Assembly: GCA_007126575.1 (NCBI GenBank)
Contig: SLBA01000045.1
Location: 1-56,341, forward strand
Length of the DNA: 56,341 nt
Source of the DNA: Gemmatimonadota bacterium
GTDB taxonomy: Bacteria > Gemmatimonadota > Gemmatimonadetes > Longimicrobiales > Gaopeijiaceae
Direction of reading: 5' to 3'
The translations under genes were made by a program, and so were the position numbers. The notes under the pieces are model-generated. The model did no database searches. It was not told the origin of the DNA and saw only the letters and a program-made list of their open reading frames with translations. Shown here piece after piece: positions 1-56,341 of the stretch (position 1 is its first letter; each line of letters starts with the position of its first letter).

Positions 1-1
1 G

Positions 2-412
2 GCACGGTTCGGCTTCCAGGCCCGCTACCGGAGGGGAGCGAACCAACCCGACGGGCGCACATCATTCCGCTTCCGCCAGGGAGACCTGGATTTCGACGGA
101 CACGACATGGAACGCCTCGTCATTTCGAATGGCCGCGCTCAGTACTGGGGGACCGGTTCATTAAACGATGATTCGGGCTTCTCCTTCCATCTCATCGCCG
201 TGGATGCAGATGAAAGCAACGCCTTCGATACCGACCGGTTCCGAATCAAGATCTGGCTCTCGGAGCTGGGCGAGGAAGAAGGCCTGGTCTACGACAACAA
301 GCTCGGCTGCGCAGAAGACTCCGCAGATCTACCCAACGATTGTACCGAACTCACGAGGGGAAGGGTGACCATCCGGAGAACGGGGGGAGGGCCCCCGGGG
401 CCGCCCAGCTGA
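2..412 (+). CDS. C-terminal part of a post-COAP-1-like secreted protein (5' end outside window)
   Basis: The reading frame is open from base 2 with no start, so only the last 136 or so codons are present. The visible protein has the pattern GTGSLND, then a hydrophobic/Asp-rich strand (IAVDADE), then FRIKIW, VYDN and a final ITIR-like strand. This order is typical of the post-COAP-1 domain, a beta-rich module found at the C-terminus of secreted bacterial surface proteins. A short Gly/Pro tail (GGGPPGPPS) ends the protein. Function unknown. Base composition is less GC-rich than the genes from 3 kb onward, which may mean acquired DNA. The domain name rests on motif recognition only. Confidence 0.6.
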   Translation, partial: ARFGFQARYRRGANQPDGRTSFRFRQGDLDFDGHDMERLVISNGRAQYWGTGSLNDDSGFSFHLIAVDADESNAFDTDRFRIKIWLSELGEEEGLVYDNKLGCAEDSADLPNDCTELTRGRVTIRRTGGGPPGPPS

Positions 413-438
413 TCACCACTAAACAGGAGATGGCAACC

Positions 439-759
439 ATGGACATGATTATACAGAAGGTCTACCGCGGATGGAATCAACTTATGGTCGATTATCACAT
501 TGATCGTTTTAAAATGAGAGATCAGGGCGACGGGTGGTGGGAACTCACGGTCAATCACCAGGTCGAAGCAGAGTTGTACGCCGATAACCCGGACGTCACT
601 GTAGTAATGAAGTGGCCCGACGGTACCAGCGTCACCGAAAGCCTGACCGTCACCCGTGCAATCTACCGTGGAACCACCCTTCCCGCAGATCCGTGGTTCA
701 AGTACAATGCCGCCTCCGGCGTGGCGTTCATCTCCATCGCCGGGAAGGAGCCATCCTGA
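439..759 (+). CDS. Small hypothetical protein, 106 aa
   Basis: I do not recognise this protein. The ATG at 439 was chosen because AAACAGGAG at 421-429 gives a good ribosome binding site at the right distance; an in-frame ATG at 430 would sit directly on it. The product begins MDMIIQKVYRGWNQ, contains an aromatic WWELTVNH strand and an acidic C-terminal half, and has no membrane segment or signal peptide. It starts 26 bases after the post-COAP-1-like gene and may be co-transcribed with it. The local sequence is clearly more AT-rich than the rest of the window, which suggests horizontally acquired DNA. Confidence 0.55.
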   Translation: MDMIIQKVYRGWNQLMVDYHIDRFKMRDQGDGWWELTVNHQVEAELYADNPDVTVVMKWPDGTSVTESLTVTRAIYRGTTLPADPWFKYNAASGVAFISIAGKEPS

Positions 760-776
760 ATGTCTTGTCCAGCCTG

Positions 777-823
777 GAGTGCGCCGCCTTGGAATCGAAC
801 CAAGAACCTACTGATTAAGAGTC
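777..823. repeat. Left copy of 47-bp direct repeat: tRNA-Lys 3' fragment (att-like site)
   Basis: These 47 bases are identical to 2858-2904. They include the discriminator base, the 3' acceptor strand, T-arm, variable loop, anticodon loop and the first two bases of the 5' anticodon stem of tRNA-Lys on the minus strand. Identity stops abruptly at 824, so no D-arm or 5' acceptor strand remains and this copy cannot make a tRNA. An intact tRNA at one end and a 3' tRNA fragment at the other is the standard footprint of an element integrated by site-specific recombination into a tRNA gene. Confidence 0.9.
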
Positions 824-1003
824 CAACCGGCGGGTAAACGGGAGCGGGGACTCCGACTCTCACGAACCGTTGCGGCCGTTGGGGTTCGGGCAGATCTACA
901 CCTACTGAGTACATGGGTTCTCGTAGGCCGTATTGCGCGCTTCTCACCCCAAGACCTACCCCACAACCTACCCCAGCGGGGGGGCTCGATCCAAGGCCGC
1001 CCT
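824..1003. other. Non-coding stretch inside the left end of the island
   Basis: No supported gene. It contains the short repeat GACCTACCCCAC (953-964) followed directly by AACCTACCCCA (965-975). The frames that stay open here read through the tRNA fragment and look like chance open frames of GC-rich DNA. I could not recognise an integrase C-terminus in any frame. Confidence 0.4.
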
Positions 1004-1885
1004 CTACCCGCCGCTCCGGGCGGCTTCGAGGGGTGCCAAGACCAGCTCACGGATCGTCCTAACGACCTCCGGGAAGCTCGCCGGGGCGCTTCCGGCCCCG
1101 TTGCTCCCCTTCAGGAACGCGCGCCAGCGCGCGCCGCGCTCGGGGTCGCTGGCGAACGCCTGCGAGAGGCCGGCCGGCTCCTCGGCGGGGATCGCAGTAC
1201 CCCGGCGCTGGAAGGTTTCGGCGAGCTGACGGGTCAGGCTGGCATCTTCGATGGTCACCTCCGTGGCCAGAACGTAGAGATCGAAGTAGTCCTTGAGGCG
1301 CGTGTTGAGCACGTCGAAGCGAACCATGGCTTCGATCTTCTCCGCAACCACCGCTTCGACGGGATAGACGGTAAGCTCCGGCGCCGGTAGGTCGAGGAGT
1401 GTCGGAAGCTCCGTCCTCGCCGGTGGATCGACGACGATGTCGCCGAACCCAATGTCCACCTGACACGGGATGCGCGCGTTCCCGAGGTGCGCAACGACCC
1501 GAACTCGCACCCCTGGATACGCGGCGCCCTCCCTCATCTCCACAACCTGCAGCTCGTCGTCGAACTCGATCCCGTCGGGCTCGACCGGCGAGGCGAGAAC
1601 TTCCCGGAACACCTCTTCCATCGCCGAGGGGCTGGCGTTCCCGAATCCGAGGAGGTCGAGGTCTCGCGTCACCCGCCGCTCCAGGTCCCAGACGTAGAAC
1701 AGCCACGCGCCCTTGAGGACGAGCCGCTCCGCATGAGGGGAGCGCGACAGGCGATAGAGGAGGCGCTCCGTCGCGAACCGAACAAGAACCACGTTGAAGT
1801 TCGCGTCCGACTGCTTCGCCAGGCTCAGCAGACGTGCGTGCACGGAAGCGGGAAGGTTCGACGGCTGCCGCCTCGCCGCACTCAC
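1004..1885 (-). CDS. abiEii: AbiEii family nucleotidyltransferase toxin (type IV toxin-antitoxin)
   Basis: Toxin component of a type IV toxin-antitoxin and phage abortive-infection system. Family members are DNA polymerase beta-like nucleotidyltransferases acting in the cytoplasm. The 293-aa product has the expected motifs: KGA at residues 58-60, RDLDLLGFG with the D-x-D pair at about 75-77, and downstream EKIEAM followed by RLKDYFDLY. The start is GTG at 1885, whose GTGA overlaps the antitoxin stop at 1884-1882, as in coupled abiE pairs. An upstream in-frame ATG at 1984 would put about 100 bases of the antitoxin in a second frame and is unlikely. Substrate specificity cannot be seen from sequence. 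Confidence 0.88.
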   Translation of the reverse strand: MSAARRQPSNLPASVHARLLSLAKQSDANFNVVLVRFATERLLYRLSRSPHAERLVLKGAWLFYVWDLERRVTRDLDLLGFGNASPSAMEEVFREVLASPVEPDGIEFDDELQVVEMREGAAYPGVRVRVVAHLGNARIPCQVDIGFGDIVVDPPARTELPTLLDLPAPELTVYPVEAVVAEKIEAMVRFDVLNTRLKDYFDLYVLATEVTIEDASLTRQLAETFQRRGTAIPAEEPAGLSQAFASDPERGARWRAFLKGSNGAGSAPASFPEVVRTIRELVLAPLEAARSGG

Positions 1886-2487
1886 GAGATGATCGCTTCG
1901 AGATAGGGACGCATGACCTTCTCCACACGGCAGACCTTCGCGAAACGCAGCAGATCCTCCATGGTGACGAGCCGCCTCGACCACGCGTCGCGGAGGGCTT
2001 CGACCGCGACGTCCACGCCCACCTTGTTCCGGAACTTGAAGAGGTCGGCGATCGTCTTCGCGGGGCTGTAGACTCTCACCTTCACGCCTTCCACGGTGTG
2101 CGTCTCAACGCCTTCCGTGAAGGCATCGCCCGAGAACCAGACGATCCGAAGGGGGACTGCCGATACCCTGGGACGCTTCGAGTGGGCGCGGAGCGCCAGC
2201 CACACCTCGTGCGGCATCTGCGTTCCGATCTCGTGGAAGGAGAGCGCCGAGAGCAGACAGACGACACCCCTCGGAACGAGCTTGGCCGCCTCCGCATAGG
2301 TGTGCTTCTCGGTGACCGCAGCGTCCGGATGGCGGAAGAGGCCGGGTGCGACCTGCTCCACTTCTCCCTGGTCACGAAGGCGGTAGAGCACCGCGGTCGG
2401 AAGCCCCGCCTTCTCCAAGTCCCTCGGCCGCACGAGCCCGCATCGCCGAACCATCCTCCGGACCCGCTCCGTCGGTCCGTGCTTCAT
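1882..2487 (-). CDS. abiEi: AbiEi family antitoxin / transcriptional regulator
   Basis: Antitoxin of the AbiE pair, 201 aa. The N-terminal about 60 residues (RPRDLEKAGLPTAVLYRLRDQG, then APGLFRHP; shown here in pieces) form the winged-helix 'type IV antitoxin' domain that binds the operator. The C-terminal part (VRVYSPAKTIADLFKFRN) is the usual AbiEi antitoxin domain. ATG at 2487 is chosen because GGGAGG lies just upstream; the frame is open to 2709, but that extension is low-complexity and crosses the operator. In this family AbiEi represses its own promoter by binding inverted repeats, and the large palindrome at 2497-2546 fits that role. It overlaps the toxin by 4 bases (GTGA). Confidence 0.88.
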   Translation of the reverse strand: MKHGPTERVRRMVRRCGLVRPRDLEKAGLPTAVLYRLRDQGEVEQVAPGLFRHPDAAVTEKHTYAEAAKLVPRGVVCLLSALSFHEIGTQMPHEVWLALRAHSKRPRVSAVPLRIVWFSGDAFTEGVETHTVEGVKVRVYSPAKTIADLFKFRNKVGVDVAVEALRDAWSRRLVTMEDLLRFAKVCRVEKVMRPYLEAIIS

Positions 2488-2496
2488 GCTCGCCTC

Positions 2497-2546
2497 CCGT
2501 TGTGATACGTAGTTGTTTATCAACTTATAACTACTTTTCACAACGG
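2497..2546. promoter_or_regulatory. 50-bp interrupted palindrome, probable AbiEi operator/promoter
   Basis: Arms CCGTTGTGA (2497-2505) and TCACAACGG (2538-2546) are perfect reverse complements. A second nested pair GTAGTT (2509-2514) and AACTAC (2529-2534) shares exactly the same centre (2521.5). A smaller repeat AGTTG-TTTAT-CAACT lies at 2511-2525. The block is strikingly AT-rich and ends 10 bases before the antitoxin start. Read toward abiEi, TTGTGA and TAAACA lie at roughly promoter spacing. Confidence 0.75.
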
Positions 2547-2587
2547 ACAATGTCACCATTGCTCCCCGACTCGTCGATGTAGAGCAT
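2531..2587 (-). pseudogene. Remnant of a DUF3800-like gene N-terminus
   Basis: ATG at 2587 opens an 18-codon frame, MLYIDESGSNGDIVRCEK, ending in TAG at 2531. MLYIDESG is the hallmark start of DUF3800 proteins, a family often found in mobile and defence-associated DNA. Nothing resembling the rest of the family follows. The frame ends inside the abiE operator, so the gene seems to have been cut when the abiE unit joined it. It could also be chance. Confidence 0.4.
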
Positions 2588-2857
2588 GTGGGTCGGCTTG
2601 CTCGGGCTAGAGCCCGCACTCTGGGCGTCCAGCAGCCGGCGAGCCACGAGAAGGATCGAGACGAGGTGATCACCACCGCGTCGGAGACGGTCAGGGCCAT
2701 CCGCCGCACACTCGCTGATCGCGTCGATGAAGAGTCAGCGGTACGGCGGGAATCCGACGGTCCTCGGGACGCCGACCTACCCCACCCACCTTAGGCAAAC
2801 CGGGGCAGGCCTGGGGAAAAGTGACCGCACAAGCCCTTCTGTCGCAATCACTTGGAA
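2588..2857. other. Non-coding stretch between abiE control region and tRNA-Lys
   Basis: No gene is supported. On the minus strand a frame running into the DUF3800-like remnant is broken by a stop near 2740. It contains the second GACCTACCCCAC copy (2774-2785) and the element end just before the tRNA repeat. It probably holds decayed island sequence. Confidence 0.4.
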
Positions 2858-2933
<76 letters not shown>

Positions 2934-2987
2934 AGGTCGGGGGCCGGAGCACCCGAGCCTTTTAAATTACGAGCCCGGCCGCGAAGG

Positions 2988-3263
2988 TCAAGGGCTCGAC
3001 GAGGGCTCCCCGCTCGACTCCTCGCGCAGCCGGCGGCGAAGGGCGGGCACATACAGCCAGAGAAGCCCGACGGTCTGCAGGAAGAGCTGGACCGCGATCC
3101 CCATCGAGAGGCTCCGCTCCGCCACGACCACCCCCAAACCGATCGAGACCACGAAGACCGCCGGCACTCCCCACCCGAAACGCTTCGGGTAGGCGCGGAT
3201 CGTGGCGAAGGGCTCCTGCTCCATCAGCCCCCCCTCGTCCGGTCCGGAACGCTCTTCTGCCAC
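2988..3263 (-). CDS. Small membrane protein, 91 aa, two transmembrane segments
   Basis: Unknown function. The product has two hydrophobic helices, roughly residues 32-50 and 54-75 (GVPAVFVVSIGLGVVVAE and IAVQLFLQTVGLLWLYVPAL), and a basic, Ser/Pro-rich C-terminus. The start lies 7 bases after the stop of the acyl-CoA dehydrogenase gene, so the two are probably co-transcribed. A second methionine (residue 14, MEQEPF) could be the true start. The topology suggests an inner-membrane protein with both ends in the cytoplasm. No conserved motif allows a functional guess. Confidence 0.6.
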   Translation of the reverse strand: MAEERSGPDEGGLMEQEPFATIRAYPKRFGWGVPAVFVVSIGLGVVVAERSLSMGIAVQLFLQTVGLLWLYVPALRRRLREESSGEPSSSP

Positions 3264-3270
3264 CTCGGCC

Positions 3271-4455
3271 TCAGTACGCCGCGAGCCCGGTCACGGCCTG
3301 CCCCAGGATGAGGCCGTGGATGTCGTGCGTCCCCTCGTAGGTGTAGACCGATTCGAGATTGGCCATGTGTCGCATCGCCGAGTACTCGACCAGGATTCCG
3401 TTTCCGCCGAGCAGGCGACGCGCCTCGCGGGCGACCTCGCAGGCCATGTCGACATTGGTCCGCTTCGCCATCGAGACCTGGAAGGGGGTCATCGTCCCCT
3501 CGTCCTTCATGCGGCCCAGGCGATACGCCATGAGCTGGCCCTGGGTGATCCCGGTGATCATGTCGGCCAGCCGCGTCTGCTGGATCTGCTTTCCGGCGAT
3601 GGGGCCGTCGAACATGACCCGCTCCCCGGCGTAGTTCAGCGCCTCGTCGTAGCAGGCCATGGCCGCGCCCACGGCGCCCCAGGCGATCCCGTAGCGCGCC
3701 TGCGTCAGGCACATGAGCGGGTTCTTGAGCCCCGACGTCTCGGGAAGGATCGCCGACTCGGGGATCTCGACATCTTCCAGGTGGAGCTCGCTCGTGTCCG
3801 AGGCCAGGAGCGACAGCTTGCCCTTCTGGTCCCGCGCCGAGAAGCCGGGCAGGTCGGTCGGCACCACGAAGCCCCGAATGCCCGAGGTGTCGCCGATCTC
3901 GCCCGTCTGGGCCCAGATGATCGCCACATCGGACATCGACCCGTTCGTGATCCACATCTTGGTCCCGTTCAGTACCCACACCCCATCACTGCGCCGCGCG
4001 GTCGTGACCATCCCGCCGGGGTTCGACCCGTAGTCCGGCTCGGTCAGCCCGAAGCAGCCGATCGCTTCGCCCGAGGCCAGCCGCGGGAGCCACTCCCTGC
4101 GCTGCTCCTCGCTCCCGAAGGCGTAGATCGGGTACATGACGAGCGCCCCCTGCACCGAAGCGAAGGAGCGGATCCCGGAGTCTCCGCGCTCGAGCTCCTG
4201 CATGATCAGCCCGTACGCCACATTGTTGAGTCCGGCGCACCCGTACTCCTCGGGCAGGTTCGCTCCGAGCATCCCGAGCTCCCCCATCCCGGCGATCAGA
4301 TCGCGGGGGAAGCGGCGCTCGATATAGGCCTCCTGAATGACGGGCATGACCTGATCGTCGACCCATTCGCGGATCGTGTCGCGCACCATCTTCTCTTCGT
4401 CGGAGAAGAGGCTGTCGAGGTCGTAGAAATCCACACCCTTGAAGCTGGGAGCCAT
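3271..4455 (-). CDS. Acyl-CoA dehydrogenase, glutaryl-CoA dehydrogenase-like
   Basis: FAD-dependent acyl-CoA dehydrogenase of 394 aa, the usual family length. The best match from memory is glutaryl-CoA dehydrogenase (glutaryl-CoA to crotonyl-CoA, lysine/tryptophan/benzoate breakdown). Support: the catalytic glutamate lies in YTYEGTHDIH near residue 374. The pair Arg96/Ser100 in IRSFAS matches the residues that hold the distal carboxylate in that subfamily. ARYGIAWG and GCFGLTEP are also present. ATG at 4455 was chosen because the longer open frame (to 4662) encodes a low-complexity Arg/Pro stretch. The small membrane protein gene follows after 7 bases. Confidence 0.88.
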   Translation of the reverse strand: MAPSFKGVDFYDLDSLFSDEEKMVRDTIREWVDDQVMPVIQEAYIERRFPRDLIAGMGELGMLGANLPEEYGCAGLNNVAYGLIMQELERGDSGIRSFASVQGALVMYPIYAFGSEEQRREWLPRLASGEAIGCFGLTEPDYGSNPGGMVTTARRSDGVWVLNGTKMWITNGSMSDVAIIWAQTGEIGDTSGIRGFVVPTDLPGFSARDQKGKLSLLASDTSELHLEDVEIPESAILPETSGLKNPLMCLTQARYGIAWGAVGAAMACYDEALNYAGERVMFDGPIAGKQIQQTRLADMITGITQGQLMAYRLGRMKDEGTMTPFQVSMAKRTNVDMACEVAREARRLLGGNGILVEYSAMRHMANLESVYTYEGTHDIHGLILGQAVTGLAAY

Positions 4456-4525
4456 GGTCGTCGAGATCCTTGTTCGAGTAGTCGGAAGAAGATCAGGGTC
4501 GGGGAGGCCGATATCCGGCTCCCAT

Positions 4526-4909
4526 TCAACCCGTGTCGGAGGCCGGCGGGGCTTCGGGGGGGCGGGCCTCGACCGCGCGCCGGTTACGCAGTCGCATGAC
4601 GCCGATCGCGATCTCGCGCGCCACCCGCCCTCCAAGATAGAAGGCGACGGCGAGAGTGGCACCCCACAGGGCGGGGATCAGGCTCAGGTCGGGCTGCACC
4701 ACGAACCAGATATAGAGGCCGACCAGCAGGGCGATGACGGCCCCGCTCCCCCAGCCGATCCGGCTCGCGCGGCGCTTCGCACGCTCGACGCACTCCTCGC
4801 ACCAGAGGAGCCGGTCGAGCTCCTCCTTCGGGCGCTCCTCGAGGCAGCGCAGACAGGTGAGCTCCCCGTCGGGCAAGCGGTCCCTCCACGAGATCTTCTC
4901 CGGGGTCAC
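4526..4909 (-). CDS. Zinc-ribbon plus two-helix membrane protein, 127 aa
   Basis: Unknown function. The N-terminus has two cysteine pairs, CLRC and CEEC, separated by about 14 residues, a likely zinc ribbon. Two membrane helices follow (about 53-70 and 77-93). The tail is basic then Pro-rich. The start is GTG at 4909, overlapping the isocitrate dehydrogenase stop as GTGA, so translation is probably coupled to that gene. A zinc ribbon on the cytoplasmic side of a small membrane protein may mean protein-protein contact. No pathway can be assigned. Confidence 0.65.
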   Translation of the reverse strand: MTPEKISWRDRLPDGELTCLRCLEERPKEELDRLLWCEECVERAKRRASRIGWGSGAVIALLVGLYIWFVVQPDLSLIPALWGATLAVAFYLGGRVAREIAIGVMRLRNRRAVEARPPEAPPASDTG

Positions 4910-5922
4910 GCCAGGTTCCGGATCACAGCCGAGGTAAAGGCGTCGGTCCCGAGGCTGCCGCCCAGGTCGCCGGTGCGGTTTTCGGGGTCGGCCAGCGTGG
5001 TGCGCAGAGCCGAGCGAATCCGACCGGCCACCTCGTCCTGCCCGATATGCTCCAGGAGCATGACCGCCGAGAGCGTCAGCGAGGTCGGGTTCGCGATCCC
5101 CTTGCCCGCAATGTCGGGGGCGGATCCGTGCACGGCTTCGAACATCGCGGCGTCCTTGCCGATGTTCGCGGCGGGTGCCAGCCCCAGCCCTCCCACGAGA
5201 CCGGCCATCAGGTCCGACAGGATGTCGCCGAACATGTTCTCCATGACCAGAACATCGAAGTCGTACGGGTCGGTCACGAGCTGCATGGCGGTGGCATCGA
5301 TGATCCGGTCTTCGAACTCGATCGTGCCCTCGTACTCCTTGGCGACCTCGCGGCCCACATCCAGGAAGAGCCCCTGCGTGTACTTCAGGATGTTCGCCTT
5401 GTGGGCGAGGGTGACCTTCTTCCGGTCATTGGCGACCGCGTATTCGAAGGCGTAGCGGACCACCCGCTCGGCCCCGAAGCGCGTGATGATCATGACCGAT
5501 TCGGCGGCCGCGCGGGGATCGCCCTCGAGCCCGATGTAGTGCTCGACGCCGACGTAGAGGCCCTCGGTGTTCTCGCGGATCAGGACCAGATCGATGTCCT
5601 TGTAGCGGCCGTCGTCGGTCATCGACAGCGCCGGCCGGACGTTCGCGTACAGGTCGAACTCCTTGCGGATCGCCACATTGATCGAGCGAAAGCCGGTCCC
5701 GACCGGGGTCGTGAGCGGCCCCTTCAGGCACACCGCGTTGCGGCGGATCGATTCGAGGGTGATTTCAGGGAGGGGTGACTTGAGCTGGTCGACGCCCGCC
5801 ACGCCCGCCACCTGCTCGTCGTACTCGAGTTCGGCGCCCGCCGCCTCGAGGATCTGCAGGGTCGCGGAGGTCACTTCGGGTCCGATCCCGTCGCCGGGGA
5901 TCACGGTGATGGTCTTGGCCAT
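4906..5922 (-). CDS. NAD-dependent isocitrate dehydrogenase (isocitrate/isopropylmalate dehydrogenase family)
   Basis: Oxidative decarboxylation of a 2-hydroxy-3-carboxy acid, most likely isocitrate to 2-oxoglutarate in the TCA cycle. The 338-aa protein starts with ITVIPGDGIGPEV. The substrate loop FRSINVAIRK carries the S-x-N pattern of isocitrate enzymes instead of the isopropylmalate pattern. The cofactor loop HGSAPDIAGKGIANP has Asp-Ile where NADP enzymes have Lys-Tyr, which points to NAD+. The metal-binding DI-SD motif is in FGDILSDLMAG. Close relatives include homoisocitrate and isopropylmalate dehydrogenases, so the substrate is probable, not certain. Confidence 0.88.
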   Translation of the reverse strand: MAKTITVIPGDGIGPEVTSATLQILEAAGAELEYDEQVAGVAGVDQLKSPLPEITLESIRRNAVCLKGPLTTPVGTGFRSINVAIRKEFDLYANVRPALSMTDDGRYKDIDLVLIRENTEGLYVGVEHYIGLEGDPRAAAESVMIITRFGAERVVRYAFEYAVANDRKKVTLAHKANILKYTQGLFLDVGREVAKEYEGTIEFEDRIIDATAMQLVTDPYDFDVLVMENMFGDILSDLMAGLVGGLGLAPAANIGKDAAMFEAVHGSAPDIAGKGIANPTSLTLSAVMLLEHIGQDEVAGRIRSALRTTLADPENRTGDLGGSLGTDAFTSAVIRNLA

Positions 5923-5994
5923 GACATCGCTGTACGGGGGAGTCAGGTCGTGGTTCCCGGAGGACGACCCCGTATCGCCGTCCAGCCGGCCCGC

Positions 5995-6558
5995 TCATGT
6001 GTCGGGAGAGATGTACTCGGGATTATACTCGAATTCGGTGTGATCCTCACCCCATCGGACCAACGCGACCATGCGACCGGGGCGCTCCGTGCCCTCTCGA
6101 CGGGCCAGCCCGGCGATGCTCAGCGCCTCGCGCCAGTCCCGCTGGGTCATGTCTCCGCGCCGGAGGAGGGCCTGGGCCATGACGTTGCCCCCGGGGTGCA
6201 GGACCCGGACGCGGATCCCTCCCAGCCCCTCGTGCTCGTCGAGGGCGTCGCGGGTGCCCTGCGAGAAGATGAAGAGGTACGGAAGAGATTTCGCCCAGAG
6301 GTCGCCTCCCCGATAGAAGGGGTCCGGATCCACGGTGACCGAGAGCTGGGCGACGTTGCCGCTCATCCCGAGTTCGAGCGACCCCGAGGGGAAGGAGTAG
6401 TATCCCTCGAGCTCGGACGCGGCCGGCGGCGGATGCTCGGTGCGGTCGGGCAGCTGCACTGCATCGCAGGCGGCGAGACCCCCGAAGAGGAGCGCGAATG
6501 CGAGGGTCGCAGCCGCGGCTCCCTTCGAGCCGAACAGGTTGGTCGATGTCGACTTCAT
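5995..6558 (-). CDS. Conserved lipoprotein, 187 aa
   Basis: Unknown function. The ATG at 6558 gives a lipoprotein signal peptide: basic start, hydrophobic stretch and lipobox GLAAC with Cys31. The mature part begins with a Pro-rich spacer followed by a compact domain containing the segment LEGYYSFPSGSLELG. It ends in a Tyr/Glu-rich tail. It is predicted to be anchored in the outer or inner membrane on the periplasmic side. It lies 72 bases upstream (transcriptionally) of the isocitrate dehydrogenase and 54 bases after another lipoprotein gene; the three may share a transcript. Confidence 0.65.
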   Translation of the reverse strand: MKSTSTNLFGSKGAAAATLAFALLFGGLAACDAVQLPDRTEHPPPAASELEGYYSFPSGSLELGMSGNVAQLSVTVDPDPFYRGGDLWAKSLPYLFIFSQGTRDALDEHEGLGGIRVRVLHPGGNVMAQALLRRGDMTQRDWREALSIAGLARREGTERPGRMVALVRWGEDHTEFEYNPEYISPDT

Positions 6559-6612
6559 ATCGAAACGGTTCTCCAGGGTGATGCGTGTAGTGTGATGCGT
6601 GTACATCGAAGT

Positions 6613-7212
6613 TCAGGGGACCACGCGACGAGCCAGCGACTCGACCGCCGAAGCCGTCGCCGCCAGAGAGCCGGGCGGGCCCGTGTCTCCCGCGAGCACA
6701 CCGGTCCAGATCACGCGTCCGGTGCGCAGCCGAAGGAGCGAGGCCGAGACCTCGAGCCGGGCGCCGTCGCCGGTAATGCGCTCCCGCACCTGGAAGGGCA
6801 GGAGCGCCAGGTCGGCGGACTCCACCACGCCCAGTCGGTACAGCTCGCCAAAGAGCGGGTCTCCGTAGCGCTCCAACTGGCCGGCCAGGAAGGGCTGGAC
6901 GGCGAGGCGGTCGATCGCGATGTCGAGCTCCGGAGACCGGTCGAGCCGATCGCGCATGCGCTCCGGGGTGATCCACTGGACCTCGCCCCCCCGCTCGGCC
7001 AGGGCAAAGACCAGCTCGCGCTCCAAGTCGGCATGCCCCCCCACGACGACCTGCGGAGGCAGGAGGAGGACCCGCGCCCCCCTCAGGTCCGGGATCCCCC
7101 CGCGGTCGTGGCCGACCTCAGGTGGACCGGACGAGCGGAATCCGCAACCCGCCGCCAGCAGGAAGAACAGGACGACCGCGGGCGGCAGTCGGCGAATCTG
7201 GGTTGAGTGCAT
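6613..7212 (-). CDS. Lipoprotein, 199 aa, LpoB/CsgG-like fold suspected
   Basis: Unknown function. The ATG at 7212 follows a GGAG ribosome site and yields a signal peptide with lipobox LAAGC (Cys23). The mature domain alternates short strands and helices (ARVLLLPPQ, then a polar helix, then VQWITPERM, then ADLALLPFQVRER, then ARLEVSASLLRLRTGRVIW). That pattern resembles the periplasmic nucleotide-fold domains of LpoB/CsgG-type lipoproteins. The resemblance is by eye only. It is divergent from the LVIVD gene at 7302, with 89 bases between them for both promoters. Confidence 0.6.
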   Translation of the reverse strand: MHSTQIRRLPPAVVLFFLLAAGCGFRSSGPPEVGHDRGGIPDLRGARVLLLPPQVVVGGHADLERELVFALAERGGEVQWITPERMRDRLDRSPELDIAIDRLAVQPFLAGQLERYGDPLFGELYRLGVVESADLALLPFQVRERITGDGARLEVSASLLRLRTGRVIWTGVLAGDTGPPGSLAATASAVESLARRVVP

Positions 7213-7301
7213 GCTTCTCCTACCGCGAGGGGACCATGGGCGTTCCACGGGGCGTGCGCGCCGGGACACCTTTCACGCTGCGGGGGTAGGAGGGTAAAGC
7301 G

Positions 7302-9125
7302 GTGCGATCCGACCCTCCCGACACCCCCGTGACCATGCCGACCTCTCGACCGACCCGACCGGGCCTCGCCCTCATGACCCTCGGGGCGCTGCTCGCCCTG
7401 ATGGTGGTGGTGGGGTGCAGTGACTCCCCGGCGGCTCCCGGCCCGGACGACATCGAGTTTTCGGTGGGCCAGATCACCCTGGACGGTCTGGGCGAGGCCA
7501 CCCTGGTGCTCCGGAACCGGGGGGCAGCGCCCGTGGGTCCGGTCGAGTTCATCTCGACCCCCATTCGGGCCGGTTCGGGGTCGGGCGTCCCCGGAGCCGA
7601 GATCCGGGTGTCCCCCGACCAGCTGCCGACCCTGCCGGGGGGCACCGATCGAGAGGTAACCCTTCGACTCCACCCCGGAGACGGGCTCGGAGCCGGTCAG
7701 TACACGTCGACGATCGAGGCCCGTGGGGGAAGCGGTGAGCGCCTCGCCACGCTCGAGGTGGACTTTCGGCTCGCCTGCCCCTCGGACCGGCCCCCGGCGG
7801 CCTCGTTCGAGATTCGGCCTCCCGACACCGAGCTCCGCCGGGGGGATGTGGTCACCCTCGAGGTGGACGCCCTGGACGGTGAGGGGAATCCGATCGCCGA
7901 GCCCTGCGTGACCTGGACGGTCGAGGGAAGCGGCAAAGGACTCGTCACCGGGGACGCGCGCTTCGTGGCGTATTCGACGGGCTCGATCGAGATTGCGGGC
8001 GAGAGCGGCGATGTCCGGCAGACGATCACCCTCAGGGTCGCTCCCCGAGGCGTCGGCGGGGAGCAGTTCACCCTGGTCGGAGAGGGTCTGTTGACCGAGC
8101 AGCACACCTCGGACCTGTGGCTCTGGGAGGACATCGCGTACACGGGTACCTGGGGTCAGCGGAGCGGCCCCGAGGGTCTTCGCTTCGGGAACAGCCTCCA
8201 CGCCTGGGACATCTCGGATCCCGAGGCGCCCATGAAAACGCACACCGTGCAGGTCGACGCCCGGACCGTGAACGATGTCAAGATCCGCGACGACGGCCAG
8301 ATCGCGGTGATGACCCACGAGAACTCCAACGACGGGCTGAACGGGGTCACCCTGCTCGACATGACCGACCCGACCCGGCCCGAGCCGATCACCCGCTTCA
8401 CCGACGGGCTCCAGGCCGGGATCCACAACGTCTGGATCGAGGGGGACCACGTCTACCTGGTGGTCAACGGGACCGGCAACGGGCTGCGGGTGCTCGACAT
8501 CTCGGTCCCGGCCGACCCGCAGGTGGTGGCGTCCTTCTACGGCGGATCGAGCTTCCTGCACGACGTGTACGTGCGCGACGGTCTCGCCTTCCTCTCGCAC
8601 TGGGATGCCGGGCTGATCATCCTGGATGTGGGGCACGGCATGGCCGGTGGGGCGCCCGACAACCCGGTCGAGGTGGGGCGCACCACCACGACCGGCGGGC
8701 GGACCCACAACGCCTGGTACTGGCCCGAGACCGGGTACGTCTTCGTGGGCGAAGAGAACTTCACGAGACCCGGGACCATGCACGTGATCGACGCCAGGGA
8801 TCTGACCAACCCGAAGGAGGTGGCGACCTTCGAGGTACCGGGCCAGACCCCGCACAACTTCTGGCTCGACGAGGACCGCGGGATCCTCTATCTGGCCTGG
8901 TACGGGCAGGGGCTGCGGGCCCTCGACGTGACGGGCGAGCTGCTCGGCGCCCTCGACCGACAGGGGCGCGAGATCGCCGAGGGGATGTACGGGGACCGCA
9001 GGACGTCGGGGCTCTGCACCGGCGCCCCGACCGTCACCTGCACCTGGGCGCCCCAGCTCCATCGCGGGCTGGTGTTCGTGTCCGACATGAACAGCGGGCT
9101 GCGGGTCATTCGGCCGGAGTTCTGA
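7302..9125 (+). CDS. LVIVD-repeat lipoprotein with N-terminal beta domains (propeller module copy 1)
   Basis: Surface lipoprotein of 607 aa, lipobox VVVGC (Cys39). GTG at 7302 follows GTAGGAGGGTAA, an excellent ribosome site; ATG at 7335 is an alternative. Residues 50-250 look like two Ig-like beta domains. The rest is a propeller made of repeats ending in ...LRVLDIS, LIILDVG, MHVIDAR, LRALDVT, the LVIVD-repeat signature, each preceded by H-N/D-x-W/Y. The segment QVDARTVNDVK is nearly identical in the paralogue at 51017-53134. A YncE-like lipoprotein gene follows after 2 bases in both places. LVIVD proteins have no established biochemical role. Confidence 0.85.
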   Translation: MRSDPPDTPVTMPTSRPTRPGLALMTLGALLALMVVVGCSDSPAAPGPDDIEFSVGQITLDGLGEATLVLRNRGAAPVGPVEFISTPIRAGSGSGVPGAEIRVSPDQLPTLPGGTDREVTLRLHPGDGLGAGQYTSTIEARGGSGERLATLEVDFRLACPSDRPPAASFEIRPPDTELRRGDVVTLEVDALDGEGNPIAEPCVTWTVEGSGKGLVTGDARFVAYSTGSIEIAGESGDVRQTITLRVAPRGVGGEQFTLVGEGLLTEQHTSDLWLWEDIAYTGTWGQRSGPEGLRFGNSLHAWDISDPEAPMKTHTVQVDARTVNDVKIRDDGQIAVMTHENSNDGLNGVTLLDMTDPTRPEPITRFTDGLQAGIHNVWIEGDHVYLVVNGTGNGLRVLDISVPADPQVVASFYGGSSFLHDVYVRDGLAFLSHWDAGLIILDVGHGMAGGAPDNPVEVGRTTTTGGRTHNAWYWPETGYVFVGEENFTRPGTMHVIDARDLTNPKEVATFEVPGQTPHNFWLDEDRGILYLAWYGQGLRALDVTGELLGALDRQGREIAEGMYGDRRTSGLCTGAPTVTCTWAPQLHRGLVFVSDMNSGLRVIRPEF

Positions 9126-9127
9126 GG

Positions 9128-10165
9128 GTGCGCAGGCCGTGGGCGGCCCTGGGGCTGGTGTCGATCCTGCTCGTCGCGTCGTGCGCCGGGGAGCCCGAGG
9201 GCGAGGGGGCGCGGCTCCTGGTGGCCTCGGGCTTCACCGACCAGGTCTTCGTGCTCGACCCCGAAAGCGGTGCAGTGCTGGACTCGGTCGCGATCAGAGG
9301 CCGGCCCTTCGCCCGCGACGAGCCGCACGCGATCGCCGTGTCCCCCGAGGGGGACCGGTGGTACCTGACGCTGGCCCACGGGGAGCCCGAGCTGCAGGTG
9401 TTCGAGCGGCCGGGCCATCGCCTGATCGGCGCGCTGCGCCTTCCGATGGGGGGCGCGGCCCGCATCGGGCTCACACCGGATGGACGGATCGCCTTTGTCC
9501 CGGACTTCGGCCGCAGCGCCGGGGATGAGCCGGGCGAGGTGGCGCGGATCCGGACCCGGACCCTCGAGATCACCCACCAGGTGCGAGTCTGCCCCGCCCC
9601 CCACGATGCCCGGGTGGATCCGACCGGAGAGCTCGTGCTCGTGGCCTGCGCCTTCGGATCCGAGGTGGTGCTCCTTTCGGCCGCCGACCTGAGCGAGCTG
9701 GGGCGGGTCTCGATCGGCGACGGGATGATGCCGATGCCGATGAACGTGGCCTGGTCACCGGATGGGGACCGGGCCTGGGTGACGCTGATGGGCGGGGACC
9801 GGATCGTCGAGATCGACCGCGAGGGGAGGCTCGTGCGGTCGGTGGATGCCGGGCCCCAGCCGACCTCGCTTCTGGCGACTCCGGACGGGCGGCGGCTCCT
9901 CGTCACGAACCGGCAGGGGCGCTCGCTGTCGATCTTCCATCTGCCCGGACTCGAGCTCGAACTCGAGGTGCCGCTGGGCGATGCCCCACACCCGCAGGGT
10001 ATCGCGATCGACCCCACGGGCCGGCATGCCTGGATCAGCTACGAGGGCGAGGTGGGGGGGCTGGGAGGCGTGGTCGCGGTCGAGATCGACTCGGGCGAGC
10101 TCCTCTGGCGCACCCCGGTCGGAGCCTTCGTGCTGGGGGTGGCGTGGGCGCCCGCCCTGCCCTGA
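9128..10165 (+). CDS. YncE-like beta-propeller lipoprotein
   Basis: Predicted lipoprotein of 345 aa with lipobox LVASC (Cys19). GTG at 9128 is used because it lies 2 bases after the LVIVD stop and begins the signal peptide; the frame is open far upstream only as a shadow of the LVIVD gene. The mature part is a seven-bladed YncE/cytochrome-d1-type propeller with repeated blade motifs such as AIAVSPEGDRWYLTL, NVAWSPDGDRAWVTL and LLATPDGRRLLVTN. Enzymatic residues are not evident. It is tightly coupled to the LVIVD gene and ends against the convergent msrB gene, one base between stops. Likely role: ligand or partner binding at the cell surface. Confidence 0.8.
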   Translation: MRRPWAALGLVSILLVASCAGEPEGEGARLLVASGFTDQVFVLDPESGAVLDSVAIRGRPFARDEPHAIAVSPEGDRWYLTLAHGEPELQVFERPGHRLIGALRLPMGGAARIGLTPDGRIAFVPDFGRSAGDEPGEVARIRTRTLEITHQVRVCPAPHDARVDPTGELVLVACAFGSEVVLLSAADLSELGRVSIGDGMMPMPMNVAWSPDGDRAWVTLMGGDRIVEIDREGRLVRSVDAGPQPTSLLATPDGRRLLVTNRQGRSLSIFHLPGLELELEVPLGDAPHPQGIAIDPTGRHAWISYEGEVGGLGGVVAVEIDSGELLWRTPVGAFVLGVAWAPALP

Positions 10166-10166
10166 T

Positions 10167-10616
10167 TCAATCTCCGTCGCGGTCGCCTTCGACCAGCTCC
10201 AGCGCCGCCGAGTTCAGGCAGTAGCGGAGACCGGTCGGCTCCGGCCCGTCGGGAAAGACGTGCCCCAGGTGGGCGTCGCACACCGCGCAGAGCGCCTCGG
10301 TGCGGCGCATGAAGAAGCTGCGATCCTCGCGCTCCGCCACATGCGACGGATCCACCGGCTTCCAGAAGGAGGGCCAGCCGGTCCCCGACTCGAACTTGGT
10401 CTCCGACGAGAAGAGGGGCGTTGAGCAGCAACGGCAGCGGTAGACGCCCGAGGCCTTGGTGTCCCAGTAGGCTCCCGTGAAGGCGCGCTCCGTTCCACCC
10501 TTTCGAGCGATCCGAAACTCCTCGTCGGTGAGCTCGGCCTTCCACTCCTCGTCGGTGCGCTCCACCCGCCTGGGGGGCGGATCGGCCTCGGGCGTCTCCT
10601 TCTTCCGGCCGAACAT
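10167..10616 (-). CDS. msrB: Peptide-methionine (R)-S-oxide reductase MsrB
   Basis: Reduces methionine-R-sulfoxide in proteins, with thioredoxin as the usual partner. The 149-aa protein has the catalytic Cys133 in LRYCLNSAAL, the GTGWPSFW substrate motif, and both zinc cysteine pairs (CRCC and CAVC), so it is the zinc-containing form. The N-terminus (MFGRKK followed by an acidic/Pro stretch) is cytoplasmic, with no signal peptide. ATG at 10616 overlaps the stop of the cyclophilin gene as TGATG, so the two stress/folding genes are coupled. It is the last gene of the long operon that starts with the LeuA-like gene. Confidence 0.94.
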   Translation of the reverse strand: MFGRKKETPEADPPPRRVERTDEEWKAELTDEEFRIARKGGTERAFTGAYWDTKASGVYRCRCCSTPLFSSETKFESGTGWPSFWKPVDPSHVAEREDRSFFMRRTEALCAVCDAHLGHVFPDGPEPTGLRYCLNSAALELVEGDRDGD

Positions 10617-11095
10617 CAGCCGTCTCCGGCGCCGTCCACCCGTACGCTCTTCATGACGACCTCGTTCTTCGGCCGATCGCCCCGACCGGTCTCGACGGAG
10701 CCGATCTCGCGAACGACATCCATCCCGTCGACCACCCTGCCGAATACGGCATGCCGGTTGTCGAGCCAGGGGGTCTCGGCGAGGGTCACGAAGAACTGCG
10801 AGCCGCCGGTGTTGGGGCCCGCGTTGGCCATCGAGAGGATCCCGGCGGTGTCGTGGGTGAGCTCCGGGTGGAATTCGTCGTCGATCTGATAGCCCGGTCC
10901 ACCGCGTCCGGTCCCCTCCGGACACCCTCCCTGGATCATGAAGCCCTCGATCACCCGGTGAAAGGGAATGCCGTCGTAGAAGCCCTTCTCGACGAGGGAG
11001 ACGAAGTTCCCCGTAGTCTCGGGGGCGCGCGCCTCGAAGAGTTCGGCCGTGAAGCTGCCGAGGTTGGTCTCGATGGTCACCGTGCGATTAGCCAT
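10616..11095 (-). CDS. Peptidyl-prolyl cis-trans isomerase, cyclophilin type
   Basis: Cyclophilin of 159 aa that speeds proline isomerisation during protein folding. The family signatures are clear: FHRVIEGFMIQGGCPEGTGRGG, split here as FHRVIEGFMIQGG and EGTGRGGPGY, then LSMANAGPNTGGSQFF and HAVFGRVVDGMDVV. No signal peptide is present, so it acts in the cytoplasm. ATG at 11095 has GGAG about 7 bases upstream. The longer open frame to 11269 is low complexity. It overlaps msrB by one base. Confidence 0.94.
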   Translation of the reverse strand: MANRTVTIETNLGSFTAELFEARAPETTGNFVSLVEKGFYDGIPFHRVIEGFMIQGGCPEGTGRGGPGYQIDDEFHPELTHDTAGILSMANAGPNTGGSQFFVTLAETPWLDNRHAVFGRVVDGMDVVREIGSVETGRGDRPKNEVVMKSVRVDGAGDG

Positions 11096-11181
11096 GAATC
11101 TCCTGTTCGCTGGATGGGGATCGGCCGGATGGCGGCCGAGGGGCCGGTCGTGGGTCCGGCGTCTTCGGTTCGGCAATACCG

Positions 11182-11757
11182 CTAAGGACCCGAAGTCGTT
11201 CCCGGACGCGGGACGATCCGACACTCCCGCTGGAGAAATTCCCAGAACCGGGTGCACGACCCGTCCCACTCGTAGCGGACGGCGGCCACGTCGGGGACCG
11301 AGAAGACGGTGCCGTTCAGCTGGCTGAGCAGGTGGGCGCTCCCCGCCGAGGTCGAGGCGTTGGGCAGACGCGTGCCGATCTCGCGAAAGTCGACGACCGC
11401 GGTGTCGCCGACGAAGTCGACCGAGCGGAGCAGGTCGGTGGTCTCTTCCGAGAAGAACGAGGTGATGCCCTCGGCCGCCTCCTCGTCGGTGGGTCCGCGC
11501 AGGAGCTCCTCGAGGGTGAGCCGGACCAGGTCGGCGCGACTCGGTGCCTCGTCGCCGAGGGGCAGCCGGACCCGCCGCACGACCGTGACCGGCTCCTCGC
11601 CGCGCGTGAAGGTCAGCGACAGCCCGATGTCGAGCTCGGGCGAGGCGGCGGGCTCACTGCCCGGAAGCGGCTCCGGGGGCGGCGGCCCATCGCCCCCGCA
11701 CCCCGCGAGCGCCACGAGTAGCCCCAGGCACCCCGCCACTCGCACGAGCGCGCTCAC
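11182..11757 (-). CDS. GerMN-domain lipoprotein
   Basis: Predicted lipoprotein of 191 aa: GTG start at 11757, hydrophobic segment, lipobox ALAGC (Cys20), then a Pro/Glu-rich linker. The C-terminal about 130 residues match a GerMN domain, including the helix [17 protein letters not shown] and the strand [10 protein letters not shown]. GerMN domains occur in spore germination proteins and in envelope lipoproteins of many non-sporulating bacteria, where they are thought to bind ligands at the cell wall. It overlaps the SDR stop as GTGA, so it is translated together with that gene. Confidence 0.8.
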
Positions 11758-12671
11758 AGGATGTAGCCGGCGTCGACGGGGAGCACGACGCCCGTGATGT
11801 GGCGGGCGGCCTCGGAGCAGAGGAAGATCACGGCGCCCGCCACGTCCTGCGGATCGCCCAGTCGCCCCAGCGCGCTGCGCTCGCGGGCCTTGTCGAGGAT
11901 CTCGGAGGGGACCCGCTCTGTGAGCTGCGTGGTCCGGATGTAGCCCGGCGCCACCGCGTTCACATTCACATTCGAGGGCCCGAGCTCGATCGCCGCGCTC
12001 CTCGTCAGCCCCAGCAGCCCCGCCTTCGACGCCGCGTAGTTGGCGAGGCCGAACTCGCTGCGGAACGCGTGCACCGACGAGATGTTGACGACCTTGCCGA
12101 ACTCCTGGGCTCGGAAGTGGGGGGCGACGGCCCGCAGGAAGTGGAAGGCCCCGGTCAGGTTCGTGCGGAGCACATCGTCCCACTCCTCGTCCTCCATCCG
12201 CCAGAGGGCCCCGTCCCGTCCGATCCCCGCGTTGTTGACGAGGATGTGAAGGCCTCCCAGCTCCCGAACGACCTCTTCGACGAACCAGCCCACCCCCTCG
12301 GAGTCCCCGCAGTCGACCGCGCGGTGGAGGACGCGGACTCCGTAGCCTTCGAGCTCGGTCGACACCTGGTCCGCCTGGGCGCGGGACTCCTCGCCCTCGT
12401 CCAGGAAGTTGAAGGCCACATGCACACCGGAACGGGCGAGCGCCACCGCGACCGCTCGCCCGATCCCGCTGGATCCGCCGGTGACGATCGCGACCCGGCC
12501 CCGAAGCCCTCCCACGGTAAGCTGACCCCTCGGTTCGGTGTCGGCCTCGACCTCTTCGAGTAGCTGCTCGACCGCGGGCGTCGATCGGCCCGGGCGGGGC
12601 ATGGTCTCGCTTCGGCGATCCTCTTCGCGGGACCAGTCGGCGGACGGGGGCGCGTTGTCGGGTTCGGTCAT
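11754..12671 (-). CDS. Short-chain dehydrogenase/reductase, 3-oxoacyl-ACP-reductase-like
   Basis: NAD(P)H-dependent reductase of the classical SDR family, FabG-like. The 305-aa chain has a 50-residue polar extension, then the Rossmann motif [12 protein letters not shown], catalytic Ser in NISSVHAF and YAASK, ending with the [10 protein letters not shown] strand typical of FabG relatives. A later start at Met24 would shorten the extension. It follows phoU by 17 bases. The substrate cannot be read from sequence; a fatty-acid or polyhydroxyalkanoate step is the usual guess for such proteins. Confidence 0.88.
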
Positions 12672-12688
12672 GAGCAGGCGCCTCGAGG

Positions 12689-13372
12689 TCAGGGGGAGGG
12701 GAAGGTCTCGGGTTGATGTCGGATCACCTGGCCCTCGACGAGAAAGACGGTCTCTTCCGCGATGTTCGTCGCGAGATCGGCGACCCGTTCGAGGGACTGG
12801 GACACGTGGATCAGCTCCAGGGCGGGCGAGATCCGCCGGGGATCCTCGAGCATGTGGCTCACCAGGATCCGATGCGAGGCCGTGCGCAGATCGTCCATGG
12901 CGTCGTCGCGGGCCCGAACGCTGCGGGCCAACTCGGGATCCTTCGTCGTGAAGGAACGAAGCGCCTGGGCCAGCATTTCGGGGGCGAGCCCGGTCATCTC
13001 CTCGAGCTGCGGAAAGGCCGGAACGGGACGAAGCTCAGCCAGCCTGAGCGTCGCGTTCGCGATCTTCACCGAATGGTCTCCTACCCGCTCCAGGTCGTTC
13101 GAGATCTTGAGCGTCGCGAGGATCTGCCGCAAATCGATCGCCATGGGCTGCTCGAGCGCCAGGATCTCGAGAGAGGCCTCGTCGATCCCGACCTCGAGGG
13201 AATCGACCACCGCGTCGCCCGCGATGACCCGCCTCGCACCGTCGGCCGAGCGGCCGCGCAGCGCGTCGAGAGCGGTCGCCAGAAGCGCCTCGGTTTCGCC
13301 CGCCATTTCGAGCAGGCGGGCCTGCAGGGCGTCCATCCGGTCCTGAAAGGGGCGTTTGGCTGCCTGATTCAT
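12689..13372 (-). CDS. phoU: Phosphate signalling protein PhoU
   Basis: Cytoplasmic negative regulator of the PhoR/PhoB phosphate response; the 227-aa length is typical. Two PhoU repeats are visible, each with the metal-binding E-x-x-x-D type helix: [15 protein letters not shown] and [15 protein letters not shown]. The phosphate start-signal comes from the PstSCAB transporter in other bacteria, but no pst genes are in this window. ATG at 13372 ([10 protein letters not shown]) is chosen over the open extension to 13537, which is low complexity. It is downstream of phoR with an 85-base gap. Confidence 0.93.
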
Positions 13373-13457
13373 GCCGCGACTCCCGGCCGGAGGTGGGGAC
13401 AGGACGAGAGACGAATGGTACCATCCCGTGACCTCCGGGAACAGAGGCCGACGTCGG

Positions 13458-15188
13458 TCAGCCGCCCTCGACGCGAGGCAGGGTGAAGTGGATTTCGGTC
13501 CCCTGCCCCAGCTGGCTCTGGGCTCCCACCTCGCCACCCATCGACTGGACCAGGTGACGCACGATCGCCAGGCCGAGCCCGGTCCCGCCGGCCCCCCGAT
13601 CCCGTCCGGCGTCGACCCGGTAGAAGCGCTCGAAGATCCGGGGGAGGGAGGTCGAGGGGATCCCGACGCCGTCGTCGCGCACCGAAACCCGCAGTTCGGG
13701 ACCCCTCGGTTCGATGGTCACTTCGAGGGAGCCACCCTCGGGGGTGAAGCGAAGCGCGTTGTCGAAGAGGTTCCGGAAGATCTGCTGCAGCGCACGCGAG
13801 TCGCCGAGCGCGACCCCATCACCCTGGATCGAGAAGCGGATCGGGGCCTCGGTGTCGAGGAGTCCGATCTCTTTCCAGGCCTCGCGGGCCACCGGAGCGA
13901 CCTCGACCTCTTCTTCGACGATCGTCCATGCGCCCGCCTCGAGCCGGGAAAGGTCGAGCAGGTCGTCGACCAGGTTCTGGAGCCGAATCGTGTTCTTGCG
14001 GATCGAGTTCAGGAACTCCTGCTGCAGCGGCTCGGGGGTGTCTCCATCAAGCAGGGTCTCGGCGAAGCCGCGCATCGAGGTCAGGGGGGTCTTGAGCTCG
14101 TGCGAGGCGTTGGCGACGAAGTCCCTGCGGATCTTCTCCATCCGGCGGAGCTCGCTCACGTCGAGAAGCGTGATGACCGCACCCCCGTCGTCGAGCAGGT
14201 GCGCCGAGGTCAGAAGATGGCGTCCCCCCATCTCGAACTCCCGAGGGGGAAGGGGAAGCAGCACGGACTCCTCGAGGAAATCCCGCAGCCCGGGGTTTCG
14301 GACCAGGGTCCCGATCGGCGCGAAGGGCACCGGCTGCGTGACCTCGAGAAAGTCTCGGGCTGCGCGGTTCATCCGGAACACGCGCGCATCCACGGTCAGC
14401 GCGATGACCCCCTCGGCGATCGAGTCGACCAGGGCGAGCACTTCGGCGCGCTCTCCCTCGAGCTCGCGCATGCGTCCGCGGAACTCCCCGGCCACCCGTT
14501 CCAGCGCCTGCCCCAGCGGCTGGAGGTCGGCCGAGAGGTTCTCGGAGGGCGGGAGGGAATCGAAGGCTCCATCCGCCAATGCGTGGACGCCCCGCTCGAG
14601 CGATTCGGTCGAGCGCGTGAAGCCCCGGGCCAGCATCGAGGCGCCCCCCAGGAGAAGGAGGAGCCCCAGGGCCGCGACCAGGTAGACGAGCCGCCGCTGG
14701 CTCTCGATCGCTCCCTGGACCGGAGCCAGCGAGAGCCCCAGGCGGAGCACCACGGGACCCCCGGCGAACTCGGTGAGCACCGCCCCGTAGACGAGCTCCT
14801 CGCCGACCGTGGCACTGAAGCGTCGCACCATCTCGTCGCGGCCTTCGAGCGCGGCCTGAATCTCGGGACGACCCGCATGGTTCGCCATGTTCGTGACATC
14901 ACCGCCCGGCACCCCCGAATCGCCGAGCACCGTGCCGTCGGGGGCCACGAGGGTGACCCGGGTGCCCAGGCGCGCGGCCAGTTCGAGGGCCACGACCGCC
15001 GGATCCGGTGAAAGGCCCACACCCGTCGAAAGTACGGATTCGGCCAGGTCCAGCTCCCGCTCGAGGCGCTCGCCCTCGCGGTCGAGGAGGGGAGTCTCGA
15101 CGATCGGCCCCCCGATGAGCACGATCGCCGCGAGCGCCCCGATCAGGACCGGGATCGAGAAGAGGAGGTACCGGGAACGAAGCGTCAC
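13458..15188 (-). CDS. phoR: Phosphate-regulon sensor histidine kinase PhoR
   Basis: Membrane sensor kinase of 576 aa. Helix 1 (about 7-28) and helix 2 (about 167-187) enclose a periplasmic region of roughly 135 residues. HAMP-like and PAS regions follow (about 190-345). The dimerisation/phosphotransfer motif ASHELKTPL has His363, and the kinase ATP site shows NLFDNALRFTP, DDGVGIP and GTGLGLAIV. It is encoded 7 bases after phoB. The large periplasmic region is longer than in E. coli PhoR and resembles the PhoR of Gram-positive and Bacteroidota types, so direct sensing is possible. Confidence 0.92.
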   Translation of the reverse strand: MTLRSRYLLFSIPVLIGALAAIVLIGGPIVETPLLDREGERLERELDLAESVLSTGVGLSPDPAVVALELAARLGTRVTLVAPDGTVLGDSGVPGGDVTNMANHAGRPEIQAALEGRDEMVRRFSATVGEELVYGAVLTEFAGGPVVLRLGLSLAPVQGAIESQRRLVYLVAALGLLLLLGGASMLARGFTRSTESLERGVHALADGAFDSLPPSENLSADLQPLGQALERVAGEFRGRMRELEGERAEVLALVDSIAEGVIALTVDARVFRMNRAARDFLEVTQPVPFAPIGTLVRNPGLRDFLEESVLLPLPPREFEMGGRHLLTSAHLLDDGGAVITLLDVSELRRMEKIRRDFVANASHELKTPLTSMRGFAETLLDGDTPEPLQQEFLNSIRKNTIRLQNLVDDLLDLSRLEAGAWTIVEEEVEVAPVAREAWKEIGLLDTEAPIRFSIQGDGVALGDSRALQQIFRNLFDNALRFTPEGGSLEVTIEPRGPELRVSVRDDGVGIPSTSLPRIFERFYRVDAGRDRGAGGTGLGLAIVRHLVQSMGGEVGAQSQLGQGTEIHFTLPRVEGG

Positions 15189-15195
15189 GGGTCGA

Positions 15196-15933
15196 TCAAT
15201 CCACGCCCTCGGGGACCTTCAACCGGTACCCGAACCCACGGACGGTCTCGACCCAATCCCCCAGGTCACCGAGCTTCGACCGGAGCCGGCGGACATGCAT
15301 GTCGACGGTGCGGGTCTGGATCCGATCCGCCACTTCCGATTCGACGTCCCATGCGCGCTCGAGCAGCTGCCGCCGGCTCTGGGTCCGTCCGCGTCGCTCC
15401 AGGAGCGCCTGCAGGAGTCGGAACTCGGTCGGGGTGAGGTTCAGCTCCTCGCCGTCGAGCGTCACCTCGTGGGCCGTCACATCGACCGAGAGCCGTCCGG
15501 CACGCAGGAGGCGCCCCCCGGCGTCCGCACCGGGCGCATCGGACCTGCGCAGGATCGACTGCACGCGCAGCACCAGTTCGCGCGGGGAGAAGGGCTTCGT
15601 CAGGTAGTCGTCGGCCCCGAGTTCGAGGCCCTCGATCCGGTCCTCCTGCTCCCGACGGGCCGTGAGGATCAGGACGGGAAGATTCCGGGTCGAGTCTTCG
15701 GAACGGAGGCTGCGCAGGACCTCGTCGCCCGACAGCCCCGGCAGCATCCGGTCCAGGACGAGAAGATCCGGCTGCTCCCGGTCGATCGCCGCAAGCCCCT
15801 GATCGCCAGTCGACGCCGTTTCGACCCGGAAGCCCTCCCGGGTCAACTGGTAGGCGATGAGGGCTGCGATGTCGGGCTCGTCCTCAACGACCAGGACCCG
15901 GGGGGCGGAACTCGTCTCGTTGGTGGCGCTCAT
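15196..15933 (-). CDS. phoB: Phosphate-regulon response regulator PhoB (OmpR/PhoB family)
   Basis: Winged-helix response regulator of 245 aa. The receiver domain has the acidic pocket VVEDEPD, phospho-acceptor Asp61 in LLVLDRMLPG and Lys113 in LTKPF. The C-terminal OmpR-type domain has LTPTEFRLL and the recognition region TRTVDMHVRRLRSKLG. ATG at 15933 is preceded by GAGAGA; an in-frame ATG at 15960 is also possible. The phoR and phoU genes follow directly, which identifies the system. Its target sites may be the GTAAC repeats between 17387 and 17499. Confidence 0.93.
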   Translation of the reverse strand: MSATNETSSAPRVLVVEDEPDIAALIAYQLTREGFRVETASTGDQGLAAIDREQPDLLVLDRMLPGLSGDEVLRSLRSEDSTRNLPVLILTARREQEDRIEGLELGADDYLTKPFSPRELVLRVQSILRRSDAPGADAGGRLLRAGRLSVDVTAHEVTLDGEELNLTPTEFRLLQALLERRGRTQSRRQLLERAWDVESEVADRIQTRTVDMHVRRLRSKLGDLGDWVETVRGFGYRLKVPEGVD

Positions 15934-15965
15934 GATCTCTCTCAGGACGACTGTGTTCATGGGTC

Positions 15966-17234
15966 TCACTCATGGGTGGCGATCACCCCCCGGACCTCGG
16001 ACTCCGACAGGGTGTGATCCTGGCGCTTGGCGTATTCGAAGATCCGTCTCGTGAGAGCCTCGTCGTCGGGGTCGAAGCCCCGTGTCCGAAGCCAGTACTT
16101 CACATTCGAGAGCCCCGACATCGGGCTGATCTCGATTTCCTGCGCCCGTCCGACCATCGCCGCCGGAATCCCGGAGTAGATGCGGTCGGCCAGCTCCTCG
16201 TCTCCCTTCTCTTCGGCCTTGATGATGGCGGCCGCGTGCACCCCCGTTCCGGTCCGGAAGGCATCGCGCCCGAAGACCGGATAGCCCGGGGGGATCTCGA
16301 CTCCGGTCCCCTCGGCGGTGAGCTCGCAGTACTCCCTGAGCGGCGAGAGATCGGCGTCGTGCAATCCCATCAGCTTCAGGTTCACGAGCAGGAGGTCCAT
16401 CTCGACATTCCCCACCCGCTCCCCGATCCCCAGCGCCGTGCCGTGGATCCGATCGGCGCCCGCCTGGATCGCGGCCAGCGCGTTCGCGAGCCCGAAGCCG
16501 CGATCCCGGTGGCCGTGCCAGTCGATCTTCACATCCTCTCCCGAGGGCTCGACGATCGTCTCGCGCACGAAGCGGACGAGCGCCCGGACGCCCCAGGGGG
16601 TGGCGTGCCCAACCGTGTCGGCGATGCACAGCCGGCGGGCTCCCCACTCGATGGCGCCCCTGTAAAGGGCCTCGAGGGTCTCGGGGCGCGCCCTCGTCGT
16701 GTCCTCGGTCACGAACATCACCGGGAGGCCCTCGGCGACGGCGAAGCGGACGGCCTCTTCCGAGGTGCGCAGCATCCGGTCGAGCGTCCAGTCCTCGGTG
16801 TACTGCCGGATCGGCGAGGATCCGATGAAGGTGCAGGCCTCGATCGGAATCCCCGTCTCCTGCGAGATCCGCGCGATCGGCTCCACGTCGCGCACCATCG
16901 TGCGGGCGGCGCAGTTGGCCGTGATGGTCAGGCCGGCGTCCGCGATCTCGCGGGCCAGCGCGCTCACGTCGGCCACCGCCCGGGGCCCCGCGCCGGGGAG
17001 CCCGATGTCCGCGGTGTGGATCCCGAGCTCGTCCATCAGGTGAAGCAGGCGCAGCTTGGTCTCGATCGGGGGATCGTCGACCGATGGGCTCTGGAGACCG
17101 TCGCGCAGCGTCTCGTCATCGAATTCGACCCGGCGCAGGCCTCCGCCCGACCCATCGGATTCGTTCCAGTCGTGGATCAGCTCCGACGGTTCGGGATTGG
17201 CCGTCTGCCCGTTTCCTTCCCCTCGATTCTCCAT
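15966..17234 (-). CDS. 2-isopropylmalate/homocitrate synthase family enzyme
   Basis: Claisen-type condensing enzyme of the HMGL-like TIM-barrel family: acetyl-CoA plus a 2-oxo acid. Signatures: DDETLRDGLQSPSV near residue 39, a DIGLPGAG strand, HGHRDRGFGLANALAA (metal ligands) and GIGERVGN. At 422 aa it is about 100 residues shorter than LeuA with its leucine-binding domain, so feedback regulation of the classic kind is unlikely. Isopropylmalate, homocitrate or citramalate synthase are all possible. ATG at 17234 has an excellent GGGAGGAG site. It heads the operon with phoB 32 bases downstream, an unusual pairing. Confidence 0.82.
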   Translation of the reverse strand: MENRGEGNGQTANPEPSELIHDWNESDGSGGGLRRVEFDDETLRDGLQSPSVDDPPIETKLRLLHLMDELGIHTADIGLPGAGPRAVADVSALAREIADAGLTITANCAARTMVRDVEPIARISQETGIPIEACTFIGSSPIRQYTEDWTLDRMLRTSEEAVRFAVAEGLPVMFVTEDTTRARPETLEALYRGAIEWGARRLCIADTVGHATPWGVRALVRFVRETIVEPSGEDVKIDWHGHRDRGFGLANALAAIQAGADRIHGTALGIGERVGNVEMDLLLVNLKLMGLHDADLSPLREYCELTAEGTGVEIPPGYPVFGRDAFRTGTGVHAAAIIKAEEKGDEELADRIYSGIPAAMVGRAQEIEISPMSGLSNVKYWLRTRGFDPDDEALTRRIFEYAKRQDHTLSESEVRGVIATHE

Positions 17235-17643
17235 CTCTCCTCCCGGTCTCCGGATGTCCAGCGCCGAGTCGGTGCCCTCGCGGTGGTGCCCGCGGGGGGA
17301 ATCGAAGGCCTCTTCGAATCGGGAGCAATCCGGCGGAGCGCCCGGGGCTCCCATCGTCCACGACGCATCAAGTCTAGGGCGTCAACGTAACGGGGCAGGC
17401 GGCCTCGCGTAACGGATCGGTAACCTCTGCGCCGGATCGGGCCGTGGTCGGTCGGGGGGCCGTAACCGTTTCGACTCGGAAGTCGCGCCATTCCGTTACA
17501 TGAGCGCACACCGTCCCGTTGCAGAGCGCCCCTATCCTTCTTTGCGTCGGGCGGGAGGACTCCCGTCGGACGCGACCGGCCTCGCACTCTGTAACACCCG
17601 AGCCGGACCTCATAACCGGACCACCGTCGGAGACGCTCGCACT
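17235..17643. other. 409-bp divergent intergenic region with GTAAC repeats
   Basis: No gene. It must hold promoters for the LeuA/PhoBRU operon (leftward) and the TonB receptor operon (rightward). GTAAC or its complement GTTAC occurs at 17387, 17409, 17420, 17462, 17495 and 17591, far more often than expected in such GC-rich DNA (a rough expectation is below one). I see no tRNA, riboswitch or small gene. Confidence 0.6.
17387..17499. promoter_or_regulatory. Candidate Pho-box array (GTAAC repeats, 11-bp register)
   Basis: GTAAC starts at 17387, 17409 and 17420, spaced 22 and 11 bp. Another pair, GTAAC at 17462 and GTTAC at 17495, is 33 bp apart. PhoB/PhoP-type regulators bind direct repeats with an 11-bp period, and this site lies upstream of phoB itself. 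The best shared core is GTAACGG (17387, 17409, and 17499 on the complement). Binding is inferred, not shown. Confidence 0.45.
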
Positions 17644-20415
17644 ATGAGTACTGACAGACACGCACCCTCTCGATTCCGATCCGTATCGCTCGGCCTCGTG
17701 GGAGCCCTGGTCCTCTTGGCCCTCCCCGCAGCGATGCCGCTCGACGCGCAGACCTCCGAGACCGGGCGGATCACGGGGCAGGTGATCGACCTGGAGTCGG
17801 GACAGCCCCTGCCCGGGGCACAGATCCTGGTCGACGGCAGCGGCAGCGGGATCCTGGCCGGCGTCTCGGGACGCTTTCAGCTCGACGCCGTTCCCGTGGG
17901 CACCCGGGTCCTGAGGGTACAGTACCTGGGATACCGGCCGGCGCAGCTGGAGTCGGTCGAGGTGCGGGCCGGGGAGACGACCCGCATCGAGATTCGGCTC
18001 GAGCGGGCCGCGATCGAGGTCGAGGGGATCTCGGTCGTGGCGCAGCGGGAGGGCGGAACGGTCGCCACGGCGTTGAACGCCCAGCGCACCGCCTCTGGAG
18101 TGATGAACTCGATCTCGGCGGAGCAGATCGCCCGGTCGCCCGACGGGGACGCGGCGGCGGCGGTCAAGCGTGTGAGCGGGGTGACGGTCCAGGACGGCAA
18201 GTACGTCTTCGTGCGCGGGCTCGGCGAGCGGTACACCACGGCATCGCTCAACGGAGCCCGGATTCCGAGCCCGGAGCCCGAGCGCAAGGTGGTCCCGCTC
18301 GACCTCTTCCCGTCGGGGCTGCTCGAAGCCGTCTCGACCCAGAAGACCTTCACCCCCGACCAGCCGGGGGACTTCTCGGGGGGCGTCGTGAACATCCGCA
18401 CCCCGGAGTTTCCGCTCCGCCCGGTCTACTCGTTCTCGATGTCGACCGGCTACCGCCCCGGGATCACCGGCAGCCCGATCCCGTCGGGCCCCTCGGCCGG
18501 GAGCGAGTGGCTCGGCCTGGGCACCGGCCCACGCGCCCTTCCCGACCCGGCTCGAAACTACTCCGGCGCCGCGTCGCGGGGTGACGAGGTCAACCGGGTG
18601 GTCAACAGCTTCCGCAACTCGTGGTCGGTGCTCGAGCAGCCCGGCCGGCTCCCCGCCTCGCTCGGAGGCTCGGTCGGGGGCTCGACCGATCTGGGTGGCC
18701 GGACGCTCGGCTACCTGGGCTCGCTCACCTACTCGAACAGCCAGGAGGCCCGGCTCGACCAGCGCCGGGCGCGGGTGGGCACCGGCCAGGCCGAAATCGA
18801 CCGGTACGATGGGCAGTCGGGCTCGACCTCGGTCCTGTGGGGAGGGCTCGCCAACGTGGGACTTCTGCTCGGCAACCACTCCGAGATCCACCTGAACAAC
18901 TCGTATAACCGCAGTGCCGACAACGAGGCCCGCATCGAGATCGGTGTCGACGAGAACACCCGCTCCACGGTTCAGGTCGAGCGGCTGCGGTACGTCGAAC
19001 GGTCGGTGCGCTCCACCCAGCTGCGGGGTGAGCACCAGCTCGCGGCGGCGCACGGGATGGACTGGTCGGTCTCGCACTCCGCGGTCTCGCGCGACGAGCC
19101 CGACCGGTCGGAGTTCGTGACCTGGATGGATCCCGATACCCCGATCTGGTTCAACGACTTCGAGGGCGCCGTGCGCACCTTCGGCGGACTCGACGAATCG
19201 TCGGCCGAGGTGGGCGCGAACTACACCTTCACCCTGGCCCGGAGCGGGGGTGCACCGCACCGCATTCGGGTCGGAGGGCTCGTCCGGAGCACCGACCGGA
19301 CGGCGTCGAGCCAGGGATTCCGGATCCAGGCCTTCAACTGGACGCCCACCGATCCCCGCTGGCAGCTGCGCCCCGAGGAGTTCTTCGACGGGCGATTCGC
19401 GGCGAACGGAGACTCCGAATTCCTCCTCTCGCGTGAGCTCTCGGGCGGCAACTACACGGCGAGCGACCGTCAGGGCGCGGCGTACGCCATGACCGAAATC
19501 GAGCTGCACCCGCGTCTGCAGGTGATCACGGGCGCCCGGCTCGAGCGCTCCGAGATCCAGGTCGATGCCGAGAACCAGCTGGGCCAGGCCGATCGGACCG
19601 ATCGGGGATACACGGACCTGCTGCCCTCGCTCGGCCTAAACATCGAGCTGACCGGAACGCAGCAGCTGCGACTCGCCGGCTCCCGGACCCTGGCGCGACC
19701 CGAGTACCGCGAGATGGCGCCGATCACCTACCGCGAGGTCCTCGGGGGTGAGCAGGTGATCGGGAACCAGGAGCTCGAGCACACCCTGATCGACAACTTC
19801 GACGCGCGCTGGGAGTGGTACCCCTCGGGCGACGAACTCCTCTCGCTGGGCGTCTTCGCCAAGCGGTTCCACAACCCGATCGAGCAGCGCTACCTGGCTC
19901 GTTCCGGGACCAACACCCGCACCTTCGAGAACGCCGAGAGCGCGGTCAACTACGGGATCGAGGCCGAGGTCATGAAGCGCCTCGGGGGGCTCGATCCCCG
20001 CCTCGACCCCCTCGGCCTGTTCATGAACGTGACCGTCATGCGGTCGCGGGTGAACACGGGCAACGAGGGCGACGTGGAGCGGGCGATGGTCGGCCAGGCT
20101 CCGTACGTCCTGAATGGAGGGCTGACCTGGGCGCCGGTCGCATCGGGGCTCACGGCCACCCTCCTCTACAACGTGGTCGGGGAGCGGATCGTGAATGCGC
20201 GCGCCTCGGGGACGCAGGTCGACGATGTGGTCGAGCGGCCCCGCCACGTGGTGGATCTCTCGGTGCGCTTCCCGCTTCTGGCGGGGGCCTCCGGGAAGGT
20301 GGACCTCTCGAATCTGCTGGACTCACCGTACGAAGTCGCGCAGGGATCGGTCGTGCGCGAATTCCACCGCACGGGTCGCGGTGTCTCGGTGGGAGGGTCG
20401 TGGCAGTTCCGGTAA
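17644..20415 (+). CDS. TonB-dependent outer-membrane receptor with CarboxypepD_reg-like domain
   Basis: Outer-membrane active transporter, 923 aa. A signal peptide ends near PLDAQT. An N-terminal carboxypeptidase-regulatory-like Ig domain follows (about 38-120; GRITGQVIDLESGQPLPGA). The plug has the motif KYVFVRGLGERYTTASLNG and PGDFSGGVVNIRTPEFP, and the 22-strand barrel ends at SVGGSWQFR. ATG at 17644 is used; the frame is open to 17500 only as low-complexity sequence. Two surface lipoprotein genes follow in the same operon. The position opposite phoBRU, across GTAAC repeats, hints at uptake of a phosphorus source, but the ligand is unknown. Confidence 0.9.
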   Translation: MSTDRHAPSRFRSVSLGLVGALVLLALPAAMPLDAQTSETGRITGQVIDLESGQPLPGAQILVDGSGSGILAGVSGRFQLDAVPVGTRVLRVQYLGYRPAQLESVEVRAGETTRIEIRLERAAIEVEGISVVAQREGGTVATALNAQRTASGVMNSISAEQIARSPDGDAAAAVKRVSGVTVQDGKYVFVRGLGERYTTASLNGARIPSPEPERKVVPLDLFPSGLLEAVSTQKTFTPDQPGDFSGGVVNIRTPEFPLRPVYSFSMSTGYRPGITGSPIPSGPSAGSEWLGLGTGPRALPDPARNYSGAASRGDEVNRVVNSFRNSWSVLEQPGRLPASLGGSVGGSTDLGGRTLGYLGSLTYSNSQEARLDQRRARVGTGQAEIDRYDGQSGSTSVLWGGLANVGLLLGNHSEIHLNNSYNRSADNEARIEIGVDENTRSTVQVERLRYVERSVRSTQLRGEHQLAAAHGMDWSVSHSAVSRDEPDRSEFVTWMDPDTPIWFNDFEGAVRTFGGLDESSAEVGANYTFTLARSGGAPHRIRVGGLVRSTDRTASSQGFRIQAFNWTPTDPRWQLRPEEFFDGRFAANGDSEFLLSRELSGGNYTASDRQGAAYAMTEIELHPRLQVITGARLERSEIQVDAENQLGQADRTDRGYTDLLPSLGLNIELTGTQQLRLAGSRTLARPEYREMAPITYREVLGGEQVIGNQELEHTLIDNFDARWEWYPSGDELLSLGVFAKRFHNPIEQRYLARSGTNTRTFENAESAVNYGIEAEVMKRLGGLDPRLDPLGLFMNVTVMRSRVNTGNEGDVERAMVGQAPYVLNGGLTWAPVASGLTATLLYNVVGERIVNARASGTQVDDVVERPRHVVDLSVRFPLLAGASGKVDLSNLLDSPYEVAQGSVVREFHRTGRGVSVGGSWQFR

Positions 20416-20498
20416 CCCCGGATGAAGTCTCCGGGAGCCCCCACTCCGAGGGCTCTCGACCCATGGATCGTTCAGATCATCAAGCGAGGACTTGACTC

Positions 20499-22217
20499 AT
20501 GAAGCGCCCACTGCACATCCTGGCGGGGATTGCCCTGCTCACCGGCCTTCTGGCCGGCTGTGACGACTCGGACAGCCCTTCCGGACCCGATCTCCAACCC
20601 CCGGGCGGCGTCGCAGTCTCGGCCCTTTCGGGGACTTCGGTCCGGGTCACCTTCAGCCCCGCATCGGGCGCGTCGGCGTACATCGTCCAGCGCGCCGAGG
20701 GAGAGACGGGCGGCAGCTTCACCACCGTGGGTGAGACGGACGAGAACTCGTTCGAAGACACCGGACTGACCCCCCTCTCCGTCTACCGGTACCGCGTGGC
20801 GTCGCGCTCGGGTTCGACCCAGAGCGGCTTCTCGGGAGAGGCTCGCGTGGAGCTGCCGGAGCTGGTCACGCCCACCCGCACCATCACGGCGGACATCACC
20901 TCGGATCGCACCTTCGTAGCCGACTCGATCTACAAGCTCTCGGGCTTCATCAAGGTGGCGAACGGGGCGACGCTGACGATCGAGCCGGGCACGAAGATCG
21001 TCGGGGACTTCAACATTCCGGGCTCCTCGCTCTTCATCCTGCGGGGCGCACGGATCATCGCCGACGGCACCTCGGAAGCACCGATCGTCTTCACCTCGGA
21101 GCGCCCGCTCGGACAGCGCCAGCCCGGCGACTGGGGCGGTGTGATCATGGTGGGCAACGGGATCACGAACCGTGGCTCCCCGACCTACATCGAGGGCACG
21201 GGCACGGGGAGCGCCAACCCCCTCGTCGACTACTCGCAGGGAACCGACAACGACGACGACTCCGGGATCCTGCGCTACGTCCGGATCGAATTCGCCGGCT
21301 TCCCGACCGCCCCGAACGAAGAGCTGAACTCGCTCACGATGGCGGCCGTCGGGCGCGGAACCACGATCGAGTACGTGCAGATCCTGCTCGGCCTCGACGA
21401 CTCCTTCGAGTGGTTCGGAGGCGCGGTCGACGGGCGCTACCTCATCTCCTACGAATCGGCCGATGACCACTTCGACATGTCGGAGGGCTATGTCGGCCGG
21501 GTGCAGCACGCGATCGCCTTCCAGTCGATCCGCCCGGAGCCGCGCCCGAACCTGGCCGGGGGCGCCGCGTCGGACCCCCAGGGCCTCGAGAACGACGGCT
21601 GCTGGGCCGAGAACTGCCTGGCCGGCGACTCCAACCGGAGTGCTTCGAGCCCGTACACGGTTCCGGTCTTCGCCAACTTCACCCTGATCGGACCTCCTCC
21701 GGGTGCGTGGGAGACCCCCTCCGGAAACATCGGCATGATGCTCCGGCGCGGGACCGGCGGGCTCTACGTGAACGGCGTCGTGGCACGCTACACGCGCGCC
21801 GGGATCTCCTTTCGCGGCGAGCAGACGATGGAGCGGATGGAGAATGACCTGCTGGCGGTCCGTAACATCTACCTGACCGACAACGCCGTGACCTTCCAGA
21901 CCGGATCGGGCACGGGTGAGTCCGCACAGTTCGCGATGAACCTGGCGGCCAACGCACTCGAAGAGGGCTCCGTGGCCACCGCGGACCTCTTCGCGAACCT
22001 TCCGCTGAACACCTCGACGGCCTCGGCCGCGGACTTCGACTGGATGCCGGCCGCGGGATCGCCGATCCGCACGGGTGGGCTCGCCGACTTCTCGGGACTG
22101 CCGCAGCCGCTGCGGGACGCGGCCGCCGGCTTCGTCACCCCCACCAGCTACCGGGGCGCGGTCGACCCCAACGGTCCGCGCTGGTGGGAGGGCTGGACCT
22201 ACTACGCGCGCTTCTGA
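20499..22217 (+). CDS. Surface lipoprotein with fibronectin type III domain, partner of TonB receptor
   Basis: Lipoprotein of 572 aa, lipobox LLAGC (Cys21). A fibronectin type III domain covers about 32-118 (PPGGVAVSALSGTSVRVTF to YRYRVAS). The remaining 440 residues form a repetitive beta-rich domain with patterns like KVANGATLTIEPGTKI, WGGVIMVGNG and ILRYVRIEFAG, resembling a right-handed beta-helix. Relatives accompany TonB-dependent receptors in Bacteroidota and Gemmatimonadota and are often mislabelled as transporters. It probably captures ligand for the receptor at the surface. The gene starts 83 bases after the receptor stop. Confidence 0.8.
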   Translation: MKRPLHILAGIALLTGLLAGCDDSDSPSGPDLQPPGGVAVSALSGTSVRVTFSPASGASAYIVQRAEGETGGSFTTVGETDENSFEDTGLTPLSVYRYRVASRSGSTQSGFSGEARVELPELVTPTRTITADITSDRTFVADSIYKLSGFIKVANGATLTIEPGTKIVGDFNIPGSSLFILRGARIIADGTSEAPIVFTSERPLGQRQPGDWGGVIMVGNGITNRGSPTYIEGTGTGSANPLVDYSQGTDNDDDSGILRYVRIEFAGFPTAPNEELNSLTMAAVGRGTTIEYVQILLGLDDSFEWFGGAVDGRYLISYESADDHFDMSEGYVGRVQHAIAFQSIRPEPRPNLAGGAASDPQGLENDGCWAENCLAGDSNRSASSPYTVPVFANFTLIGPPPGAWETPSGNIGMMLRRGTGGLYVNGVVARYTRAGISFRGEQTMERMENDLLAVRNIYLTDNAVTFQTGSGTGESAQFAMNLAANALEEGSVATADLFANLPLNTSTASAADFDWMPAAGSPIRTGGLADFSGLPQPLRDAAAGFVTPTSYRGAVDPNGPRWWEGWTYYARF

Positions 22218-22873
22218 TGATCACCTTTCTGATCGCCGCCCACCGGTCCGTCTCGTTGCGGGCCGGTGGGATCACGGCTCTCGTCACCCTGATCCTCATG
22301 GCCGCCTGTTCGTCGGGAGAGAGTCGCGAGGCGAATCCCGACGGGACGGTGGAGCGGCGTGCCCCGGTGCACGTCGACAGCATCTTCCCCATCGAAGAGG
22401 AGATCCGCCGGTTTCGCGAGGGGCTCGAGGAGCCCGCGGGGCTGGGGAGTGGGGCGGGCTCGTCGATCGACGGACTCGTCGACGCCTTCCTGCGCGCCCT
22501 CGAGGCGGGGGACACCGAGCGACTTGCGACCCTCACCCTCGATCGGGCGGAGTTCGCATGGCTGTACTACCCCCACACGATGTACGTCGAGCGGCCGTAC
22601 CAGCTGGGTCCCGCGCTCGTCTGGTACCAGCAGCAGAACCTGAGCGGGCGAGGCCTCACCCGCGCACTTCGGCGCTACGATGGCGAGACCCTGTACGACA
22701 CGGGTGTCGACTGTCAGGAACCGGCCGAGGCCTTCGGGGCCGGACGGATCCGGCACGGGTGCCGCGTCGTGGGGGAGCTGCCCACCGGCGAGGAGGTGGT
22801 CGAGGTGCTCTTCGGCAGCATCCTGGAGTTGGACGGCCGCTTCAAGTTCGTGGGCTACGCCAACGAACTCTGA
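22217..22873 (+). CDS. Small lipoprotein, third gene of the TonB receptor operon
   Basis: Unknown lipoprotein of 218 aa. ATG at 22217 overlaps the previous stop as TGATG, so it is coupled to the FN3 lipoprotein. The signal peptide has lipobox LMAAC (Cys31). The mature part has a helix (SIDGLVDAFLRALEAGDTERLATL) shown in pieces as DGLVDAFLRALEAGD, then YYPHTMYVERPYQLGP and a beta-rich end, EEVVEVLFGSILELDGRF. The layout resembles small NTF2-like alpha+beta domains. Function is unknown; the operon suggests a role with the receptor. Confidence 0.7.
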   Translation: MITFLIAAHRSVSLRAGGITALVTLILMAACSSGESREANPDGTVERRAPVHVDSIFPIEEEIRRFREGLEEPAGLGSGAGSSIDGLVDAFLRALEAGDTERLATLTLDRAEFAWLYYPHTMYVERPYQLGPALVWYQQQNLSGRGLTRALRRYDGETLYDTGVDCQEPAEAFGAGRIRHGCRVVGELPTGEEVVEVLFGSILELDGRFKFVGYANEL

Positions 22874-22883
22874 CGGGGCCTTT

Positions 22884-23885
22884 TCAGGCCTCTCCGACCA
22901 GGCGGCTGTACTCGGCGGTCTGGATCTCGCCCCGGATCGCCTCGATGTGCGCGTGGGCTCCGATGATCGAATCGTGCAGGCGGCTGTTCACGATCACGGC
23001 GTCGGAGCCCACGATGCAGTCGCGCAGCTGGGAGCCCTCGACCCGAGCTCCCCGTTCGAGGGTGACGTTCGGGCCCAGTACGGAGTCGCGCACCACGACG
23101 TCCTCCTCGATCCGGACCGTGCCGCGGAGCTCGCTTCCCTCGACCGTCGCCCCGGGCGCCTGCCCACCGCGGGTGGTGTCGAGCAGGTGCGCGTTCGTCG
23201 CGATCAGCGCGTCGATCTTCCCGCAGTCGTGCCAGCCGCCCACGGGGGCCGTGCGGATGCGCGCGCCCTGATCGACCATGTACTGGAAGGCGTCGGTCAG
23301 GTAGTACTCGCCGGTCGCACCGGGTTTGGCGTCGAGGACGTGGTGGATGCCCTCGAAGAGGAGGGGGGCGTCCCGAATGTAGTAGAGGCCGATGTTGGCC
23401 AGCTTCGAGATCGGCTCCGAGGGCTTCTCGACGATCTTCGTCATCGCACCCGTCTCGTCGGTGACGATCACGCCGAAGCGCTGGTAGTCCTCGACCTCCT
23501 TCGCCCAGATGACCCCGGCCCACTTCGGATCCAGGGCGCGCGCCAGCTTGAGGTCGGCCTCGAAGAGGGTGTCGACAAAGACGATCAGGAGGTCTTCGTC
23601 GGCCCAGGGCTCGGCCAGGGCGATGGCGCCGGCGGTCCCGTCCTGGACCTCCTGGACCACGAAATGGCTGGTGAACTCCGGGTATTCCCGTGCGATGTAG
23701 TCGCGCACGACCCCTTCCAGGTACCCGACCACGAAGACCACCTCGTCGACCCCGAGCTCGCGGAGCTCGTCGAGGATGTAGCTCATGACGGGCCGGCCCG
23801 CCACGTGCACCAGCGGCTTCGGTGTGGTCATGGTGTGAGGCCGCAGTCGCGTGCCCTTGCCCGCGAGGGGGATGATCGCCTTCAT
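22884..23885 (-). CDS. Sugar-phosphate nucleotidyltransferase with left-handed beta-helix tail
   Basis: Makes an NDP-sugar from NTP and a sugar 1-phosphate (glucose-1-phosphate thymidylyl/uridylyltransferase type), 333 aa, cytoplasmic. It starts with the signature IIPLAGKGTRLRPHTMTTPKP and has the metal/sugar site FVDTLFEAD, then GEYYLTDAF. The C-terminal 80 residues show hexapeptide-like repeats (VEGSELRGTVRIEEDVVV, RDSVLGPNVTLERGA) that form a left-handed beta-helix. Long N-terminal open frame upstream of 23885 belongs to another strand's gene. It stands alone, convergent with the lipoprotein gene at 22873, so the end product (cell-wall polysaccharide, LPS) is unknown. Confidence 0.87.
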   Translation of the reverse strand: MKAIIPLAGKGTRLRPHTMTTPKPLVHVAGRPVMSYILDELRELGVDEVVFVVGYLEGVVRDYIAREYPEFTSHFVVQEVQDGTAGAIALAEPWADEDLLIVFVDTLFEADLKLARALDPKWAGVIWAKEVEDYQRFGVIVTDETGAMTKIVEKPSEPISKLANIGLYYIRDAPLLFEGIHHVLDAKPGATGEYYLTDAFQYMVDQGARIRTAPVGGWHDCGKIDALIATNAHLLDTTRGGQAPGATVEGSELRGTVRIEEDVVVRDSVLGPNVTLERGARVEGSQLRDCIVGSDAVIVNSRLHDSIIGAHAHIEAIRGEIQTAEYSRLVGEA

Positions 23886-24041
23886 GCTGTGCGTTCCGGG
23901 TCTGGAGGGTCGATGGAGGGACACGGGGTCCCTCGAAAGGAAGGCCCCGGCCACCTTCGAGGCAAGGGGATCCCGGGAACACCCTGCAGCGGGCGAGGCT
24001 ACAACCGTGAAGGCACCACGTCCCCCCACAAGGAGTCTCCG

Positions 24042-24818
24042 ATGAGGCCCTCCGCACCCCGACCCCTCCGATTCGCCCTCTCCACTCTGGTCCTGGCGAT
24101 CGCGCTCCCCGCTCTGGTCCCCGGTTCCGCCCATGGTGCGGACCTGCCGATGGCCGCCGACACCCTGACCCACGACCCGGATCGCTCGATCCTGCGGGTG
24201 GGCGGGCAGGCCGATGTCGAGGTGACGCCGGACCGGGCCCGGATCTCGTTCGCCGTCGAGACCGAGGCCGAGACCGCCCGCGACGCGGGTGAGGCCAATG
24301 CCCGGCTCATGGACGAGGTGATGAGGGCCGTGCAGGCGACAAACGTCGAAGGGCTGCGCACCGAGACCTCGGGCTACAACCTGACGCCCCGGTACCAGAC
24401 CACGCGCTCCGACATGCCGCGGGTGATCGTCGGGTACACGGCCCGCAACCACCTCGTGGTGACGGTCGACGACGTGGAGGAGGTCGGGCGCCTGCTGGAC
24501 CTGGCACTCGAGGCGGGAGCGAATCGCGTGGCGGGACTCCAGTTCCAGGTCCGGGATCCGGAGCCGCACCGACAGGAGGCGCTGCGCCAGGCGGTCGCGA
24601 GCGCCCGCGCCGAGGCCGAGACGGTGGCGCAGGCGCTCGGGGTGCGGCTCGGGGTGCCGCTCGACGTGCAGGCCGGGGTGTCGCGCCCCGCAGGGAGACC
24701 CGACATGCAGTTCCGGACCGAGATGATGGCCATGTCCGACGCCCCCACGACGCCGGTCGAGGCGGGGCTGCAGACGGTCTCGGCGAACGTGAGCATCGAA
24801 TACCGCATCCACCCATGA
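24042..24818 (+). CDS. SIMPL (DUF541) domain periplasmic protein, YggE-like
   Basis: Exported protein of 258 aa. Signal peptide to about residue 32 (ending GSAHGAD). The SIMPL domain fills the rest: LRVGGQADVEVTPDRARISFAVET, shown here as GGQADVEVTPDRARISF, then LRTETSGYNLTPRY and a C-terminal VSANVSIEYRI strand. YggE-type proteins protect against oxidative stress in some bacteria; the mechanism is not settled. AAGGAG lies 6 bases before the ATG at 24042. Confidence 0.88.
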   Translation: MRPSAPRPLRFALSTLVLAIALPALVPGSAHGADLPMAADTLTHDPDRSILRVGGQADVEVTPDRARISFAVETEAETARDAGEANARLMDEVMRAVQATNVEGLRTETSGYNLTPRYQTTRSDMPRVIVGYTARNHLVVTVDDVEEVGRLLDLALEAGANRVAGLQFQVRDPEPHRQEALRQAVASARAEAETVAQALGVRLGVPLDVQAGVSRPAGRPDMQFRTEMMAMSDAPTTPVEAGLQTVSANVSIEYRIHP

Positions 24819-24840
24819 GGGCCGTGAAGAACTCGACGGC

Positions 24841-25221
24841 ATGAGGCTGCTTCGTGCCCTGATCCGGAATCGCGCGGCGACCGCCACGGACCATGCCGAC
24901 CCCGGGCTGCGCACGCGCCGCTATTCGGCGCCCCTTCCCCTGGTGCGCGAGGACGCGAGGGAGATCGCGGACGGAGGGCTGGCCGGGTGGAAGGTGACCG
25001 ACGAGAGCGAGGCCGATGGATGGATCCGGGCGGAGGCCACCACCCGGTTCTTCCGGTTCGTCGACGACGTCGAGATCGAGCTTCGCGCCGACGACGGGGA
25101 CCGGACGCGGGTCGATGTCCGGTCGGCCTCGCGCGTCGGGGTGACGGACCTGGGCGCGAACGCGCGGCGCATCCGTCGGTTCCTGCGGCAGCTGGACCGG
25201 GCCGTGGCCGGAGGCGACTGA
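24841..25221 (+). CDS. DUF1499 domain protein, 126 aa
   Basis: Small protein of a conserved family of unknown function. The conserved strand-turn is present: DDVEIELRADDGDRTRVDVRSASRVG, abbreviated DVEIEL and VDVRSASRVGVTDLGANARRI. No signal peptide is obvious although the N-terminus is basic (MRLLRALIRNR). It starts 22 bases after the SIMPL protein, so the two are probably co-expressed. Confidence 0.8.
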   Translation: MRLLRALIRNRAATATDHADPGLRTRRYSAPLPLVREDAREIADGGLAGWKVTDESEADGWIRAEATTRFFRFVDDVEIELRADDGDRTRVDVRSASRVGVTDLGANARRIRRFLRQLDRAVAGGD

Positions 25222-25236
25222 GCGTCCCGCCGGGAC

Positions 25237-26535
25237 TCAGACGGGAGCGGCGACGCGCTCCTCGTCGCGGGAGCGGAAGCTGAGTTCCTCGCCCTCGCTG
25301 CGGGCGATCACCGCCGAGGCGGTCAGGTCACCGGTCACGTTCACCGAGGTGCGGATCATGTCGAGGATCCGATCCACCCCGAGGATCAGGGCGATCCCGG
25401 CCTGCACGTGCTGGCCCAGCCCCACCGCGTTCAGGACGATGATCAGGGTGATGATCCCGGCGCTGGGCACACCGGCAGCCCCGATCGAGGCCAGGGTGGC
25501 GGTGAGCACCACGACCAGCTGCTCGGTGATCCCGATGTCGATCCCGTAGATCTGGGCTATGAACATGACCGCGACCGCCTGGTACAGCGCGGTCCCATCC
25601 ATGTTGATCGTCGCCCCCAGGGGGAGCACGAACGACGACACCGGCTTGGACACCCCGAGCTCCTCTTCGGCGGTCTCCATGGTGACGGGCAGGGTCGCAT
25701 TCGACGACGAGGTCGAGAAGGCGACAAGCGGAGCTTTGGCGACCCGTTTCAGGAATTGCCAGAAGTTGAGCTTCGCCAGGAACCGAACCGCCAGCCCGTA
25801 CGTGATCATCAGGTGCAGCAGCAGCCCCAGGACCACGGTCAGCGAGTAGACCAGAAGGCTCTGCAGCAGGTCGGTCCCGAAGCGGGCCACGACCGCCCCG
25901 ATCAGGGCGAAGACCGCATAGGGCGCCAGCTTCATCACCCAGTCGATGATGACCATGCTGGCGTCGTTGACCCCCTCGAAGAAGGTGATCACGGCGTCGC
26001 GCCGCTTCGGCGCAATGACACTCACCGCCGCCCCGAAGATGATCGTGAAGAAGATCAGGGGGAGCAGGTCGAGCTCGGCCGCGGCCTGCACCGGGTTACG
26101 CGGAATCACGCTGAGGAGGGTCTCGATGACGGTCGGCGCCTCTTCGGCGAGCGTCATCGCGCCCGCGGCCTCGTCCATCGCGTCTCCGGCGAGCTGGTCG
26201 CGCGTCGCCTCGTCGATCCCCGACCCGGGCTTGATCACGTTCGAGACCAGGAGCCCGATCGTGACCGCCACCGCGGTCGTGCAGAGGTAGAAGCCGACCG
26301 TCTTTCCCCCGATGCGACCGAGCTTGGTCAGATCTCCCAGCGATGCGGTCCCGATCATCAGGCTCGCCACCACCAGGGGGATCACGATCATCGTGATCGC
26401 CCGGATGAAGGCGGTACCGATCGGCTCGAGCGCGATCAGGAAGGATTGGAGCCAACCGATGTCCAGGAAGTTGGCGACCGCTCCGACCACGGCGCCCAGG
26501 ATGAGCCCCAGGAGGATCTTGTTGTACAGCTGCAT
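25237..26535 (-). CDS. Dicarboxylate/amino acid:cation symporter (DAACS, GltP/DctA type)
   Basis: Inner-membrane sodium- or proton-coupled importer of glutamate, aspartate or C4-dicarboxylates, 432 aa with eight helices and two re-entrant hairpins. Signatures are present: the SSSNATLPVTME serine-rich hairpin, NMDGTALYQAVAVMF (helix 7), and SIGAAGVPSAG (hairpin 2). ATG at 26535 begins MQLYNKILLGL, as usual for the family. The gene is alone, convergent with the DUF1499 gene. An unusual acidic/Ala-rich insertion lies in the loop after helix 3 (about 125-150). Confidence 0.93.
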   Translation of the reverse strand: MQLYNKILLGLILGAVVGAVANFLDIGWLQSFLIALEPIGTAFIRAITMIVIPLVVASLMIGTASLGDLTKLGRIGGKTVGFYLCTTAVAVTIGLLVSNVIKPGSGIDEATRDQLAGDAMDEAAGAMTLAEEAPTVIETLLSVIPRNPVQAAAELDLLPLIFFTIIFGAAVSVIAPKRRDAVITFFEGVNDASMVIIDWVMKLAPYAVFALIGAVVARFGTDLLQSLLVYSLTVVLGLLLHLMITYGLAVRFLAKLNFWQFLKRVAKAPLVAFSTSSSNATLPVTMETAEEELGVSKPVSSFVLPLGATINMDGTALYQAVAVMFIAQIYGIDIGITEQLVVVLTATLASIGAAGVPSAGIITLIIVLNAVGLGQHVQAGIALILGVDRILDMIRTSVNVTGDLTASAVIARSEGEELSFRSRDEERVAAPV

Positions 26536-26672
26536 ATGAGAAAAGTCCGGGAGTAAGACGAGTGTCCGGGGAAAAGCGTGCCGAAGATAGGGGTGGCTTC
26601 CCCACCCGGCAAGTCGGAGGCTACCTTCCACGGGAGCATCCGGACTCCTCCTTCAGCCCGACACTTCCGCCT

Positions 26673-27716
26673 GTGAACGTCGCCGTCGCCGACTGCCCTC
26701 CACCTCCGAACATCTCACGGCGCCGTCCGGGTCCCCGGGTCCTCGGCGCCCTCGCCGCATGCCTTCTGCTGGGCGCCGGCTGCTCCGACCGATCCGAGTC
26801 ATCGGAGGGCCCCGAGCCTCCGCCCGCCAGCTCCGACGCCCCGGCATCCGAGCGGGCCCCCGACGTGGCCGTCCAGCCCGGGGGCTGGGACCGGGAGTTC
26901 GTCTTCATGGAGCTCGGGGCCGATTCCGCGCTCCTCCTCCCCTGGCACATCCGGGCCTTCGAGTCCGACGCCTCGCTGCGGTGGGAGCGCTCGCTGCGCC
27001 GGGGGCAGGCGGGAAGCTGGGACTACCTGCTCGCCGACACCCTGGACTCTCCCCGGACGCGGGCGCCGTGGAGGATCCTCGCAGGTGGTCCCCTGCAGAT
27101 GGTCATAGAGGCCGACGATGTGCTTTCGTCGCTGATCCTCGAGTCGGGCTCCCGCGAGGTCGAGCTGAGCCCGGTCGAGTACCTGGTGGAGTGGAGCCGG
27201 CCCGAGGGGGGCGCCGTGCGGCTTCATCGCGGGGTGAGCCGGGTGGCCGACCGCCTCGAGCCCGACCTGGACCGAAGTCACGACGGGATCGTCCTGGACC
27301 TCAGCCGGGCCTGGAGCGAGGGCCAGCCCACCCCCGGAGGCTGGATCTTCCTGACGGCGGGCCTTCCGACCCAGTTCTTCGTCGAGGAGACGGCCCCTGC
27401 CGATGACGGTCCCGGCACCTTCAGAGGCTGGTCGCGGGTGGCGTTCCAGACGCGGAACTGGCCCACCCTCGAGGTGGAGTGGGAGGAGGTCCGGGCATTC
27501 GAACGCGCACGGCGCGACATCCCCCGTCGGTGGGCGATCCGATCGGCGGATGGGGCGCTCGACGGTGAGGTCGAGGCGATCAGCTCGCACCTGGTCGCAG
27601 GCGAGGGCTCGGGGCCGCTGCTCCCCGTGACCGCCTACTTCGAGGTGACCGGCGAGATCCGGGTCGACGGCGAGCTCATCCCGGTGCGCGGCCTCATCCG
27701 TCATATCCAGCGATGA
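26673..27716 (+). CDS. Lipoprotein, 347 aa, AttH/hydroxyneurosporene-synthase-like shape
   Basis: Unknown lipoprotein. GTG at 26673 gives a signal peptide with lipobox LGAGC (Cys37); the frame is also open from ATG 26562. The mature part begins with a Ser/Pro/Glu spacer, then several long beta strands (VELSPVEYLVEWSRPEGG, then a Trp-rich WPTLEVEWEEV), and ends FEVTGEIRVDGELIPVRGLI. The double lipocalin-like strand pattern recalls AttH-type proteins, a weak comparison by eye. The stop overlaps the start of the DUF445 gene (ATGA), so both are translated together. Confidence 0.6.
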   Translation: MNVAVADCPPPPNISRRRPGPRVLGALAACLLLGAGCSDRSESSEGPEPPPASSDAPASERAPDVAVQPGGWDREFVFMELGADSALLLPWHIRAFESDASLRWERSLRRGQAGSWDYLLADTLDSPRTRAPWRILAGGPLQMVIEADDVLSSLILESGSREVELSPVEYLVEWSRPEGGAVRLHRGVSRVADRLEPDLDRSHDGIVLDLSRAWSEGQPTPGGWIFLTAGLPTQFFVEETAPADDGPGTFRGWSRVAFQTRNWPTLEVEWEEVRAFERARRDIPRRWAIRSADGALDGEVEAISSHLVAGEGSGPLLPVTAYFEVTGEIRVDGELIPVRGLIRHIQR

Positions 27717-29281
27717 TGTCTCCCGAGATCCTCCGCGCCCTGCTGACCATCCTTTTCGGCTCCCTGGCCGGGGGACTCACGAACACGATCGCGGTCTGGA
27801 TGCTCTTCCACCCGCACACCCCGCCCCGGGTGTTCGGGATTCGCCTGGGCCTCCTGCACGGGGCGATCCCGAAGAACCAGGCCCGCCTGGCGAGCGCGGT
27901 CGGGCGCACGGTCGGAGACCGCCTCCTCACGCCCGAGGACCTGGAGCGCATCCTCTCGGACCGGGAGTTCAGGGAGGCCTTTGACCGGCGCCTCACCGTC
28001 TTCCTCGAGGAGCTCCTGGAGCGGGAGCGGGGCTCGCTGCGCGACACTCTCCCCGACGAGGTACTGGGCGAGGTCGAGGCCCTCCTGGGGGGGACCGCCA
28101 ACCGACTCGCGGACCGGCTCGAGGACTGGATCGACGGTCCGCAGTTCGAAGCCGAGGTCACCACCCGTACCGAGAGCTTCCTGACCCGGATGGCCGAAGA
28201 GCCGGTGGGCGAACTTCTCACCCCGGCACGCGAGGCGGCGATCACCTCGGCCGTCGAGGAGTGGCTCGCGGGAGCGGTCGAGCGGGAGGGCTTCCAGGGG
28301 GCGATCGAGGACTACCTGGAGCGGGGCTCGCGCGCCATCCTGCGGAGCGACCGGACCTTCGAGGACATCCTGCCCCTGGGGCTGTCCTCGTCGCTCGAGC
28401 GGGCGCTGGCCGAGTACCTGCCCACCGCCGCCCAGCGGCTGGGCCGGCTCCTCGACGACCCGGTGGCCCGGGCCCGCGTCGAGGCGGCGCTCGACGACCT
28501 CTTCAAGCGCCTGCTTCGGGACCTGCGCTTCCACCAGCGGGTCGTGGCGCGGCTCGTGGTGACCGAGGACACCCTCTCGAAGGTCCTCGACACGGTGCAG
28601 GAGGAGGGCGCCGAGCGGCTCTCCGAGATGCTCCGCGACCCCGAGGTCCAGACCGCACTCGCCCGGGGGGTGAACGACGCCGTCGTCGACCTCCTGCGCC
28701 GTCCGGTGAGTTCGGTGCTGGGTGAAGCCGACGACCCGACGATCCGTGAGGCCCGGGCTGCGCTGGCCGACTGGGTGCTCGGAATCGCCCGCGACCCCGA
28801 GACCCGCGATTTCCTGGTCGAGAAGCTGCGCGGCGGGATGGGGCGGGCGTCGGAGGGCACCTGGGGAGAGCTCCTCCGCAGAATCCCTCCCGAGAAGGTC
28901 GCGGCCGGGGTGGTCGCGGCCGCCCGCAGCGATGCGGCCCGGCGGGCCTACCGCGAGACCACGGCGCGCCTGCTCGTCCGCCTCCTGGATCGGCCGATCG
29001 GTCGCCCGGCCGACTGGCTGCCGGCCGATGGGGTGGAGCGGATCGAGCGGGCGCTCTCGGGTCCCCTGTGGGAGTGGCTGCAGGGGCAGGTACCCCACGT
29101 CGTCGACACGCTCGACGTGGCCCGCCGGGTCGAAGAGAAGGTGCTCGACTACCCCGTGATGCGCATGGAAGAGCTGGTCCGCCGGGTCACGGAGCGGGAG
29201 CTGAAGCTGATCGTTCGGCTGGGCTACGGGCTGGGAGCGATGATCGGGGCGCTCCTGGTGATCCTGAACGCCATGATCTGA
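27713..29281 (+). CDS. DUF445 family membrane protein
   Basis: Membrane protein of 522 aa with one helix at each end (about 5-30, and 498-521 near the C-terminus) and a large, charged, helical middle of about 450 residues. The N-terminal motif GGLTNTIAVWMLFHPH is the DUF445 (YheB/YjiN-like) signature. The middle has repeated helices such as DDLFKRLLRDLRFHQRVVARLV. Function of the family is unknown; envelope-associated in B. subtilis. The first ATG (27713) overlaps the lipoprotein stop; a second ATG follows immediately. Confidence 0.85.
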   Translation: MMSPEILRALLTILFGSLAGGLTNTIAVWMLFHPHTPPRVFGIRLGLLHGAIPKNQARLASAVGRTVGDRLLTPEDLERILSDREFREAFDRRLTVFLEELLERERGSLRDTLPDEVLGEVEALLGGTANRLADRLEDWIDGPQFEAEVTTRTESFLTRMAEEPVGELLTPAREAAITSAVEEWLAGAVEREGFQGAIEDYLERGSRAILRSDRTFEDILPLGLSSSLERALAEYLPTAAQRLGRLLDDPVARARVEAALDDLFKRLLRDLRFHQRVVARLVVTEDTLSKVLDTVQEEGAERLSEMLRDPEVQTALARGVNDAVVDLLRRPVSSVLGEADDPTIREARAALADWVLGIARDPETRDFLVEKLRGGMGRASEGTWGELLRRIPPEKVAAGVVAAARSDAARRAYRETTARLLVRLLDRPIGRPADWLPADGVERIERALSGPLWEWLQGQVPHVVDTLDVARRVEEKVLDYPVMRMEELVRRVTERELKLIVRLGYGLGAMIGALLVILNAMI

Positions 29282-29296
29282 GGGGCCGGGAGGGGG

Positions 29297-29527
29297 TCAG
29301 AACTTGAAGGGCCGGCGCGTTCGGGTACGACGGCGATCCGACCCCTTCTGGGCCCGCTTGTGGAGGATCGAGATGAAGGTCTCCTTCCGATCCACCTTGG
29401 CGTGCTCGCCATCCTTGCCGAGGAGCTTGTCGATCTCTTCGGGTGTCTGATCGAAGCGTTTCGGAAGCCCCAGGTAGATCCCCAGGAAGAGCGCCCCTAC
29501 CGCCGTGACGATCATCAGTACGGTCAT
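29297..29527 (-). CDS. Small single-helix membrane protein, 76 aa
   Basis: Unknown. It has one N-terminal helix (TVLMIVTAVGALFLGIYLGLP in two pieces: VLMIVTAVGALF, LGIYLGLP) and a very basic cytoplasmic tail ending RRRTRTRRPFKF. Six bases separate it from the upstream 45-aa membrane protein; both are probably one transcript. Such short proteins often modulate a larger membrane partner, but none can be named. Confidence 0.6.
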   Translation of the reverse strand: MTVLMIVTAVGALFLGIYLGLPKRFDQTPEEIDKLLGKDGEHAKVDRKETFISILHKRAQKGSDRRRTRTRRPFKF

Positions 29528-29533
29528 GTGGTC

Positions 29534-29671
29534 CTACCCCTTCAGCGACTCCAGCAGCAGGATGCCGATGCCCAGCGAGAGGGCGATCGGGATCAGGTTG
29601 GTTCCGACGAGGAGCACGAGCGCCACGGTCCAGAAGATCAGATGAATGAAATCGTAGCCGCCGGGTAGCAT
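29534..29671 (-). CDS. Tiny hydrophobic membrane protein, 45 aa
   Basis: ATG at 29671 is preceded by GGAG at good distance. The product MLPGGYDFIHLIFW... is almost entirely hydrophobic, forming one or two helices, and ends in ESLKG. It is easily missed because a longer unrelated frame covers it. The following 76-aa membrane gene begins 6 bases after its stop, and both are the last genes of the minus-strand run. No function is known. Confidence 0.5.
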   Translation of the reverse strand: MLPGGYDFIHLIFWTVALVLLVGTNLIPIALSLGIGILLLESLKG

Positions 29672-29757
29672 GCGCTCGCTCCGCTGGATCGTTCGTGATT
29701 GCCCCCACCGGGGGCCTGAAGGAAAATGGACACCCGAGAATATGAAAGGATCCGCCG

Positions 29758-30465
29758 TCACTGTCCAGAAAGGGGCTCGATCTCGAGGTAGCGGTGGCCT
29801 TCGCGCTCGTGCGCACCCACGATCCGATGGGGCACGGGGGTCCGGAATCCGGGGCCGTCGTAGACGAAGGTGTGATACTCGCCGCGCTCGCCGGCCGGAT
29901 CGATCCCCGCTCGCGCGAAGGTGCGGGCCAGCTCCGGTGTGAGTTCGCGCCCCAGCCAGTCCGGGTCCCCGAGCTCCAGGTTCACCGAGATCACCCGCGC
30001 TCGAAAGCCCATCGCGGGGACCGCGCGGGTGACGGCGGCGGGGCGCACCCCCCAGAGCGGCTCCCGGTGCTCGAGCCCCGCCCGCGTCACCCGGGCCTCG
30101 TACCAGGCCCGGATCTCCTCGAGGTGCAGGTTCCCGAAGAGGACACCCACGGCCCCCTCGGCCTTCAGCCCTTCGAGGAGGCCCTCCAGCGCGGTCTCGA
30201 AGTCCCGCCGTGGGTCGGTCTCGCCGGGCCCGGGGGGGAGCGTGCGGGCGAAGTGGGAACGCAGCCCGAGGCGCTCCGCATAGGCCTCGACCAGCGCCCG
30301 GGGGGTCCCGTGAAAGCGGACGAGTCCCGAGGATCCCTCGAAGATGTTCAGCGCCCACCGGACCTCCATGCCCCGGCTTCGAGCCCGGTGAAGGGCGAGC
30401 GTCGCATCCTTGCCCGCGGCGGTGGCGATCGCCCACGGGCCGGCCGACGGTCCCGCCGCGCTCAC
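29758..30465 (-). CDS. Dph6-related ATP pyrophosphatase
   Basis: PP-loop (adenylating) enzyme, 235 aa. Eukaryotic and archaeal Dph6 relatives make diphthamide by ATP-dependent amidation, but bacteria have no diphthamide, so the bacterial substrate is unknown. The PP-loop appears as IATAAGKDATLALHRA, with the usual SGGKDS altered to TAAGKDAT. The EYHTFVYDGPGF segment is the second conserved site. GTG at 30465 overlaps the permease stop as GTGA, and the gene is thus the 3' member of the overlapping six-gene block. Confidence 0.82.
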   Translation of the reverse strand: MSAAGPSAGPWAIATAAGKDATLALHRARSRGMEVRWALNIFEGSSGLVRFHGTPRALVEAYAERLGLRSHFARTLPPGPGETDPRRDFETALEGLLEGLKAEGAVGVLFGNLHLEEIRAWYEARVTRAGLEHREPLWGVRPAAVTRAVPAMGFRARVISVNLELGDPDWLGRELTPELARTFARAGIDPAGERGEYHTFVYDGPGFRTPVPHRIVGAHEREGHRYLEIEPLSGQ

Positions 30466-32174
30466 TCGGCCCCCACCAGCTCGTCACGCTCGAAGCGGCG
30501 GATCCCCGCGCCGAGCGAGGCCCAGACGATCGCGACTGTCAGGAGGAGCGCGCCACCCAGCCCCCCGATGATCGGCCAGAGTTCGGTCATGCCCGACTCA
30601 GCTCCCTGGAGCCGGCCCAAGAGGAAGCGGTAGACCGGCCAGCCGCAGAGGATGACGATGAGCGCCAGGTACGCCACCGACGCCATCATGAAGAGGAGCC
30701 CTCCGAACGAGGTGGGGATCTCGGCGGGGTTCTCGGTCTCGAGGTTCGGGAAAATCGCGCCGAAGCCCAAAGCCATCGCGGTCATTGCGAAGGTGGCCCC
30801 GACCATCGCGCTCGTCGAGATCACGAAGAGGAAGGGCGAGACCTGCAGGATCCAGTTCGTGAGCACGATCAGGGGCACGGCGATCAGGAGGAGGGGAATC
30901 GTGCCCACGGCGTACTTCGTCCAGAAGAGGGTGCGGGGATCCAGGGGCGAGGATCGGAGCAGCCAGGTCATGCGGCCCTCGAGCGACATGGCCGGAAAGA
31001 CGAAGCGGGCGGCGATCGCGGCCACCACGAAGCCGGCCAGCCCCAGATTCAGGAAGGCGACCAGGTTCACCAGGAAGAAGGAGACGTCGGCCGACGGCCC
31101 CACGGGAAGGACGTGGATGTTGTAGACGTACACCACGATCAGGACACCCAGCAGGATCAGCTGGGACCACTGGGTCGTGTCGCGAAAGAAGACCCGGACC
31201 TCCTTGGCCACGAGCTCGCGTACCGTGGGGGAGCTCCCCCGCAGGAGGGCCTCCCAGCGACGGGAGCGGCGGCGGCCCTCCCGGTGCTCGGCGCCTTCCT
31301 GGGCGCGGGAATAGCCGGACGGGTAGTAGCGCAGGTGGAGCCATCCCCCGAGCACGACGAAGGCCGCGGCCGTGCTCCCCAGGAGGAGCAGGGGGAAGGG
31401 ATCCCAGCTTCCCATCAGCCAGGTGAGCAGGGTGTCGGCAGCCCACTCGCTCGGGAACCATGGCGAGGTCGGCGTGCGGAGCTCGGCCATGAACCCCACC
31501 ACAGAGCGGAACTCCTCGGGGCGCACGAGGCGCTCCGGCTGAAGGAAGCGGATCATCACCACCACTCCCGCCGCGGCGGTGATCCCCACCAGGGCGAGAA
31601 GATCGCGCGTGCGCCGGGCGGGAAAGATGTTCACGAGCAGGAGGGTCGCCGAGGCCCCCGCGACCGCCGGGAGCGTGAGCAGGAAGAGGAGGGCCACCGC
31701 GGTCACGAGGTAGAAGCCCGGACCGGCGCCATAGATCACCCCGTACGCCGCAAGCAGGGGTACGAGCAGGAGGACCACCATCCACGACGAGTTTACCCCG
31801 CTCTCGACCAGCCGGGCCCAGTACAGGTGGAGTGGATCCACCGGAGAGGCGACGAGGAACTCCAGGTCGCGCGAGAGGAAGAAGGTGGAGAGCGCCGTGA
31901 TCACGTTCGAAAGGAGGAGGATCATCAGGAAGGTGAGAAAGGCGATCGCCAGGAGCTTGGCTGACAGCAGGTCGCCGATCCCCTCGGTGGCGCGAAAGTA
32001 GATCAGGACGCGGTAGATCAGGGCGAAGAGGAGCGCCCAGAACCCCACGGCCAGCCCTCCGAGCGTCAGGAGCCGCAGGAGCCCTCCCTCGCGGCGGGCG
32101 GTCCGGTTCCACTTTCCGCTGATCTTCGGCCCGAGCAGGGAGCGGAGACCGGGCCGGACGTGTCCAGCGCTCAC
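30462..32174 (-). CDS. ABC exporter permease (putative ABC-2-like family)
   Basis: Integral membrane subunit, 570 aa with about twelve hydrophobic segments in two halves separated by a charged loop (about 280-310). It begins VSAGHVRPGLRSLLGPK and has the first long helices LLRLLTLGGLAVGFWALLFAL. No nucleotide-binding domain is present, so it must work with the adjacent ATPase. GTG at 32174 overlaps the ATPase stop as GTGA; the frame upstream is a shadow of the ATPase gene. The paired genes are an export system, not an importer, since no binding protein is present. The substrate is unknown. Confidence 0.85.
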   Translation of the reverse strand: MSAGHVRPGLRSLLGPKISGKWNRTARREGGLLRLLTLGGLAVGFWALLFALIYRVLIYFRATEGIGDLLSAKLLAIAFLTFLMILLLSNVITALSTFFLSRDLEFLVASPVDPLHLYWARLVESGVNSSWMVVLLLVPLLAAYGVIYGAGPGFYLVTAVALLFLLTLPAVAGASATLLLVNIFPARRTRDLLALVGITAAAGVVVMIRFLQPERLVRPEEFRSVVGFMAELRTPTSPWFPSEWAADTLLTWLMGSWDPFPLLLLGSTAAAFVVLGGWLHLRYYPSGYSRAQEGAEHREGRRRSRRWEALLRGSSPTVRELVAKEVRVFFRDTTQWSQLILLGVLIVVYVYNIHVLPVGPSADVSFFLVNLVAFLNLGLAGFVVAAIAARFVFPAMSLEGRMTWLLRSSPLDPRTLFWTKYAVGTIPLLLIAVPLIVLTNWILQVSPFLFVISTSAMVGATFAMTAMALGFGAIFPNLETENPAEIPTSFGGLLFMMASVAYLALIVILCGWPVYRFLLGRLQGAESGMTELWPIIGGLGGALLLTVAIVWASLGAGIRRFERDELVGAE

Positions 32175-32986
32175 CGCGGCGGCCCTCCGCGACGGCGAAG
32201 CGCTCCGTCGAGGGCGTCGAGCAGGTCCTCGACCTCGGCCCCGCCGGTGACCTTCAGGAAGATCTCTTCGAGGTGCGCGCCCCCGGCGTCGGACTGCGCC
32301 CGAAGCTCCTCCATCGTCCCCAGCGCGATGATCTCTCCCGCCGCGATGATCGCGATCCGGTCGCAGAGCGCCTCGGCGACCTCGAGGGTATGCGTCGAGA
32401 GGAAGACGCTGCCGCCCCGCTCGACGAAGGAGCGCAGCAGGTCCTTGAGCAGGCGGGCCGACCGGGGGTCGAGTCCCACCATCGGCTCGTCGACCACGAT
32501 CAGCTCCGGGTCGTGCAGGAGCGCCGACGAGATCAGGAGCTTCTGGCGCATCCCGTGCGAGTAGCTCTCGATCAGTTCGTCCTCCCACTGCGAGAGCGAG
32601 AAGAGGGAGAGGAATTTCTCGATCCGCTCCTCGAGCTCCGGCCCCTCGCGCCCCCAGAGGGCAGCCACGAAGCGGAGGAACTCGCCGCCCGACAGCTTCT
32701 CGTAGAGGAAGGGGCGGTCGGGGATGTACCCGATGCGCTCCTTGGCGAGTCCGGGCTCCGAGGTCACATCGGCGCCCCCGACCCGCAGGCGCCCCTCGGT
32801 GGGCTCCAGGATCCCCGCGATCATGCGGATCGTGGTGGTCTTGCCCGCCCCGTTGGGCCCGAGGAACCCGAAGATCTCGCCCCGCTCCACCCGAAGGTCG
32901 AGCCCCTTGACCGCGGTGAACCCCCCGTAGCGCTTCACCACCCCCTCGAGCTCGAGGATGGGGCCGGTGTGGTCAACTCCCGCCAT
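32171..32986 (-). CDS. ABC transporter ATP-binding protein
   Basis: Cytoplasmic ATPase of 271 aa. It has Walker A GPNGAGKTTTIRM, Walker B LIVVDEPMVGLD, signature-like SHGMRQKLL and the switch His in STHTL. This is the CcmA/ABC-2 exporter type. ATG at 32986 lies within the last 14 bases of the transglutaminase gene. It powers the permease at 30462. Confidence 0.93.
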   Translation of the reverse strand: MAGVDHTGPILELEGVVKRYGGFTAVKGLDLRVERGEIFGFLGPNGAGKTTTIRMIAGILEPTEGRLRVGGADVTSEPGLAKERIGYIPDRPFLYEKLSGGEFLRFVAALWGREGPELEERIEKFLSLFSLSQWEDELIESYSHGMRQKLLISSALLHDPELIVVDEPMVGLDPRSARLLKDLLRSFVERGGSVFLSTHTLEVAEALCDRIAIIAAGEIIALGTMEELRAQSDAGGAHLEEIFLKVTGGAEVEDLLDALDGALRRRGGPPR

Positions 32987-34517
32987 CGAGCACCTCGATT
33001 CCGAGTGATCCGATCAGGCTCGCCACCTCAAGCTGTCGGGCCAGCGAGCCGTGTATGAAACGCAGGTGGGCCGCGTCCGCGGGCGCCTGACCGAAGGTCG
33101 GATCCATCGCGACCCACTCCCCCAGCCAGACCTCGGGCCACGCGTGATAGAAGAAGCTGCCGTCCAGGTAGACGAGTCCCACGGCGGCCCGGGCGGGGAG
33201 CCCCACGGAGCGCGCGAGCGCCAGGTAGAGGGTCGTGTGCTCCATGCAGTCGCCCCTTCGATCCTCGAGCGCCTGCACCGCCGACGGGAGGGCGAAGGTG
33301 ATCTCCTTGGCCAGGAGCTCGTAGACGCCCTCGTTCAGCCGGACGGCCGCCTCGACGGGGTCCATCCCCGCGGGATCCCGGCCGAGCATGGATTCGGCCG
33401 CCTCGATGATCCGGGGGTCTCGGCTCTGGATCAGGGGCTCGGCCGCGAGCGCCTCGCTCCGGTCGTCGGCGGCGTAGGGGAGGGTGAATCCGGGCTCGAG
33501 CCCCGTCAGCTCCTCCCGCCGGACCTCGAGGGTGTCGCCGCGCAGGCTCTGGCGGGCTCCATCGAGGTCGAACCGGTCCAGCTCGGTGCCCGTGAGTCGG
33601 AAGCGGAGCCGATCGACGCGCTCGAGGTCGTCGAGGGTCCGGTTCGAGGCGATCGCGGTGTTGAAGATGATGTCGCCTCCCGTCGAGGCCGTCCCCCGGC
33701 GGTCGTCGCGCTCCTGCCGGGCCAGCTCGAAGGAGGTGCGCTCGAGGGTGAAGCCCATCGGGGAGGACGCCCGAAGAATCCGTCCGTCCTGGTCGATCCA
33801 GCTCTCGGTCGTGATGCCACCGAAGCGCTCCTGAATCCGCCACGCGGCGATCTCGCGCTCCGGACCGGGGATCCAGCGCTCCCGGGCCGGGTCCCAGGTC
33901 GCCGAGTCGATCATCGACACGGTCGAGAACTCCATGATCTCGACATCGACCGGTCGATTCGAGAGGGTCGAGGGATCGAAGACCGGAACGCGTGCGGTTC
34001 GCCCTACCCGGAGCTCACCACTCTTCGCCACCAGCAGGGGGAGGGCGGCACTGAAGATCGGGGGCTCGCTCACCGCGAAGGTGAGCTCTTCGGGATCGGC
34101 TCCGGCCGCCTCGACACGGACGCGCAGGAGGGTGTCGCCCTCGACGGAGCCCTCGGCCTGGAAATCTCCCGCCTCGGCCTGGAGCCGGAAGTGGAAGTCG
34201 CGCATCCTCAGCGTCCTCGAGAGCGACACCTCGGTGCGGACCACCACCTCGCCCGGCTGCCCCATCGCCTCGACGCCGAGCATCATGAGATCCTGGATCC
34301 GGAAGCCGTCGGGCAGGGTGTCGAGCTGCGAGGATCCGGTGCCGATCGCCTCGCCCCCCATGCGGAGCGAGTAGTAGTGGGTCTCGGGGGCCAGGGTGAG
34401 GGTCGCTTCGGCGAGTCGGGTCAGCTCGGGCACGAAGTACTCGCGCTTCACATGCCACCCCACGACGCCGAGCCAGAGCATCACGATCGAGGTGGCGAGC
34501 AGGACACGTCGGCTCAC
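32973..34517 (-). CDS. Membrane-anchored transglutaminase-like protein
   Basis: Protein of 514 aa with an N-terminal membrane anchor (about 4-21) and a large beta-rich region, then a transglutaminase-like cysteine protease fold at the C-terminus. The triad is intact: Cys424 in RRGDCMEH, His458 in FYHAW and Asp472 in AMDPTFGQ. Such domains cleave or crosslink peptides and often act on the cell envelope. GTG at 34517 overlaps the macro-domain stop as GTGA. Its 14-base overlap with the ABC ATPase start suggests that it acts with the exporter, for example in processing an exported product. Confidence 0.85.
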   Translation of the reverse strand: MSRRVLLATSIVMLWLGVVGWHVKREYFVPELTRLAEATLTLAPETHYYSLRMGGEAIGTGSSQLDTLPDGFRIQDLMMLGVEAMGQPGEVVVRTEVSLSRTLRMRDFHFRLQAEAGDFQAEGSVEGDTLLRVRVEAAGADPEELTFAVSEPPIFSAALPLLVAKSGELRVGRTARVPVFDPSTLSNRPVDVEIMEFSTVSMIDSATWDPARERWIPGPEREIAAWRIQERFGGITTESWIDQDGRILRASSPMGFTLERTSFELARQERDDRRGTASTGGDIIFNTAIASNRTLDDLERVDRLRFRLTGTELDRFDLDGARQSLRGDTLEVRREELTGLEPGFTLPYAADDRSEALAAEPLIQSRDPRIIEAAESMLGRDPAGMDPVEAAVRLNEGVYELLAKEITFALPSAVQALEDRRGDCMEHTTLYLALARSVGLPARAAVGLVYLDGSFFYHAWPEVWLGEWVAMDPTFGQAPADAAHLRFIHGSLARQLEVASLIGSLGIEVLDGGS

Positions 34518-35005
34518 GGAAGGGCCCCGCGAAAGACCGACTCCTCGTACCCTTCGCGGACCGGGATCGTGACCTCGGACGGCCACGCGTGCTCCGCCAT
34601 GTGCCGCTCCACCTCGCGCAGGGTGACCGCCGCCAGGGTCTCGGTGTCGAACATACCGGCCCCGAGCCCCAGGGGGGGGAGGATCAGCGAGGCCATCTCC
34701 CACTCCGAAGCCCGGCGCAGGGCGTTCTGCAGCGCGCGCAGGGCGCCAGGAGTCGAGAGCGGCTCCTCTCTCGAGAAGAGGACGGCGTGGATCAGGTAGG
34801 GGACGGACAGGCCGCCTCCGGGGGTCACCACCGCGGCCCCGACCGGCAGTCCCCCCATCGCCTCGAGGCGCCGGAGCACCTCGGGGCCGGCCCGAAGCCC
34901 GGCATCTCGGGACCAGCCGTGAACGCCCTCCAGGTCGCCACCGACCGGCCGCACGAGGCCGTCGGCATCGAGGGAGAGGGGATCAGCGGTGAGGACGCGG
35001 ATCAC
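34514..35005 (-). CDS. Macro domain protein (ADP-ribose binding)
   Basis: Macro domain of 163 aa, the family that binds ADP-ribose and often removes it from proteins, nucleic acids or O-acetyl-ADP-ribose. The pattern VGAAVVTPGGGLSVPYLIHAV marks the ligand loop, and LPPLGLGAGMFD the second loop. It lacks a signal peptide and is cytoplasmic. ATGA overlap with the TPR gene and GTGA overlap with the transglutaminase gene place it in the middle of the coupled block. Macro domains occur in several defence systems and NAD-linked repair pathways; no ADP-ribosyltransferase is adjacent. Confidence 0.85.
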   Translation of the reverse strand: MIRVLTADPLSLDADGLVRPVGGDLEGVHGWSRDAGLRAGPEVLRRLEAMGGLPVGAAVVTPGGGLSVPYLIHAVLFSREEPLSTPGALRALQNALRRASEWEMASLILPPLGLGAGMFDTETLAAVTLREVERHMAEHAWPSEVTIPVREGYEESVFRGALP

Positions 35006-35748
35006 TGGCCCGAGAGTTCACGGGCCTTCTTGTACATCTGCGCGGCCTCGTTCGGCAGATGTTTCTTGTCGAACAGGATGCCCATGATGTAGTAGGCCCG
35101 GGCGTTCCCGGGCTGGAGTTCGGTGGTGCGACGCAGGGTGCTGAGCGCCTCGTCGACCCGCCCCATGCGGTTCAGGGCCTCGCCCCGGTAGAAGTGCGCC
35201 ACGGCATGCTCCGGCTCCTCCTCGCAGACCCAGCGGAGCTCGGCTTCGGCCAGATCGTACCGGCCGCGCCGAAAGTAGAGGATGCCGAGGTTGGTGCGGA
35301 TCTCGGTGCGACCGGGATCCAGCTTCTGGGCCCTGCGCAGTTCGCGCTCGGCCTCGTCGAAGCGGGCCATGGCCCCGAGCGCCGCCCCCAGGTTGGTGAG
35401 GACCTCGGGGTTTTCGGGATCGATCTCGAGCGCGCGCTCGAAGTGCTCGATCGCCGTCTGGTGCGCTCCCGCCCGGTCGTGGAGCACGCCCAGGTTGTTG
35501 CGCGCCTTCAGGTGGCCGGGCGCCTTCTCGAGGAGGGCCCCGTAGGCCTCGATGGCTTCCTGCGGGTGCCCCTCCCTCTCGAGGGCATGAGCCCTTCGAA
35601 AGAGGTCGTCGGGAGATCCGCGATCAGGCTCGGCCGGCGCAGCCTCCGACGGGTCGGGACCGGACTCGCTCCGGCCGACGGGGTCATCGGGTGTGTCCAG
35701 CGGAAGCTGCTCGTCGGCTCCATCGCCGGACTTCGATTTCCTGCTCAT
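35002..35748 (-). CDS. Tetratricopeptide (TPR) repeat protein
   Basis: Protein-interaction scaffold of 248 aa. An acidic, Ser/Asp-rich N-terminal 45 residues precede at least five TPR units, e.g. AIEAYGALLEKAPGHLKARNNLG, then AIEHFERALEIDPENPEVLTNLG, then AERELRRAQKLDPGRTEIRTNLG. No signal peptide is present. The gene is 3 bases after cutA and overlaps the macro-domain gene (ATGA), so it heads the overlapping block. It may gather the block's proteins into a complex. Confidence 0.88.
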   Translation of the reverse strand: MSRKSKSGDGADEQLPLDTPDDPVGRSESGPDPSEAAPAEPDRGSPDDLFRRAHALEREGHPQEAIEAYGALLEKAPGHLKARNNLGVLHDRAGAHQTAIEHFERALEIDPENPEVLTNLGAALGAMARFDEAERELRRAQKLDPGRTEIRTNLGILYFRRGRYDLAEAELRWVCEEEPEHAVAHFYRGEALNRMGRVDEALSTLRRTTELQPGNARAYYIMGILFDKKHLPNEAAQMYKKARELSGQ

Positions 35749-35751
35749 CGT

Positions 35752-36084
35752 CTATTCCCTGGAGGGCGCATCGCTCTCGTCGAGCACCCATTTCAGATAC
35801 GATTGGGATCCGTCGGTCACCTCGATCACGAGAACCTCGGGCTCATCATACGGGTGAAGCTCTCGTACCCGAGCCGCCACCTCGGCTCGCCGGGTGGTGG
35901 CTCCCTTCACGATCAGGAGCCACTCCGCGTCCTCCTCGAGCGCCCCCTCCCACCGGTAGATCGAGACCAGGCCGGGAAGGATGTTGACGCAGGCGGCGAG
36001 TCGCTCCCCCACGAGCGTGTCCGCGATGGTCCGCCCCACTTCGAGGGTCGGAACCGTGATCAGTGTGATCTCAACGCCCGTCAT
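35752..36084 (-). CDS. cutA: Divalent-cation tolerance protein CutA
   Basis: Small trimeric ferredoxin-like protein of 110 aa, first linked to copper tolerance; its true role is uncertain. The family motifs LAACVNILPGLVSIYRWEG and ELHPYDEPEVLVI are present, with the Cys of AACVN retained. The length is normal. It lies 3 bases upstream of the TPR gene and 59 after the acyl-CoA ligase gene. Confidence 0.92.
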   Translation of the reverse strand: MTGVEITLITVPTLEVGRTIADTLVGERLAACVNILPGLVSIYRWEGALEEDAEWLLIVKGATTRRAEVAARVRELHPYDEPEVLVIEVTDGSQSYLKWVLDESDAPSRE

Positions 36085-36143
36085 GACCGTGCCCGGGTCG
36101 AGGGTTCAAGATAACCACCTCGGCGACATCCCCAAGCGCCGGC

Positions 36144-38009
36144 TCACCAGGGAGTGAAGACATCCTCGTCGCGCGAGGCTTCGTCGTACACGCGCTTCAG
36201 GACCTCTTCGTGCCGCGCCTGGACCACCCGCCGCTTCACCTTCTGGGTGGGGGTGAGCGATCCGTCTTCGATCGTGAAGGGCTCGTCGAGGAGCACGATC
36301 TTCTTCGGCACTTCGAAGCTGGCGAATCCAGAGAGCTCGCCCTTCATCTCCTTCATGAGGTGGGCGTGCACATTCGGATCTTCCAGGAAGCGCCGCCGGT
36401 CCGAGGTGTCGAGCCCCTCCTGCCGGCCCCACCCCTCGAGGGCCTCGAAATCGGGCACCAGGAGGAGGGTGATGAAGCGTTCCCGGTCTCCCAGGAGCAC
36501 CGGCTGATCGAAGTACCGGTTGCTCTTCAGGCGGTTCTCGATCGGCTGGGGAGCCATGTTCTTGCCTCCCGCAGTGACGATGATGTCCTTCTTCCGGTCG
36601 GTGATGCTAAGGAACCCGTCGGCGTCGATCTCGCCGATATCGCCCGTCCGGAACCACCCCTCGTCGTCGATCGCCTCGCGCGTGGCCTCGGGGAGGTTGA
36701 AGTAGCCCTTCATCACCTGCGGGCCCCGCACCAGGATCTCCCCGTCGTCGTCGAGCCGGACCTCGGTACCGGGCACGGGCTTGCCGACCGTGCCGATGCG
36801 GAAGTTCTCGGGGAAGTCGCGGGGGCTGTTCACATTCGTGACCGGGCTCGTTTCGGTGAGCCCGTACCCTTCGAGGATCATCACCCCGGCCGAGAAGAAG
36901 AACTTGTTGATCTCGCCGGCGAGGGGGGCGCCACCACTCACGAAGTACCGGAGGCGACCGCCGACCCCCTCCTTGATCTTCGAAAAGACCAGCTTCTTCG
37001 CCAGGCCGTACTGGGCCCGGGTGAGGGCGGGAGGGGTCTGGCCGGCCAGCTTCGCCTCGGCCCAGCGCTCGCCGACCCCGCGGGCCCACTTGATCAGCGC
37101 TCCCTTGACCCCGTCGGCGCTCGTGACCTTCGCGTAGACCTTCTCGTAGAGCCTAGGCACCGAGACCACCACCGTGGGCCGGACGGACTTCAGGTCTTCG
37201 GGCACCGTGTCGATCGAGCGCGCGTAGTAGATGGCACAGCCCCGATGGAAGAGCAGGTAGTCGACCATCCGCTGAAAGACGTGCGAAAGGGGCAGGAACG
37301 AGAGAGTCGTGTCGCGCTCGTCGATCGGGAGGATGCGCTCGGCGGCCTTCACGTTCGACCGCAGGTTGTCGTGCGTGAGCATGACGCCCTTCGGGTCGCC
37401 GGTCGTGCCCGACGTGTAGAGGATCGTCGCCAGGTCGCCGGGGCTGGCGGACTCCGCCTCGGCCCGAAAGGCCGCATCGTCGGCCCCTTTTCCGGCACCG
37501 CGACCTCGAGCCAGGAAGTCGGCCCAGCTCAGGACACCGTCGGGCAGCTCACCCGAGGGCCGGTCGAAGATGACGATCCGGGTCAGTTCGGGAAGCTGAT
37601 CCCGAACCTCGAGGACCTTGTCGAGCTGCTCCCGGTCGGAGAGGAATACGACGCGCGACCCGGAATTCTGCAGGACGTAGCGAACCTGCTCGGCCGTGAG
37701 CGTGGCGTAGATGGGGACACCGACCACTCCCGAGCAGAGGCATCCGTAGTCCGTGAGCGCCCACTCGGGACGGTTCTCGGAGAGGATCGCCGCCCGGTCA
37801 CCCCGTTCGAGCCCCAGGTCGGTGAGCGCGGACCCCACGGCCCGCACCTGCGTCCAGACCTCGCGGTAGCTGATCGACTTCCACTCGCCGTCTTCCTGAT
37901 GGGCGAGTGCGGGAGAATCCGGGAGACGATCCACCACGTCGAGGAAGAGTTCGACGAGCGTCCCCTCTCCGAGGTCCGCCGGGTTGGATGCGTGGCTGCG
38001 AGTCCCCAT
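36144..38009 (-). CDS. Long-chain acyl-CoA synthetase (AMP-dependent ligase)
   Basis: Activates long-chain fatty acids with ATP and CoA (FadD15/ACSL type), 621 aa. Motifs: P-loop-like YTSGTTGDPKGVMLTHDN, the acyl site region GYGLTETSPV, and the catalytic motif TGDIGEIDADGFLSITDRKKDI, shown here as TGDIGEIDADGFL and ITDRKKDII. No signal peptide; peripheral membrane protein is likely. GAGGAGGG precedes the ATG at 38009. It probably feeds fatty acids into beta-oxidation or lipid synthesis. Confidence 0.93.
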   Translation of the reverse strand: MGTRSHASNPADLGEGTLVELFLDVVDRLPDSPALAHQEDGEWKSISYREVWTQVRAVGSALTDLGLERGDRAAILSENRPEWALTDYGCLCSGVVGVPIYATLTAEQVRYVLQNSGSRVVFLSDREQLDKVLEVRDQLPELTRIVIFDRPSGELPDGVLSWADFLARGRGAGKGADDAAFRAEAESASPGDLATILYTSGTTGDPKGVMLTHDNLRSNVKAAERILPIDERDTTLSFLPLSHVFQRMVDYLLFHRGCAIYYARSIDTVPEDLKSVRPTVVVSVPRLYEKVYAKVTSADGVKGALIKWARGVGERWAEAKLAGQTPPALTRAQYGLAKKLVFSKIKEGVGGRLRYFVSGGAPLAGEINKFFFSAGVMILEGYGLTETSPVTNVNSPRDFPENFRIGTVGKPVPGTEVRLDDDGEILVRGPQVMKGYFNLPEATREAIDDEGWFRTGDIGEIDADGFLSITDRKKDIIVTAGGKNMAPQPIENRLKSNRYFDQPVLLGDRERFITLLLVPDFEALEGWGRQEGLDTSDRRRFLEDPNVHAHLMKEMKGELSGFASFEVPKKIVLLDEPFTIEDGSLTPTQKVKRRVVQARHEEVLKRVYDEASRDEDVFTPW

Positions 38010-38078
38010 AAGCTGCCCTCCTCGATGGTTCGTGGCGTTGCGTCGCTTGTCCGGACCTTCGATCCCCGCGCTCGACCC

Positions 38079-38495
38079 TCAGGTCAGCGAATACGACGTC
38101 GTGACCTCGAGGTCCGGGCGAAGGGTGTGGTGCACACTGCAGTATTTGTCTTCCGAGAGCTGAATCGCCCTTGCGACCCGGTGGTCGTCGCCGGCCCCCG
38201 GGCCGGCGAGCTCGAAGACCATCTCGATCCGGGTGAACCGCTTCGGCTCCTCGTCGGCCCGAACCCCTTCGATTCGGACCACGAGTTCCTGCACCTCGAC
38301 GCGGGACTTCTCGAGGATCATCCGGATGTCGATCGCCATGCACCCCGCAAGGGAGATCAGGAGAAGCTCCATCGGCGACGGTCCCGCCGCCGAGTCTCCG
38401 TCGATCGTGGTGCGGGCGCCGGTCCCGGCCCGGCCCTCGAAGACCAACCCTTCGCCACTCCATCGGAGTGACGCCGTCCTGAGATTATTCGCCAT
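38079..38495 (-). CDS. OsmC family peroxiredoxin-like protein
   Basis: Small OsmC/Ohr fold protein, 138 aa, thiol-dependent peroxide reductase family. Two conserved cysteines are present: SLAGCMAID and EDKYCSVHHTL; the latter resembles the YhfA subgroup. The ATG at 38495 overlaps the end of the TPR gene by 11 bases. A longer open frame to 38624 is shadow. It probably protects against organic hydroperoxides. Confidence 0.88.
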   Translation of the reverse strand: MANNLRTASLRWSGEGLVFEGRAGTGARTTIDGDSAAGPSPMELLLISLAGCMAIDIRMILEKSRVEVQELVVRIEGVRADEEPKRFTRIEMVFELAGPGAGDDHRVARAIQLSEDKYCSVHHTLRPDLEVTTSYSLT

Positions 38496-38928
38496 GGCTG
38501 TCGAACAGGTTTTCCGGCTCGCCCCGGAGCTGCGCCAGGGTGGAGCGGGCATGCGAGATGTGCTCCTGGGCGTCTCCCCCTCTGGGGGGGTTCGCCAGGA
38601 AGGCTTCCAGGTGCTGGAGCGCACCCTCCTCTTCCCCCCGTCGGATGAGGAGATAGGCCAGGCCGTAGTGAGCTCCGGCCGCCGAGGGGTCCTTCTCGAG
38701 CACCGACCGGTAGGTCCGAACGGCCTCGTCGGCCATCCCGATGCGCGTATAGGCGATCGCGATCTGCTGCAGGACCACGGTGTCGCCGGGAGATTCCCTC
38801 AACGCAAGGCGAAACGAGGTCAGGGCGTCATGGAATTTGCCCTGCCTGAGGAGGGCCAGGCCCTCCTCGTAGTAGTCCACTTTGTCGAGATCGGGCTCTC
38901 CGCCGAAGATCTTCTGCCACCAGGACAT
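38485..38928 (-). CDS. Small TPR protein, 147 aa
   Basis: Scaffold-type protein with about three TPR units (YYEEGLALLRQGKFHDALTSFRLAL, then YTRIGMADEAVRTYRSVLEKDP). ATG at 38928 (MSWWQKIFGG) has GGAG upstream; the open extension to 39003 is low complexity. It overlaps the OsmC gene by 11 bases. The N-terminal Trp-rich MSWWQKIF patch is a likely membrane- or partner-docking segment. Confidence 0.82.
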   Translation of the reverse strand: MSWWQKIFGGEPDLDKVDYYEEGLALLRQGKFHDALTSFRLALRESPGDTVVLQQIAIAYTRIGMADEAVRTYRSVLEKDPSAAGAHYGLAYLLIRRGEEEGALQHLEAFLANPPRGGDAQEHISHARSTLAQLRGEPENLFDSHGE

Positions 38929-39062
38929 GCCGCTCCAGGGATGTGGGTGGAATGCTCGTCGCCGTCGAAGGTAGCGGGGTCTGCTGCGCCCACGCAATGT
39001 CATGCAATGTCGCCGAAGCGCCTGCCGTGTCGAGGCTTTCGGGGGACGTCCGCCCGCTGAAA

Positions 39063-39683
39063 TCAGCGCTCTGCCACCAGCGCCCGATCCGTGGCCAGGA
39101 GGAGCTCGAGCCCGCGTGCCTCGAGCGTCTCGCGGGTCCCCTCGGGCGCGCCCAGCAGAACGAGTCTCGCCCCCGGCGGGATCACCCGCAGGCCCTCGTC
39201 GAGGTGCGATGTGACGAACGCCCCTTCGAGCGCGACGCCCCGCATGGCGTACGACTGAAGCGGCAGGACGTTCCCGACCCGGATCCTCGAGACCCCGGCC
39301 ACCTCGTCCGTCCCCTCGAATCCCGGGTGGACCGCCACGACCTCGATCGACTCCACCATCGCCGCGACCCGCTCGGCCTGGGCCGCCGGCTCGCCCATGA
39401 CGAGCAGGTGCCCTGGACCTTCCCGGACCCCAAGGAGTGCGGCGAGGCGCAGCGCCTTCTCGGGATCATCGGCAGGCAGTCCGGGGGACGCCCCGATCGG
39501 GGCTCTCGGGGGAGGCCGCAGGTCGGCGATCCCAGCGTCGACCGGATACTCCTCGCGGCAGTTGAAACAGCCCAGATAGCCCTCGAACACCCGTCGATCC
39601 CGCACATCGCCGGCCATCAGGATGAGGCCGAAGTCGGGACCGCAGCGGGGACAGGCCAGACGATCGGTAAGGAGAAGATGCAC
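39063..39683 (-). CDS. Trm112-like zinc-ribbon protein with Rossmann-like domain
   Basis: Protein of 206 aa. The first about 55 residues form a Trm112-like zinc ribbon with two cysteine pairs (CPRC and CFNC) and DAGIADLRP. The remaining about 140 residues look like a methyltransferase-type Rossmann fold (GHLLVMGEP, VVAVHPGFEG) but lack a convincing SAM glycine motif. It is therefore not a clear enzyme. The gene lies 18 bases after the QueD-like gene. Trm112-like modules often activate methyltransferases. Function not assigned. Confidence 0.65.
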   Translation of the reverse strand: MHLLLTDRLACPRCGPDFGLILMAGDVRDRRVFEGYLGCFNCREEYPVDAGIADLRPPPRAPIGASPGLPADDPEKALRLAALLGVREGPGHLLVMGEPAAQAERVAAMVESIEVVAVHPGFEGTDEVAGVSRIRVGNVLPLQSYAMRGVALEGAFVTSHLDEGLRVIPPGARLVLLGAPEGTRETLEARGLELLLATDRALVAER

Positions 39684-39701
39684 CGCGCGCCCGATCCCGG
39701 T

Positions 39702-40115
39702 CTACGAGATCGCGGGCGATCGATGCGCCGGGACCGCCGCCGGAGAGGGGCCGTACTGGGCCCACTGCTGGGGAGTCTCCCAGACCCGGGCGTATAGGAG
39801 GCCCGCCGCCTGTTCCTCGGGGAGACGCTTCTTGAGTTCGTCGAAGAAGTAGCGCGCCTGGTTCTCGGCACTCGTCTCCACGTCCCGGAAGGGGGGCAGG
39901 TCATTCAGGTTCTGGTGGTCGAGTTCATCGGCCAACTCCCGAAGGTGCCGTTTCAGATCGACGAAGTCGTAGGCGATCCCGGCCTCGTTCAGCCGATCGG
40001 TCTGAAGCGCCACCTCGACCACGTAGCGATGCCCGTGCAGCCGCTCGCACTTCCCCTTGTAGTTCCTGAGAAAGTGTGCGGAGTCGTAGTGGGCCTGAAC
40101 GCTGACTGTGTACAT
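39702..40115 (-). CDS. 6-carboxytetrahydropterin synthase-like (QueD type, PTPS family)
   Basis: T-fold enzyme of 137 aa that acts on 7,8-dihydroneopterin triphosphate. Zinc ligands are His14 (DSAHF), His27 and His29 (LHGHRY); the catalytic Cys23 sits in CERLHGH, the C-x-x-x-H-G-H spacing of QueD. This form makes 6-carboxytetrahydropterin for queuosine and other 7-deazapurines. No other queuosine gene is adjacent. ATG at 40115 is used; upstream frame is not supported. It shares a transcript with folE, an SDR and a second PTPS. Confidence 0.85.
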   Translation of the reverse strand: MYTVSVQAHYDSAHFLRNYKGKCERLHGHRYVVEVALQTDRLNEAGIAYDFVDLKRHLRELADELDHQNLNDLPPFRDVETSAENQARYFFDELKKRLPEEQAAGLLYARVWETPQQWAQYGPSPAAVPAHRSPAIS

Positions 40116-40149
40116 CGGTTTCTGAAACTCCCATTTCGAAACGTTGAGC

Positions 40150-40893
40150 TCACCCCCGTTCGAGGGGGAGGAAGGGGATCTGGATCCCCGGTGGTCTCGT
40201 GGCCACGAAGCGGACGGCCTCGGCCACGTCATCCGGACTCATCATCGCCGATCTCGGCGGCAGATTCGGGTCGCCATCGGGGTCGAGCGGGTCCCAGATC
40301 GGGGTGTCGGTCGCCGCCGGCTCCACGAGGGTGGCCCGGATTCCCGAACCCCTCAGCTCTTCGAGCAAAACCTCGTGGAAGCCGCGCAACCCGAACTTCG
40401 ACGCCGAATAGGCGGCGTTCCCGGGGAACGCCTTCCTTCCCGAGATCGACCCGATCTGGATCACCAGCCCCGACCCTCGCTCCCGCATCCCGGGGAGCAC
40501 CGACCGCACCGCAAGAAAACTCCCCCGGAGGTTCACGTCCAGATTTCGTGCCAGAATCTCCGGCGAGGTCTCCTCGATCGAGGCGATGTCGAAGACCCCG
40601 GCCGAGGCCACGAGGAGATCGGGTGCGCCGTCGAAGAGCGACCGGACCCGGGCGCCGATGCGCTCCACCTCGGCGGGGTCGGTCACGTCGCCGGGCACGG
40701 CCGTCCCCCCCACCTCGCCGGCGATCGCCTCGAGGGGCTCTCGGCCGCGGGCGGTGAGTGCCACGCGGGCTCCGGCGGCGGCCAGGTTTCGAGCGGTGGC
40801 CGCCCCGATCCCCCGCGACGCCCCGGTGATCCAGACCGTCCGGCCCGCGAGCGCGGGGTGCCCGGACCCGTCGCCCCCGGTCGGCGCCGTCAT
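40150..40893 (-). CDS. Short-chain dehydrogenase, candidate sepiapterin reductase
   Basis: Classical SDR of 247 aa: [12 protein letters not shown] cofactor motif, SAGVFD, catalytic Ser in [13 protein letters not shown] and the PAATDTPIW loop. ATG at 40893 overlaps the folE stop as ATGA, so it is translationally coupled to GTP cyclohydrolase I. A reductase beside folE and a PTPS-I enzyme is the set needed for tetrahydrobiopterin: PTPS gives 6-pyruvoyltetrahydropterin and a sepiapterin-type reductase finishes it. The role is inferred from neighbours; the sequence alone says SDR. Confidence 0.82.
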
Positions 40894-41585
40894 CGAAGGG
40901 GGCGGTGGTCGGACATGCACAGTCGCAGGAACTCGTCGCGGGTCCGCGCGTCCTCGAGGAAGGCCCCGCGCATTGCCGACGTGATGGTCCAGGAATTCTG
41001 CTTCTCGACACCGCGCATCATCATGCACAGGTGATGGGCCTCGATCACGACCCCGACCCCCTGGGGCTGGATCACCTCCCACAGGCTCTGGGCGATCTCT
41101 TCGGTGAGCCGCTCCTGGACCTGCAGGCGGCGGGCGAAGACCTCGACCAGGCGCGCGACCTTCGAGAGCCCCACGATGTTGCCGTCGGGGATGTAGGCGA
41201 TGTGCACCTTTCCGAAGAAGGGGAGCATGTGGTGTTCGCAGAGCGAGTACATCTCGATGTCCTTGACGATCACCATGTTGTGGTGTCGCTCCGCGAAGAG
41301 GGCATCACCCACCGTCTCCTCGGCCGAGAGGGCGTACCCGCGCGTCAGGAACTGCAGCGATTTCTCGACCCGCTCCGGGGTCTTCAGGAGTCCCTCCCGT
41401 GCCGGGTTATCGCCCAGGCGCCGAATCATCTCGGCCACGAGGTCGGGAAAGGGCACATCGGCCAGGTCCCCCCCAACACCCTCCACATCGATTCTCGATG
41501 TACCGCCCGACCGCTCCAGGGTGCGACCGGGGCGCACCTTCTCGCCGTCGGAGTTCGTGCCGGCACTCTCATCTACAGTCGTCAT
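40890..41585 (-). CDS. folE: GTP cyclohydrolase I
   Basis: Converts GTP to 7,8-dihydroneopterin triphosphate, the first step of folate and pterin synthesis. The 231-aa protein has zinc ligands Cys116 ([11 protein letters not shown]) and Cys187 ([12 protein letters not shown]), with [10 protein letters not shown] and the motif [22 protein letters not shown] shown in parts as [15 protein letters not shown]. The first 35 residues are a poorly conserved extension. It lies 21 bases after a PTPS gene and overlaps the SDR by 4 bases. Confidence 0.96.
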
Positions 41586-41606
41586 TCCATTGTCTCCCGG
41601 GGGCGC

Positions 41607-42026
41607 TCAGGCCCCGCCCGTATATTCCACGTAGTTTCTGGGGGTCTCCCAGAGAATGATCTTTCGCAACTCGACTCCCGAGGGCATCGCGTCGGACAGC
41701 CGATCCCAGATCGCCACCACCAGGTTCTCGGTGGTCGGATTGAGGCCGTCCATCCAGTCGACCTGCTCGTTCAGGTTCCGGTGGTCCACGTCATCGATCA
41801 CGCGCCGCTGGACCAGGTCCTTCAGCTGCTTCAGGTCCATGACGTACCCGGTATCGGGGTCGATCTCGCCCTCGACGGTCACATCGATCTCGTAGTTGTG
41901 GCCGTGCCAGAGGGGGTTGGCGCAGTCGCCGAACACCTCGCCATTTCGCTCATCGGTCCAGTCGGCCCGAAAGAGACGATGGGCGGCGGAAAAGTGCATG
42001 CGGCGCGTGACCTGTACTCGGGCCAT
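41607..42026 (-). CDS. 6-pyruvoyltetrahydropterin synthase-like (PTPS-I type)
   Basis: T-fold enzyme of 139 aa acting on dihydroneopterin triphosphate. Zinc ligands are His16 (SAAHR), His41 and His43; Cys35 is in CANPLWHGHNYE. This spacing and HGHNY match the eukaryotic-type PTPS used for tetrahydrobiopterin. They differ from the QueD pattern of the neighbour at 39702. The following VTVEGEIDPDTGYVMDL segment also resembles that branch. AGGAG precedes the ATG at 42026. It is the first gene of the 17-gene minus-strand run, divergent from the S9 peptidase. Confidence 0.87.
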   Translation of the reverse strand: MARVQVTRRMHFSAAHRLFRADWTDERNGEVFGDCANPLWHGHNYEIDVTVEGEIDPDTGYVMDLKQLKDLVQRRVIDDVDHRNLNEQVDWMDGLNPTTENLVVAIWDRLSDAMPSGVELRKIILWETPRNYVEYTGGA

Positions 42027-42209
42027 CGGACGAGCTCCTGAGGGTGAGATTCCAGCGTTCCGGCCAGCATTCTGCGCGAACCGTACCGAACGGGATGCGG
42101 CTACCCCCGCCCCCGGACTTCGGTCCGGAGCGCCGGGGCCCGCTGGCTCGACCGAACCTTCGCCCGTAGCTTGACCGACACAACGGTCCACAATCCACGG
42201 GAGTCTTCG

Positions 42210-44759
42210 ATGCACCCCTTTGCTCGAGCCCTCGGCTCGCTCCACAGTCGTGACGGCCGCCAGGAAGGCCCTGGCGCTCTCGTCCTGCTCCTGGTCCTCC
42301 TGGCCGTGCCGGTCGGGAATGCCCAGGCGCAGCAGCTCGATCGATTCCAGCCCGACGGGGGCTATACCCTCCCGCCCCCGGCGATCCAGGAGTTCTTCGA
42401 GCGGGACACGAACTACGCGACCCTCGACCAGCCGGGTCCGGACGGGGACCACTTTCTGGTCCCCCTCTCGACCGAGCTCTCAACGCTCGAGCGGATGGCC
42501 GAGCCGACCTACCGACTCGCGGGACTGGAGCTGCGTCCGGGGGTCGACCGCCCCTGGCACCTCGACACCTGGGGGATCTACGGCTTTCGCCTCTACTCGC
42601 TCGCCGACCGTGCCTATCGCGAGGTCTCGCTCCCCGACGATTCCTTCGCGAGCGACTTCATGTGGTCGCCCGAGGGGGACCGGATCGCCTTTCTCGCCCA
42701 CCTGCGCGACGGCACCCGGGTCTGGACCGCCCGGGTGGCCGACGGGACGGCCGGACCGGTCGACGACACCCCGCTCATGACCACGCTGGGCACACGCTCG
42801 CAGGGACAGGGGAGCCGGTCCTCGTCGATGCTCCAGTGGACCCCCGAGGGCACCCTTCTGACGCTGGCGGTTCCGGAAGCGCGCGGGGCGGAGCCGGCGG
42901 CACCGGCGGTTCCGGCGAGCCCTGGGATCCGACGCAGCCGCGACGAGCCCCTCCAGACCCGCACCCTCCCCTTCCTGCTCGAGGATGCGCACGACGAGGA
43001 TCTCTTCGAGCACTACACCACGAGCCGGATCGTCGAGCTCTCGGACGGGGCCGCCCCCCGGACGATCGGGGAGCCCGCCATGTACACCTCGATCTCGCTG
43101 AGTCCCGACGGCCGATACATCCTGGCCTCGTACGTGGAGCGTCCCTTCTCCTTCCTGGTCAACTGGGGCAGCTTCCCCCGACAGACGGTGGTGCTCGACC
43201 GAAGCAGTGGCGAGACGCTCGCCCGGGTCTCCTTTCAGCCGCTCGGCGATGGAAGCGACGATCGCGAGGCCGAGAGCATCGGTCGAAGCGTGGACTGGCG
43301 CCCCGACGGGGCGGGCCTCGCCTACATCCGGAGCACCGACGGCTCGGGAGAGGAGCTGATGCTCCTGGGCGCCCCCTTCGACACCGCGCAGGCGGTGCGG
43401 GTGGCCGGGACCGATCGCAGGATCCAGAACGTGGTCTACGACCTCGAGGGGGCCCACGCCGTGGTCACTCTCTCCGGCGGGAACGGCTCGGATCTCGTCC
43501 ACTTCGACCTGGGCACCGACGACCCGGAGCCCACCCCGGTCACCACCGTGCGCACCGGAGGAGATCCCCTCGAGCGCACCGGCTCACTGATCACGAGCCG
43601 GACCCCCGCCGGGCTCGAGCACCTGGTGATCTCGAGCGATGGGGCGACGATCTACCTGCAGGGCCCCGGCTACCGCGAAGACTTCCGTCCCCGGCCCTTT
43701 GTCGACGCCGTCCGGATCGCCGATGGCGAGATCGAACGCATCTTCGAAGGATCCCGCGAGTCCTTCGATCGCCCCCTGGTCCCCCTCGACCCCGAGTTCA
43801 GCCGGATGATCCTGAGCCGTGAGTCGAAGACCGATTTTCCGGACTCGTACCTGCACGAGCGCGGCGCCGAACTCGACGCCATGGAGAACCTGACCGGGAA
43901 CGTTGACCCCTTCCCCGAACTGACGGCGGCGGAGCGGATCGACTACGCCTTCACCCGTCGGGACGGGATGGAGGTGCAGGCCCGGATCTCACTGCCCACC
44001 GACTACACCGAGGGCGACCGCGTCCCCGCCATCTTCTGGACCTACCCCCGCGAGTACACGACCGCCGAGGGGTACGAGCGGGCCGCCATCACGAGCCGAA
44101 ACCACAACAGCTTTCACCATGTGACCTGGCTGCGCTGGTCCGATCTGTGGCTCTCGCAGGGCTACGCGGTGGTCTATCCCGACATCCCGATCGTGGGAGA
44201 GAACTACAACGACACGTACATGGCGAACATGATCGACGCGATGTACGCCGCGATCCGCGCGACCGACGCCCTCGAGCTCATCGACATCGAACGCATCGGC
44301 CACGGGGGTCACTCGTACGGGGCCTTCGCGACGGTCAACTTCCTGGCCCACGCCCCCTTCTTCAAGGCGGGAATCGCCGGACACGGGGCCTACAACCGGA
44401 CCCTCACCCCGGCCGGCTTCCAGGCCGAGCGCCGGACGCTGTGGGAGGCCCCGCACGTGTACGCCGCGATCTCGCCCTTCTTCCACGCGCATCAGATCGA
44501 CACCCCGCTCCTCCTCTACCACGGGGCCGACGACGACAACACGGGAACCTGGCCGGTCCAGTCGGAACGCCTGATGCATGCGCTGACCAATCTCGGAAAG
44601 GACGCGGTCCTCTACATGTACCCTTTCGAGTCGCATACCCCGCGGGCCGTCGAGAACAACCTCGACATGTGGGCCCGATGGCTGGAGTGGTTCGATCACT
44701 ACGTGAAGGGCGCGCCCGACAGCCCCCTGGCGACCGCCGAGGAGTCTACTCCGCAGTGA
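42210..44759 (+). CDS. Secreted S9 family (prolyl oligopeptidase-like) peptidase
   Basis: Exported serine peptidase of 849 aa. Signal peptide to about residue 41 (ends NAQAQQ). An N-terminal propeller is indicated by WSPEGDRIAFL, ISLSPDGRYILAS and DWRPDGAGLAYI. The C-terminal alpha/beta hydrolase has nucleophile Ser in GHGGHSYGAF, Asp in GADDDNTGTW and His in FESHTPR. ATG at 42210 has GGGAG upstream; the earlier ATG at 42171 would disturb the signal peptide. It ends 14 bases inside the convergent mtaD gene. Probable role: peptide degradation in the periplasm or outside. Confidence 0.9.
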   Translation: MHPFARALGSLHSRDGRQEGPGALVLLLVLLAVPVGNAQAQQLDRFQPDGGYTLPPPAIQEFFERDTNYATLDQPGPDGDHFLVPLSTELSTLERMAEPTYRLAGLELRPGVDRPWHLDTWGIYGFRLYSLADRAYREVSLPDDSFASDFMWSPEGDRIAFLAHLRDGTRVWTARVADGTAGPVDDTPLMTTLGTRSQGQGSRSSSMLQWTPEGTLLTLAVPEARGAEPAAPAVPASPGIRRSRDEPLQTRTLPFLLEDAHDEDLFEHYTTSRIVELSDGAAPRTIGEPAMYTSISLSPDGRYILASYVERPFSFLVNWGSFPRQTVVLDRSSGETLARVSFQPLGDGSDDREAESIGRSVDWRPDGAGLAYIRSTDGSGEELMLLGAPFDTAQAVRVAGTDRRIQNVVYDLEGAHAVVTLSGGNGSDLVHFDLGTDDPEPTPVTTVRTGGDPLERTGSLITSRTPAGLEHLVISSDGATIYLQGPGYREDFRPRPFVDAVRIADGEIERIFEGSRESFDRPLVPLDPEFSRMILSRESKTDFPDSYLHERGAELDAMENLTGNVDPFPELTAAERIDYAFTRRDGMEVQARISLPTDYTEGDRVPAIFWTYPREYTTAEGYERAAITSRNHNSFHHVTWLRWSDLWLSQGYAVVYPDIPIVGENYNDTYMANMIDAMYAAIRATDALELIDIERIGHGGHSYGAFATVNFLAHAPFFKAGIAGHGAYNRTLTPAGFQAERRTLWEAPHVYAAISPFFHAHQIDTPLLLYHGADDDNTGTWPVQSERLMHALTNLGKDAVLYMYPFESHTPRAVENNLDMWARWLEWFDHYVKGAPDSPLATAEESTPQ

Positions 44760-46026
44760 CGCGACGGGCGACCTCAACCGCCCTGGCAACGACTTCGTCC
44801 TCGTCGCAGACCTCGACGACCCCTTCGTGCATGAGCACCTGCCCGTCACAGATCGTGGTCCGGACGCAGGAGCCGTTGGCCGCGTAGACGAGGGCCGAGA
44901 CCGGATCGTGCACCGGCTGCGTCGCCGGACCCGAGAGGTCGACCAGGACCAGGTCGGCCGGCTCGCCCTCGGCGACCTCCCCGCTCCCCTGGCCGAAGAG
45001 GCGTGCGGGGACGGTGGTGGCCAGACCCAGCGCCTCGTCGGCGGGAAGCACGGTGGCGTCGGCCTCGCGGTGCTTCTGCAGGAGCGCCACCATCTTGATC
45101 TCCTCGAAGAGGTCGAGGTTGTTGTTGGACGAGGCCCCGTCGGTGCCCAGGCAGACCCGCAGCCCCGCCCGTCGCGCCGCCGCGTAGGGGAAGATCCCCC
45201 CCGTCGCCAGCTTCAGGTTCGCCAGGGGATTCGTGACGACCGTGGCCCCGCCCTCGGCCAGGAGCGCCAGTTCGGCCTCGTCCAGGTACTGGCCGTGCGC
45301 TGCGATCAGGTGCGGCCCCACGAGCCCCAGCCGCCGCAGGTGCTCCGCCGGCCGGCACCCGTGCTCCTCGACGCACCGCTCCACCTCGCCCGCGGTCTCG
45401 GAGAGGTGGATATGGATCCGCACATCGTGCTCCCTCGCCAGCTCTCCGACCCACTCGAGCTCCTTCGGCCCCACCGTGTAGACGGAGTGCGGGGCCAGTG
45501 CCAGGCGGGCGCGACCCGTGCCCTCGCCCCCGGGCACCAGCTCCCGGATCTCGTCTTTCTGGGCCTCGAGCGTGGCGGGGTCCCCCAGATCGATCAGGTT
45601 CACCCCGAGCATCGCCCGCACCCCCATGTCCTCGACGGCCCGGACCAGCGCCGGCCGGTGCCAGTACATCTCGTTGAAGAAGCTCGTGCCGCTGCGGATC
45701 ATCTCGAGGATGCCGAGCCGGGCGCCGTCGTACACGTCCTCGGCCGTCAACCGGCCCTCGGCGGGCCAGATCCGGGTCTCGAGCCACTTCATGAGGGGCA
45801 TGTCGTCGCCGTATCCCCGGAAGAGGACCATTGCGACGTGGGTGTGCGAGTTGCGCAGCGAGGGAAAGGCATGGAGGCCCCGCCCGTCGAGCACCCGGTC
45901 GGGGGTCCCCGCCGACTCGCCCCAGTCCGGGTCCGTGCCGGCCCGAATCGCCCGGATCCGGCCGCCCTCGAGCCAGAGGGAGTGGGGCTCGCCCTTCAGA
46001 ATCGCACCTTCGATCAGAATACTCAC
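44746..46026 (-). CDS. mtaD: 5-methylthioadenosine/S-adenosylhomocysteine deaminase
   Basis: Amidohydrolase-fold deaminase of 426 aa, cytoplasmic. Metal ligands are in NSHTHVAMV, then HIHLSET, AAHGQY and GTDGASSNNNLDLF; the SSNNNLDLFEE segment is typical of MTA/SAH deaminases. It turns methylthioadenosine into methylthioinosine. The next gene upstream (46072-46863) encodes a phosphorylase of the right family to cleave that product, so together they form a salvage route for polyamine or SAM by-products. It overlaps the S9 peptidase by 14 bases in the convergent orientation. Confidence 0.92.
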   Translation of the reverse strand: MSILIEGAILKGEPHSLWLEGGRIRAIRAGTDPDWGESAGTPDRVLDGRGLHAFPSLRNSHTHVAMVLFRGYGDDMPLMKWLETRIWPAEGRLTAEDVYDGARLGILEMIRSGTSFFNEMYWHRPALVRAVEDMGVRAMLGVNLIDLGDPATLEAQKDEIRELVPGGEGTGRARLALAPHSVYTVGPKELEWVGELAREHDVRIHIHLSETAGEVERCVEEHGCRPAEHLRRLGLVGPHLIAAHGQYLDEAELALLAEGGATVVTNPLANLKLATGGIFPYAAARRAGLRVCLGTDGASSNNNLDLFEEIKMVALLQKHREADATVLPADEALGLATTVPARLFGQGSGEVAEGEPADLVLVDLSGPATQPVHDPVSALVYAANGSCVRTTICDGQVLMHEGVVEVCDEDEVVARAVEVARRVTAE

Positions 46027-46071
46027 GTCATGGTCCCCGGTTGGTCGGAATCGGAGGACGCCCGGGCGTCC

Positions 46072-46863
46072 TCAGGATGTGCGGTCCGGGGCGTTCCCGG
46101 ACCGGATGATCTCGTTCAGAATCGCGGCCGCCAGCCGGCGATTCTCTTCCTGGCGGGCCCGAAACCCCTCGAGCGAGAGGGGCTCGTCGGTCACCCCGTG
46201 GGCCCAGTTGTCCACGATGCTCAGGATCGCGTAGCGCAGCCCGAGCTCCTGGGCCAGCGTCGCCTCGGAGGCCGCGGTCATCCCCACCACGTCGGCGTCA
46301 CGAGCCAGCGCCCGCACCTCGGCCCGGGTCTCGAACCTGGGGCCCCGGGTCTCGGCATAGACCCCGCCCGCCACCACCGCCGTCGGACCCGGCACCGAGT
46401 CGACCGCCATCACCCGCCGGGCGATCCCTTCGAGCCGCCGCCGCAGCCCCGCGTCCAGCTCCGGCACGATGTGCAGCGCCTCGTCCTCGCGGGCGAAGGT
46501 GGGCGGGGGGTGGGTGGAAAGGTAGTCCTCGGGCACCATCACCGTTCCGGGGGCGAGCTCACCGCGCAGCGACCCGACCGAGGTGAGCCCCACCACCTCG
46601 CGGACACCGAGCCTACGCAGCCCGAGCAAGTGGGCGTGATGCGGCACCCGGTGCGGGGGATGGTAGCCGTCGGTCCCGTGCCGGCGCAGGAAGACGAAGG
46701 CCTCGGTCCGCTGCACCTGGACGGTCCCCCTCGGCGTCTCGATCGCCTCGTCGATCACGGGCACCCCCAGCGCCGAGGGGTCGACACCGTCCAGGTACCC
46801 GCTGCCCGCGATGATCCCCAGCGGCGCATCCCCTTCGGGATCCTGCTCGTCCTTAGGGTTCAT
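46072..46863 (-). CDS. S-methyl-5'-thioadenosine/thioinosine phosphorylase family protein
   Basis: PNP/MTAP class-II phosphorylase, 263 aa. Motifs: IIAGSGYLDG, FLRRHGTDGYHPPHRVPHHA, TSVGSL, and the base-binding GMTAASEATLAQELGLRYAIL followed by IVDNWAHG. ATG at 46863 has GAGGAG at good spacing; ATG at 46881 also has a purine-rich site. Because MtaD precedes use of this enzyme, methylthioinosine is a likelier substrate than methylthioadenosine. It is followed by mtaD after 45 bases. Confidence 0.88.
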   Translation of the reverse strand: MNPKDEQDPEGDAPLGIIAGSGYLDGVDPSALGVPVIDEAIETPRGTVQVQRTEAFVFLRRHGTDGYHPPHRVPHHAHLLGLRRLGVREVVGLTSVGSLRGELAPGTVMVPEDYLSTHPPPTFAREDEALHIVPELDAGLRRRLEGIARRVMAVDSVPGPTAVVAGGVYAETRGPRFETRAEVRALARDADVVGMTAASEATLAQELGLRYAILSIVDNWAHGVTDEPLSLEGFRARQEENRRLAAAILNEIIRSGNAPDRTS

Positions 46864-46925
46864 CGCCACTCCTCGGTTCATTTGACCTTCCCTCGATCGG
46901 CCGGGTAGCTTCGCAGTCCACCCCC

Positions 46926-48482
46926 ATGCTCACCACTGCCGAAGCCGTCGCCATGATCCAGACCCACACCCGGTCCTCCGGCGGGCTCCGTCCCGCTGCC
47001 TCTCACCCTGCGCCCCTCCGTCGGTTCCTCGCGCTGGTCGCCCTGCTCGCGGCCGGAGCACTCGCGGGCTGTGGTTCCGGGGAGGACATGCCGGCGCCAT
47101 CGCCGGACGCGGCCGACGCTCCCGCGCCGGATTCCGACCTCGCCGCCCCCGGGTGGCTGCAGATCGAAGGGGGCTGGATGATCGACGTGATCGAGGGCGA
47201 ACGGCGGGCGAACCCCGGGATCCTGATCTCTCCCGAGGGTCGCTTCCACCGGGTGGGTGAGCAGGGTGCGACGCCCCCCGCCGATGTCGAGCCCGAGCTC
47301 CTGACGCTCGACGAAGACCTCACGATCCTTCCCGGGCTGATCGACGTGCACGCGCACTACAACATGGACCTGACGGGAGACGGCCGGATCGAGGAGACCC
47401 GCTGGAATCCCCTCGTCTTCCTCGCCAACGGGGTGACCACCACCTGGCCGGGAGGAGAGTACCGGCCCGAACTCATCCTCGCCCTCCGCGACCGGATCGA
47501 GAGCGGGGAGTGGGACGGGCCGCGGGTCATCCCCTCGGGGCCCTACTACGGGACGACCCGCCCCGGGTGGAACCGCGAGATGACGGCCGAGCAGATTCAC
47601 GCCGACGTCGACGAGTGGGTCGAGCGCGGGGTCCTGCACTTCAAGGCGAAGGGGGCCAGCCCGGAGCACCTCGAGGCGCTGATCGAACGGGTCCACCACC
47701 ACGGAGGCACGGTGGCCGGACACGTGGACTCCGGTGCCCGTGGATCGACGAACTCGGTGGATGCGATCGCGATGGGGATCAACCGGATCGAGCACATCCT
47801 CGGCGGTCACGCACTCGACCGCGAGCAGGCCGCCTACCCGGTCTGGAACCAGGTCGACACGACCGATGCGGCCTTTCGCGAGACGGTCGCGCTCTTCCTC
47901 GAAAACGAGGTCTTCTTCGATCCCACCATCACGGCACCGGTCTACTTCACCGAGCTTGAGGAGGGATTCGACGACTGGGCCGACGAGCGCGGCTTCTTCA
48001 CCCCGTACGTGCAGGAGCGGGTCGCGGCCCGGGAGCGGAGCCGCAACGAGCTGATGTCCAACCTCTACCAGGCGATGAAGCGCACCACCCTGGCCTTCTA
48101 CAACGCGGGGGGCGGCCCATGGATCACCATGGGGACCGACATCCCGAGTCGGGGGGAGTTCCTGCCCGGATTTTCGGCCCACCGGGAGCTGCACGCGATG
48201 GTGCTCGCCGGAATCCCCCCGCTGGACGCGCTGCGCGCCGGCACGATCAATGGCGCCCGCGCCCTCGAGATGGACGACGAGATCGGCTCGATCACCCCCG
48301 GAAAGTGGGCCGACCTGGCGATCGTGCGGGGGGACCCGCTCGACGACATCCGGGCCACCCGGAACGTTACGCTCGTGCTGATGGAAGGACGGGTCCACGA
48401 CCCCGGCGCCCTGCTCGACCGGGCCCGCGGCCGGATCGGACCCACCGGGCCCGAGGAGCACGGGGACTGGTGGCAGTGGTGA
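46926..48482 (+). CDS. Amidohydrolase-family lipoprotein
   Basis: Lipoprotein of 518 aa with lipobox ALAGC (Cys49). The mature part is an amidohydrolase TIM barrel: GLIDVHAHYNMD (metal-binding H-x-H), carboxylated-Lys strand candidate HFKAKGA, HVDSG, MGTDIPSRGEF (metal Asp) and PGKWADLAIVRGDP. Such exported amidohydrolases often hydrolyse peptides or cyclic amides. ATG at 46926 or 46953 is possible. GTGA overlap couples it to pncB downstream, which is an odd pairing. Substrate unknown. Confidence 0.85.
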   Translation: MLTTAEAVAMIQTHTRSSGGLRPAASHPAPLRRFLALVALLAAGALAGCGSGEDMPAPSPDAADAPAPDSDLAAPGWLQIEGGWMIDVIEGERRANPGILISPEGRFHRVGEQGATPPADVEPELLTLDEDLTILPGLIDVHAHYNMDLTGDGRIEETRWNPLVFLANGVTTTWPGGEYRPELILALRDRIESGEWDGPRVIPSGPYYGTTRPGWNREMTAEQIHADVDEWVERGVLHFKAKGASPEHLEALIERVHHHGGTVAGHVDSGARGSTNSVDAIAMGINRIEHILGGHALDREQAAYPVWNQVDTTDAAFRETVALFLENEVFFDPTITAPVYFTELEEGFDDWADERGFFTPYVQERVAARERSRNELMSNLYQAMKRTTLAFYNAGGGPWITMGTDIPSRGEFLPGFSAHRELHAMVLAGIPPLDALRAGTINGARALEMDDEIGSITPGKWADLAIVRGDPLDDIRATRNVTLVLMEGRVHDPGALLDRARGRIGPTGPEEHGDWWQW

Positions 48483-49810
48483 CACACGCCCTCTTCGTGG
48501 ACCAGTACGAGCTGACCATGCTGCAGGCGTACTGGTGCGAGGAGATGCACGGAGAGGCCGTCTTCAGTCTCTACTACCGCTCGCTTCCCGACGGGTGGAA
48601 CTACGCGCTGGCGTGCGGCCTCGACACCGTCCTCGAGTACCTCGAGCACCTCCGGTTCACCCCCGGTGAGCTCGATCACCTGGCCACCGACGACACCTTC
48701 TCGGAGGCCTTTCTCGGCTGGCTTGCAGACTTCCGGTTCACCGGCGAGGTGCGGGCCGTTGCCGAGGGCACACCGATCTTTCCCGAGGAGCCGATCCTCG
48801 AGATCCGGGCCCCGATCGGCGAGGCCCAGGTCATCGAGACCTTCGTGATGAACCAGATCCACCTGCAGACCGTGCTCGCGTCGCGGGCGAGCCGCGTGGT
48901 GCGGGCGGCGGGCGAGGCGGAGGTGGTCGACTTCGGGATGCGTCGCATGCACGGGACCGACGCGGCGATGAAGGGCGCACGCGCCTTCCACATCGCCGGG
49001 GTGAAGGCCACGAGCAATGTGGCCGCGGGCCGGGCGCTGGGTGTGCCGGTCACCGGCACCATGGCCCACAGCTACATCCAGGCACACGGCGAAGAGATCG
49101 AGGCCTTCCGGGCCTTCGCCAGGCTCTATCCCGAGACCGTGCTCCTGGTCGACACCTACGACACCCTCGAGGGGGTCCGGACCGTGGTCCGACTCGCCCG
49201 CGAGATGGGCGACCGCTTCAACGTACGTGGCATCCGGCTCGACTCGGGCGAGCTGGGGGAGCTGGCGGCCCGCAGTCGGGCGATCCTCGACGACGCGGGA
49301 CTCGACCGGGTCCGGATCGTCGCCAGCGGGGGGCTCGACGAGTTTCGGATCCGGGAGCTTCGGGAGCGGGGCGCCCCCATCGACGGGTACGGGGTGGGCA
49401 CCCGCATGGGGGTCTCGGTGGGCGCGCCGGTCCTCGACATCGCCTACAAGCTGACCGAGTACGGGGGGAAGGGCCGCATGAAACTCTCGACGGGCAAGCG
49501 GATCCTTCCCGGAGCCAAGCAGGTGTTCCGGGTCGAAGAGGGCGGGCGGGACGTGCGCGACGTGATCGCGGGGGCCGACGAGCACCTCGACGGCCGCCCG
49601 CTCCTCGAGGTCGTCATGCGGGAGGGGAGCCGGGTCACCGCTCCGGGCCGCTCACTCGACGAGATCCGCGACGACACGCGGGCCCAGCTCGAGCGACTTC
49701 CCGAGCGGCTGCACGCGCTCGAAGGGGCCGCCCCCCCCTTTCCGGTGGGGATCAGCGAGTCGCTGACGAAGCGGCAGCGGACGGTGGCGGGTCGCGTCGC
49801 GGAGGGCTGA
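48479..49810 (+). CDS. pncB: Nicotinate phosphoribosyltransferase
   Basis: NAD salvage enzyme joining nicotinate and PRPP to give nicotinate mononucleotide, 443 aa, cytoplasmic. Motifs: FVDQYELTMLQAYW at the start, FGMRRMHGTDAAMKGAR, GTMAHSYIQ (the autophosphorylated histidine) and DSGELGELA. GTG at 48479 overlaps the amidohydrolase stop as GTGA. The family is of the NAPRTase type. Nothing shows regulation. Confidence 0.94.
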   Translation: MTHALFVDQYELTMLQAYWCEEMHGEAVFSLYYRSLPDGWNYALACGLDTVLEYLEHLRFTPGELDHLATDDTFSEAFLGWLADFRFTGEVRAVAEGTPIFPEEPILEIRAPIGEAQVIETFVMNQIHLQTVLASRASRVVRAAGEAEVVDFGMRRMHGTDAAMKGARAFHIAGVKATSNVAAGRALGVPVTGTMAHSYIQAHGEEIEAFRAFARLYPETVLLVDTYDTLEGVRTVVRLAREMGDRFNVRGIRLDSGELGELAARSRAILDDAGLDRVRIVASGGLDEFRIRELRERGAPIDGYGVGTRMGVSVGAPVLDIAYKLTEYGGKGRMKLSTGKRILPGAKQVFRVEEGGRDVRDVIAGADEHLDGRPLLEVVMREGSRVTAPGRSLDEIRDDTRAQLERLPERLHALEGAAPPFPVGISESLTKRQRTVAGRVAEG

Positions 49811-49815
49811 GGCGG

Positions 49816-51003
49816 CTACGGGGCGTCCGCGGCCTCCATCTTCCAGAAGGCGATCCCCGACGCCTGCTGCCCGACCGGGACCGACGCCACCACTTCGAGT
49901 GCCCCCAGGTCGAAGATGTCGACCTTTCCGGGCTCGCTCCCGATCCCCTCGACGCTGATGAAGGCGTAGCGCGAATCGGGCGAGAGGGCGATCCCGTGCA
50001 CCACGCGTGTCGAGGCAGGCAGCCGGGCCAGGCTCTCTCCCGACTCGAGCTCGAAAAACTCGACCCCGTCGCCCTGCTTGAGCGTCACCACCAGGATCCG
50101 ACCATCGGGGGTGACGTCGACATTGTAGGGGCCGCGTCCGGTGGCGATGCGACGGCGATGCGTCCAGCTCTCGAGGTCGATCTCGACGAGTTCGTCGGAG
50201 CGGTTGCAGACGACCCAGGCGAAGGCGCCGTCGGGCGTGGGCTGGACCCAGGTGGGAGAGCACGAGGCCGTGTGCCCCATGTCGTGGCCCGCGTGGGGCC
50301 CGTGCGGGTCGTGCGGGCCCCGGTCGGAGGGATCCAGGGGGCCCTCCTCGCCCGCGGCGAGGTGGTAGCGGCGCCGCACCTCGAGGGTCAGCAGGTCGAG
50401 CTCGACGAGCTGATCGTCCATCATGCATGCCGAGTAGTGTCGTCGACCCGCGGGGTGCACGCGACTCCCGTGCGGCATCGTGCAGGTCTCGATCCGGCCC
50501 ACCTCGGTCATCCCGTCGGTGCGGACCACCGAGATGCTCGATGGCTCCATCCGACCGTGCAGGTTGAAGTTGGCGACCGCCACGTACCCCCCGTCGGGCG
50601 AGACTCCGAGGCTTGCGGGAAAGCGGCCCAGGTCGACGGGGTCGGCCAGGAGGCGTCCGCTCCCCGCCTCCAGCGCCCACAGCTTCCCGTCGGGAAGCCC
50701 GTGCCCGGTGGTCAGGTAGACCGTTCCCCCGTCGGCGTCGATGGCAATGCCGTGGGGGGCCTCGCTCTCGGAGTAGAGCTCCGGAACCGAGGACTGCCGG
50801 TACAGATGACCGACCGAATACTCCTCCTCGACCACCGCCCCCCCGGGACCGAAGCGGATCCGGTGCACGAAGTCGGCGGACTCCGAGCCCACGTACACCC
50901 AGTAGGTGGCCGTGGGGTCGGCTTCGGCCTGTTCGGACGCCGGGTCGGGCGCACCCGATCCGGCCGCCAGGAGGAGTGCCAGGGCGAGGGTCAGACTCGA
51001 CAT
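49816..51003 (-). CDS. YncE-like beta-propeller protein with His-rich loop (propeller module copy 2)
   Basis: Exported propeller of 395 aa with a short signal peptide ending near GSGAPDP. Blades show repeated NVDVTPDGRILVVTL, GIALSPDSRYAFISVE and LGVSPDGGYVAVANFN. A loop at about 229-248 carries five histidines in 14 residues (HDPHGPHAGHDMGH), a possible copper or zinc site. Cys174, Cys193 and Cys248 lie close to it in sequence. It follows the LVIVD gene at 51017 after 13 bases, mirroring the pair at 7302-10165. A metal or redox role is possible but unproven. Confidence 0.82.
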   Translation of the reverse strand: MSSLTLALALLLAAGSGAPDPASEQAEADPTATYWVYVGSESADFVHRIRFGPGGAVVEEEYSVGHLYRQSSVPELYSESEAPHGIAIDADGGTVYLTTGHGLPDGKLWALEAGSGRLLADPVDLGRFPASLGVSPDGGYVAVANFNLHGRMEPSSISVVRTDGMTEVGRIETCTMPHGSRVHPAGRRHYSACMMDDQLVELDLLTLEVRRRYHLAAGEEGPLDPSDRGPHDPHGPHAGHDMGHTASCSPTWVQPTPDGAFAWVVCNRSDELVEIDLESWTHRRRIATGRGPYNVDVTPDGRILVVTLKQGDGVEFFELESGESLARLPASTRVVHGIALSPDSRYAFISVEGIGSEPGKVDIFDLGALEVVASVPVGQQASGIAFWKMEAADAP

Positions 51004-51016
51004 GGGCCTCTCCCCG

Positions 51017-53134
51017 TCAGGGGATCAATCCGGCTTCGGGAAGGAGGCGCACCGACCAGAGCCCGGAGTTCGCATCCGACAGGAAGATGTTCCCCTTGTA
51101 GGGCATGGCGCTCCAGGTGGTCGGCGCGTTGGAGACGTAGCCGATCGGATCGTTCGGCTTGAAGACGGCGATCTCGCGGCCCTGCGCGTACAGGTTGCCG
51201 CGCAACTCCCCGGACACGTCGACGACGCGCAGACCGCCCTCGTAGTAGGCCTGGTAGAGGATGTCGTCTTCGACCCAGATGTTGTGCGTCCCGTACTCGG
51301 GGACGTGGTAGCGGGCCACCTTCTGCGGGTTCTCGGGGTCGGTGTAGTCGACGATGTGGATGTAACCGGCGGTGTTCCGGGGCGTCCCGCTGCCGGGCAC
51401 GTCCGGGTCGTAGGGAGCGCGGTTCATGCCCCCCTCGAGCGCGAAGCCGCGCCGGCCGATCACCTCGTCTCCGGCGAAGATGTAGAAGCGCCCGGTGTCC
51501 TCCTGGTAGTAGGGGAAGACGGCGTGGGTGTTGCCCCCGGGGAGCGGGTAGGTGTTGACGACCACCGGGTTCTCGGGCGACCCGCCCCACCGGCCGTTGC
51601 CGACATCGACCTGCACGATCCCGGTCCGCCACTCGGCCGAATAGGCGATGCCGTCGTGCACCCAGACGTCGTGGATCCGCGAGCCTGGAATGTCGACCTC
51701 GCTGACCGTGCGCGGCGCGTAGATGTCGGACATGTCGACGATCAGGTAGCGCTCCCCACCCGACAGCACGTAGAGGTAGTCATCCTGCGGGTAGGCGTTG
51801 TGCACCCCGCCGGTGAGCCCCTCGTCGAACTCGATCGCGATGACCGGGTGGGCCGGCTCGGCCATGTCGAGGATCACCACGCCGTTGCGGCGGTCGGATG
51901 CCCCCTCGCGGGTGAGGGTCGCGTAGCGGCCGTCGGGCGAGACCTTCACGTCGTTGACCGTGCGCGCGTCGACCTGGATCGAGTCGGTGAGGATCATGTT
52001 CTCGGGGTCGGTGACATCCCAGAAGTACGAGAAGCCGTCGGACCCCCAGGTCCCGGTCACTGCGTAGTCCCGTCCGTCGACCCCCTCGAAGACCCAGAAG
52101 TCCGAGGTGCGGCGGTGCGAGACCCGGCCCTGGCCGAGCACCTCGATGCGTCGGACCACCTGTCGGCTCTCGATCTCGACCGAGCGGAAAGCCGTGAGGT
52201 GGCCGGCCTGCGCCCAGACCGTGTAGCTGCCCGGGAACTGCGCCACGAACTCACCCCCGTCGACCTGGGCCGCTGCCCCGGGAGCGACGATCGAGTCGTG
52301 CGGGGTGTAGGTGTAGCTCCACCGGATCGGGAGCTCGTCGACGGCGTCGGTCGCCGGGCTGCCCCCCTCGGAGACCAGCCGGGGCTCGAAGAAGACCACG
52401 TCTCCCGTGTACGCCGACTCGTGGTCGGCCTCGAGTTCGAGGGCACCGTCGGGCAGGGGGGTCACCGTCTGGGCGTAGCGGCCCTCGGTGCCGTCGACCT
52501 CGGCGACGATCTCGACGGGGCCCTCACCGGTCACGGTAACCATCCCGTTCCGGTCCACCCGGGCCACCTCGGGATTCGAGCTCCGCCATTCGATGTCGGG
52601 ATAGGCCCGCTCCGATCCGTCGGCGTGCAGACCCTTCGCCGTGAATCGGACATGGGTGCCGCTGAAAAGTCTACCTTCCCGAGGCTCGACCCGAACCTCG
52701 GCGATCGAGGGCCAGGTGACCTCGACCGTGATCACCGCGACCGGCGGCTCCATGTCGCTCCCCTCGGGGGGGATGACGGCGACCATCACCCGGTACTCGC
52801 CCACCCCGATGCCGAGGAGCTCGCCATCGACGGCCTCGACCCCGTTGCGGGCCCCCTGAATGAAGATCGGGGGGTTCAGCTCGTTGCCGTCTCCGTCGAG
52901 CGCTCTGACCGTGAGGGGCACCCGTTCCCCCACCGCAACCTGCACCTGCTGCGGCTCGACGACCAGGCGGGTCACCTCGAGGGCGTCCTGGGGTCGGACC
53001 TCCTGGCCGGAGGCCGGGGTCGTCGCAAGGGGCGCGGTCAGGAGGAGCAGCACGGTGCCGGCCATGGCGATCGGCTGGGCGAGCGGGCGCGAGCGGAGCG
53101 TGGGCCGGGCGGGGAGGGAGGATCGGGATGACAT
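51017..53134 (-). CDS. LVIVD-repeat protein with Ig-like N-terminal domains (propeller module copy 2)
   Basis: Exported protein of 705 aa. Signal peptide ends near PASGQE. Residues 50-330 contain several Ig-like/BIG beta domains (LVVEPQQVQVAVGERVPLTVRA, EWRSSNPEVARVD, split here). The C-terminal half is an LVIVD propeller with GVVILDMAEPAHP, YLIVDMSD, IVQVDVGNG and LRVVDVS. It contains QVDARTVNDVK, as in the 7302 protein. The start, ATG at 53134, begins MSSRSSLPARP. The propeller gene follows after 13 bases, so both are one operon. Confidence 0.85.
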   Translation of the reverse strand: MSSRSSLPARPTLRSRPLAQPIAMAGTVLLLLTAPLATTPASGQEVRPQDALEVTRLVVEPQQVQVAVGERVPLTVRALDGDGNELNPPIFIQGARNGVEAVDGELLGIGVGEYRVMVAVIPPEGSDMEPPVAVITVEVTWPSIAEVRVEPREGRLFSGTHVRFTAKGLHADGSERAYPDIEWRSSNPEVARVDRNGMVTVTGEGPVEIVAEVDGTEGRYAQTVTPLPDGALELEADHESAYTGDVVFFEPRLVSEGGSPATDAVDELPIRWSYTYTPHDSIVAPGAAAQVDGGEFVAQFPGSYTVWAQAGHLTAFRSVEIESRQVVRRIEVLGQGRVSHRRTSDFWVFEGVDGRDYAVTGTWGSDGFSYFWDVTDPENMILTDSIQVDARTVNDVKVSPDGRYATLTREGASDRRNGVVILDMAEPAHPVIAIEFDEGLTGGVHNAYPQDDYLYVLSGGERYLIVDMSDIYAPRTVSEVDIPGSRIHDVWVHDGIAYSAEWRTGIVQVDVGNGRWGGSPENPVVVNTYPLPGGNTHAVFPYYQEDTGRFYIFAGDEVIGRRGFALEGGMNRAPYDPDVPGSGTPRNTAGYIHIVDYTDPENPQKVARYHVPEYGTHNIWVEDDILYQAYYEGGLRVVDVSGELRGNLYAQGREIAVFKPNDPIGYVSNAPTTWSAMPYKGNIFLSDANSGLWSVRLLPEAGLIP

Positions 53135-53349
53135 TCGGGGTACTCCATGCGATGGATGATGAGGGCTCGGCCGAGGCTCGGGTCACGACCCGGATCTCCA
53201 ATCGAGCATGCGCCCCGGCCCGACGCAAGGCGCCGGCGGAGCACACGACCGTGCTTTCCAATCGATGGGAAAGACGCGAAGTTCAGACCCGCATCAGACC
53301 CGCAGCGTTCCCCTGTCACCGACCCCACGTCCACCCTGCGACGCCGCTC

Positions 53350-55437
53350 ATGGCCTTCCTCTCTCGACCAAGACCCGCACGACGCGACGCCCGATCCCGC
53401 ATCCCCGCCCGGGTCATGCCGCTGGCCATCCCGCTGGCCCTGACTCTCTCGACCCTCCTTCCGGTCTCGACCGTCGAGGCGCAGTCTGCGGGGATGGCGC
53501 CCGAGGACCTGTACGGGGTGGTCGGGGTCGCCGACCCCCGGATCTCGCCCGACGGGGCCCGCGTCGTGTTCACCGTGGAACGGGTGGCCGAAGATGCACG
53601 AAGCCGGGAGCGCTCGATCTGGATCACCTCGACCGCCAGTGGCGCGGAGCCGACCCGCCTGACCGACGGCCCGTCGGACTCAAGCCCCCGCTGGTCCCCA
53701 GACGGCGCCCGGGTCGCCTACCTGGGCCGCGACTCCGAGGAGCGGGCTCAGCTGCACCTGGTCGCGCCGAGTGGGGGGACACCGACCCCCGTCACCGCAC
53801 TCCGGCAGGGATCGATCTCGTCGTTCGAATGGACCCCCGACGGCACCGCGATCCTCCTCACCCTGAACCTGGACCCCGAGGTCGATGAACCGCTCGTGGA
53901 GCCGGTCGAGCCCGAGGGACCGGTCCCCGACATCGTGGTGGTGCGGGACGCCGTCTTCGCCTCGGACGAAGCCGGGTACCTGGACGAACGGCGCAAGCAC
54001 CTCTGGGTTCTCGACGTGCAGTCGGGCTCACTGCGCGCCCTCACCTCCGGCGACCCCGCCTGGAACGACGAGCACGCCACGGTCTCGCCCGACGGCGGAC
54101 GGGTCGCCTTCGTGCGCGACGCCTCGGGCGAGGAGTACGACGGCGGATTCGACCGGGGGCTCTGGTTCCTGGCCCTCGACGGCGGCACCCCCGCCGCGCT
54201 CGACACCCCGGCCGGCCGGGTCGAGAACCCGGTCTGGGCCCCCGCGAACGACCGGGTCGTCTACCGCTCCACCCCCGAGCGGTATGCACGCCCCCATCTC
54301 TACCTGCACTCGCTGGTCGGGGGCCCCCGGGTCCGGCTCACCGCCGAGGTGGATCGGCGACCCGAGAACCTCCTCTTCCACCCGTCGGGACGCCACCTGT
54401 ACTTCACCGCCGACCACCAGGGGACCCATCCGCTATATCGGCTCGCACTCGATGGCTCTGGAGCGACCCCCCTGTTCGGCGAGGACGGCGCGGTGTCGAG
54501 CCCGACGATCTCGGCCGATGGATCCATGCTCGCCTTCACCTACGAGAACGAGCTCTACCCGCCCGAGATCTGGGTCGCCGACGCCGAGGGGCGACAGCCG
54601 CGTCCCCTGACCCGGTTCAACGACGAACTCCTGGCCGGGCTCGACCTGCAGCGTCTCGAGGAGCTCCGCTTCCAGAACCCCGACGGCTTTCCGCTCCAGG
54701 GCTTCGTCCTGCGTCCCCACGGGTTCGAGCCGGGGCAGAGCTATCCCCTCGTGCTCAACATCAAGGGCGGTCCGGGCGGGATGTGGGGAAGCCGGTGGTT
54801 CCCCGAGTTCCACATGCTCGCCGCCGCCGGCTACGGGGTGGCCTTCGTCAACTACCGGGGAAGCTCCGGCTACGGGCACCGCCACATGGATGCGGTGCGC
54901 CGGGACTACGGAGGGGCCGACGCCACCGACAACCTCCTCTTCCTTGACCAGGTGCTCGCCCGCCACGACTGGGTCGACCCCGAACGCCTCTTCGTGACCG
55001 GGGGGAGCCACGGCGGCTTCCTGACCGCCTGGCTGACGACCCGCACCGACCGCTTCCGGGCCGCGGTCCCCCAGCGCATGGTCTCGAACTGGATCTCGGA
55101 GGCCGGCACGCAGGCCTTCCCCCCGCGGGCGATGCAGGACGAGTTCGGGGGCACCATCTGGGAGCGCTTCGACGACTACTGGGGCCGCTCGCCCCTGGCC
55201 CATGCCCCGCAGGTGACGACCCCGACGCTGGTGATCCACTCCACCGACGACCGGGTCACCCCGATCGGACAGGGCCAGGAATGGTTCTACGCCCTGCGGG
55301 CACTCGGTATCCCCTCGGAGATGGTCATCTTCGAAGGGGAAAGCCACGCGCTGTCGCGCACCGGCAGACCGGTGAACCAGGTCGAACGCATCCGCCGCAT
55401 CATCGAATGGTTCGACCGCTGGGACGAGCGCCCGTGA
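53350..55437 (+). CDS. Secreted S9 family peptidase (dipeptidyl/acylaminoacyl-peptidase-like)
   Basis: Exported serine peptidase of 695 aa. A basic n-region and hydrophobic stretch ending TVEAQS form the signal peptide; ATG at 53416 (MPLAIPL) would give a shorter one. The N-terminal propeller has WSPDGARVAYLG, ATVSPDGGRVAFVR and LLFHPSGRHLYFT. Catalytic Ser is in GGSHGGF, Asp in STDDRVTP and His in GESHALS. It follows a divergent 215-bp intergenic gap, and GTGA overlap couples it to the RsmB-like methyltransferase. Confidence 0.9.
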   Translation: MAFLSRPRPARRDARSRIPARVMPLAIPLALTLSTLLPVSTVEAQSAGMAPEDLYGVVGVADPRISPDGARVVFTVERVAEDARSRERSIWITSTASGAEPTRLTDGPSDSSPRWSPDGARVAYLGRDSEERAQLHLVAPSGGTPTPVTALRQGSISSFEWTPDGTAILLTLNLDPEVDEPLVEPVEPEGPVPDIVVVRDAVFASDEAGYLDERRKHLWVLDVQSGSLRALTSGDPAWNDEHATVSPDGGRVAFVRDASGEEYDGGFDRGLWFLALDGGTPAALDTPAGRVENPVWAPANDRVVYRSTPERYARPHLYLHSLVGGPRVRLTAEVDRRPENLLFHPSGRHLYFTADHQGTHPLYRLALDGSGATPLFGEDGAVSSPTISADGSMLAFTYENELYPPEIWVADAEGRQPRPLTRFNDELLAGLDLQRLEELRFQNPDGFPLQGFVLRPHGFEPGQSYPLVLNIKGGPGGMWGSRWFPEFHMLAAAGYGVAFVNYRGSSGYGHRHMDAVRRDYGGADATDNLLFLDQVLARHDWVDPERLFVTGGSHGGFLTAWLTTRTDRFRAAVPQRMVSNWISEAGTQAFPPRAMQDEFGGTIWERFDDYWGRSPLAHAPQVTTPTLVIHSTDDRVTPIGQGQEWFYALRALGIPSEMVIFEGESHALSRTGRPVNQVERIRRIIEWFDRWDERP

Positions 55438-56341
55438 GCCGCACCTCGGGCCGGCTCGAGCGCTATCGCGACATCGTTTCGGACTGGGAGGCCTTTCACG
55501 CGGCCAACCACGCACCGGAACCGGTCACCCTTCGGGTGCGGTCGAGGCTGCACGACCCCGCCGAGGTCCGCGCCTCGCTGGAGTCGCAGGGCTTCGAGAT
55601 GCACCCGGTGCCGGGCCTGCCCGACTACCTGCGGGTCGCCGGCGGGCCGCATTCGGTGGCCCAGACCCTCGACCACTGGCTCGGGCGGCTGCACGTGCAG
55701 CAGTGCGTGATGGCGATCCCTTCGCTGGCGCTCGATCCGCAGCCGGGCGACCGGGTGCTGGACATGTGCGCGGCCCCCGGGGGCAAGACCGCACACCTGG
55801 CCGAACTCCAGGGGGAACGAGGCTGTCTCGTGGCCGCCGACCCCAAGGAGAAGCGGCTGCGCGGGCTGATGAGCAACCTCTTCCGGCTCGGGCTCACGAA
55901 TGTGGTGGTGGTCGCCTCGGACGGCCGGGAGCTCCCCGAGGGCGCGCTCTTCGACCGTGTGCTCGTCGACGCCCCCTGCTCCGCCGAGGGGAACTACCGG
56001 CGCCACTCGGGCCGCCTTCCCCCGCGCGACGCCGCCTTCGTGAGCTACGTGACCGAGCTCCAGGAGGCGCTCCTGATGCGGGCCACCGAGCTGACCCGCC
56101 CCGGCGGTCGCATCGTCTACTCGACCTGCACCTTCGCCCCCGAAGAGAACGAGCGGGTGGTGCATCGGGTCCTGCAGCGGGCGCCGGTCCGGCTGCAGCC
56201 CCTGATCCTCGACCTGCCGCACGCCCCGGGGCTGACCTCGTGGGAGGGCGAGGAGTTCGGCGAGACCATGCGGCAGGCCTTGCGCCTCTACCCGCAGCAC
56301 CTGGACTCGGGGGGCGCCTTCACGGCCTGCCTGGTCAAGGA
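55434..56341 (+). CDS. RsmB/NOP family rRNA cytosine-C5 methyltransferase (3' end cut by window)
   Basis: RNA m5C methyltransferase of the RsmB/RsmF type; 302 codons are visible and the frame is open to the last base. GTG at 55434 overlaps the S9 stop as GTGA. The protein has the SAM motif LDMCAAPGGKTAHLAEL, the motif IV cysteine in DAPCSAEGNYRR and the motif VI cysteine STCTFAPEENERVV, both catalytic cysteines. An N-terminal RNA-binding-like region precedes (about 1-90). Which rRNA base it modifies cannot be told. Confidence 0.9.
   Translation, partial: MSRTSGRLERYRDIVSDWEAFHAANHAPEPVTLRVRSRLHDPAEVRASLESQGFEMHPVPGLPDYLRVAGGPHSVAQTLDHWLGRLHVQQCVMAIPSLALDPQPGDRVLDMCAAPGGKTAHLAELQGERGCLVAADPKEKRLRGLMSNLFRLGLTNVVVVASDGRELPEGALFDRVLVDAPCSAEGNYRRHSGRLPPRDAAFVSYVTELQEALLMRATELTRPGGRIVYSTCTFAPEENERVVHRVLQRAPVRLQPLILDLPHAPGLTSWEGEEFGETMRQALRLYPQHLDSGGAFTACLVK

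Follow-up and report, generated by a model that had tools for sequence, protein, structure and literature searches.

Two solved structures, 5HRM and 5IOJ, represent Sb-PTE, the phosphotriesterase or haloalkylphosphorus hydrolase of Sphingobium sp. TCM1, and the metal ligands of this enzyme are Glu201 (bridging), His258, His317, His389, Glu407 and His475. Sb-PTE acts in flame-retardant breakdown (PMC11656708, PMC5460133), and a paper among the references of PMC11656708 (Mabanglo et al. 2016) names in its title a binuclear metal centre inside the seven-bladed propeller of the enzyme. No function is attached to the annotation of LVIVD or choice-of-anchor-B proteins, and the titles and abstracts of open-access literature on LVIVD yielded the paper that defined the repeat in 2004 and no functional study. 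Here we analyse a 56,341-nucleotide stretch of a Gemmatimonadota genome (the window) in which two genes for LVIVD propeller proteins are each followed by a gene for a YncE-like companion propeller. The initial annotation had held that no function is known for LVIVD repeats; that statement has to be revised, as Sb-PTE, a solved and characterised enzyme, is a detectable relative that shares a His/Glu site with these proteins. Because of this kinship and the kept site, an enzyme is a more likely identity for the LVIVD protein than a passive surface device, and from the alignments and a structural model it is probably an enzyme.

Two pairs of propeller genes in the window

All four open reading frames were found where the initial annotation had placed them, in the order and shared direction it described (Table 1), with 2 bases between P0002 and P0001 in copy 1 and 13 bases between P0003 and P0004 in copy 2. 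Each was chosen by a codon-usage gene caller, whose calls support the surrounding genes more than these four, which were part of its training set. The strings QVDARTVNDVK, TSD-x-W...TGTWG and NSGL recur in both LVIVD proteins, as noted before. Export, previously proposed for both propellers, is consistent with signals recognised by eye in all four products: lipoprotein-like signals in P0002 (VVVGC, Cys39) and P0001 (LLVASC, Cys19), and ordinary signal peptides in P0003 and P0004.

Table 1. Positions in the window of the paired genes and of residues at the predicted metal site
Feature	Position	Strand	Remark
P0002, type-1 LVIVD propeller protein	7302..9125	+	GTG start, 607 aa
P0001, type-1 companion propeller	9128..10165	+	GTG start, 345 aa
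P0003, type-2 LVIVD propeller protein	51017..53134	-	705 aa
P0004, type-2 companion propeller, exported	49816..51003	-	395 aa
P0003 Glu410	51905..51907	-	invariant 59/59; possible stand-in for Sb-PTE bridging Glu
P0003 His445, predicted metal ligand	51800..51802	-	aligns with Sb-PTE His258
P0003 His488, predicted metal ligand	51671..51673	-	aligns with Sb-PTE His317
P0003 His537, predicted metal ligand	51524..51526	-	aligns with Sb-PTE His389
P0003 Glu557, predicted metal ligand	51464..51466	-	aligns with Sb-PTE Glu407
P0003 His617, predicted metal ligand	51284..51286	-	aligns with Sb-PTE His475
P0002 Glu340	8319..8321	+	equivalent of P0003 Glu410
P0002 His375, predicted metal ligand	8424..8426	+	aligns with Sb-PTE His258
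P0002 His420, predicted metal ligand	8559..8561	+	aligns with Sb-PTE His317
P0002 His469, predicted metal ligand	8706..8708	+	aligns with Sb-PTE His389
P0002 Glu485, predicted metal ligand	8754..8756	+	aligns with Sb-PTE Glu407
P0002 His518, predicted metal ligand	8853..8855	+	aligns with Sb-PTE His475

Of the earlier description of a duplicated module, the presence of two like pairs stands and a single event in this genome does not. P0002 and P0003 are 33% identical over 488 aa (E 2e-75) and P0001 and P0004 are 29% identical over 311 aa (E 5e-28); the two pairs represent two old lineages, each conserved elsewhere in Gemmatimonadota, and this divergence together with the separate conservation rules out a recent duplication within the genome. 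In type 2 (49.8-53.1 kb) the two genes are neighbours in ~60 non-redundant cases, whether codirectional, divergent or convergent. For type 1 (7.3-10.2 kb), a P0002 relative lies directly upstream on the same strand at every one of the 13 loci that carry a close relative of P0001, and a companion falls inside the 1.5 kb flank of 18 of the 28 P0002-type loci. Partner distances over 60 non-redundant pairs correlate with r 0.81 (permutation maximum 0.19), a value that is confounded by species descent, which alone could produce much of it. In a quick tree of the companion, on which P0001 occupies a very long branch, the arrangement changes several times and adjacency is retained.

Other genes of the window lie near these pairs. 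A methionine sulfoxide reductase B gene (10167-10616, minus strand) is convergent to the type-1 pair, and such a gene stands beside many type-1 pairs elsewhere (L245-L286), with all three genes present in 19 of 48 loci scanned. An exported amidohydrolase-like gene lies near copy 2 (46926-48482, plus strand), and its homologue L057 is found near a pair in another genus. Between the two pairs, positions 17698-22217 (plus strand) hold a 905-aa open reading frame with a TonB-dependent-receptor-like start, followed by a 572-aa lipoprotein-like open reading frame.

Recurrence of the pairing in Gemmatimonadota

The pairing was looked for in other genomes within Gemmatimonadota and is present in many of them, far above chance, which upholds the conserved adjacency of LVIVD and YncE-like genes that had been proposed; the GTDB scan behind the survey returned almost only records titled Gemmatimonadota. 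By our own estimate, ~5 LVIVD and 3-4 partner genes among ~3500 should yield ~0.01 adjacent pair per genome by chance, and the number of pairs rules out chance adjacency. Of 200 genomes sampled from the phylum, 184 match P0003 and 177 match P0004, totals that are upper bounds, since the former include matches to Ig-like domains and the latter matches to generic propellers.

Among 80 fetched regions, partly selected on matches, there are 49 LVIVD-companion neighbours, of which 24 are codirectional with the LVIVD gene first, 20 divergent and 5 convergent. None of the 49 has the companion first, and one such case occurs in the later tree set. Several pairs in these regions show 4-base gene overlaps, suggesting translational coupling. 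The GTDB and 30-genome samples are less biased: a companion lies next door at 18 of the best 80 LVIVD loci of the GTDB scan, and the best companion match of each of 30 genomes has an LVIVD gene within 1.5 kb in 17 and lacks one in 13. The pairing is thus one-sided: LVIVD genes mostly stand without a companion, and the close companions have an LVIVD neighbour about half the time. The source genome itself encodes at least five full LVIVD genes of the P0002/P0003 family and four companion-type propeller genes, and most of its LVIVD copies are unpaired. Since 13 of the 30 companions lack an LVIVD neighbour and most LVIVD paralogues are unpaired, neither protein always needs the other beside it.

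Neighbour clustering over 160 regions revealed no third partner gene common to the pairs, only local synteny, and no natural fusion of LVIVD protein and companion was seen among the proteins scanned. Weak LVIVD-profile matches beside unpaired companions (cluster 162, for example L111 and L143) were rejected as pairs, as they share the Big_2 domains and not the propeller. A third pairing does exist in the source genome (L050, contig C113): downstream of the gene for a choice-of-anchor-B protein that carries FG-GAP repeats lie those for a distant companion-like propeller and for an FG-GAP lipoprotein. Companion genes without an LVIVD neighbour (L101, L103, L104, L107, L108, L063) lie in a locus with genes that by eye are Mla-like ABC transporter, CNNM-like and signal-peptidase-II-like, and in L063 an LVIVD gene occupies the same place in the Mla-like transporter locus. 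Outside records titled Gemmatimonadota, MAGs titled Gammaproteobacteria (L204, L206, L207, L210) encode LVIVD proteins with 65-66% identity to P0003, reflecting mislabelled bins or transfer; haloarchaeal plasmids (H13-H18, H31-H36) encode distant LVIVD relatives, two of them side by side in Halorussus aquaticus, and plasmid matches also occur in rhizobia.

The LVIVD protein is a relative of Sb-PTE

P0003 consists of a signal peptide, Ig-like (Big_2) domains and a seven-bladed propeller (residues 325-702), and P0002 has a middle part with sub-cut-off Ig-like matches ahead of a seven-bladed propeller at approximately residues 250-607. Both exceed the cut-off of Pfam LVIVD (PF08309; 36.7 and 29.8 bits against 20.2), P0003 additionally matches the Pfam Big_2 domain, and both fall below the cut-off of the NCBIfam choice-of-anchor-B model TIGR04312 (68.2 and 62.2 against 100).

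Searched against the PDB, the propeller profile gave 5HRM (E 6e-5) and 5IOJ as its only significant matches. An AlphaFold2 model of P0003 (mean pLDDT 90.6), comprising Ig-like domains and propeller, likewise had 5HRM as its best structural match (Z 35.8, rmsd 2.3, 330 residues aligned, 18% identity), with unrelated WD40 propellers ~3 units lower at Z ~33; Foldseek matches to the whole model were dominated by the Ig-like domains. The sequence of Sb-PTE was taken from P0005, an almost identical Sphingobium plasmid protein, which carries Glu201, His258, His317, His389, Glu407 and, allowing for one inserted residue, the His at 475. Global profile alignment (hhalign) with Sb-PTE homologues yielded E 2e-31, a value that speaks for homology and not for residue matching, as the path is out of register in the first blades. 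The structural range and a joint MAFFT alignment were preferred to the register of the local hhalign, which lay about one blade off.

In that joint alignment of P0003 with five Sb-PTE-like proteins, the four His and the Glu are in register (Table 1). His445, His488, His537, His617 and Glu557 are conserved in 59 of 59 members of the P0003 family, as are R391, N394, D395, E410, N417, D489, D596, Q651 and R653, and every type-1 LVIVD protein retains the four His and the Glu, as does the choice-of-anchor-B protein L050. Bridging Glu201 is not kept in the LVIVD family in this alignment, in which Arg391 of P0003 takes its place; Glu410 may replace it. With Glu201 missing, we would not classify the LVIVD protein as a phosphotriesterase, but as a protein that possibly works like one.

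The companion has its own conserved pocket

The model of P0004 (pLDDT 91.7) is a seven-bladed propeller whose nearest solved fold is 1L0Q, an archaeal surface-layer YVTN propeller, with the propellers of nitrous oxide reductase and thiocyanate dehydrogenase further down the list; these matches to a predicted model indicate fold and not function. P0004 exceeds the cut-offs of Pfam YNCE (PF21783; 34 against 27.1), Lactonase and Cytochrom_D1. No match to YNCE is listed for P0001, and no Pfam model reaches its cut-off with that protein. Assignment to YncE proper was rejected (equivalog NF052280, 11.5 and 16.8 against 400), as were L-NosZ for P0004 (NF052460, 50.8 against 700) and hydrazine synthase (NCBIfam score far under the cut-off).

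Conserved residues of P0004 are His84, His101, His178, His336, Glu352 and the pairs Cys174/Cys193 and Cys248/Cys266; in its family His84, His178 and Glu352 are invariant and the two Cys pairs nearly so. Those of P0001 are His67, His84, Cys155, His159, Cys174, Arg262 and Glu306, all except His84 being present in 20 of 20 P0001-type proteins, and Gln290 of P0001 stands where 18 of the 20 have His. The companion thus has a conserved His/Cys/Glu pocket of its own.

Proposed mechanism and alternatives

We propose, at about an even chance of being right, that each module specifies an exported metal-dependent propeller hydrolase, a distant relative of Sb-PTE, together with a dedicated exported companion of the YVTN/YncE type. 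The four His, each predicted to start the inner strand of one of four adjacent blades, and the Glu (Glu557 in P0003), which would end a neighbouring strand, would together bind one or two divalent metals on the axis of the propeller. A metal-activated water could then attack an ester, most likely a phosphoester, in the axial pocket. Through a His/Glu pocket of its own, the companion, whose gene lies immediately downstream or is divergent, would bind the LVIVD protein or that protein's substrate, acting as a docked partner or a substrate-handling subunit. The fold match, the profile homology, the conserved site and the recurrent pairing speak for this proposal; the loss of Glu201, the absence of cysteine from P0003, the low sequence identity and the many unpaired genes speak against it. 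That the two propellers form one device, as the initial annotation suggested, is something we infer from a pairing that is one-sided.

The same one-sidedness suits a different account, in which the neighbouring genes share regulation and serve related tasks, no complex is formed and the companion has a function of its own. Divergent and convergent arrangements, and the unpaired companions near the Mla-like ABC transporter cluster, agree with this account; however, adjacency survives changes of orientation, holds in each of two separate lineages and comes with very short gaps, and we consider this account unlikely. Catalysis itself might be absent, with both propellers serving surface or binding roles such as adhesion or ligand capture and the invariant residues being structural or ligand-holding. 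The Ig-like domains and lipoprotein signals would fit a surface role, as would 1L0Q as the companion's nearest solved fold, but some fifteen polar residues are invariant, among them four His at blade positions equivalent to those of Sb-PTE, which is more than a scaffold needs, and in our judgement this reading is quite unlikely.

The LVIVD propeller could also be an oxygenase holding a single iron on four His. A 4-His iron site with outer-shell glutamates is of the carotenoid-cleavage-oxygenase type, and four invariant His with an invariant Glu on a seven-bladed propeller would suit it. The relative found by both sequence and fold is a hydrolase, however, and no carotenoid oxygenase appears among the 50 structural matches listed; we regard an oxygenase as improbable. 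A broader form of the hydrolase proposal would unite the LVIVD propellers of Gemmatimonadota and the choice-of-anchor-B proteins in a large, uncharacterised metallo-propeller hydrolase superfamily from which Sb-PTE was drawn, some members forming two-propeller complexes with a metal or ligand site in both subunits; this we hold to be doubtful, if conceivable.

A four-His and Glu site in common with a solved phosphotriesterase turns LVIVD and choice-of-anchor-B proteins into testable enzymes. They are also a possible source of natural ancestors for Sb-PTE, whose evolution is attributed to recent pollutants, and the pairing raises the question why a second propeller accompanies LVIVD proteins throughout a whole phylum.

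Comparison with known systems

The companion resembles YncE and other YVTN propellers, hydrazine synthase beta, NirF and the nitrous oxide reductase propeller in fold and in PHG-type inner-strand motifs; its conserved pocket differs from theirs, and it scores far below the cut-off of every specific NCBIfam propeller model. For the LVIVD protein, Pfam PF08309 supplies a repeat definition without assigned function that is silent on a metal site. The choice-of-anchor-B model TIGR04312 matches the LVIVD propeller below threshold, and the member-like protein L050 retains the four His and the Glu and is likewise encoded ahead of a companion-like propeller, yet residues invariant in the LVIVD family (E410, N417, Q651 and R653) differ. 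From Sb-PTE the LVIVD family departs in lacking bridging Glu201, in its low sequence identity, in added Ig-like domains and in pairing with a second propeller; P0003 contains no cysteine, whereas Sb-PTE has disulfides. What the two have in common is a seven-bladed propeller, with Sb-PTE as the best fold match, and the conserved positions of the four His and Glu407.
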